This document shows, piece after piece, positions 1 to 32,075 of a stretch of DNA of 32,075 nucleotides. The DNA is from Acidimicrobiales bacterium (GTDB taxonomy: Bacteria; Actinomycetota; Acidimicrobiia; Acidimicrobiales; RAAP-2). Both the position numbers and the translations under genes were made by a program. The stretch spans positions 1 to 32,075 of the forward strand of contig JASHUY010000167.1 in the NCBI GenBank assembly GCA_030039755.1, given 5' to 3'. Position 1 is the stretch's first letter; every line of letters begins with the position of its first letter. The notes beneath the pieces were generated by a model. That model saw nothing but the letters and a program-made list of their open reading frames with translations, was not told where the DNA came from and made no database searches.

Positions 1-402
1 CTTCTCAAGTGGGGCGCAGCCGGGCTCTTCGTCGGGTGGTCGGCCTTCGCCACCGCCATCGCGGCGATCGTCGACTCGAAGACAGGCGGAGCCGCCGTCG
101 CCCTCGTCATCCTGTCCGTCGGGCTCGGGGTCGCCCTGCTGATACTGAGCGTCGAGTGGCTCTGGAGGGTCGAGGAGCGCGCGATGGCGAAGGGCGCCGA
201 GCGCGAGGAGCGCATCGCGGCGAAAGAGCGCGTCCTCGGCATCGGGGACAAGGACGCCGGACGTGTGCATTCGATGTCAAGAAGGAAACGGCCGCTGGCA
301 AGACGTCCGACCGGGACGTCGAGACTGGTCGGTCGGACGACGATCGACGCCTCTCATCGTCGGATCGCCGCACGAGGCTCATCGGTGCCGCCATCGACGT
401 GA
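1..402 (+). CDS. C-terminal part of an unknown membrane protein
   Basis: The frame is open from the first base of the window and ends at a TGA at 400-402; the true start lies outside. The visible 133 residues hold two hydrophobic segments, about residues 1-24 (LLKWGAAGLFVGWSAFATAI...) and 31-55 (AAVALVILSVGLGVALLILS...), followed by a highly charged helical stretch (about 56-90) and an Arg/Ser-rich tail. This suggests an integral membrane protein with a cytoplasmic basic tail. I do not recognise a family. It is separated from the next gene by 80 bp, and nothing links it to the flagellar cluster beyond proximity. Confidence 0.5.
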   Translation, partial: LLKWGAAGLFVGWSAFATAIAAIVDSKTGGAAVALVILSVGLGVALLILSVEWLWRVEERAMAKGAEREERIAAKERVLGIGDKDAGRVHSMSRRKRPLARRPTGTSRLVGRTTIDASHRRIAARGSSVPPST

Positions 403-435
403 GGCGGACCCCCGCCACGCGTGACGACACACGGT

Positions 436-450
436 CGGGGATCCTCCCCG
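436..450 (+). terminator. weak hairpin after the membrane protein gene
   Basis: A 6-bp stem (CGGGGA / TCCCCG) with a 3-nt loop lies 34 bp after the upstream stop codon. There is no T-tract, so termination is only a guess. Confidence 0.22.
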
Positions 451-482
451 TGCGTCGCCGGCAGACCTAGCCTGGCCTTGCA

Positions 483-1229
483 ATGCAGAGACCAACGGCA
501 ACGCGGAGGCCATCACCGAGGACTCCGGAGCAGCCGTCCAGGCCACGGGCGATCCACAGACGGCGGCGCACCCCTCGGGAGAGGGCGGTGCTCGTCGCGC
601 CGGCGGCTGCGTCGCTGCTGCTCGTCGCCCTGGCCGCGTTCGCCCTCTCGGGCGGTTTTTCCCACAACCCGAAGGGGGCTCGTCCACCGAAGGCCCACGT
701 CCCTTCCACGGTGTCCACCCCCTCGTCCCGATCGTCGACCGCGCCCTCCTCGTCCGTACCGGGGGCGGGGAGCAAGCGGGCGTCGACGACCTCCACGACC
801 ACATCGACGACCACGACCTCGACGACGACTACGACTTCCACGACTTCCACGACGGGTGCGCCCGGCGCGGCCGGAACGAGCACGTCGTCGCCCTCCTCCG
901 CGTCAGCTTCACCCGGCTCCGGAGTGGCGACCGTCTCGCCCTCGGAGGTGCTCGTCGAAGTGCTGAACGGCTTCGGCGGGAACGGAGCGGCGGAGGCTGC
1001 CGCCACCTCGCTGCACAGCCTGGGGTTCGCCATCAACGGGACGGGGAACGCGAGCAGCTTCGACTATGCCGACAACGTCATCCAGTACGCACCCGGCGGG
1101 CTCTCGGGCGCGTACACCCTCGAGGCGTACGTCACGGGCACCACCCAGATCGTCGAGAGCGACCAGGTGCCTGCCGGAGAGGTCGATCTCGTGCTCGGCT
1201 CGAGCTACGACGGCATCGCCGACGACTAG
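483..1229 (+). CDS. Membrane-anchored LytR C-terminal domain protein
   Basis: The 248-residue product has a basic Arg-rich cytoplasmic N-terminus (1-35), one membrane segment (about 36-57, VLVAPAAASLLLVALAAFAL), a long Ser/Thr/Pro linker (about 60-150) containing an almost pure Thr/Ser run, and a compact C-terminal domain (about 153-245) beginning VLVEVLNGFGGNGAAEAAA. That pattern (V-x-VLNG-x-G-x-x-G-x-A) is typical of LytR_C domains found on actinobacterial wall proteins. The likely topology is a single-pass anchor with the domain held out in the wall; the precise function of such proteins is not settled. No Shine-Dalgarno precedes the ATG at 483. A TAGCCT box at 469-474 could serve a leaderless transcript, so the start is uncertain. 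It is not obviously flagellar. Confidence 0.75.
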   Translation: MQRPTATRRPSPRTPEQPSRPRAIHRRRRTPRERAVLVAPAAASLLLVALAAFALSGGFSHNPKGARPPKAHVPSTVSTPSSRSSTAPSSSVPGAGSKRASTTSTTTSTTTTSTTTTTSTTSTTGAPGAAGTSTSSPSSASASPGSGVATVSPSEVLVEVLNGFGGNGAAEAAATSLHSLGFAINGTGNASSFDYADNVIQYAPGGLSGAYTLEAYVTGTTQIVESDQVPAGEVDLVLGSSYDGIADD

Positions 1230-1235
1230 CACAAG

Positions 1236-1255
1236 GGCCGGCCGTCGGGCCGGCC
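1236..1255 (+). terminator. GC-rich hairpin terminator candidate
   Basis: GGCCGGCC, a GTCG loop, then GGCCGGCC form a perfect 8-bp stem starting 7 bp after the LytR_C stop codon. There is no T-tract, which is common for hairpins at gene ends in GC-rich actinobacteria. Confidence 0.5.
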
Positions 1256-1294
1256 GGGGCTCGCCGAGACCGTGAGCCAGAAGGTTCTCGCAGG

Positions 1295-1591
1295 TTGGAG
1301 CTCGCTCAGAGAGCCTCCGCGCAGCGGCTCGCCCTCGAGCGACCCGCGGCCGAAGGACAGCTCGATGCCCGGCAAGCGGCCCGCACATCCGAGCGCCACG
1401 AGGTCGCAGCGGAGCTCTCCAGGCTGCTCGTTGCGTCCGGCCTGTCGAGGGAGGACTTCGCCGCGCGGCTCGGTGCGTCGGCTTCTCGGCGGTCAACCTA
1501 CCTGAGCGCGAAGGTGGTGCCGTCGGCCACCCTTCTCGTGAGGGCGAAGGCGATCGCTCGTCGAGCGGGGACGACCGCGAGAGGCTCGTAG
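1295..1591 (+). CDS. Small XRE-like helix-turn-helix protein, possibly decayed
   Basis: The reading frame from TTG at 1295 gives 98 residues. Residues about 42-90 (VAAELSRLLVASGLSREDFA, then ARLGASASRRSTYLSAK and VPSATLLVRAKAIAR) resemble actinobacterial XRE-family HTH proteins that usually read SRLSTYLSGKV-PSA. Here R replaces the L and A replaces the G, positions normally conserved in that loop. The first 40 residues are Ala/Arg-rich and look like nothing known. No good ribosome binding site is seen before the TTG, so the gene may be a truncated remnant or may start elsewhere. It lies just before the sigma factor gene and could regulate it, but that is only positional inference. Confidence 0.4.
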   Translation: MELAQRASAQRLALERPAAEGQLDARQAARTSERHEVAAELSRLLVASGLSREDFAARLGASASRRSTYLSAKVVPSATLLVRAKAIARRAGTTARGS

Positions 1592-1650
1592 CCGGGTACC
1601 CGCACATTTGCAGGCTCCCCCACATGCTCCATCAATAGAAACTACCTAGC

Positions 1651-1702
1651 GGGACAACTTGCGAACAACCCCTATAGGGATGTACCCTCTTTGCGGGAGG
1701 GG
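1651..1702 (+). promoter_or_regulatory. Upstream region of fliA with 10-bp palindrome and RBS
   Basis: CCCTATAGGG at 1670-1679 is a perfect 10-bp palindrome that includes a -10-like TATAGG (1673-1678). A weak GGGACA at 1651-1656 lies 16 bp upstream. A GGGAGGGG ribosome binding site (1695-1702) sits 6 nt before the ATG at 1709. No sigma-28-type box is seen here, so the sigma gene is probably read from a different class of promoter. The palindrome could be an operator. Confidence 0.35.
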
Positions 1703-1708
1703 ATGCCC

Positions 1709-2557
1709 ATGGACGCCGAGCAGGTATGTCCGCCGTCGGCGCGTAGCCGAACAGCCAGGGAGCGGCGCGCTCCTGGTCCAGGAAGAGTCGAGCGCGAGCA
1801 GGACGCGGATCTGGCTGCCCTGTGGAGCGCACTCAGGGCCGTCGGCGACGGGGACGCACGCAAGGACCTGATTGCCAGGTACTGGCCACTGGTCCGGTAC
1901 ACGACGAGGAAGTTGATGAAGTCGCTGTCGCCTCAGGCGTCCTTCGACGACCTGATGGGCTACGGGGCGGAGGGTCTCATCGAGGCCGTCGACCGGTTCG
2001 ACGCGACCCGTGGAGTGCGCTTCGAGACGTATGCCTCGCACAAGATCCGCAGTGCTGTCCTGGACGGCATCCGGTCCGAAGACTGGGCGTACCGCAGTGT
2101 CCGCCACAGGGAGCGAGAAATGCGCGAAGTACGCTCCCGCCTGTGGGGCATGCACGGCCGGCCCCCCACGGAGAGCGAGGAGGCGGAAGCCCTCGGTATG
2201 CCGCTCGACTCCCTTCGTACCGTGAAGCAAGCGATCGCAAGGGCCGAAGTCGCTTCCCTCGATGTCGACCACTTCGAGGAAGTCCGGGCCGCCGGCGCCC
2301 AGTTCGACGACGAGCCGCTTCGGACCTGCCTCGAGGCGGAGCGCCGGGCGCAACTCCACAGGGCGGTGGCCAATCTCTCCCCCAGAGAGCGCGCGGTGGT
2401 CAACATGAGCTTCGACGACGGGCTGACGCTCGCCCAGATCGGCGATCGCTTGAACGTGACCGAGAGCCGGGCGTGCCAGATCCGGATGGCGGCCATCCGG
2501 CGGCTGAGAGACATGCTCCCTTCCCTCTCCGAGGAACAGGTGGGGGCAGGCGTCTGA
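1709..2557 (+). CDS. fliA: Flagellar RNA polymerase sigma factor FliA (sigma-28/SigD/WhiG type)
   Basis: This 282-residue sigma-70-family protein directs RNA polymerase to late flagellar promoters. Region 2 covers about residues 50-125 and includes SFDDLMGYGAEGLIEAVDRF and the -10-reading stretch FETYASHKIRSAVLDGIRS followed by EDWAYRSVR, the FliA/WhiG signature (canonical F-x-x-YA-x-x-RIRGAILDELRSxDWxPRxVR). Region 3 follows, and region 4 (about 225-270, LSPRERAVVNMSFDDGLTL plus an HTH ending AIRRLRDML) reads the -35. ATG at 1709 is preferred over upstream TTG 1691 and ATG 1703 because GGGAGGGG lies 6 nt before it. The first about 35 residues are an extra unstructured tail. Six matching promoter sites in the window are its likely targets. 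No FlgM-like anti-sigma gene is seen nearby. Confidence 0.93.
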   Translation: MDAEQVCPPSARSRTARERRAPGPGRVEREQDADLAALWSALRAVGDGDARKDLIARYWPLVRYTTRKLMKSLSPQASFDDLMGYGAEGLIEAVDRFDATRGVRFETYASHKIRSAVLDGIRSEDWAYRSVRHREREMREVRSRLWGMHGRPPTESEEAEALGMPLDSLRTVKQAIARAEVASLDVDHFEEVRAAGAQFDDEPLRTCLEAERRAQLHRAVANLSPRERAVVNMSFDDGLTLAQIGDRLNVTESRACQIRMAAIRRLRDMLPSLSEEQVGAGV

Positions 2558-2565
2558 GCCGCTCC

Positions 2566-2596
2566 TCCGGCGAACGGGTCGAAATTCGGGGCCGGA
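2566..2596 (+). terminator. Possible terminator after fliA
   Basis: TCCGGC (2566-2571) pairs with GCCGGA (2591-2596) around a 19-nt loop that contains a small CGAA/TTCG inner stem. It lies between the fliA stop and the flbD promoter. No T-tract follows. Confidence 0.25.
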
Positions 2597-2598
2597 AG

Positions 2599-2626
2599 TC
2601 AAGTTTGCAGCGCTCGCCGCCGATAC
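2599..2626 (+). promoter_or_regulatory. Sigma-28-type promoter for flbD-motA-motB-fliL
   Basis: TCAA at 2599-2602, 16 nt, then GCCGATAC at 2619-2626. It matches the SigD/FliA consensus TAAA-N14-16-GCCGAT with one mismatch in the -35 and has the same spacing as the fliC and flgB promoters here. A start site near 2633 would give a leader of about 45 nt before flbD. Confidence 0.65.
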
Positions 2627-2678
2627 ACCCCGTAGGCCGCGGGCACGGACGCCCACGCGGGGACCGAAGGGATCACGG

Positions 2679-3002
2679 ATGATAGTCCTCACGAATTTGC
2701 GGGGCGAGAAGGAAGCGATCAACGACGAACTGATCGAACGGATCGAGGCCGGGCCGCAACAGGCGATGGTCCACCTCACCTCCGGCGTCAACTACATCTT
2801 CAGGGAGTCCGTCGCCGAGATCATCCGACTCTGCCAGCTCAACCAGGCAGAGGTCCACGTGATCGCCCGTCACCTCTACAACCAGACGCGTCACGTGAAC
2901 ACCGGCGCCGACCCCGGGTGGCCAAGTCCGAGGCCGGACGGAGACCTGCTGCCGTTCGGGAGGAGGCCGGGCGCCTCCGGGCACGCGACCCCGCCGGGGT
3001 AG
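2679..3002 (+). CDS. flbD: Flagellar protein FlbD with C-terminal extension
   Basis: Residues 1-65 (MIVLTNLRGEKEAINDELIE, then HLTSGVNYIFRESVAEII) match the short FlbD family found beside motA in Gram-positive and spirochaete flagellar operons (typical pattern MIxLTRLNGxxxxxNxxLIExIE...TxGxxYxVxES). Family members are usually about 60-75 residues and their role is poorly defined; most are encoded next to the stator genes. This copy runs to 107 residues, with an extra Pro/Gly/Arg-rich tail (about 75-107) that looks disordered. It is the first gene of a tight run with motA, motB and fliL and follows a sigma-28 promoter. Confidence 0.88.
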   Translation: MIVLTNLRGEKEAINDELIERIEAGPQQAMVHLTSGVNYIFRESVAEIIRLCQLNQAEVHVIARHLYNQTRHVNTGADPGWPSPRPDGDLLPFGRRPGASGHATPPG

Positions 3003-3074
3003 TCCCGTGCCCGCGCGCCCTCACATCCACGGCGACGCCGTGCCGTCGGTCCGGTGTGCCCAAGGCGGCCGGTC

Positions 3075-3872
3075 ATGAAGGACCGCCTGACCCCGATCTT
3101 CATCGTCGGGGCCTTCGTCTGCGTCGTGGTCGCGATGATGATGGACGGAGGCAACCCCGCGGTACTGATCAAGCCCTCCTCCATGGTGCTCGTCCTCGGC
3201 GGCACCCTCTGCGCGTCGATCGCCGGCCTCGTCCGCTCGGACATGAAGAACCTCCGCTCGATCGCCAAGAGCGCGTTGGGAAGCCATGTCCCCGAGCTCG
3301 ACACATCGATCAAGGTGGTCGTCGAGCTGGCACGGATCTCCAAGAGCCAAGCCGAAGGGGGACTCCTCGCGGCTGACAGGTACGCCCAGACCATCGACGA
3401 CCCCTTTCTCCGGCTCGGCGTCAGCCTGGTCGTCGACGGCGTCAATTCCGAAGAGATCAGGGAGACCCTCGAGTCGGAGATCTCGGCCATGGAGGAGCGT
3501 CACAAGCGGGGCATCAAGTTCTTCACCGACATGGGCGGCTTCTCTCCCACGCTCGGGATACTCGGCACGGTCATCGGTCTCATCGTCGTGCTGAAGGACC
3601 TGACCTCTCCCGGGGCGCTGGGACCGGGGATCGCCTCGGCGTTCACCGCGACGCTGTGGGGTGTGCTCATGGCGAACCTCGTGTGGCTACCGATCGCCAA
3701 CAAGCTTCAGCGGGTGAGCGCGGCAGAGGTACAGGTGAAGGAGATGCAGACCGAAGGGTTGCTCGCCATCCAAGCCGGCGCGACCAGCCGGATGGTCGAG
3801 TTCAGGATGCAGACGTTTCTCCCCGCCGGCGCCCGCGACCAGGTGGCCGAGACGGCGATGGAAGCGGCATGA
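3075..3872 (+). CDS. motA: Flagellar motor stator protein MotA
   Basis: The 265-residue MotA forms, with MotB, the ion-conducting stator that drives the rotor through FliG. Four membrane segments are visible: about 8-23, 36-52, 155-174 (SPTLGILGTVIGLIVVL) and 192-209. Pro158 and Pro206 sit where the functionally important prolines of segments 3 and 4 are expected. The large cytoplasmic loop (55-150) includes RLGVSLVVDGVNSEEIRETL, the charged region that contacts FliG. ATG at 3075 was chosen over GTG 3054 because it places the first membrane helix in the usual position. The last codons overlap the motB start by 4 nt. Ion specificity cannot be decided by reading alone. Confidence 0.95.
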   Translation: MKDRLTPIFIVGAFVCVVVAMMMDGGNPAVLIKPSSMVLVLGGTLCASIAGLVRSDMKNLRSIAKSALGSHVPELDTSIKVVVELARISKSQAEGGLLAADRYAQTIDDPFLRLGVSLVVDGVNSEEIRETLESEISAMEERHKRGIKFFTDMGGFSPTLGILGTVIGLIVVLKDLTSPGALGPGIASAFTATLWGVLMANLVWLPIANKLQRVSAAEVQVKEMQTEGLLAIQAGATSRMVEFRMQTFLPAGARDQVAETAMEAA

Positions 3873-4741
3873 GCGCCCGGAGAGGGAGAAGGTCGGGTCG
3901 TGGCGCCCACGACTCCGGCGCGCACGACGCCTCGGGAATGGGGAGGTGGCTCCTCACCTATTCGGACATGATCACGCTGCTCCTCGCCCTTTTCATCATC
4001 CTCTTCGCCATCTCCGTCATAAACGGCAAGAAGTTCGAGGCCTTCAAGATGGGGCTCACCCAGTCGTTCTCGAACACGGTCGTGCACCGCAACTACTCGG
4101 ACTCGATCATCGAGCAGCTGAACAGCCCCATCAAGACGATCGCGCCGCGTACAGCCCAGGAGGAACAGAGCTCCGCGGCCTCGCAGAGCCAGCCGACGAG
4201 CTCCGCCGCGGCGCAATCGACGTCAGGGGTCGCGGTGACATTGGTCAAGTTGGAGCAAATCGCCCAAGACCTCGAAAGGGCACTGGCGCAAGCCGGCCTC
4301 TCTCAGTACACGAGCGTCGCCGTCGCGACCCAGGGAGTAGTCGTGCGGATGTTCGCTGACAAGGCCTACTTCGCAACGGACAACGCGACACTCCAGCCGA
4401 TCGGCGACAGGGTCATCGACGTCATCGCCGGCGTTCTCGCCCCCCTCCCGAACCATGTCGAGGTCCAGGGCTACACTGACGACGAACCCATCTACGGTGG
4501 TCCCTACGTGTCGAACTGGGAGCTGTCCGCGGCTCGAGCGGCATCCGCCGTGGTCCGCCTCATCGCACACGACCACCTGACACCCAACCGCATCTCAGCG
4601 GAGGGGTTCGGGACAACCCACCCGATCGCCTCCAACACGACGCCGGCCGGTCGCGCGGAGAACCGCCGCGTCGACATCGTCGTCCTCACAACAAACGTGC
4701 CGGCTCCCGGGACGACAAGCACAGGATCGAGCGAGCGATGA
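3869..4741 (+). CDS. motB: Flagellar motor stator protein MotB
   Basis: The 290-residue protein anchors the stator to peptidoglycan and carries the ion-binding aspartate. One membrane helix (about 29-50, LLTYSDMITLLLALFIILFA) holds Asp33, the counterpart of E. coli Asp32. A plug/linker rich in Ser, Gln and Ala (about 55-120) leads to an OmpA-like peptidoglycan-binding domain (about 145-273) with VEVQGYTDDEP, the SNWELSAARA-type helix, ISAEGFGTTHPIASN and GRAENRRVDIVV. A short Thr/Ser/Pro tail ends it. ATG at 3869 overlaps the motA stop (ATGA), and its own stop overlaps fliL, indicating translational coupling. Confidence 0.95.
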   Translation: MSARRGRRSGRGAHDSGAHDASGMGRWLLTYSDMITLLLALFIILFAISVINGKKFEAFKMGLTQSFSNTVVHRNYSDSIIEQLNSPIKTIAPRTAQEEQSSAASQSQPTSSAAAQSTSGVAVTLVKLEQIAQDLERALAQAGLSQYTSVAVATQGVVVRMFADKAYFATDNATLQPIGDRVIDVIAGVLAPLPNHVEVQGYTDDEPIYGGPYVSNWELSAARAASAVVRLIAHDHLTPNRISAEGFGTTHPIASNTTPAGRAENRRVDIVVLTTNVPAPGTTSTGSSER

Positions 4742-5232
4742 GCTCCCCGCGGGCACGGAAGGTCGAGGCCGGGGCCACCGCCGGCAAGCAGTCACCTCCC
4801 AAGTCCAAGAAGAAGAAGCTCGCGACGGTGACGGTCGCGCTCCTCGTGATCTTGGCGGCAGGGGGATTCGTCGCGAAGTCCAAGCTCGTCCGTCCCCACT
4901 ATCCCGCCGGTGACCCCCCACCTCCGGGGAAGGTCTTCAACCTCGGCACCCTGACCGTGAACACCTCGGACGGTCACCTCGCCCAGGTTGGGATCGACCT
5001 CCAGCTCACGAAGCCCGCCGACGTGAAGCAGGTCGAATCCGACGTGCCCGAGATGGACAACGCCGCCATCGAGAGCATCACCTCGTGGAGCTACAGCCAG
5101 CTCCTCGGCCTTTCCGCAAAGACCCAGCTCCAGAGTCAACTTCTCTCGGGGTTCCAGAAGATCCTCGGCACGGTGGACGGCTCCGCCGAACAGGTAAGCG
5201 CCGTCTACTTCACCTCCTTCCTGCTCCAGTAG
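4738..5232 (+). CDS. fliL: Flagellar basal body-associated protein FliL
   Basis: FliL surrounds and supports the stator units. The 164-residue protein has a basic cytoplasmic N-terminus with a KSKKKK cluster (about 22-27), one membrane helix (about 28-46, LATVTVALLVILAAGGFVA), and an extracytoplasmic domain with the FliL pattern VFNLGTLTVNTSDGHLAQVG followed by a long helix (AAIESITSWSYSQLLGLSAK) and a final strand (AVYFTSFLLQ). The ATG overlaps the motB stop by 4 nt. It is the last gene of the flbD-motA-motB-fliL run; a hairpin and a new promoter follow at once. Confidence 0.92.
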   Translation: MSSPRARKVEAGATAGKQSPPKSKKKKLATVTVALLVILAAGGFVAKSKLVRPHYPAGDPPPPGKVFNLGTLTVNTSDGHLAQVGIDLQLTKPADVKQVESDVPEMDNAAIESITSWSYSQLLGLSAKTQLQSQLLSGFQKILGTVDGSAEQVSAVYFTSFLLQ

Positions 5233-5261
5233 GGGTGGACGCCGCCGTTCGGCCGCCCTAC
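5229..5261 (+). terminator. Hairpin at the fliL stop codon, overlapping the next promoter
   Basis: GTAGGG (5229-5234, containing the stop codon) pairs with CCCTAC (5256-5261), with a smaller GCCG/CGGC stem inside. The right arm covers the first bases of the flgN -35 element, so an end of transcription and a new promoter are packed into about 35 bp. Confidence 0.35.
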
Positions 5262-5286
5262 AGGTGACTGGTCCCGGTGCCGATGG
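5259..5286 (+). promoter_or_regulatory. Sigma-28-type promoter for flgN-flgK-flgL-fliW-csrA
   Basis: TACA at 5259-5262, 16 nt, then GCCGATGG at 5279-5286. The flanking bases (CTACAGG) resemble CTAAAGG at the fliC and flgB promoters. The expected start of transcription is at or next to GTG 5294, giving a leaderless or nearly leaderless flgN message. Confidence 0.6.
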
Positions 5287-5293
5287 AGAGGGC

Positions 5294-5797
5294 GTGAAGG
5301 TGACAGGAGCCGCCGCCCTGCAGTTCCTCCAGGCGTGCCTGGAGGAGGAGATCGACGCCCTGCAGGAAGCCATGTTCCGGCTCGAGGTCCAGCAGGCGGT
5401 CCTCACCACGGGGCGCCACCGGTGGCTGGGCGGGACCACCTCCGACGTCGAAGGAGCCTTGAGGAAGGTCCGCAGCGCAGAGGCGGCCCTGCGCGAGGCG
5501 CTCAGCTCGGCGGCGGTCGCCATCGGGCTCTCGCCGGAGGCGACGCTTCGCGAGGTCGCCGAAGCGGCCCCGGAGCCCTGGGGATTCGTCTTTGCGAGCG
5601 ACCGCGAGAACGTGCTGTCGGTCGTCGCCCACCTCTCCGAGATCCGCCGGACCAACCACAAGCTCCTGGCCCAGGGGCTCGCGTCGACCTCTGCCGCGAT
5701 AGAGGCCCTCGGCGCCGAGCCGCAGCTCGGCTACGACGCGACGGGGACGCGCCGATCCTCCTCGGGCAGTCTGGGTCTCCTGAACGCAAGGGCGTGA
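5294..5797 (+). CDS. flgN: Flagellar export chaperone FlgN
   Basis: FlgN is a small helical cytoplasmic chaperone that keeps the hook-filament junction proteins FlgK and FlgL unfolded and delivers them to the export gate. The 167-residue product is almost all helix with few aromatics and shows the FlgN layout: an N-terminal helix ALQFLQACLEEEIDALQEAM, a Leu/Ala-rich middle, and a C-terminal helix with RRTNHKLLAQGLASTSAAIE, like the N-x-x-L end of the family. Sequence conservation is low, so the call leans on position directly before flgK and flgL. GTG 5294 lies 7 nt after a sigma-28 -10 box. GTG 5264 falls inside that promoter and GTG 5300 is an alternative. Confidence 0.75.
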   Translation: MKVTGAAALQFLQACLEEEIDALQEAMFRLEVQQAVLTTGRHRWLGGTTSDVEGALRKVRSAEAALREALSSAAVAIGLSPEATLREVAEAAPEPWGFVFASDRENVLSVVAHLSEIRRTNHKLLAQGLASTSAAIEALGAEPQLGYDATGTRRSSSGSLGLLNARA

Positions 5798-5801
5798 GCG
5801 G

Positions 5802-7181
5802 TTGACACAGGCACTCAACATCGCCGCGAGCTCGCTCGACGCAGCGACCATCGCGATGGACACGGTCGCAGAGAACGTCGCGAACGCCGAGACGCCGGGG
5901 TATGTCGCCGAGTCCGCAGACATGGAGGCGCTCCCGGCCGGCACCAACGGGATCGGGTCGGGCGTCGAGACCTCGGTGTCCCAGAACGTCGACACGATGC
6001 TCGAGACGAGCAACTGGCAGGCCCAGGGCCAACTCTCGAGCCTCGCCGCGCTCCAGCAGGTCCTCTCGTCGGTCGTGGGCCTCTTCCCGCTCGGCTCGGC
6101 AGGAACATCCTCGTCCACAACGACATCGGAGACGGGGATCGCAGGCGAACTGGCGACGTTCTGGAACAGCTGGGACATGATCGCCCAGGACCCGTCGTCC
6201 AGCGCCGCACGAGTCCAGACGGTCGACGACGCGCAGGCGATCGCCGTGTCCCTCAACCAGGCCGCCACCCAACTCGCCCAGTTCGGCGTCAACACCAACG
6301 ACGAGCTGAGCAACCAGCTCTCCGAGGTGAACAGCCTCCTCCAACAGGTTGCGGAGCTCAACGGGTCGATCACCCAGACGGCGAACCCGCAGAGCGCCAA
6401 CCAGCTCGAGGACCAACTTCGCCAGGTGCTCGGCACACTGGCCCAGCTCGCGGGCGCGCAGGTGCGCATGCAGGAGGACGGCACGGCGACGGTCATCTTG
6501 GGCGGGGTCACGGTCGTCCAGGCCACGACGGCGAACACGCTCGAGCTCGAGAGCTCCGGGACACCGCCGCAGACCGGCATCGTTCTCGCGACAGCTCCGG
6601 GCGTCGACGTGCCCCTGGCAGGCGGGTCGGTGTCCGGGCTGCTCTCCGCGCTCAACGTCTACCTGCCGCAGTACCAGAGCGAGCTCGACGAGCTGGCCAC
6701 ATCCATCGAGACAGCGGTCGACTCGCAGCTCGCTGAGGGCTATACGGCGACAGGCGCCTCCGGCGCCACACACCCGCTCTTCACGGGCTCCGGGGCCGCG
6801 GGCATCTCGGTGTCCGAGACACTCGTCGCCCATCCGACACTGCTCGCCGCCTCGACAACCTCGACACCTGCCGCCGCCAAGAACAACGGGGCCAATGCGC
6901 AGGCGATGGCAGAGCTGGCGACACTCGCGACGGGCCCCGACTCCTTGTACCGCACCCTGGTGCAGAACATCGGCACCGACACCCAGAGCACCGACAGCCA
7001 GCTCTCGGCGGCAACAGCCGTCGCCACGCAGTCGCAGGCCGCGTTGCAGTCAGTGACCGGCGTCGACGTCACAACGGAGCTGACCAAGCTCCTCTCCTAC
7101 GAGCAGATGTACCAGGCGTCGGCGAAGCTGCTGGCCATCGCGGACACAGCGATCTCGTCTCTGCTCGAGGCGGTCTCGTGA
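5802..7181 (+). CDS. flgK: Flagellar hook-associated protein 1 FlgK
   Basis: FlgK (459 residues) forms the first junction ring between hook and filament. The N-terminus has the rod/hook-family motif LNIAASSLDAATIAMDTVAE-NVANAETPGY (about 5-34; usually NxANxxTPGY), and the C-terminus ends with the FlgK signature VDVTTELTKLLSYEQMYQAS (about 425-444) followed by AKLLAIADTAISSLLE. The middle is Gln/Ser/Thr-rich and more variable. It starts with TTG at 5802, 4 nt after the flgN stop, and its stop overlaps the flgL GTG. No signal peptide is present, as expected for type III export. Confidence 0.93.
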   Translation: MTQALNIAASSLDAATIAMDTVAENVANAETPGYVAESADMEALPAGTNGIGSGVETSVSQNVDTMLETSNWQAQGQLSSLAALQQVLSSVVGLFPLGSAGTSSSTTTSETGIAGELATFWNSWDMIAQDPSSSAARVQTVDDAQAIAVSLNQAATQLAQFGVNTNDELSNQLSEVNSLLQQVAELNGSITQTANPQSANQLEDQLRQVLGTLAQLAGAQVRMQEDGTATVILGGVTVVQATTANTLELESSGTPPQTGIVLATAPGVDVPLAGGSVSGLLSALNVYLPQYQSELDELATSIETAVDSQLAEGYTATGASGATHPLFTGSGAAGISVSETLVAHPTLLAASTTSTPAAAKNNGANAQAMAELATLATGPDSLYRTLVQNIGTDTQSTDSQLSAATAVATQSQAALQSVTGVDVTTELTKLLSYEQMYQASAKLLAIADTAISSLLEAVS

Positions 7182-8092
7182 CAGTCTCCACCCCCATCGT
7201 CATGACCTCTGCGGACCTCGTCGGGACGCTCGAGCGCGACATCACCACCGACCAGAGCTCCATCTCCACCCTCGAGAGCCAGGTGGCTTCCGGCCGCTCG
7301 GTCAGCCTTGCGTCCACAGACCCCATCGAGGCGTCCAACATCCTGCGTCTCAGCTCGGGAGTCGAGCGGGCGAAGCAATACTCTGCGAACGCCCAAGCGG
7401 GGGTCAGCCGGCTGTCGCTCGCGAACACGACCGCCAGTTCGGTGCTCGACGTGCTCGAGCAGGCGCAAAGCGCCGTCGAGGGGTTGACGGGCTACGAGGC
7501 GTCCGGGTCGACGTCGGCAATCGCCGGTGTCTCTTCCGTCGTGACGAGCGCCCGTCAGGAGCTCATCGACCTTGCCAACACCCAGTACGCCGGACAGGCG
7601 ATCTTCTCGGGCACGGGCACACCCCAGCGCGCGTACGACGCGACAGGTGCGTACGTCGGCGCCGGGACAGCCCCGACCGTGACCGTGTCTTCGGGCACCA
7701 AGGTGGCGGTGTCCGTCACGGGTCCGGCGATCTTCGGTCCGACAGGGCCCACAAGTCTGCTGGGCCCGACAGGAGTGCTCGCCACCATCTCCGCCGACCT
7801 CGCCGGCGGGAACGTCGACAAGGCCGCCACGACAGGGCTCTCCGCGCTCCAGGCGGCGATCACAAGAGTCGAGGAGCAGTCGGCCAACCTCGGGGCGGAC
7901 TACCAATCCGTCGAGGGCTTCTCGTCTCAGGCGACCGGAGCACTCCAGGCGCTCCAGGACGAGCTCTCCGGCACGGAAGACGTGACAATGGCCGTGGCGG
8001 CCACGAACCTGCAGAACCAGCAGACGGCCTACGAGGCGGCGCTCTCCGTGATCTCGGACCTCAAGACCGACTCCCTCGTCAACTACCTCTAG
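7178..8092 (+). CDS. flgL: Flagellar hook-associated protein 3 FlgL
   Basis: FlgL (304 residues) forms the second junction ring, on which the filament is built. The flagellin-like N-terminal coil (about 13-95) includes ISTLESQVASGRSVSLASTD and SVLDVLEQAQSAVEGL. A Gly/Thr-rich middle contains NTQYAGQAIFSGTGTPQRAY (about 135-154), matching the FlgL pattern N-x-x-x-x-G-x-YxFsG. The C-terminal coil ends with TAYEAALSVISDLKTDSLVNYL, with the family's typical ...S-L-(V/L)-x-Y-L ending. GTG 7178 overlaps the flgK stop, and a GGAGG motif just after its own stop serves fliW. Confidence 0.92.
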   Translation: MTVSTPIVMTSADLVGTLERDITTDQSSISTLESQVASGRSVSLASTDPIEASNILRLSSGVERAKQYSANAQAGVSRLSLANTTASSVLDVLEQAQSAVEGLTGYEASGSTSAIAGVSSVVTSARQELIDLANTQYAGQAIFSGTGTPQRAYDATGAYVGAGTAPTVTVSSGTKVAVSVTGPAIFGPTGPTSLLGPTGVLATISADLAGGNVDKAATTGLSALQAAITRVEEQSANLGADYQSVEGFSSQATGALQALQDELSGTEDVTMAVAATNLQNQQTAYEAALSVISDLKTDSLVNYL

Positions 8093-8102
8093 GGAGGTCA
8101 CC

Positions 8103-8573
8103 GTGGCTATCGAATCCCTCGTGCAAGAGGAGCCCGTCGTCGAAGGAGAAGAGGAGGTGGCGCTGTGCTTCGTGCGCCCCATTCCCGGAGCGCCGTTCCG
8201 CCACTCGCGCAATTACGTGCTGCGGTCCCTTGGTCCCCAGTACGGACCGTACGCATCTCTCGTCTCGATGGACCAACCAGACCTGAGCTTCGTCGTCGCA
8301 GCTCCCGGCCTGCTCTTCCCCGACTACGTCTACCGGCTCCCAGAGGACGAGCAGGGTGCGCTGCGGATCGAAGACGCCGCGGAGATCACGACGCTCGCGA
8401 TGGTTCGCCGCGCTGACGTCCCCGGTCCCGTGGTGAACCTCCGGGCACCGATCGTCGTGAACAAGCGGCTCAAGCTCGCCGCGCAGGTCCTCCTCGACGA
8501 AGACTGCGGCTACGGCTTCATGGTCCCGGTCGACGCTCCGAGCGCCCACTTCAAGGACGAGCCTCCGTGCTAG
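8103..8573 (+). CDS. fliW: Flagellar assembly factor FliW
   Basis: FliW binds free flagellin and, when released, inhibits CsrA, linking flagellin translation to its export. The 156-residue protein shows the FliW strand pattern: LCFVRPIPGAPFRHSRNYVL, a 'YASLVSMDQPDLSFVVAAPG' segment with the conserved LxSxDxPxLxFxVxxP motif, LLFPDYVYRLPEDEQGAL, and VVNLRAPIVVNKR (the TVNLxAPIVIN motif). It is slightly longer than usual at both ends. Its last 7 nt overlap csrA, so the two antagonists are translationally coupled. GTG 8103 follows GGAGG. Confidence 0.92.
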   Translation: MAIESLVQEEPVVEGEEEVALCFVRPIPGAPFRHSRNYVLRSLGPQYGPYASLVSMDQPDLSFVVAAPGLLFPDYVYRLPEDEQGALRIEDAAEITTLAMVRRADVPGPVVNLRAPIVVNKRLKLAAQVLLDEDCGYGFMVPVDAPSAHFKDEPPC

Positions 8574-9148
8574 TGCTCAACCGACGCCCAGGCGAGTCGA
8601 TCCTCTTGGAGGGCGACATCGAGATCACGGTTCTCCAGGCGAAGGAACGGGCCGTCTGGCTGAAGGTCTCCGGCGAAGGGGTCACCCCCACGGTCGTCTT
8701 CGGCGTCTCGATGGTCGCCGCCGCAGAGGTGCGCCTCGAGATAGGAGCACCACGCCGGGCGACGATCGGCGACGACGAGGTGGTCGTCGAGGTCGCCGGC
8801 CCGGGTCATCCGTCCGTCGTCGCCCAGGCGACCCTGTCACTCCTGGTGCGGCCGGGGCAGCTCGTAAAGGTTGGAGGGTCGCTCTGGATGACGGTGGCTC
8901 CCGCGGAGTCCAGGACAACGGACCACAGCCGCCCGTACCTCGTGCTCGGGGGGCCTGCGATCGACACCGAGCTCAAGATCGCCTTCATCAGACCGGTCGG
9001 CAATTCGGTCCGCCTCGGGGTGGACGCTCCGGGGCGGAGGATCTATCGAAAAGAGCTCTGGGAAGCGCTCGTCGCGGCCAACCGGGCCGCGCTCGGTGCA
9101 GACGGCGACCTCTCGTACCTGCGCCAAAGAGAGAAGGTGCAAGCCTGA
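8567..9148 (+). CDS. csrA: Extended CsrA-like translational regulator (193 residues)
   Basis: CsrA is normally a 60-75-residue homodimer that binds GGA motifs in mRNA leaders. Here residues 1-35 (MLVLNRRPGESILLEGDIEI, TVLQAKERAVWLKVSG) match the first half, keeping Leu4, Arg6 and Arg7. Residues about 136-175 match the second half (VRLGVDAPGRRIYRKELWEA), keeping Arg161 in place of the RNA-contacting Arg44 and a tail like that of Bacillus CsrA (NRAALGA). About 100 residues lie between. Within them, residues 90-111 (LSLLVRPGQLVKVGGSLWMT) again resemble a CsrA N-terminus, suggesting two fused copies forming a single-chain pseudo-dimer. The gene overlaps fliW by 7 nt; the fliC leader holds matching sites. 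Confidence 0.8.
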   Translation: MLVLNRRPGESILLEGDIEITVLQAKERAVWLKVSGEGVTPTVVFGVSMVAAAEVRLEIGAPRRATIGDDEVVVEVAGPGHPSVVAQATLSLLVRPGQLVKVGGSLWMTVAPAESRTTDHSRPYLVLGGPAIDTELKIAFIRPVGNSVRLGVDAPGRRIYRKELWEALVAANRAALGADGDLSYLRQREKVQA

Positions 9149-9185
9149 AGGCCGGCTGAAGCCGTCGGGCTCCCGGCCCGGCCGG

Positions 9186-9212
9186 CCCGAAGTTCCCCTC
9201 GCGAATTTCGGG
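9186..9212. terminator. Hairpin between the convergent csrA and minus-strand genes
   Basis: CCCGAA (9186-9191) pairs with TTCGGG (9207-9212) in the 64-bp gap between the csrA stop (9148) and the convergent gene that ends at 9213. There is no T-tract. Its position between convergent stops is the main support. Confidence 0.3.
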
Positions 9213-9563
9213 TCAGCGGTTGCCGGTGGGGGGTGTCGACCCGTTGCGCTGTTCGGTCGTTCCCCCGTGCGTTCTCGATCCCGACGTCGGCGGCCCTTCC
9301 TGGCCGTGGCGCTCTTGCGCGAAACGCCCGTACCCGTCGAGGAGGGCCTTCTCGATCTCTGCTTCACGCGCCTTGCGGGCGTAGCCGTCGTAGACGCGTT
9401 CGATGACGGCTCCGCCTGCCCAACAGAGCGCGACGGCGATCCCGAAACGGAGCGTCACGGCTGCAACGCTGATCCCGCCGTCGAGGAACGACGGGATCAT
9501 CGGCAGCGACACCAGGATCGCTGCGGCTACGACCAGTCCTGGACGCCGGACCCCCACGATCAC
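9213..9563 (-). CDS. Small two-helix membrane protein downstream of flhF
   Basis: A 116-residue product has two hydrophobic segments (about residues 9-22, GLVVAAAILVSLPMI, and about 31-52, AAVTLRFGIAVALCWAGGAV), then a charged helix (VIERVYDGYARKAREAEIEK) and a disordered Gly/Thr/Arg-rich tail. The GTG at 9563 overlaps the flhF-like stop codon (GTGA), so the two are translationally coupled. A longer version starting at 9731 would lie inside the flhF-like gene and is not supported. I do not recognise the family. The position, where many bacteria carry the MinD-like gene flhG, suggests a role with FlhF at the flagellar base, but that is inference only. Confidence 0.65.
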   Translation of the reverse strand: MIVGVRRPGLVVAAAILVSLPMIPSFLDGGISVAAVTLRFGIAVALCWAGGAVIERVYDGYARKAREAEIEKALLDGYGRFAQERHGQEGPPTSGSRTHGGTTEQRNGSTPPTGNR

Positions 9564-10753
9564 TCCGTCGACAGGCGGCGGGCCACGAGCCGAGCCCAAA
9601 CCGAAGGGGTCGCAGCCTCGTCGTCGATACACCTCACGGGAATACCGGTCGAGAGGATCGCTCCGGGAGTCGCGGTCGTCTCCATGTCGACGAGCGCCAA
9701 CGCGTCGACTCCGCCGAGCGCTTTGGTCCAATGGAGCACGTCTTCCACCTTGGTGGTACCAGACGCGACGCCGAGCACCTGCGACGGGTGCATCGCCGCC
9801 AGCACCTCGCGGGTCCAGCGCTGGTCATGGCCGAGCGCGGCGCCGTGGACGACGACGACACCGACCCTGTCCCTGCGCCAACCGGGTGACAGCGAAGCCG
9901 CCTCGACCGGGGACTGGGCGAACCATCCGTCGGGAACCGGCCTGTCGGGAACCCCCTCGCAGACCAGCGCGATCTCGTTCGAGGGACAGCCCACGGCGGT
10001 CGCCACATGACGAGCGCATCTGCGCGACGCTCCCGCAACACCGAGGAAGCTCGCGAGTTTTCCCTCCCCGGCCGCCGAGGCGCCCACCACCGCCACGAGC
10101 CCGCCGCTGCACTCGGGGAACGGCGGCGCGAGAGGCAAGCGTGCGAAGACGGCCTCGAGCGTCGATCGTCCGGGAACGTCCGGAGGTCGTGTCCGCACCA
10201 TGGGTTCTGGAACGCCGCACCGGCGAAGGAACCCGCGTACGCCTGCCCAGTCTTCCTCCTCGGCAGGTGCCGGCACCTGCGACGCGTCCGGCGCCCGCGC
10301 ACCCGTCACTCGTGCACCCGGCGCCCGCGCACCCGTCACTCGTGCACCCGGCGGAGGAAGATGCCTGGGCCGGTACTCGCCCGGCGCCTCACCCATGGAG
10401 CTCGCGACGTCGGCGAGCACCATGGCGAACGGCTTCGCCGCATCTTCGGGCCGAGCGTCCTCGGACCCGGGTGCATCTGCCAGCGTCACCTCGTCTTCGG
10501 TCGCGTCGAGGTACGCGCCCAGGGGATCGCCTCGCCGAGCGGAGGTCGCGGGAGCGGAGGTCGCCGGAAGGGGGGCGTCGGCACCGTCGAGGTCGACGGT
10601 CAACACGTAGACCTCCTTGGCGAAGAACCCGAAGATCCCCCCGACCCGGCGTTTCTCGGGCCGCTGGATCCGGACCGGCCCGTGCTCCTCGATGACCTGT
10701 TCGACCAGCGCCCTCGGATCAGGCCCCTGGTACACCAACTTCTGCGCTTGCAC
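9560..10753 (-). CDS. flhF: FlhF-like protein with degenerate GTPase motifs
   Basis: FlhF is an SRP-type GTPase that places flagella. The 397-residue product has the FlhF N-terminus (KLVYQGPDPRALVEQVIEEH, then GGIFGFFAKEVYVLT, residues 5-52), a disordered linker with a 10-residue tandem repeat (about 136-155), and a C-terminal domain that follows the FlhF order. The nucleotide motifs have decayed: the P-loop reads GASAAGEGKLA (224-234) with no GK[ST], VVVHGA (300-305) replaces the DTAG box, and LVDMETTA (354-361) replaces TKLDETA. ASGTTKVEDVL (330-340) still matches the family's SATTK segment. It is probably a pseudo-GTPase. GTG 10753 overlaps the end of flhA by 35 nt. Confidence 0.72.
   Translation of the reverse strand: MQAQKLVYQGPDPRALVEQVIEEHGPVRIQRPEKRRVGGIFGFFAKEVYVLTVDLDGADAPLPATSAPATSARRGDPLGAYLDATEDEVTLADAPGSEDARPEDAAKPFAMVLADVASSMGEAPGEYRPRHLPPPGARVTGARAPGARVTGARAPDASQVPAPAEEEDWAGVRGFLRRCGVPEPMVRTRPPDVPGRSTLEAVFARLPLAPPFPECSGGLVAVVGASAAGEGKLASFLGVAGASRRCARHVATAVGCPSNEIALVCEGVPDRPVPDGWFAQSPVEAASLSPGWRRDRVGVVVVHGAALGHDQRWTREVLAAMHPSQVLGVASGTTKVEDVLHWTKALGGVDALALVDMETTATPGAILSTGIPVRCIDDEAATPSVWARLVARRLSTE
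10291..10350. repeat. Two perfect 30-bp tandem repeats inside the flhF-like gene
   Basis: The 30-bp unit at 10291-10320 is repeated exactly at 10321-10350. It is in frame and encodes two copies of the 10-residue unit PGARVTGARA (minus strand) in the disordered linker. A recent duplication by slippage is likely. Confidence 0.9.
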
Positions 10754-12785
10754 TGCTCACCACCCCCACTCGCTCGAGTTGTACGTGCGCCGAGACCTCA
10801 CTGAGCGACAGCACCGAAAGACGGGGCAACGCGGCGACGAAGACGCGGTGGACGGCCGGCCGCAGAGCGGCGCCGACGACCAGCACCGGCTCTCTCCCCT
10901 CGCGAGCGGACTGCTCGAAGAGCGCGCGCACCCTGAGAACCAGATGCTCGAGCAGCGAGGGGTCGGCGGTGAGCATCGACGCCCCGCCCACCTCCCGTAG
11001 CGCAGACGAAAGCGACTGCTCCAAGGAGGTCTCCAGGGTGATCACGGCGATCACGCCATTGCGGGCGTGCTGTGCCGTGATGACCGGGCCGAGACCCCGG
11101 CGCGCCGCCTCGACCAACGCTTCGTGCTCTTTGCCCGCACGGGCGCGTTCGGTGACCGACTCGACGATGCGCACCATGTCGGAGATCGGCACCCCTTCGT
11201 CGAGGAGGCTCACGAGCACTTGGTGAAGGTCGGCCACGGAGACCTGGGCGGCCGCCATCTCGTCGATCGCCACGGGGTCCGAGCCCTTCACCACGTCCAT
11301 GAGTACCCTGACCTGCTGCATCGAGAGCAGCTCGCCGGCGTGCTTCGAGACCACCTCGCCGAGATGGGTGACGATGGCAGAGGACCGGTCGATCATCGTG
11401 ACCCCGGCGATCCCCGCCGCCTCGTTGCGCATCCCGGTCGGGACCCACTTGGCCGGAAGGCCGAACGCCGGCTCGGTGGTCAACTCACCAGGGAGCGCGT
11501 CGAGACCCGTGCCGATGGCGAGCATCTTCCCCGGCGGCGCCTCACCCCTGGCGACCTCGACGCCGTGGACCCGGATCACATAGGTGGCCGGAGGCAGCTC
11601 GACGTTGTCGCGGGTGTGCACCTTGGGGACGAGGATGCCCTTTTCGTACGCGAGCTTCCGACGGAGGCCCTTTATCCTGTCGAGGAGGTCGCCGCCTTTG
11701 GCCTGGTCCGCGAGCGGGGCGAGGTTCGGCGAGATCTCGAGCTGGAGCGGCTCCACCTTCATCTCGGCGGCGAGGGCGTGCGGACTGTCGGAGACCTCGG
11801 GTTCCCTGGCGTCCTCCTCACCCCTCAGCCGCTCGGCGGCGAGCGCCTTGAAGAGCCGCCCCGAGAAGAGAAGCAGGAGCGCCCCGACGATGAGGAAAGG
11901 AATGTGCGGCAGACCCGGGACGAGACCGAGAAGGAGCATGGCAGCTCCGGCGACCTGCAACGCGCGCGGCTGGTTCCCGATCTGCGTCGCGACGTTGAAG
12001 CCGAAGTCTTCCTCGTCGGTCGCGGTTCTCGTGACGATGATGCCGGTAGAGATCGACAGGAGAAGTGCCGGGATCTGGGAGACGAGTCCGTCGCCCACCG
12101 ACAGGATCGAGTAGGTGTGGATCGCCTGGGAGATCGAGTCGTGGTTCTGCACCACCCCGACCGCGAATCCCCCGATCAGGTTGACGAGCGTGATGACGAG
12201 GGCAGCGATGGCATCGCCACGGACGAACTTCGAAGCGCCGTCCATCGACCCGTAGAACTCGGAGGTGTCGTCGATCTCCTTCCTGCGTCGACGGGCTTCC
12301 TTCTCGTCGATGAGGCCGGAGTTCAGCTCACCGTCGATCGCGACGAGCTTCGGTGCCATGGCGTCGAGCGAGAAGCGGGCGGCGACCTCCGAGACGCGCC
12401 CCGCACCGCTCGTGACCACGACGAACTGGATCACGATGAGGATCAGGAAGATGACGAGGCCCACGACGATCTGCCCGCCGACGACGAAGCTTCCGAACGA
12501 CTGCACCACCGTCCCGGCGTAACCGTGCAGCAGCACCAGCCGCGTCACGCTCACGTTGAGCGCGAGGCGAAACATGGTCGCCACCAGCAGGAGCGACGGG
12601 AAGGTCGAAAAGTCCTTGGGCTTCCGCACGTGCATGGTGGTGAGCAGCACCACCAAAGCCGCGGACATGTTGAGGGTGATGAGGATGTCGAGAAGGAAGG
12701 TCGGGATCGGCACGATGAGCATCACCACGATCGCGATGACCATGGCGGGGACACCGAAGAGCCCCATGCGCTGTTTGACGTTCAC
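10719..12785 (-). CDS. flhA: Flagellar export gate protein FlhA
   Basis: FlhA forms the nonameric ring of the flagellar type III export gate. The 688-residue protein has about eight N-terminal membrane helices (FGVPAMVIAIVVMLIVPIPT onward), the conserved cytoplasmic loop with GAGRVSEVAARFSLDAM, NSGLIDEKEARRRRKEID, FYGSMDGASKFVRGDAIAA, and a large cytoplasmic domain (about 310-688) that docks chaperone-substrate pairs. The family signature LDAMPGKQMAIDAD is changed to LDAMAPKLVAIDGE (about 140-153). GTG 12785 was chosen because GGAGCGGG lies 5 nt before it. An upstream start at 12866 would lie inside the start region of the putative promoter at 12870-12897. flhF follows with overlap. Confidence 0.93.
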   Translation of the reverse strand: MNVKQRMGLFGVPAMVIAIVVMLIVPIPTFLLDILITLNMSAALVVLLTTMHVRKPKDFSTFPSLLLVATMFRLALNVSVTRLVLLHGYAGTVVQSFGSFVVGGQIVVGLVIFLILIVIQFVVVTSGAGRVSEVAARFSLDAMAPKLVAIDGELNSGLIDEKEARRRRKEIDDTSEFYGSMDGASKFVRGDAIAALVITLVNLIGGFAVGVVQNHDSISQAIHTYSILSVGDGLVSQIPALLLSISTGIIVTRTATDEEDFGFNVATQIGNQPRALQVAGAAMLLLGLVPGLPHIPFLIVGALLLLFSGRLFKALAAERLRGEEDAREPEVSDSPHALAAEMKVEPLQLEISPNLAPLADQAKGGDLLDRIKGLRRKLAYEKGILVPKVHTRDNVELPPATYVIRVHGVEVARGEAPPGKMLAIGTGLDALPGELTTEPAFGLPAKWVPTGMRNEAAGIAGVTMIDRSSAIVTHLGEVVSKHAGELLSMQQVRVLMDVVKGSDPVAIDEMAAAQVSVADLHQVLVSLLDEGVPISDMVRIVESVTERARAGKEHEALVEAARRGLGPVITAQHARNGVIAVITLETSLEQSLSSALREVGGASMLTADPSLLEHLVLRVRALFEQSAREGREPVLVVGAALRPAVHRVFVAALPRLSVLSLSEVSAHVQLERVGVVSSASAEVGVPGA

Positions 12786-12869
12786 GAGATCCCGCTCCAA
12801 GACGGTTGCGTACAGTGCGCCCCGCCTTCCTGAGGGGCATACCTGGCTGCCGTCCTGGCCGCACAAGGT

Positions 12870-12897
12870 TCATCGGTTCAAGAGCCCCTGCCCTTGA
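12870..12897 (-). promoter_or_regulatory. Sigma-28-type promoter for flhA-flhF
   Basis: On the minus strand, TCAA (12897-12894), 16 nt, then ACCGATGA (12877-12870). One mismatch in each box from TAAA-N16-GCCGAT. It begins 10 bp after the stop codon of the upstream glycosyltransferase gene. A leader of about 75 nt before GTG 12785 would contain a GCCCC/GGGGC hairpin. Confidence 0.5.
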
Positions 12898-12907
12898 GGA
12901 TGTGCCC

Positions 12908-15900
12908 CTACCGAACTGCGACGACGGCGTAGTCGGGGACGGTGAGCAGGTCGGAGAGGAGGTCTCCCGACCCTCCGGGGAAGACGACGGTGGCCTCGCT
13001 GAAGCCCGCCTGGCGGCACAAGAGGACCGCGACCTCGGGGAAGATCGGGTGCTTGTGCGTCAGGTCCAGCCAGAAATTCTTGCGGGCGACCGCGCAGTGC
13101 GGATTCACGGTCTCAGCGACGAGCAGGCCGCCGGGACGGAGCGCCCGGCGACTCTCGGCGAGGAAGTCCTGGAGGGTGACGCCGTCGAGGTGCTCGATGA
13201 CCTGAGCGCTGAAGACCGCCCCGAGCGCCCCTTCCTCGAGGCGACCGAGGTACCCGATGCAGTCGCCCGCTTCGACGGAGAGCCCTTTGTGCTCGGCGCG
13301 GTCGACCATCGAGGCGTCCAGGTCGATGCCGTGCGCCTCGATGCCCGAGGCCACCAGCAGCTCGAGCATCTCCCCTCGTCCGCAGCCGACGTCCAGCACC
13401 GGTGTCCGTCCGACGAGCAGAGGGACGTAGAAGCGCAGCCGCCGGCGGATCTCCTCTTCGCTTCCACGGAAGACGTCTTCGAATCCCACGTACCCGGCGT
13501 CTCGCCCGTCCGGGCTGCGAAAGCCGATGGACAATCCTCCGTTCGTGCCCTTGACGAGGAGTGACGCAGGTACGGGGTTCGTTCCCCTCGGTACCGCCGA
13601 CGCCTCGCGCTTCAAGTAGGCGAGCTCCTGGGCGAAATCCTGGAGGAGGCCCTGCATCTTGCCGAGCGCGGTGGAGGTGAGCTTGGCGAGCATCTCGATC
13701 CGCTCGTCGGTCCCCTTCGTCGGTTCGACCGGGGCGGAGGGACCCGGCTCGGCGGAGGTGGGGACCGGCGGTGGGGCCTCGTCGCCCGAGACGAGTGCGC
13801 GGAGCCGTCCGCGCACGATCTCTGCGGACCGGCCGACGCCCAGCTGCTCGACGACGCGGGCTCTTCCCGCCGCACCCTTGCGGCGTCGTGCATCTTCGTC
13901 CGTGACGGCCTGGCGTAGGAGCTTGCGCAAGGACTCCCTGTCGGGCTCCGCTCTCCAGAACCCCGCGGGGCTCGCCGCCACCCCTTCGAGCTCGACCGGC
14001 ACGGTCCGCGCCGGGACCAGCCAGCTCGTCGACGCATCGCAGTAGTCGCTGCAGGCCCCGTAGTCCGTGACGACGGTGGACAGCCCGCATGCCATCGCCT
14101 CGGCCACAGGGAGCGCGAAACCCTCCCCGCGATAGGGATGCACGAGCACGTCGCACGCCCGGTACAGCGAGGCGAGCTCCCCTTTGGTCAGGCGGCCTTC
14201 GACGATCTCGATCGCGGGAGCCCTCGGGTCCTCGCTCGCTTCATGCGCCCGCCCGTCCATCGCGACCTGCCGGTAGACGCCGTCAGAACCGAAGAGCTTG
14301 AGCACGAGACACACGTCGTCTTGAGGCCCGAAGCTCTCGAGGTAGGTGTCGAGGAGCAGGTCGAACCCCTTTCTCGGGATCGCACCGCCGACGAAGAGAA
14401 GACGGACCGCCTTTGCGTTCTTCAGCGAGAAGCGTCGACCGTCAGGGCGGAACGTCTGGGTGTCGATGCCGTACGGGACGAGAACCACCTTGTGTCGAGG
14501 GACACCGCTCCGGACGTAGCAGTCGCGGACCCATGACGTCGGTACCCACACTTCCTGTGCCGACTTCACGCCTTCCACCCAGTCGGCCGGCACGCCCCCG
14601 AACTCCCACGGCTGCATCACGACGAGCTTGCCCTTCTCCGGAGCCGTGAAGTTCGGGGGCCAGGAGTGGCGCACCTCGACCCTCGGCTCCCCGCCCGGAC
14701 GTTCGACGTGCGCACGTACGATGCGCCGGACCGCCGCGACATGGTCCTCGGCGTAGGGCGGCTTCTCCGCCGTGACGGGCTCGATGTCCAGCTCCTCGTC
14801 ACCGACGAGCGCCGCGCACAGCTCGCGGTTCACGTTGGCGAAGCCGGTGTCGGCGTAGAAATCGCCTCGCCAGCGGACCCGCGCCCGGGTGGGCCTGCGC
14901 ACGGACGGCGGCGATGCAGCCAGCTCGCGCAGGCGCGCGTCGGCCGCAGACGCGGCCTCGTGCCAGCCGAAGCCGGCGACCACGTCGGCACGTGCCCGAG
15001 AGCCGAGCCGTTCGCGAAGTCCGGTGTCCGCGGCGACCCGGCGGAGGCACTCGGTCAGGTGCGCGGCCGAGGGCTCGGCCCAACGCTGGCCACGGTAGAA
15101 GGCCAAGTCCATGCGCTCGTCGATCTCCACGAGCCCGTCGGGCTCGATGAGCAGGCTGTTGTCGTCCGTCATGAACTCGAGATTGCCGCTCCACCGGGTG
15201 CCGATCGCGGGAAGCCCGCATGCCATCGCCTCGATGAGCGGCCGTCCCCAGCCTTCGCCACGCGACACGCCGACGAAGACGTCCGCCGAGGCGATGAGCC
15301 TCGGCATCTCCGACGGAGCGAGCGGTGCTCCGACGACCACGATCGGAGCGAGGGAAGGCCGCTCGAGGCCCAACGTCGCGAGCTGCCGGCCGACGAGCTC
15401 TTCGACCATGGCGGTGGTGTCGCCGTCGAACCTCCCGCGAGGGAAGCAACGCAGCACGAGCGAGACGTCCTCGTCGGGGCCGAACGCGTCCGCCCACGCG
15501 CGCAGCAACACGTCCGGCGCTTTGCGGTTGCTCCATTCGAAGACGCTCAGGAACGTCGTTCCCCTCGCCCCTGGGATCGCAAGCCGTTCGAGCCCCGGGC
15601 GATAGGTGTCGGCGTCGACACCTCCGTGGACGACAATGACGGGCACCGTGACGCCGGCACCCACGAACGTCTCGGCATTGAAGTGCGAGGGCACCCAGAC
15701 CTCGTCGACGCGGTTCAGTCGCTCGACCCATGTGACGGGGAGACCGTCGGTCTCGAACATGGTCCGTACGATCGTGCGACAAGCCCCGCCGACCGGCTCG
15801 GCTGCGTAGCCAGGAAGGTGCAGGACGGCCGTGACCGGGTCGAGGCATCTGGTCGTCATGGCCGTCTCGATCCGCTCGAGCATCGGGGTTCCCCGCATCG

Positions 15901-16108
15901 ACTCGACGAAGGAGGGGGAGTCGTCTCCGGGCGAAAGCGCAGAGAAACGCCACCCGAAGGACCACAAGGCGCTCAGGAACCCTCGCGCCTCCTCCCCGTA
16001 GCCCGAGTGGTTGAAGTAGGGCGCCACCCACAGCAGGGTGCCGGGAACAGGGGGCCGCTCCGCTTCTTCGGGTTGACGCAGCGGGGGGGCAGCCGTCAGG
16101 GAAGGCAC
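12908..16108 (-). CDS. Giant fusion: two GT4-type glycosyltransferases plus a SAM methyltransferase
   Basis: The 1066-residue cytoplasmic protein has three catalytic-looking modules. The first GT-B/GT4 unit (about 23-395) has SRGEGWGRPLIEAMACGLPA with an EX7E pair (Glu285, Glu293). The second (about 408-770) has DEVWVPTSWVRDCYVRSGVP, VPYGIDTQTFRPDG and YRGEGFALPVAEAMACG (Glu662, Glu670). A Pro-rich linker and helix (about 775-840) lead to a class I methyltransferase (about 880-1066) with VLDVGCGRGEMLELL (904-918), GIDLD and VIEHLD (970-975). It lies next to fliC and to another large glycosyltransferase, so it may build and O-methylate a flagellin glycan; the sugar and acceptor are unknown. 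GTG 16108 follows a GGAGGG motif, 7 nt after the upstream stop. Confidence 0.85.
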   Translation of the reverse strand: MPSLTAAPPLRQPEEAERPPVPGTLLWVAPYFNHSGYGEEARGFLSALWSFGWRFSALSPGDDSPSFVESMRGTPMLERIETAMTTRCLDPVTAVLHLPGYAAEPVGGACRTIVRTMFETDGLPVTWVERLNRVDEVWVPSHFNAETFVGAGVTVPVIVVHGGVDADTYRPGLERLAIPGARGTTFLSVFEWSNRKAPDVLLRAWADAFGPDEDVSLVLRCFPRGRFDGDTTAMVEELVGRQLATLGLERPSLAPIVVVGAPLAPSEMPRLIASADVFVGVSRGEGWGRPLIEAMACGLPAIGTRWSGNLEFMTDDNSLLIEPDGLVEIDERMDLAFYRGQRWAEPSAAHLTECLRRVAADTGLRERLGSRARADVVAGFGWHEAASAADARLRELAASPPSVRRPTRARVRWRGDFYADTGFANVNRELCAALVGDEELDIEPVTAEKPPYAEDHVAAVRRIVRAHVERPGGEPRVEVRHSWPPNFTAPEKGKLVVMQPWEFGGVPADWVEGVKSAQEVWVPTSWVRDCYVRSGVPRHKVVLVPYGIDTQTFRPDGRRFSLKNAKAVRLLFVGGAIPRKGFDLLLDTYLESFGPQDDVCLVLKLFGSDGVYRQVAMDGRAHEASEDPRAPAIEIVEGRLTKGELASLYRACDVLVHPYRGEGFALPVAEAMACGLSTVVTDYGACSDYCDASTSWLVPARTVPVELEGVAASPAGFWRAEPDRESLRKLLRQAVTDEDARRRKGAAGRARVVEQLGVGRSAEIVRGRLRALVSGDEAPPPVPTSAEPGPSAPVEPTKGTDERIEMLAKLTSTALGKMQGLLQDFAQELAYLKREASAVPRGTNPVPASLLVKGTNGGLSIGFRSPDGRDAGYVGFEDVFRGSEEEIRRRLRFYVPLLVGRTPVLDVGCGRGEMLELLVASGIEAHGIDLDASMVDRAEHKGLSVEAGDCIGYLGRLEEGALGAVFSAQVIEHLDGVTLQDFLAESRRALRPGGLLVAETVNPHCAVARKNFWLDLTHKHPIFPEVAVLLCRQAGFSEATVVFPGGSGDLLSDLLTVPDYAVVAVR

Positions 16109-16115
16109 GGCCCTC

Positions 16116-19100
16116 CTATCGGCTCGGAACCGCCTGCGCTGAAGAACGGGAAATGGCCGCCGCGAGTTGCTCCCGCCCGTCGATGCCCGCGCACAGGGCG
16201 GTCAGGCAGCCGGCGGCGGCGTTCACGGCAGAGGAGAGCGACCACCCGGATGCGACATGCCGCGCCGCTTCCCCCTTCCGGCGCCTGGCCTCCGGCTCAT
16301 GGACCGCGCGCCGCAAGCACTCGGCGAGCGAGGTCCGGCTCGGCTCCACGCGCCACAGCTGACCGGTCGCCGACAGGACACCGGCATCCTTCGGCGCAAC
16401 CTCTGCCCGACGCGCTGCGGCGAGGTACGCGGCCTCTCCGCCGCACACCTGAGCGAACAGGCCCTCGCCTGCGACGAGAACCGGTCGTCCGCACGCCATG
16501 GCCTCGAGCACGAGTGCCAGGTCCCCGGGCGCCCGATCGCAGAAAGCCGCGAGATCGCATGCCCGGTACAGGGCGGCGCGTCCCTCCGGTGCAAGCTTCT
16601 CTTCGACCACCACGACCTCCGGGTGCCCGCGAGCCCGGGCGGCCCTCCTGGCCTCGTCGAGAAGGGCGCCGGCGGGTGCCGTGGGACACACGACCAGGCA
16701 CACGTCGTCGTCCTTCGAGAACCCCGTGAGGTAGGCCTCGAGCAGGGCGTCCAGCCCGCTCCGCTCGCTGCAATCGCCTGCGAACAGCACCTTGTTGGTC
16801 CTCCTGGTCGCGAGGGCCAAGGCCGGTCCTGCGGGGGAGAAGGTGGCGGTGTCGACGCCGGCCGGCACCACCTGGACCTTCGTCGCGGGCACTCCGCTCG
16901 TAAGGGCCTCCTCTCTGGCCCAGGTGGTCGGCACCCACACCTCGTCCACCACGTCGCGTATCGGCCCGATCCACTCGCAGGGGAGCGGCCCGTAGCCCCA
17001 GCGCACCTCCACGACGAGGCGTGTGGACGAAGAGGGGGTGAAGTCGACGGAGCCGAGGCGCACCTCGACCCGGGCTTCGTCCGGATCACGCACCACCTCG
17101 ACCCTGGGGTCCCCCCGCAAGCCGTCCGCCAGCTCCGGCCTTCCCGTGACGGCGACCGTCGGACGGTCACCCCCCGTCCGACGGCACGGACCGTGGGCCG
17201 GAGAGACGGCGACATGGAGGAGCGGGTCGGCGAGCGCGGGCACGGGTGACGACATTGCCCGGGGCGCGAACCGCCTCCAGAGCTCACCGGCTTCCGGGTC
17301 GGTCAGCGCGGCGAGTGCGGCAACGAGCTGCGCTGCTCCGTGGTGACCCGCAGGAGCGCTCGGGAGAGCCAGGGCGGGCGTGCCGCACATCGCCGCCGCG
17401 GCGAGCCAGTGGGCCGCGCCCGCCCGGGTGACGACCAACACGGCGCGGGCGGCGGACAGCCACGGCGTGGGGTCCGCGAGCGGACCGGTGACGAGCGGCG
17501 AGCCCAGCGCGTCCGCGACCCGGCGCGCGCCCTGGCCGACGACCGCGAACGGGACGCCGGTGAGGCGCCGGGAGAGATCGGGCGCGACCAGCTGCTCGAA
17601 GGCTGCCAGCTCGTCTCCGCTCGCGTCGGAGAAGTCGCCGACGACGCACAGGCCGACGCGCAACTGCTCTGGGACCGGTTGCGGCGCGGCGAAGAGGTGC
17701 GGAGCCGAAGAGGGGAGGACCAGCGAGGAGACGCCGTCGATCCGTCCCATCGACAAGAGGGCACAGCGCGCGTGCTCGGCGGTCGGCAAGGTGTCGTCGA
17801 CGTCGACCAGCATCTGGGAACCAGGGAACAGGCGCCGGAGCTCGTCGATCATGCCCGCCGCATGACGGTCCGACACCACCACGTCGAACCGGCGCGTGGC
17901 GCACAGCGCGCCGGCCGCAGTGAGGGGGTCCCCGGCGCCGGCGCAGTCGACCCCGACGGCGTCGAGCACCGCTCTCGTGTCGGCCTCGGGCCCCGGCAGG
18001 ACGCAACAGACCTGGTGCCCCGCCCGACGAAGCGAAGCGGCGACCGCCATGGAGCGGATGGAGCTCGTTCGCAAACCGAAGACGAGGACGGAACGCCCGG
18101 TCGCCGGAGGAAGAGGGTCGCCGACCGCGCTCGGGCGGGCTGCCAGCTCGTCGAAGAGCGGGAGAAGGGACGGGGCGAGCTCGCAGACGCGCCGTCGGGC
18201 TTCCCGGGCTGTCGGGACCGCCCGCGCCTGCGCGCCGAAGGCCATGCGCCCGCGCGTGTCGCCGAAACGGTCGGCTGCGACCGCCGCGCCGGAGATCGCC
18301 CCCAGCGCTGTGCGGGGGTTCGCCGCCGCCGAGACGAGCGGGCACGCGCCCTGCAGACCTTGTTCGCGCAACCGTTCGGACCAGACCGAGCGGCGCTCGG
18401 TCGAGAGGCCGGGCGCGACCTTGCTCGCCGCGGCGAGCACCGCCTTGCCCGGGGCGCGCTCGTGCCAGACCTCGAGCACCCGGTCGGCCTCTTCGGGCTC
18501 CAAGTTCAAGAGCTGGCCCAAGAAGACGACCTCTCGCCCCTTCGGAACGGCGTCGACGATCTCCGAGATCGGACGGCGCGCGTCGTCCAGACACCCGACG
18601 AGGGTTCCGAGGTGGACGTCGAGTCCGCCGTCTCGCCTGAGCGTCGAGAGCAGCACGTCGGCGGCGTCACCCTGCCGGCCCAAGAGGGAGAGCGCCATCG
18701 ACTTGTAGACGGCGACGTCCCTCGGGCCGTACTCGAAGCCGTCGTCGTCGGTGCATTCCTCGACCCGCTCGAGCGCGCGGAGCGCCTCGTCGGCCCTTCC
18801 GAGCATGAGGAGCGCCCTGCCAGCGTCGATGTGCGCCAGGGTTGGCACCCTGGTGCACTCCCGAAGCTCCTCTGCCGCTGAGAGCGCCTCGTCGGCTCGC
18901 CCTACGGAGAGCAGCGCGGTGACGATCGTCCGCAGCGCGAGGCGCCTCGTCCCGGAGTCCGGCTTGGCTGCGAGCGCCGCCCTGCAGATCTCGATCGCCT
19001 GCTCGTGCCGGTCGCAGATGCCGTAGGAACGGCCGAGGTTGACGAGGCGCGCCGGCCACGAGAGGTCGGACCCCGAGACGAGGTCGCGGAAGGCGCTCGT

Positions 19101-20294
19101 CAAGTTCCGGCGGCCCTTGTCGCGCGCCTCGAAGTCCGACGCCAGGTACCCCCAGTGCGTGAGGCGGGTGAAGGACGCCGCCGAGATGCCGGGCTGCCTC
19201 GTTCCCACCCTCGCCACGACCTGCTCGTGGAGGTGGCCCGTCCAGCGGCACGAGGCGCGACGGAAGAGTCGACAGGCGGGGTGGGCCATGGTGGTCGACG
19301 CCCTCGTGCCTTTCACGTTGTCGATCATGACGACGAGCCCCTCGGCACCCGCACCCAGCTCGTCGAGCTCCTGGCGTTGGGCGTCGGAATCGCAAACGAG
19401 CTCTTCGTCCGCGTCGATCCAAAGGATCCACTGCCCCTGGCAGTGGTCGAGGCACGCATTCCTCGCTCGCGAGAAGTCCCCGTCCCAGTACCCCTCGACG
19501 ACCCGGGCTCCCGCTTCCCGTGCGATCTCCTTGGTGTCGTCAGTCGAGCCCGTGTCGTAGACGACGATCTCGTCACAGAGCCCTCCGAGTGACGACAGGC
19601 AGCGCCCGAGGTTGTCGTGCTCGTCTTTGACGATCAGGCACGCGCTGACGAACGGGCGCGTGTGCGAGGGACCTCGTGGACGCGGCGGCGGGCCACCGCC
19701 GCTGTGGAGGTAAGACCCGTCGGAGACCAACAGGCGCCCCGAGCGCGCCACGCGTCGGGCCAGCACCGCCACCGCATCAGCCCCGCTCAGGATCGTGGCA
19801 CCGCCAGCGTCCAGAAAGTCTTTTCGCCTGAGTGCGAGGCACGGGCCCGCCAGAACCTCCGCGTCGCTGAACTGACCTCCGCACTGCTGCGCCAGGATCC
19901 CGACGAAGGCTCGGTGCACGCCGGCCTCGTGGGCGCGGTAGGGGACACCGACGAGGAGCTCGTCGCCGTCGGCGATGTTGGTCCGGGGCGCCACCGCCGC
20001 GACCGACGGGTCCGCGAGCGCCTGGACCAGAGGCTCGAGCCAGGCTCCGGACGGCACCGCGCGCTCGTCCAGCACGACCACCAGATCGTGCATTCGGGGG
20101 CGCTCCGCCCGGCGCAAGAGCTTTGAACCTTCGGCCACGCGCCAGGTGCGTGCCGAGGAGAGGTCGGCTCCGGGCTGGAGGACGGCGACGTTGTCTCCCG
20201 TCGCGAGCAGCGGCCCGAGGAGAGCGAGACAGTTGCGGGTGAGGCGCCTGTCACGCCCTGCAAGAAGCGCGAGCGAGACGGGAGGCCGATGCAC
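16116..20294 (-). CDS. Giant multi-domain glycosyltransferase with TPR region
   Basis: The 1392-residue protein has a GT2-like fragment (1-205) without a clear catalytic core; an intact GT2 domain (214-400, VSACLIVKDEHDNLGRCLSS, VVYDTGSTDDT, and WIDADEEL with DxD at 294-296); TPR-like helical repeats (about 410-560); a GT-B-like region (about 733-1000); and a final GT4-like unit (about 1045-1370). The last is clearly related to the second unit of the neighbouring protein (DEVWVPTTWAREEALTSGVP; VPAGVDTATFSPAG) but the first Glu of EX7E is Pro1256 (Glu1264 remains), so it is probably not catalytic. TPR-linked GT2 proteins are often protein glycosyltransferases; flagellin is the likely target by position. 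GTG 20294 follows a sigma-28 -10 box by 7 nt. Confidence 0.82.
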   Translation of the reverse strand: MHRPPVSLALLAGRDRRLTRNCLALLGPLLATGDNVAVLQPGADLSSARTWRVAEGSKLLRRAERPRMHDLVVVLDERAVPSGAWLEPLVQALADPSVAAVAPRTNIADGDELLVGVPYRAHEAGVHRAFVGILAQQCGGQFSDAEVLAGPCLALRRKDFLDAGGATILSGADAVAVLARRVARSGRLLVSDGSYLHSGGGPPPRPRGPSHTRPFVSACLIVKDEHDNLGRCLSSLGGLCDEIVVYDTGSTDDTKEIAREAGARVVEGYWDGDFSRARNACLDHCQGQWILWIDADEELVCDSDAQRQELDELGAGAEGLVVMIDNVKGTRASTTMAHPACRLFRRASCRWTGHLHEQVVARVGTRQPGISAASFTRLTHWGYLASDFEARDKGRRNLTSAFRDLVSGSDLSWPARLVNLGRSYGICDRHEQAIEICRAALAAKPDSGTRRLALRTIVTALLSVGRADEALSAAEELRECTRVPTLAHIDAGRALLMLGRADEALRALERVEECTDDDGFEYGPRDVAVYKSMALSLLGRQGDAADVLLSTLRRDGGLDVHLGTLVGCLDDARRPISEIVDAVPKGREVVFLGQLLNLEPEEADRVLEVWHERAPGKAVLAAASKVAPGLSTERRSVWSERLREQGLQGACPLVSAAANPRTALGAISGAAVAADRFGDTRGRMAFGAQARAVPTAREARRRVCELAPSLLPLFDELAARPSAVGDPLPPATGRSVLVFGLRTSSIRSMAVAASLRRAGHQVCCVLPGPEADTRAVLDAVGVDCAGAGDPLTAAGALCATRRFDVVVSDRHAAGMIDELRRLFPGSQMLVDVDDTLPTAEHARCALLSMGRIDGVSSLVLPSSAPHLFAAPQPVPEQLRVGLCVVGDFSDASGDELAAFEQLVAPDLSRRLTGVPFAVVGQGARRVADALGSPLVTGPLADPTPWLSAARAVLVVTRAGAAHWLAAAAMCGTPALALPSAPAGHHGAAQLVAALAALTDPEAGELWRRFAPRAMSSPVPALADPLLHVAVSPAHGPCRRTGGDRPTVAVTGRPELADGLRGDPRVEVVRDPDEARVEVRLGSVDFTPSSSTRLVVEVRWGYGPLPCEWIGPIRDVVDEVWVPTTWAREEALTSGVPATKVQVVPAGVDTATFSPAGPALALATRRTNKVLFAGDCSERSGLDALLEAYLTGFSKDDDVCLVVCPTAPAGALLDEARRAARARGHPEVVVVEEKLAPEGRAALYRACDLAAFCDRAPGDLALVLEAMACGRPVLVAGEGLFAQVCGGEAAYLAAARRAEVAPKDAGVLSATGQLWRVEPSRTSLAECLRRAVHEPEARRRKGEAARHVASGWSLSSAVNAAAGCLTALCAGIDGREQLAAAISRSSAQAVPSR

Positions 20295-20301
20295 GACCCG
20301 A

Positions 20302-20329
20302 TCATCGGCATGGAACCGTCCCGGGTGGA
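20302..20329 (-). promoter_or_regulatory. Divergent sigma-28-type promoter for the glycosyltransferase genes
   Basis: On the minus strand, TCCA (20329-20326), 16 nt, then GCCGATGA (20309-20302). The -10 is a full GCCGAT; the -35 keeps only the outer T and A. GTG 20294 begins 8 nt after the last -10 base, the same geometry as at flgN. Its -35 is 16 bp from the fliC -35 on the other strand. Confidence 0.5.
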
Positions 20330-20345
20330 ATTCTTCTCACGGAGC

Positions 20346-20373
20346 TAAAGGTGACCGGCCGCCACGCCGATAC
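20346..20373 (+). promoter_or_regulatory. Sigma-28 promoter of flagellin gene fliC
   Basis: TAAA at 20346-20349, 16 nt, then GCCGATAC at 20366-20373: a full match to both boxes of the FliA/SigD consensus. A leader of about 85 nt runs to the fliC ATG at 20466. Confidence 0.85.
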
Positions 20374-20380
20374 GTCTCAA

Positions 20381-20465
20381 CGACCGCTCATGCGGTCGAC
20401 AACGACGGTGCAACCCGCACAGGGACGTGTGAGTCACCGACACGTACACACAAGGAGGAATACGG
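20381..20465 (+). promoter_or_regulatory. fliC leader with hairpins and two CsrA-like binding sites
   Basis: A perfect 7-bp hairpin (CGACCGC, TCAT loop, GCGGTCG; 20381-20398) comes first. GCACAGGGACGT (20417-20428) matches 10 of 12 positions of the CsrA consensus RUACARGGAUGU. ACACAAGGAGGA (20448-20459) matches 9 of 12 and contains the AAGGAGG Shine-Dalgarno sequence, 7 nt before the ATG. The two GGA cores are 31 nt apart, with a 6-bp stem (ACGTGT/ACACGT, 20425-20445) between them. This resembles the two-site arrangement of the Bacillus subtilis hag leader. Bound CsrA would cover the ribosome binding site. Confidence 0.6.
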
Positions 20466-21293
20466 ATGTCTTCACTTGTAGTCGACACCAACCTGACCGC
20501 GCTCGACACGCTCAACCAGCTGGACAAGACGAGCACAGCGGAGTCCAAGGCGATCGGGGAGCTCTCGACCGGCTTGGCGGTCCAGTCAGCTGCGACAGGA
20601 CCGGCGCAGTACGTCATCTCCCAGTCGCTCGAGTCGCAGTCCGACGGTGACACCACCGCCATCGCCAACGCCCAGGACGGGGTCTCGCTGATCCAGACGG
20701 CCTCCGGGGCTCTGTCGGAGATCAGCTCGATCCTCCAGACGATGGACCAGCTGGCGACCTCGTCGGCGAACGGCGCCACCCAGACAACGACGGCGCTCGC
20801 CGCCAACACAGCCGAGTTCAAGGACCTCGCCGAGACGATCACACAGATCGCGACGACGACCAGCTTCGGCAAGACGAAGCTCCTGACAGGGTCGTTCTCC
20901 GGGACGCTCCAAGTCGGCGCGTACAACACAGCGAGCGAACAGGTCCACCTCGCGATCAGCGGAATGAAGCTGAGCGACCTCGGCCTCACAGCGTCGAACG
21001 TCGGATCCTCAGCGACAGCCGCGTCCGCCATCGCGCTCGTCCAGTCGGCGATCTCCTACGTCGACGAGAACGCCTCGAAGGTCGGGGCCGCTCAGGACGA
21101 GCTCGACTCGGTCGTGGCAACCCTCACGGTCGCCCAGCAGAACATCGCGGCGGCGAACAGCCAGCTGGTCGACGTCACAATGGCGGCCGAGATGACCACA
21201 TACACGACGGACCAGATCCTGGAGCAGACCGGTGTCGCCATGCTGGCGCAAGCTCAGCAGGCGCCCTCGCTCGTCCTCAAGCTGCTCAGCTGA
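20466..21293 (+). CDS. fliC: Flagellin, minimal two-domain form
   Basis: The 275-residue flagellin forms the filament. The N-terminal coil (about 5-145) has DTNLTALDTLNQLDKTSTAE, GELSTGLAVQSAATG, DGVSLIQTASGALSEISSIL, SSANG and TTTSFGKTKLLTGSFSGTLQ. The C-terminal coil (about 185-275) has VGAAQDELDSVVATLTVAQQ-NI and the export end TTDQILEQTGVAMLAQAQQA-PSLVLKLLS. There is no D2/D3 insert. The usual LRINSAKDDAAG segment is replaced by LAVQSAATGPAQ, and Asp94 sits where the TLR5-contacting Arg90 of Salmonella lies. It is Ser/Thr-rich, giving many possible O-glycosylation sites. It has a sigma-28 promoter and a strong AAGGAGG site, is probably CsrA-controlled, and divergently flanks the glycosyltransferases. 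Confidence 0.92.
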   Translation: MSSLVVDTNLTALDTLNQLDKTSTAESKAIGELSTGLAVQSAATGPAQYVISQSLESQSDGDTTAIANAQDGVSLIQTASGALSEISSILQTMDQLATSSANGATQTTTALAANTAEFKDLAETITQIATTTSFGKTKLLTGSFSGTLQVGAYNTASEQVHLAISGMKLSDLGLTASNVGSSATAASAIALVQSAISYVDENASKVGAAQDELDSVVATLTVAQQNIAAANSQLVDVTMAAEMTTYTTDQILEQTGVAMLAQAQQAPSLVLKLLS

Positions 21294-21302
21294 GGTCGGC
21301 GT

Positions 21303-21334
21303 TGTCGGCGGGAGGTCCCCACGCCCCGCCGGCA
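21303..21334 (+). terminator. First hairpin after fliC
   Basis: Bases 21303-21312 pair with 21325-21334 (10 bp, core GGCGGG/CCCGCC, one G-U) around a 12-nt loop, 10 bp after the fliC stop. It could end or stabilise the fliC mRNA. No T-tract. Confidence 0.45.
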
Positions 21335-21342
21335 GACGAGGT

Positions 21343-21416
21343 GCGCGCGGCACGGCAGGCCAGCACGGAAGCGGACTGATCGGGTAGCACGAAAGCCTCC
21401 CGGCCGTGCCGCGCGC
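21343..21416 (+). other. Long-range 14-bp inverted repeat in the fliC-fliD gap
   Basis: GCGCGCGGCACGGC (21343-21356) is the exact reverse complement of 21403-21416, enclosing 46 nt. It forms the second of three successive stem-loops between fliC and fliD. Function unknown; transcript processing, protection or termination are possible. Confidence 0.6.
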
Positions 21417-21427
21417 CACCGACAAGC

Positions 21428-21457
21428 CCACGTTCCGCACTTCGGTGCGGAACGTGG
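21428..21457 (+). terminator. Perfect 13-bp hairpin with TTCG loop before fliD
   Basis: Arms 21428-21440 and 21445-21457 pair perfectly over 13 bp, closed by a TTCG tetraloop at 21441-21444. This is the strongest terminator-like structure in the window, 38 bp before the fliD ATG. There is no T-tract after it. It may partly end fliC transcription and lower fliD expression. Confidence 0.6.
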
Positions 21458-21471
21458 TACGTGGAACGTGG
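21451..21471 (+). repeat. Three 7-bp direct repeats overlapping the hairpin
   Basis: AACGTGG (21451-21457), TACGTGG (21458-21464) and AACGTGG (21465-21471) follow in tandem. The first is part of the right arm of the 13-bp hairpin, so the left arm's CCACGTT could instead pair with the last copy, giving alternative, weaker folds. Confidence 0.7.
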
Positions 21472-21494
21472 AACAAAAGGCGATGTAGCAGAAC

Positions 21495-23963
21495 ATGTCC
21501 ACCACACCAGCGCTCGTAATCAACGGCCTCGTTTCGGGCATCACAACCCCGGAGGTCATCGACGCGCTCCTGGAGCGCTACCAGGAGCCGATCACAGATC
21601 TCGAAAAAGAGCAGTCGTCACTCAATCAGCAGGCCGACGACTATCGGCAGATCTCGACGGACCTCCAAGGGTTGCTCACCGCCGCCCAGGCGCTCTCGGG
21701 CGAGTCGGCGTGGAACCTCGCCACCTCGTCGACCTCCGACTCGGCGGTGGCTGTCTCCGTCGCCTCACCGGGTGCCGAGACCGGGTCGCTCACGTTCAGG
21801 GTGAACCAGCTCGCGCAGGCGAGCATCCTCGCGTCGGAGGACGGGGTCGCCTCGGAAGACGACCCGGTCACGAGCGCCTCCTCGGTGCTCCTCGCCACCG
21901 GCGTCCAAGCGCTCGGCTTCTCGTCTCTCACACCGGGGAGCGGCCTCGGGCTCGGGTCATTGACGATGGTCGTCACGCAGGCGTCGGAAGGCGCAAGCGT
22001 CAGAGGCTCCGGCGCGCTCGCCTCGACGACCGGGATCTCCTCGTCGGACGACACGCTCACACTCACAGTCGGTGGCGTCGCGCACACCCTTACGATCGCC
22101 TCCGGCACATACACCCAGAACCAGCTCGCGGCAGCCGTCACTCAGGCGGCCAAGACAGCCGGCGTCGCACTCACCGTGTCGCTCACCACGACAGACGCCC
22201 TCGAGCTCCAGACGACAGAGCAGGGATCCGCCGCCTCCCTCGGGGTCACCGGGGGTACCTCCCTCGCGTCCCTCCGCCTCTCGGCCGGCGAGTCGGGGGT
22301 GGGCACGGACGCGGTCGTCACAATCGGCGGCGCCAGGACCACCCTCACAGCGATCAACCCGGGAGCGCGCCTCACGCTGAACGCTCCGGACGGAGCGACC
22401 CTGTCCGCCACGATCGGCTCCGCCTCCAGCCCGACAGGCGCCCTCGTCGCCGAGGGGACGGCGAAGCTCGCGAACGTCTCCACCGGGAACGGAAGCCTCG
22501 CGGCAGTGGTGGCCGCGATCAACGGCTCGGGCCTCACAGCCACGGCCGGCGCGGTGAAGACGGCGTCAGGTGATTACATCCTCGAGGTCTCGGCCCAGAA
22601 GACCGGAGTGGCGAACGCCGTCTCGGTGGGCTCGGCAGCGTTCAGCGGATCGTCGCTCGGTGCACTCGAGACCGTGGTGTCCGCCCAGACAGCAGAGGTG
22701 ACCGTCGGCGGGACACACGGCTACACGCTGTCCTCTTCGACCGACTCGTTCACGAACCTCTTGCAAGGCACGACGGTCACCGTCGTCTCGACCGGCCAGG
22801 CAACCGTGACCGTGACCCCCGACGCGACAGGTGAGGCCACAAAGGTGACAGCGCTGGTCACGGCCGCCAACAAGGTGCTCTCCGACATCCAGAGGTACGC
22901 GGGGTACACAACAACGACAAAGACGGGTGGCCCCCTCATGGGCGACGTGACCGTCGACGACATCAAACAGCAGGTCCTCTCGGTCTTCTCGACGGCTTCC
23001 GGAAGCTCCTCGCTCGGAGACCTCTCCGCGGCCGGTGTGACGCTCACGAAGACAGGGACCGTGAGCTTCACAAGGACATCGTTCGTCAAGGCCTTCGGAG
23101 CGGACTCGTCCGGGGTGCGAGCCCTCTTCACCCAGGACGGCTCCTTCTCGCCGTCGAGCAGCTCGTTCACGGGTGGAGTGTCCTTCGCCTTCGCGGGGAC
23201 AACAACCCCGACCGGCACCTACGCGGTGTCGGTCAGCCACTCGGCGGCCCAAGCGACCGACGTCGGCACCGCACGGCCCACAGGAACGGTCACCGCGGCC
23301 GAGACGCTCACCATGCAGTCGGGGTCACTGAGCGCGCAGTACACGACGACGGCCGGTGAGACGCTCGCAGAGGTGGCCGCAGGACTGAACGCCTCCTTGG
23401 CAAGCGCAGGCATCGCCGTGAGCGCCGCGGTGGTGGGCACAACGCTCGAGCTGAAGAGCACCTCTTACGGTTCGGCTGCGAGCTTCAGCGTGAGCTCGAC
23501 GGCGAGCGGCACAGGGACCACCGGTCTCGGCGGTCCGGCCGCGACATCCCCCGTCACCTTCCACGGAGAGGACGTCGCAGGCTCGATCGGAGGCGTGGCC
23601 GCCACGGGGAACGGCCAGGAGCTCACTGCGCCGAACGGATTGTCCGTTCAGGTCAGCGCGACGGGCATCAGCGCCACAACCGACCTCGGAACACTGGACT
23701 ACGTCGCGGGCGCAGCCCAGCAGCTCGAGACCGTTGCGGACGCCGCGAGCAATCCGGAGACGGGTTCCATCACCGGCGTCATCTCCTCCCTCGTCCAGGA
23801 GGCGACAGGCCTAGATCCCCAGATCTCCACCTACGAGCAGATGAGGACAGCGGAGAAGACGGTGCTCGAGAACGAGTTCGCCCGGATGGAGCAGGCTCTC
23901 GGCAAGCTCGAGGACGAGGGCAGCACGCTCTCGTCGGCGATCGACAAGCTCGCGACAACATGA
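21495..23963 (+). CDS. fliD: Flagellar filament cap protein FliD, enlarged
   Basis: FliD caps the filament and guides flagellin assembly. The N-terminus (about 8-110) has the FliD pattern INGLVSGITTPEVIDALLER, a coil with QSSLNQQADDYRQISTDLQG, and FRVNQLAQAS. An IN-type repeat lies at about 333-380 (GSLAAVVAAINGSGLTATAG), and a likely second one at 618-668. The C-terminal domain begins about 478 (GGPLMGDVTVDDIKQQVLSV) and includes the SSSLGDLSAAGVTLTKTGTV motif. It is then interrupted by an extra Ser/Thr/Gly-rich region of roughly 180 residues (about 555-735) before the final coiled coil (757-822). At 822 residues it is longer than most FliD proteins. The ATG is 38 bp after a strong hairpin and has only a distant AAAAGG as ribosome binding site. 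Confidence 0.9.
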   Translation: MSTTPALVINGLVSGITTPEVIDALLERYQEPITDLEKEQSSLNQQADDYRQISTDLQGLLTAAQALSGESAWNLATSSTSDSAVAVSVASPGAETGSLTFRVNQLAQASILASEDGVASEDDPVTSASSVLLATGVQALGFSSLTPGSGLGLGSLTMVVTQASEGASVRGSGALASTTGISSSDDTLTLTVGGVAHTLTIASGTYTQNQLAAAVTQAAKTAGVALTVSLTTTDALELQTTEQGSAASLGVTGGTSLASLRLSAGESGVGTDAVVTIGGARTTLTAINPGARLTLNAPDGATLSATIGSASSPTGALVAEGTAKLANVSTGNGSLAAVVAAINGSGLTATAGAVKTASGDYILEVSAQKTGVANAVSVGSAAFSGSSLGALETVVSAQTAEVTVGGTHGYTLSSSTDSFTNLLQGTTVTVVSTGQATVTVTPDATGEATKVTALVTAANKVLSDIQRYAGYTTTTKTGGPLMGDVTVDDIKQQVLSVFSTASGSSSLGDLSAAGVTLTKTGTVSFTRTSFVKAFGADSSGVRALFTQDGSFSPSSSSFTGGVSFAFAGTTTPTGTYAVSVSHSAAQATDVGTARPTGTVTAAETLTMQSGSLSAQYTTTAGETLAEVAAGLNASLASAGIAVSAAVVGTTLELKSTSYGSAASFSVSSTASGTGTTGLGGPAATSPVTFHGEDVAGSIGGVAATGNGQELTAPNGLSVQVSATGISATTDLGTLDYVAGAAQQLETVADAASNPETGSITGVISSLVQEATGLDPQISTYEQMRTAEKTVLENEFARMEQALGKLEDEGSTLSSAIDKLATT

Positions 23964-24361
23964 CGACCGACCCCGAAGAGCTCCGGCGCCGCTATGTCGC
24001 CGACCAGGTGATGACCGCGGGGCCCGCCCAGCGTCTCGTCATGTTGCTCGACCGGTTTGTCAACGATCTCAGGTGCGCAGACGCCGCCTTCGACGAGGGC
24101 TCGACGGAGCAGGTCCACACCCTGCTCGTCCACTCCCAGCAGATCGTCCTCGCACTGCGGGACCCCCTCCGCGACGCCCCCTGGGAGGGCGCCGGCCAAC
24201 TTCGCGGCCTCTACTTGTTCGTGTACCACCGGCTCGTACAGTGCAACCTGAACAAGGACCGCTCGCTCCTCCCCATGTGCCTCGAGATCGTCTCCAAGCT
24301 CCGGGATGCGAACGTCACCGCGCTCGAACGGGAGACGACGGCCAGCGCGGGGGTCGCGTGA
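23960..24361 (+). CDS. fliS: Flagellin export chaperone FliS
   Basis: FliS binds the flagellin C-terminus before export. The 133-residue helical protein shows the family order: YVADQVMTAGPAQRLVMLLD (the Y-x-x-x-x-V-x-TASPxxLIxMLYD motif), RFVNDLRCADAAF, a middle helix with HSQQIVLALRDPL, and LRGLYLFVYHRLVQCNLNKD (usually LxxLYxYxxxRLxxANxxxD). The ATG overlaps the fliD stop (ATGA), and its stop overlaps the next gene. Placement fliD-fliS-small helical gene is the usual filament-cap module. Confidence 0.92.
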   Translation: MTTDPEELRRRYVADQVMTAGPAQRLVMLLDRFVNDLRCADAAFDEGSTEQVHTLLVHSQQIVLALRDPLRDAPWEGAGQLRGLYLFVYHRLVQCNLNKDRSLLPMCLEIVSKLRDANVTALERETTASAGVA

Positions 24362-24633
24362 GCGCCTCGTGGGAGGAGACGCTCGACGCGTTGGGCACCC
24401 GCATGAAGTGCTGGCGAAAGGTCGTCGAAGGTGGGCCGCCACCCGCCGACGTCGAATGGCCGGCGACGGACCTCCCACCTCACCTCGCGGAGCGGGCGAA
24501 GGAGCTCCTCTCCGAGTACGAGCAGTTGGAAGGGGCGTTCGCGACCCGAAGTGACGAGCTCCGTTCGGCGATCCGGCTGCGGCGGGCGTCACGGCCGGCG
24601 CGCAGCCCGCTCTACCTGGACCGGCGCGTATGA
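24358..24633 (+). CDS. Small helical protein, FliT-like chaperone candidate
   Basis: A 91-residue product starts at GTG 24358, overlapping the fliS stop. It has a short N-terminal helix (SASWEETLDALGTRMKCWRK), a Pro-rich bend (GGPPPADVEWPATDLPPHLA), a longer charged helix (ERAKELLSEYEQLEGAFATR) and a basic tail. FliT, the chaperone of FliD, is a small helical protein normally encoded right after fliS. Sequence similarity is too weak to name it, so the call is by position, size and predicted fold. It is the last gene before the flgB promoter. Confidence 0.6.
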   Translation: MSASWEETLDALGTRMKCWRKVVEGGPPPADVEWPATDLPPHLAERAKELLSEYEQLEGAFATRSDELRSAIRLRRASRPARSPLYLDRRV

Positions 24634-24654
24634 CGGCGCGGCAGAACTGAGGGC

Positions 24655-24682
24655 TAAAGGCCCGGGGGACCGGTGCCGATGA
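24655..24682 (+). promoter_or_regulatory. Sigma-28 promoter for the flgB-fliJ operon
   Basis: TAAA at 24655-24658, 16 nt, then GCCGATGA at 24675-24682, flanked by CTAAAGG as at fliC. Both boxes match. It precedes flgB by about 80 bp and would drive the basal-body operon. This is unusual, since rod and ring genes are normally early genes outside the sigma-28 class. Confidence 0.75.
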
Positions 24683-24764
24683 TGTACCCGGCGGCAGTTG
24701 CAGGAAGCGCCACGTGACGGCCCAGGACGGGCACCGACATGCCAACGTCCGAGGAGGGTCGTCG

Positions 24765-25103
24765 TTGACCGACATCGTCGCGATCCTGGGGTTCGCCCTC
24801 AACGGGGTCAGCACCGAGCAGGACGCGATCGCGAACAACCTCGCCAATGTCCAGACGCCGGGCTACACGGCGGAGACGGTGAGCTTCCAGCAGAGCCTCG
24901 CGTCGGCGCTCGAGAACGGAGGGACCGCGAAGGTCACGGTCGCACCTTCGAGCTCGCCACCGTCGAGCGACGGCAACAACGTGGACCTCACGACACAGCT
25001 CGTCGCCGCGGACGAGTCCACGCTCCAGTACCAGTCGCTCACCGACTACTTGAACGATCAGCTACGCCTCGAGAGCGGTGCAGCAGGAGGCAGCTTCTCG
25101 TGA
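24765..25103 (+). CDS. flgB: Flagellar rod protein FlgB
   Basis: FlgB is a proximal rod subunit. From TTG 24765 the product has 112 residues: an N-terminal helix (VAILGFALNGVSTEQDAIAN) followed by the rod-family motif NNLANVQTPGYTAETV (canonical NxANxxTPGYK), a short variable middle, and the C-terminal helix LVAADESTLQYQSLTDYLND. GAGGAGGG (24751-24758) lies 6 nt before the TTG; the upstream GTG 24714 would add 17 residues unlike the family and has no such site. The length is somewhat shorter than the usual 130. Its stop overlaps flgC. Confidence 0.85.
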   Translation: MTDIVAILGFALNGVSTEQDAIANNLANVQTPGYTAETVSFQQSLASALENGGTAKVTVAPSSSPPSSDGNNVDLTTQLVAADESTLQYQSLTDYLNDQLRLESGAAGGSFS

Positions 25104-25519
25104 CCCTCTTCCCCGCGCTGCCGGTCGCCGAATCGGGTGCAGAAGCCATGCAGACGTGGATCGACACGTCGGCCGGCAACATCGCCAACATGAACGACGT
25201 CGCCGCAGTCGGCACCCCCACCTACGCTGCCGAGACCCCGGTATTCGCCCCGGTGCCCGGAGCGTCGACGCCGACAGGCCCCACTCCAGGCGACGGCGTC
25301 GAGGTGCAACGCGTCGCGCTGGGGACAGACGAAGGGGAGGTCACCTACCAACCGACAAGTCCGCTCGCCGACGCGAGGGGGGACGTCGCGCTTCCGAACC
25401 TGTCCCTCTCCGACCAGATGATCGGGATGATCGAGGCTCAGGAGAGCTACAGCGCGGACGCAGCGGTCATCGCCAAGGCGCAGACCGCCTACCAGGCCGG
25501 TCTCGGCATCGGGAGCTGA
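25100..25519 (+). CDS. flgC: Flagellar rod protein FlgC
   Basis: FlgC is another proximal rod subunit. The 139-residue product keeps the NxAN-type motif in a diverged form (TSAGNIANMNDVAAVGTPTY, then AAETPVFAPV) and the C-terminal FlgC pattern: ARGDVALPNLSLSDQMIGMI, EAQESYSADAAVIAKAQTAY (usually GYVxxPNVxxxxEMVDMIxAxRAYEANxxxxxxxK). GTG 25100 overlaps the flgB stop by 3 nt, with AGGAGG at 25085-25090. fliE starts 1 nt after its stop, the usual flgB-flgC-fliE order. Confidence 0.88.
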   Translation: MTLFPALPVAESGAEAMQTWIDTSAGNIANMNDVAAVGTPTYAAETPVFAPVPGASTPTGPTPGDGVEVQRVALGTDEGEVTYQPTSPLADARGDVALPNLSLSDQMIGMIEAQESYSADAAVIAKAQTAYQAGLGIGS

Positions 25520-25520
25520 G

Positions 25521-25811
25521 ATGATCCCGCCGATCTCCTCTCTCCCTGCGATCACAGCGCTCCCGTCGACCACCTCTGCGTCCGGATCGGATCCGACGGG
25601 CTTCACCTCGGACCTCGGCAATGCGATCGACTCCTTGCAGGACGTCCAGAACACCGCCTCTTCGCAGGAAGCGTCGGCAGCGGCCGGGCAGGGGACACTC
25701 ACCGACACGATGATCGCCGCCTCCGAGTCGTCGCTCGACACCCAGATGGCGACGTCCCTGATCGACAAGGCGCTTGCGGCGTACTCCGCCGTCGAGGACA
25801 TGACGTTCTGA
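25521..25811 (+). CDS. fliE: Flagellar hook-basal body protein FliE
   Basis: FliE joins the MS ring to the rod and is the first rod protein exported. The 96-residue product has a Pro/Ser/Thr-rich N-terminus, an amphipathic helix (FTSDLGNAIDSLQDVQNTAS) and the C-terminal family region TDTMIAASESSLDTQMATSL followed by IDKALAAYSAVEDMTF (usually ...A..kA.lslqlm..vRnKll.AYqEImrMqv). The match is loose but the position between flgC and fliF is decisive. Confidence 0.87.
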   Translation: MIPPISSLPAITALPSTTSASGSDPTGFTSDLGNAIDSLQDVQNTASSQEASAAAGQGTLTDTMIAASESSLDTQMATSLIDKALAAYSAVEDMTF

Positions 25812-25812
25812 C

Positions 25813-27393
25813 ATGGCTCTCGTCCCGCGTACCGACATGGAAAGAATGCGGGCGGGGCTGCGACGCTTCGCGTCCGGATTCACCGCCGGTCAGAAGGCGG
25901 TGACGATCGCGGCCCTCGGTTTCGTGATCCTCATCGTGGTGGTGTTCGTGCTCCTCTCGGGCAAGCCCACCTACTCGGTCCTCTTCTCGAACCTCCAGGC
26001 GCAGGACGCGGCGTCCATCACCTCGCAGCTGCAGAGCGACCGGGTGCCCTACGAGCTTCAAGACGGCGGCGCGACGATTCTCGTGCCGTCGAACGACGTC
26101 GACCAGGCGCGCCTCACGGCGGCCGCCGCCGGGCTGCCCTCCCAGGGGACGGTCGGGCTCTCCCTCCTCACAAAGTCGAGCCTCACCACCTCCCAGCTCA
26201 CCCAGCAGGCGGACTACCTCCAAGCGATCCAAGGCGAGCTGGAGCAGACCATCGACGGCGTCCAGGGCGTCGAGTCCTCGCAGGTGAACGTGGCGGAACC
26301 GGCCAACCAGACGTTCGCCCTCGCCAACACAGCTCCGACCGGAGCATCCGTCCTGGTGACGATGTCCCAGGGTCATTCCCTCACCCAGAGCCAGGTACAG
26401 GCGATCGTCCACCTCGTCGCCTCGTCGGTCCCCGGTCTCTCCGCGGGCTCGGTGACCGTCGCGGACAACGACGGCGACCTGCTGGCGGGTCCCGGAGTGA
26501 ACGCGAGCGACTCCTCTTCGAACGCCACGGCGAGCTACGACACAGCGGTCCAAGCCAAGGTCGAGGCGTACCTCACCTCGATCCTCGGGCCGAACAACGC
26601 CGACGTGCAGGTCGGCGCGACGCTCAACTTCAACAAGGTGAAGACCACCACCCACCAGCTCGCGACGTCGGTCAAGGGCGCCCCGTCGAGCTTCTGCACC
26701 CAGACAACGACGACAACGACGACCTACGACGGCAAGGGAGCCGCCGCGGGTGGGGCCGCGGGGTCGATCACCGCGGCGACCACGACAGGGACAGGGAAGT
26801 ACTCCCAGGTCAAGAAGAGCCGGACGTGCGAGACCGGCACGCAGACAACCACCGTCACACAGGCCACGGGCACAGTCGTTCGTCAGTCGGTCGCCGTTCT
26901 CGTCAACAAGAACGCCGTTCCCAAGGGCACGACACTCGCGGCGATCAAGAAGGGGGTCTCGGCCGCAGCCGAGATCGACAAGGCGCGCGGCGACGTGCTC
27001 GCGTTCACCGTCGCGCCGTTCTCGACCCAGGCGTCGAAGCAGGCGGCAGCCGCCGCGCAGGCGACCCAGGCGTCGAGCAAACAGGCGAAGCTCGAGGACC
27101 TGGGCAAAGACGGCGTGGCGGTGCTCGCGGTTCTCGCGCTCCTGGTGCTCCTCGGGCTGAGCGCCCGGCGGCGGCGCGTCCACGCGGCGCACGAGCCGGC
27201 CGTGCTCATCCCGGCCTCGCCCGCGGCTCTCGGACCTCCCGAGAGCCCGACGCTCGAGATCCCGCGCATCGAGGGCGCCGGACGGCCCATCGCCGAGATC
27301 GAACACTTCATCGATCGCCAACCCGAAGAGACGGCCCAGTTGCTGCGCAGCCTCCTCCGTCGAGAAGCTCTCCCTGAAGGCGCGCCGCGATGA
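25813..27393 (+). CDS. fliF: Flagellar MS-ring protein FliF
   Basis: FliF builds the MS ring on which the motor and export gate assemble. The 526-residue protein has two membrane helices (about 29-49 and 434-449), ring-building motifs early on (LFSNLQAQDAASITSQLQSD, VPYELQDGGATILVPSNDVD and LTTSQLTQQADYLQAIQGEL), and the C-terminal FliG-binding tail (AEIEHFIDRQPEETAQLLRS, about 494-513). Two cysteines, Cys295 and Cys339, flank a Thr- and Gly/Ala-rich stretch in the extracytoplasmic collar region; they could form a disulphide. The ATG lies 1 nt after the fliE stop, and its stop overlaps fliG. Confidence 0.95.
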   Translation: MALVPRTDMERMRAGLRRFASGFTAGQKAVTIAALGFVILIVVVFVLLSGKPTYSVLFSNLQAQDAASITSQLQSDRVPYELQDGGATILVPSNDVDQARLTAAAAGLPSQGTVGLSLLTKSSLTTSQLTQQADYLQAIQGELEQTIDGVQGVESSQVNVAEPANQTFALANTAPTGASVLVTMSQGHSLTQSQVQAIVHLVASSVPGLSAGSVTVADNDGDLLAGPGVNASDSSSNATASYDTAVQAKVEAYLTSILGPNNADVQVGATLNFNKVKTTTHQLATSVKGAPSSFCTQTTTTTTTYDGKGAAAGGAAGSITAATTTGTGKYSQVKKSRTCETGTQTTTVTQATGTVVRQSVAVLVNKNAVPKGTTLAAIKKGVSAAAEIDKARGDVLAFTVAPFSTQASKQAAAAAQATQASSKQAKLEDLGKDGVAVLAVLALLVLLGLSARRRRVHAAHEPAVLIPASPAALGPPESPTLEIPRIEGAGRPIAEIEHFIDRQPEETAQLLRSLLRREALPEGAPR

Positions 27394-28388
27394 ACCTCAA
27401 CGGTGCCCAGCGCGCGGCGATCATCTTCGCCCAGCTCGACGACGCCCGGGCGAAGAACCTCCTGCGCCTCTTGTCGGAGAACGAGGTGATCCGGCTCATG
27501 GGCGAGGTCGCCCGTCTCCCCGCCGTGACGCCCGAAGACGTCCAGGGGGTCATCGTCGACTTCGCCAACGAGGCTGGGGCCTACGCGCAGGTTCACCAAG
27601 GTGGCGTTGCTCTCGCAGAGCGCTGGCTGAAGGAACGGCTCGGACCCTCCAGGGCAGGAGAGATCCTCAGCGAGCTCAAGGTCATGCTCACGCAGGACCC
27701 CCTCGCCTTCCTCAACGTGATCGAGGCGAGCCAGATCGCGGCCTTCCTGAAAGACGAGCACCCCCAGACCACCGCGGTGGTGCTCGCCAACATCGGACGT
27801 GAGCACGCCGCCAAGGTCCTCGATCGCCTCGACCAGGAGCTGGCGGCAGACGTCGTCCGGAGGACGGCCGAGCTCCAGCCCGTGCCGCTCGAGACCGTGC
27901 AGGAAGTCGCCACCATGCTGCAGAACCGCCTGTCGGACCTTTCGCGCGACGCGATGAGCATGACCGGCGGCGGGGTGTCCGCCGCCGCGAGCATCTTGAA
28001 CCACGTCGAACGCGGCGCCGAGCGCGAGATCCTGAAGCACATCGAAGGGAAGGACTCCGAGCTCGCCGAGAGCATCCGCGACGAGATGTTCGTGTTCGAC
28101 GACATCATCCAACTCGAGGACGTCGCCGTCCAGACCGTGCTGCGGGCGGTCGTCACGAGGGAGCTCGCGCTCTCCCTCAAGACCGCTTCCAGCGATCTCG
28201 TCGAGAAGCTGAAGCGCAACATGACCGAGCGACAGCTCGCCGACCTCGAAGAAGAGGGCAACTCGCTCGGAGCGCAGCTGCTCTCCAAGATCGAAGAGGC
28301 GCAGAGCGGCGTGGTCAAGGTCGTGCGCGAGCTGATCGACCAGGGAGCCATCCCGATCAGGAGGGCAGGTGATGAGCTCATCGCCTGA
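27390..28388 (+). CDS. fliG: Flagellar motor switch protein FliG
   Basis: FliG is the rotor protein that receives torque from MotA and switches direction. The 332-residue product keeps the FliF-binding N-terminal domain (1-100), the EHPQT motif (123-127) of the middle domain, a hinge, and the C-terminal torque domain with DEMFVFDDIIQLEDVAVQTV (231-250), LALSLKTASSDLVEKLKRNM (259-278) and the charged helix EEAQSGVVKVVRELIDQGAI. The length and all landmarks are normal. ATG 27390 overlaps the fliF stop (ATGA). Confidence 0.96.
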   Translation: MNLNGAQRAAIIFAQLDDARAKNLLRLLSENEVIRLMGEVARLPAVTPEDVQGVIVDFANEAGAYAQVHQGGVALAERWLKERLGPSRAGEILSELKVMLTQDPLAFLNVIEASQIAAFLKDEHPQTTAVVLANIGREHAAKVLDRLDQELAADVVRRTAELQPVPLETVQEVATMLQNRLSDLSRDAMSMTGGGVSAAASILNHVERGAEREILKHIEGKDSELAESIRDEMFVFDDIIQLEDVAVQTVLRAVVTRELALSLKTASSDLVEKLKRNMTERQLADLEEEGNSLGAQLLSKIEEAQSGVVKVVRELIDQGAIPIRRAGDELIA

Positions 28389-29037
28389 GTCGCGCCTGCG
28401 CAAGGTGATCAAGCGGCCCGGGTCGGTCACCCCGACTTCGCCCAAGCTCGCCGAGCACCCGTGCGCCGCTGCGCCCCTGCCGTCGGGCGAGGGGGACCGC
28501 ACTCCCCAGTGGCACCTCGAACAAGCTCACCGTGCCGGCTACGAGGACGGCAAACGGGCCGGCTTCGCCGAGGCGATGGCCGAGATCGAGGCACGGCGCG
28601 TCGACCGGGTGGAACGGCTCTGCCTCGAGCTCGCCATGGCCGCCACCGAGGCGGCGTCGGCACGCTCCTCGATCCTCGACGAGGTGGTCGGCGACGTCGC
28701 GAGCCTGACGCCTGAGATCGTCGAGGCTCTCGTAGGGGAGATCGAGTGGCCCGAGACGCCGGTGCATGCCGCGCTGCGGAGAGCGCTCGCGCTGGTACCC
28801 GAGGGTCCGCACCTCGTCGTGCGCCTGCACCCGGGCGCGGCGCTCGGCGCAGACGAGATCGCCACGCTCGCGTCGCGGGTCGGCGACGTGCAGGTGCTCC
28901 TCGACCCGAGCGTCGAGCAGGGTGGCTGCGTGGTCGAGGCGGGCAGCTGCATGGTCGATGGCCAGCTTTCCTCCGCGCTCGAGCGCGTGCGACGCCAGTT
29001 CCGCGGCTTGGCGCCTGTCTCCAAGGGGGACTCGTGA
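28372..29037 (+). CDS. fliH: Flagellar export ATPase regulator FliH
   Basis: FliH holds the FliI ATPase and links it to the rotor. The 221-residue product has a disordered N-terminus, the early G-x-x-x-G-like stretch AGYEDGKRAGFAEAMAEIEA (about 54-73) typical of FliH helix packing, and a C-terminal domain with VVRLHPGAALGADEIATLAS, VLLDPSVEQGGCVVEAGSCM and VDGQLSSALERVRRQFRGL (family: VRVxPxD...D..l..GGC.veT..G.iDasl..QL). ATG 28372 is favoured over GTG 28369 because AGGAGGG (28359-28365) is 6 nt upstream. It overlaps fliG by 17 nt and fliI by 4 nt. Confidence 0.9.
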   Translation: MSSSPESRLRKVIKRPGSVTPTSPKLAEHPCAAAPLPSGEGDRTPQWHLEQAHRAGYEDGKRAGFAEAMAEIEARRVDRVERLCLELAMAATEAASARSSILDEVVGDVASLTPEIVEALVGEIEWPETPVHAALRRALALVPEGPHLVVRLHPGAALGADEIATLASRVGDVQVLLDPSVEQGGCVVEAGSCMVDGQLSSALERVRRQFRGLAPVSKGDS

Positions 29038-30395
29038 GCCTGCTCGCGGACCCGATCGTCCACCGGCGGCTCGTCGAGGCCGCCCGCCCCCGCCGCACCG
29101 GCCGCGTGACGCGACTGGTCGGGTTGCGCCTGGAGGTCGAAGGCCTCGAGGCCGCCGTCGGCGACGCGGTGGTGGTGCACCGGGCAGGCGGAGGGACGCT
29201 GCCCGCAGAGGTGGTCGCCGTCGAAGGGGGCCGTCTCGCCTGCATGCCGCTCGGCACCCTCTCGGGGGTGCGTTACGGAGACGAGATCGTGGCCGTCGGT
29301 CGCCCGCTCCCGCTGATGGTGGGAGCGGGGCTCTTGGGGCGGGTCGTCGACGGGCTCGGCCGACCGATCGACACAGGCCCACCCCTCATCGACTGCGAAG
29401 AGGTCGGGCTCGACGTACGCCCGCCGCACCCCTTGCGTCGCGAGTTGGTCGACAGGCAGATCTCCCTCGGCATCAAGGCGATCGACACCCTCGTGCCGTG
29501 CGGACGCGGGCAACGCCTGGGGATCTTCGCCGGCTCCGGTGTCGGAAAGTCGAGCCTCCTTTCGATGATCGCCCGCGGCACCGATGCGGAGGTCGCCGTG
29601 CTGGCCCTCGTGGGTGAGCGCGGCCGGGAGGTACGCGAGTTCATCGAGCGGGACCTCAAGGGGGCACTCGGGCGCTCGGTCGTCGTCGTCGCCACGTCGG
29701 ACCAGCCGGCCCTGGTCCGGATCCGGGCCGCGTTCACCGGCACGCGGATCGCGGAGTGGTTCAGGGACCAGGGGAAAGACGTCGTCTTGATGACCGACAG
29801 CCTCACGCGCTTTGCCATGGCGCAGCGCGAGGTGGGGCTTTCTGTCGGCGAGCCGCCGGCGACCCGGGGCTATCCGCCGTCGGTCTTCTCGCTCCTGCCG
29901 CAGCTCTTGGAGCGCGCGGGCGCGGCCGAGCGCGGAAGCATCACCGGGCTGTACACGGTCCTCGTCGAAGGCGACGACATGAACGAACCGATCGCAGACG
30001 CCGCCCGTTCGGTCCTCGACGGCCATATCGTCCTCTCGCGTCGCCTGGCCACCGCGGGGCACTTCCCGAGCATCGAGGTCCTCGAGTCGATCTCCCGAGT
30101 CGACACGGCGATCCTCTCGAGGGAGCAGCGGACCCTCGCCGGAACGCTGCGAGAGCTCCTCGCTGCGTACAGGGACACCAAGGACCTCGTGGAGATCGGT
30201 GCGTACGTCCCCGGAACCAACCCGCTCGTCGACCGGGCGAGGGCGCTCATGCCGATGATCGACGCCTTCCTGCGGCAGCACGTGACAGACGTCTGCCCTG
30301 CCCTCACAGGATGGGCCCAGCTCCGGGCGCTCTTCAGCGACGTCACGGAGGACGCAGGGGCGTCGAAGTCCCTCGAGACGGCGGTCGCACGATGA
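29034..30395 (+). CDS. fliI: Flagellum-specific ATP synthase FliI
   Basis: FliI is the hexameric ATPase of flagellar type III export. The 453-residue protein has an N-terminal beta domain, Walker A GSGVGKS (167-173), the catalytic VGERGREVREF with Glu195, Walker B VVLMTDSLTRFAMAQREVGL (250-269), GEPPATRGYPPSVFSLLPQL (272-291) and GSITGLYTVLVEGDDMNEPI (301-320), all standard for FliI/YscN ATPases. GTG 29034 overlaps the fliH stop and follows AAGGGGGA. Further upstream starts would reach far into fliH and are not supported. Confidence 0.96.
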   Translation: MSLLADPIVHRRLVEAARPRRTGRVTRLVGLRLEVEGLEAAVGDAVVVHRAGGGTLPAEVVAVEGGRLACMPLGTLSGVRYGDEIVAVGRPLPLMVGAGLLGRVVDGLGRPIDTGPPLIDCEEVGLDVRPPHPLRRELVDRQISLGIKAIDTLVPCGRGQRLGIFAGSGVGKSSLLSMIARGTDAEVAVLALVGERGREVREFIERDLKGALGRSVVVVATSDQPALVRIRAAFTGTRIAEWFRDQGKDVVLMTDSLTRFAMAQREVGLSVGEPPATRGYPPSVFSLLPQLLERAGAAERGSITGLYTVLVEGDDMNEPIADAARSVLDGHIVLSRRLATAGHFPSIEVLESISRVDTAILSREQRTLAGTLRELLAAYRDTKDLVEIGAYVPGTNPLVDRARALMPMIDAFLRQHVTDVCPALTGWAQLRALFSDVTEDAGASKSLETAVAR

Positions 30396-30832
30396 GGTAC
30401 CGCTTCCGGCTCGCGACGGTGCGAAGGGTGCGCCGCGCCCAGGAGTCGGCTGCACGCGAGGCGCTGCATCACGCAAACGCCGCGCTCGTCGTGGCGATCG
30501 CCGCCAGAGACGCGGCCGCCGTGCACTACCGGGAGGTCGAGACCGCTGACGCGGACGACGCGGAGACGTTGCGACGCGATCGCCTCTTCGCCGAGCTCGC
30601 CGCGACGGCTCTTGCCCGAGCGAGGAAGGAAGCCAATCGGAAGGCGAGTGAAGCGGCGCTCGCCCACGTGGAGTGGCAACTCACGGCCCGGCGGGTCGCC
30701 GCGCTGGACCGACTCGACGAGCGACGCCGCCTAGAGCATGCCGTCGAGGAGAACAGGCGTGAGATCGCCGTCGTCGACGACGTGGTGACGGCCAGGTTCG
30801 TCTCCGCGTCCCGAGCCGAAGGAGCGGCCTGA
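30392..30832 (+). CDS. fliJ: Flagellar export protein FliJ
   Basis: FliJ is a small coiled-coil stalk protein that sits in the FliI ring and activates export. The 146-residue product begins RYRFRLATVRRVRRAQESAA, like the family's F-x-F-x-L-x-x-V-L-x-x-R start, and is otherwise one long Ala/Arg/Glu-rich coiled coil with no aromatic core (LARARKEANRKASEAALAHV, EWQLTARRVAALDRLDERRR). Sequence conservation in FliJ is low, so position directly after fliI carries much of the call. Its ATG overlaps the fliI stop. Confidence 0.85.
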   Translation: MRYRFRLATVRRVRRAQESAAREALHHANAALVVAIAARDAAAVHYREVETADADDAETLRRDRLFAELAATALARARKEANRKASEAALAHVEWQLTARRVAALDRLDERRRLEHAVEENRREIAVVDDVVTARFVSASRAEGAA

Positions 30833-31902
30833 TGCTCCCGATCGCGACGGTCCAGTCCTTTGCAGACGAGCTCTTCTCGACCATGAGCGACCTTCCGACA
30901 GAGCTCGAGCATGCTGCGCCGACCGGCACGTTCGCCAGCGTCCTTGCGCAAGTCACCGCCGTCTTGGACTCGGGGTCTCACGGCGCGGAGACGCCCACCA
31001 CCACAGCCGTCTCACCGGGGGCTTCGACGACGACCACCACACTTGCGCCCGCGCTCCCATCGGCCACGTCGCCGGTCGACGGAACAGCCGTCGTCGTCGA
31101 GGCGGCGAAGTTCGTCGGGACGCCATATGTGTGGGGAGGGGAGTCGCCGTCGGGCTTCGACTGCTCGGGGCTGGTCCAGTACGTCTACGGGGAGCTCGGC
31201 GTCGACCTGCCGCGCACCACCTACACACAGGTGAAGGCGGGCACCGCGGTCGCGTCGATCACACAGGCGCAGCCCGGCGACCTCGTCTTCTTCGCCGGCT
31301 CGGACGGCACGCCGGCGTCGCCCGGGCACGTCGGCATCTACGTCGGTGGGGGGAAGATGATCGACGCGCCCCATACGGGAACCGACGTGCAGGTGCAGAC
31401 AGTGTCGACAGCCGGTCCGGTGGTCGCCATCCGCCGAGTCCTGCCGCAGACAGGAGCCGGGACGTTCACCACGGCGAGCGTCGCGGCGTCGTCGACACCG
31501 GCCTCGACCGCTCCCGTGGCTGTGCCCTCGTCCATGGCGTCCCTCTTCTCGGAGGCTGGAACCAAGTACGGCGTGTCGCCGACCCTCCTCGCCGCCGTCG
31601 CACGTCAGGAGTCCGGGTTCACACCGGATGCCGTCAGCCCGGCCGGGGCCGAAGGGATGATGCAGCTCATGCCCGAGACCGCGTCGGAACTTCGCGTCAC
31701 ACCCTTCACACCCGCTCAGGCAGTTGACGGGGCGGCGCGCCTCCTCTCGGGCTACATCCACCAGTACGGATCGATCCCGATGGCGCTCGCCGCCTACAGC
31801 GCGGGCCCGAGCGCGGTCGCCGAGCACGACGGCATCCCTCCGTACCCGCAGACGCAGCAGTACGTGGCCGCCATCATGAAGACGATCGGAGCTGCCACGT
31901 GA
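30832..31902 (+). CDS. Dual peptidoglycan hydrolase: NlpC/P60 peptidase plus lytic transglycosylase
   Basis: The 356-residue protein has a short N-terminal region (1-48), a Thr/Ser/Pro linker, an NlpC/P60 endopeptidase domain (about 84-203) with GFDCSGLVQYVYGELGVDLP (Cys111), PGDLVFF, SPGHVGIYVGGGKMIDAPHT (His166, His181), a second linker, and an SLT lytic transglycosylase domain (about 234-350) with ARQESGFTPDAVSPAGAEGM (Glu260) and ALAAYSAGPSAV. Cutting both glycan and peptide bonds would open the wall for the rod. No signal peptide or membrane helix is seen, so it may leave through the flagellar export gate, as FlgJ does. The ATG overlaps the fliJ stop (TGATG). Confidence 0.88.
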   Translation: MLPIATVQSFADELFSTMSDLPTELEHAAPTGTFASVLAQVTAVLDSGSHGAETPTTTAVSPGASTTTTTLAPALPSATSPVDGTAVVVEAAKFVGTPYVWGGESPSGFDCSGLVQYVYGELGVDLPRTTYTQVKAGTAVASITQAQPGDLVFFAGSDGTPASPGHVGIYVGGGKMIDAPHTGTDVQVQTVSTAGPVVAIRRVLPQTGAGTFTTASVAASSTPASTAPVAVPSSMASLFSEAGTKYGVSPTLLAAVARQESGFTPDAVSPAGAEGMMQLMPETASELRVTPFTPAQAVDGAARLLSGYIHQYGSIPMALAAYSAGPSAVAEHDGIPPYPQTQQYVAAIMKTIGAAT

Positions 31903-32075
31903 GCGGGCTGGAGGCGGACGTCGTGCGGGCAGCTGAAGGAAGTGGGGTCGTCGCGCAGCAGCGAGCCCGGCACACCCACAGCACAGCGCGAGCCACGACC
32001 GCGTTCGAAGAGGCGCTCACCGCAGCTGCAGGACGCACGGTCGACGTGCCGGCCTCTGTTGCGGTCTCCCGCGAC
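31899..32075 (+). CDS. Start of a flagellar gene cut by the window edge, possibly fliK
   Basis: GTG 31899 overlaps the stop of the hydrolase gene, and the frame stays open for 59 codons to the window end. The visible residues (SGLEADVVRAAEGSGVVAQQ, then ...TTAFEEALTAAAGRTVDVPA) are hydrophilic, Ala-rich and without a signal peptide or helix in the membrane. After fliJ and a wall hydrolase, the hook-length protein gene fliK commonly follows, and FliK N-termini are disordered and poorly conserved, so this fits but is not shown. Confidence 0.45.
   Translation, partial: MSGLEADVVRAAEGSGVVAQQRARHTHSTARATTAFEEALTAAAGRTVDVPASVAVSRD

Follow-up and report, generated by a model that had tools for sequence, protein, structure and literature searches.

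A putative single-chain CsrA pseudo-dimer with one candidate RNA site, encoded beside fliW in a flagellar gene cluster of Acidimicrobiales

The accepted picture of CsrA is a dimer carrying two equal RNA sites. Each of these sites combines strand 1 from one subunit with strand 5 from its partner in the ordinary dimer (PMC7829508), and in RsmA an Arg-Glu pair forms an intersubunit salt bridge (PMC3791407). The SELEX consensus of CsrA, RUACARGGAUGU, mostly presents GGA in a six-base loop with the flanking AC and GU paired, and full repression of glgC by mixed dimers of Escherichia coli CsrA required both sites to be working (PMC7652899). RsmN (RsmF) of Pseudomonas aeruginosa is a 71-residue relative in which an alpha helix has been inserted between strands 2 and 3; it has lost the C-terminal helix and forms a two-site dimer, and the insertion converts the domain-swapped dimer to docked monomers (PMC3791407). 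In Bacillus subtilis, Hag, FliW and the CsrA dimer act at a ratio near 1:1:1 (PMC6529632), and FliW binding is lost or weakened when N55 of CsrA is mutated in B. subtilis or Campylobacter jejuni (PMC7829508). A full-text literature search, with subscription papers mostly outside its reach, returned no description of a tandem, fused, double or single-chain CsrA, and the words "tandem" and "fused" are absent from the text of a review of the Pseudomonas CsrA family (PMC7366521).

The DNA analyzed here (the window) is a whole 32-kb contig (32,075 nucleotides) with flagellar genes, from an Acidimicrobiales genome of 2.98 Mb in 247 contigs that is 70% complete. It encodes a 193-residue protein, hereafter the double CsrA, whose reading frame shares its first 7 nt with the end of fliW (stop at 8573; Table 1). 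The Pfam CsrA model (PF02599) matched this protein above its curated cut-off (E = 1.2e-18; 67.3 bits versus 27), the match being split in three stretches, with residues 1-34 as the best; separate CsrA-matching places were found at residues 2-34 (31.8 bits) and 132-167 (24.8 bits) and, weakly, at 47-76 (10.7 bits). Scores with the NCBIfam CsrA equivalogs TIGR00202 and NF002469 were below both cut-offs (57.5 versus 70.1 and 55.3 versus 73), and these models describe a short chain of 69 and 65 positions with five strands and a helix, as opposed to the 193 residues and 15 modeled strands found here. Equivalents of the RNA-site residues of the family (L4, R6 and R7 with R44 and E46) are present at residues 4, 6, 7, 161 and 163 in 28 of 28 aligned proteins. 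The double CsrA is a member of the CsrA family at the Pfam level, yet lies outside CsrA proper, by equivalog score and length, and outside RsmN, which is set apart by its helix insert. Searches of plasmid and phage collections gave no match at an E of 1e-3.

Table 1. Features of the double CsrA, its gene neighborhood and its candidate RNA targets in the window
Feature	Position (nt)	Strand	Residues	Description
fliW	8103..8573	+		156 aa; PF02623, E = 6.9e-21 (Pfam)
Double CsrA gene	8567..9148	+		193 aa, GTG start; aligned with 27 homologues
N half	8570..8821	+	2-85	Modeled strands 2-6, 11-14, 18-25, 29-36, 39-51, 54-60, 62-67 and 71-76; model and repeat
N-half strand 1	8570..8596	+		L4, R6, R7 and E10; candidate half of composite RNA site 1; 28/28
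N-half strand-5 equivalent	8750..8776	+	62-70	Putative degenerate half of composite site 2
C half	8822..9100	+	86-178	Modeled strands 89-94, 99-102, 106-111, 124-128, 136-144, 147-153 and 159-161, helix 162-178; model
C-half diverged strand 1	8834..8860	+	90-98	Half-profile repeat and 28-protein alignment
C-half strand 5	9035..9055	+	157-163	R158, R161 and E163; other candidate half of composite site 1; 28/28
N172, equivalent of CsrA N55	9080..9082	+	172	N in 18/18 flagellar-locus copies and 0/10 paralogues
flbD-leader hairpin, possible CsrA site	2641..2654	+		Loop ACGGAC, stem of 4 bp, 34 nt upstream of the start codon
Flagellin-leader hairpin, probable CsrA site	20416-20431	+		CGCAC-AGGGAC-GTGTG; stem of 5 bp, one of them G-U; 45 nt upstream of the start
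AAGGA over the flagellin Shine-Dalgarno, possible second CsrA site	20452..20456	+		Leader sequence
Flagellin gene, probable target	20466..21293	+		Named from its translation

Several other genes of the cluster were recorded. A small gene downstream of csrA (9213-9731, minus strand) had no Pfam match, and its translation resembles a short membrane protein; relatives of it lie in 9 of 11 flagellar loci of related genomes. Relatives of a 397-aa open reading frame after flhA (9560-10753, minus strand), which was labeled flhF-like by position and for which no Pfam match was listed at an E of up to 10, lie in all 11. Two very large glycosyltransferase-like reading frames on the minus strand between flhA and the flagellin gene (12908-16108, 1066 aa; 16116-20294, 1392 aa) perhaps serve flagellin glycosylation.

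The original prediction read the 193-residue protein as two fused CsrA copies, and this reading was assessed with profiles of the two halves built from 21 relatives. The N-terminal (residues 2-67) and C-terminal (residues 90-160) profiles were homologous in hhalign (probability 96.9, E = 1.4e-10), aligning in register over 66 columns, with a 5-residue insertion unique to the window protein. This bears out the claim of a second, diverged start-like stretch at about residues 90-111, and the second strand 1 of the relative G302 has the sequence TLTRRPGEAI. When the 21-row profile was compared with six single-length CsrA proteins, residues 90 to about 180 fell on CsrA residues 2 to about 62 (probability 98.4, E = 7.1e-15), interrupted by a single insertion in the C half, after strand 2. 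With the halves of the window protein as the only input, BLASTP detected no similarity (E = 11). Comparison of quarter profiles gave probabilities of 97.5% for q1-q3, 48.6% for q1-q4, 7.5% for q2-q3, 1.9% for q3-q4, 0.6% for q1-q2 and 0.5% for q2-q4; the last pair, a match expected if the halves are copies, thus fails to align alone, and a hairpin doubled inside either half was unsupported. A 14-nt DNA repeat in the gene has a spacing of 236 nt, no multiple of three, and is not the duplication. Purifying selection was seen on both halves, pN being lower than pS in both for 10 of 11 pairs (all but the near-identical G008/G009). Together, the sequence comparisons support two homologous CsrA-type halves in one chain, for which an ancestral csrA would have doubled and then fused into one gene. 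The halves are not the plain CsrA copies first envisaged, as each has an extra stretch after strand 2.

A structure prediction had been proposed as a check, and it returned a CsrA-like unit twice and a middle that is not an unrelated domain, in a model that is partly led by its alignment. AlphaFold with a 51-row alignment reached a pLDDT of 88.9 and a pTM of 0.81 (86-89 in pLDDT across five models), and a seven-strand unit was seen twice. Single-length CsrA proteins from viral contigs made up 48 of the 51 rows, and a trial MAFFT alignment matched the N-terminus with strands 1-2 of ordinary CsrA and the C-terminus with its strands 3-5, so that the contact across the halves was partly suggested to the model; because ordinary CsrA is laid across both ends, the model depends in part on that cross-half reading. 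A model from three native rows (pLDDT 52.3, no Foldseek match at an E of 0.001) was discarded. The 51-row model also has a short helix at 82-85 and a low-confidence helix at 183-192, and the long C-terminal helix is confined to the C half. In this model each half looks like a CsrA unit to which a beta-hairpin has been added after strand 2, and the halves would pack together as the subunits of a CsrA dimer do. Viral contigs themselves were rich in CsrA, 238 of 256 pattern-matching IMG/VR stretches encoding CsrA relatives (80 kept).

Foldseek found no match to the 51-row model in the PDB at an E of 0.001. Two matches under this threshold were obtained in BFVD, both with a low TM over the whole model: a phage "carbon storage regulator" (E = 2.9e-4, probability 1.00, TM 0.27/0.43, rmsd 14.9) and the unnamed A0A6G5YEX0 (E = 7.6e-4, probability 1.00, TM 0.32/0.66). 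In a VIA comparison, RsmN (4kji_A) was at rank 27 (Z 3.7, rmsd 3.5, 55 of 64 residues, between model residues 1 and 165); the leading rows, CcsBA (Z 7.1) and then mostly viral envelope proteins (Z 5-6), lie in a range rated uninformative by VIA's notes. The double CsrA shares with RsmN an insertion between strands 2 and 3 and this weak structural match, whereas its predicted insert is a hairpin, its C-terminal helix (162-178) is kept and its units are fused.

Conservation was assessed in an alignment of 28 distinct double CsrA proteins (counting that of the window), which come from two families within a single order; G949 (start unsettled), G991 and L029/L030 (records of G005 and G001) were omitted, and the rows of G006, a 58% complete and possibly mixed bin with three copies, were retained. 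L4, R6, R7, E10, G151, A154, P155, R158, R161, E163 and W165 were invariant in 28 of 28. R6 and R7 lie at the N-terminus and R161 near the C-terminus, as had been claimed, and the distance between the first and last strands, put at about 100 residues, is larger, R7 and R161 being 154 residues apart. In ordinary CsrA, R7 and R44 are 37 residues apart. By our numbering, R6 and E163 presumably correspond to the RsmA Arg-Glu intersubunit pair. On the reciprocal side, the residue-68 column, which is in register with R161 and equivalent to R44, holds D in 14, E in 6, V in 3, G in 2, R in 2 and A in 1, so that arginine is absent in 26 of 28; this register is carried one residue past the aligned N/C block, and R occurs in at most 9 of 28 in any column from 62 to 71. 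The equivalent of R6 in the C half is R in 19 of 28 (V94 in the window), and that of R7 is R in 16 and K in 4 (R95 in the window).

The alignment and the model support a single complete composite RNA site, in which strand 1 comes from the N half and strand 5 from the C half, alongside a degenerate second one, in line with the earlier suggestion of a single-chain pseudo-dimer with perhaps one RNA site, to which the profiles, the conservation in 28 proteins and the model all lend support. The complete site would be the single one for ANGGA hairpin loops, and the reciprocal site would have decayed, leaving that side mainly as scaffold. The pattern of invariance together with purifying selection fits one RNA site on a pseudo-dimer whose other side is kept for the fold. 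Strand 1 of the C half is basic in many members, and site 2 may be partly functional. The arrangement resembles E. coli CsrA with R44A in one chain, which likewise has one intact and one arginine-less site, unlike the double CsrA in being an artificial, two-chain laboratory construct. With the CsrA/RsmA homodimer the double CsrA shares L4, R6 and R7 in strand 1, R44 and E46 in strand 5, the C-terminal helix, a FliW neighbor and a GGA hairpin in the flagellin leader; it differs in being one chain of two halves with about 117 extra residues, an extra stretch in each half and one degenerate site.

The spread of the double CsrA was assessed in the window's genome and 60 relatives, 14 of which carry it (12 of the 13 members of the genus, plus single genomes from two further genera of the family), with 21 proteins in total; six others of the same 61 have a single-length CsrA. 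In wider samples the family profile was searched with at most 8 candidates scored per genome, so that single misses are possible. At the order level (397 genomes), 25 matched at an E of 1e-9, 10 over the full length, these being the window's genome and nine genomes from a single further family, and the remaining 15 covered the C half only, as single-length CsrA does. The class sample (395 genomes) gave 45 matches at an E of 1e-6, two of them full length and both inside the order, and the phylum sample (396 genomes) gave 18 at an E of 1e-8, with a full-length match in the window's genome only. One of the nine other-family genomes, G991, is probably mis-binned: its protein (G991:C55, L230, on a 6.2-kb contig) is all but identical to that of G012, which belongs to a different family.

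Candidate RNA targets were sought in the leaders of flagellar genes. Flagellin was searched in 12 genomes, two of which had no flagellin match, leaving 10 leaders. An ANGGA hexaloop hairpin was present in 8 of these 10, with the stem at -31 to -46 and one mismatch in two of them; in G006 the stem is present and the loop changed. Among nine stem-bearing leaders, 93.3% of cells pair, changes on both sides occur in four of five pairs, and the covariation score (0.544) was reached by 0 of 500 shuffles and exceeded that of all slid controls; these rows were selected by eye around the motif and include close relatives. Pairing probabilities of the window stem were 0.96-0.98 when folding began 12 nt past a promoter-like CCGAT and 0 when 130 nt upstream were included, and G004 likewise had nearly none (0.03); in these predictions the position of the transcription start is decisive for formation of the hairpin. 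GGA-loop hairpins are not in excess in the window: on both strands, one has at least 5 bp (that of the flagellin leader; mean of 1.12 and maximum of 4 in shuffles) and six have at least 4 bp, four of them within 120 nt upstream of listed starts, and place and conservation alone are informative. One such place is flbD (named from its translation), where a similar hairpin of 4-6 pairs lies 34-36 nt before the gene in four of four leaders (window, L092, L093 and L095); judging from these leaders, flbD and the genes after it are possibly under CsrA control.

Whether repression would proceed from one site or by bridging bears on the best-surviving alternative, which we consider unlikely, namely, that the long chain homodimerizes and so retains two RNA sites and bridging on mRNA, the fusion merely adding scaffold. 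Flagellin leaders do still offer more than one ANGGA: besides the hairpin, one lies at the Shine-Dalgarno in the window and its near relatives G001, G005 and G012, and another covers the start codon (GGATG) at -4 in 10 of 10 leaders (L205-L214). The hairpin is 31-32 nt from the Shine-Dalgarno ANGGA in those four leaders, within the 10- to 63-nt bridging range of E. coli CsrA (PMC7652899); in G014 and G033, relatives with a single-length CsrA, this distance is 19 nt. Against bridging, ANGGA arises unaided from AAGGAGG Shine-Dalgarno sequences and GGATG starts, and it is missing at the Shine-Dalgarno of G004 and G019. Since ANGGA occurs at the Shine-Dalgarno and at -4, possible second sites persist, and the leaders fit both one-site and bridging repression.

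Still less probable is that each half forms a self-contained RsmN-like unit in which its own strand 1 and strand 5 make its own RNA site. The insertion between strands 2 and 3 in each half, as in RsmN, would suit such units, but both sites would then be incomplete, as 26 of 28 proteins have no strand-5 arginine in the N half and 9 of 28 (window included) no R6 equivalent in the C half, yet R6, R7, R161 and E163 are invariant; for R6 and R7 this is hard to square with an N-half site broken in nearly all members. We give very little weight to the reading that CsrA ends flank an unrelated domain between strand 2 and strand 3: in the trial MAFFT alignment single-length CsrA did fall on residues of about 1-17 and 135-180, with about 117 between, but the middle is itself CsrA-like, by the half-profile repeat, the weak Pfam stretch at 47-76 and the second strand 1 of G302. 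An annotation, frame or assembly artifact joining two genes, conceivable as the source genomes are assemblies, mostly of many contigs (the window's being incomplete), is refuted by the homologues, a search for which had been proposed as a check: open frames encode 28 such proteins (174-227 aa) across many genomes and two gene neighborhoods, 18 of them in flagellar loci, and the frame is not a one-off join.

A fused pseudo-dimer with one working RNA site remains the preferred reading, and we next consider its control by FliW. Sequence features of a FliW-controlled CsrA are present, namely, the N55 equivalent, an extended C-terminus, fliW in the same genome and a GGA hairpin in the flagellin leader. 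As in the B. subtilis FliW-CsrA-Hag system, FliW accompanies a CsrA that keeps N55, and the flagellin leader has more than one putative site, one of them at the Shine-Dalgarno; unlike the B. subtilis dimer with its two C-terminal helices, the double CsrA has one long helix. The ratio near 1:1:1 in B. subtilis makes a fused dimer with one FliW site plausible. Free double CsrA would bind the flagellin-leader hairpin, and probably that of flbD, hindering ribosome binding and translation; FliW released from flagellin would then dock on the sole long C-terminal helix, at N172, probably 1:1, and free the mRNA. Among the 18 flagellar-locus copies, those of G004 and G007 have fliW about 9 kb off on the same contig. 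In G302, which is also among the 18, the double CsrA with N172 and FlhA are present, and neither a detectable FliW nor a GGA hairpin in the flagellin leader was found; the FliW circuit may have been dismantled there.

The paralogues form one side of a branch with a support of 100/100. Their loci have an adjacent gene for an LLM-type oxidoreductase and/or an SDR in 10 of 10 and an adjacent full-length glgX in 7 of 10 (all named by reading translations). The second double CsrA of the window's genome, of 227 aa, is one such copy outside the flagellar cluster (G000:C245:35049-35729, minus strand; L007:7050-7730, minus strand) and sits between an LLM-type oxidoreductase gene and glgX, names that are again translation based. 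Regulation of the adjacent glgX by the paralogue found no support in the leaders, a GGA-loop hairpin being present in 0 of 7 glgX leaders. In five genomes of the same genus (G002, G008, G009, G010 and G011; 59-93% complete), the paralogue was the only copy found, and neither FliW nor FlhA was found in any of these five. Most simply, the double CsrA would have arisen under FliW in a flagellar setting and been duplicated later in the window's lineage, the daughter then escaping FliW and outliving the flagellum.

Taken as a whole, the proposal of a natural fused CsrA pseudo-dimer with one working RNA site, acting as a flagellin repressor that FliW releases, is in our judgment likely to hold. We lean only slightly towards its fuller form, a permanently asymmetric CsrA in which one chain with one RNA site and one FliW site represses from a single site and not by bridging, together with a FliW-independent daughter paralogue that survives in nonflagellate species. 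A natural fusion in which one site drifts while the other is unchanged across two families would offer a direct test of what the second site of CsrA is for, and the double CsrA lets one ask whether FliW must bind once or twice. With a flagellar copy that has the FliW asparagine and a paralogue without it, one genus may give a view of how a CsrA leaves FliW control.
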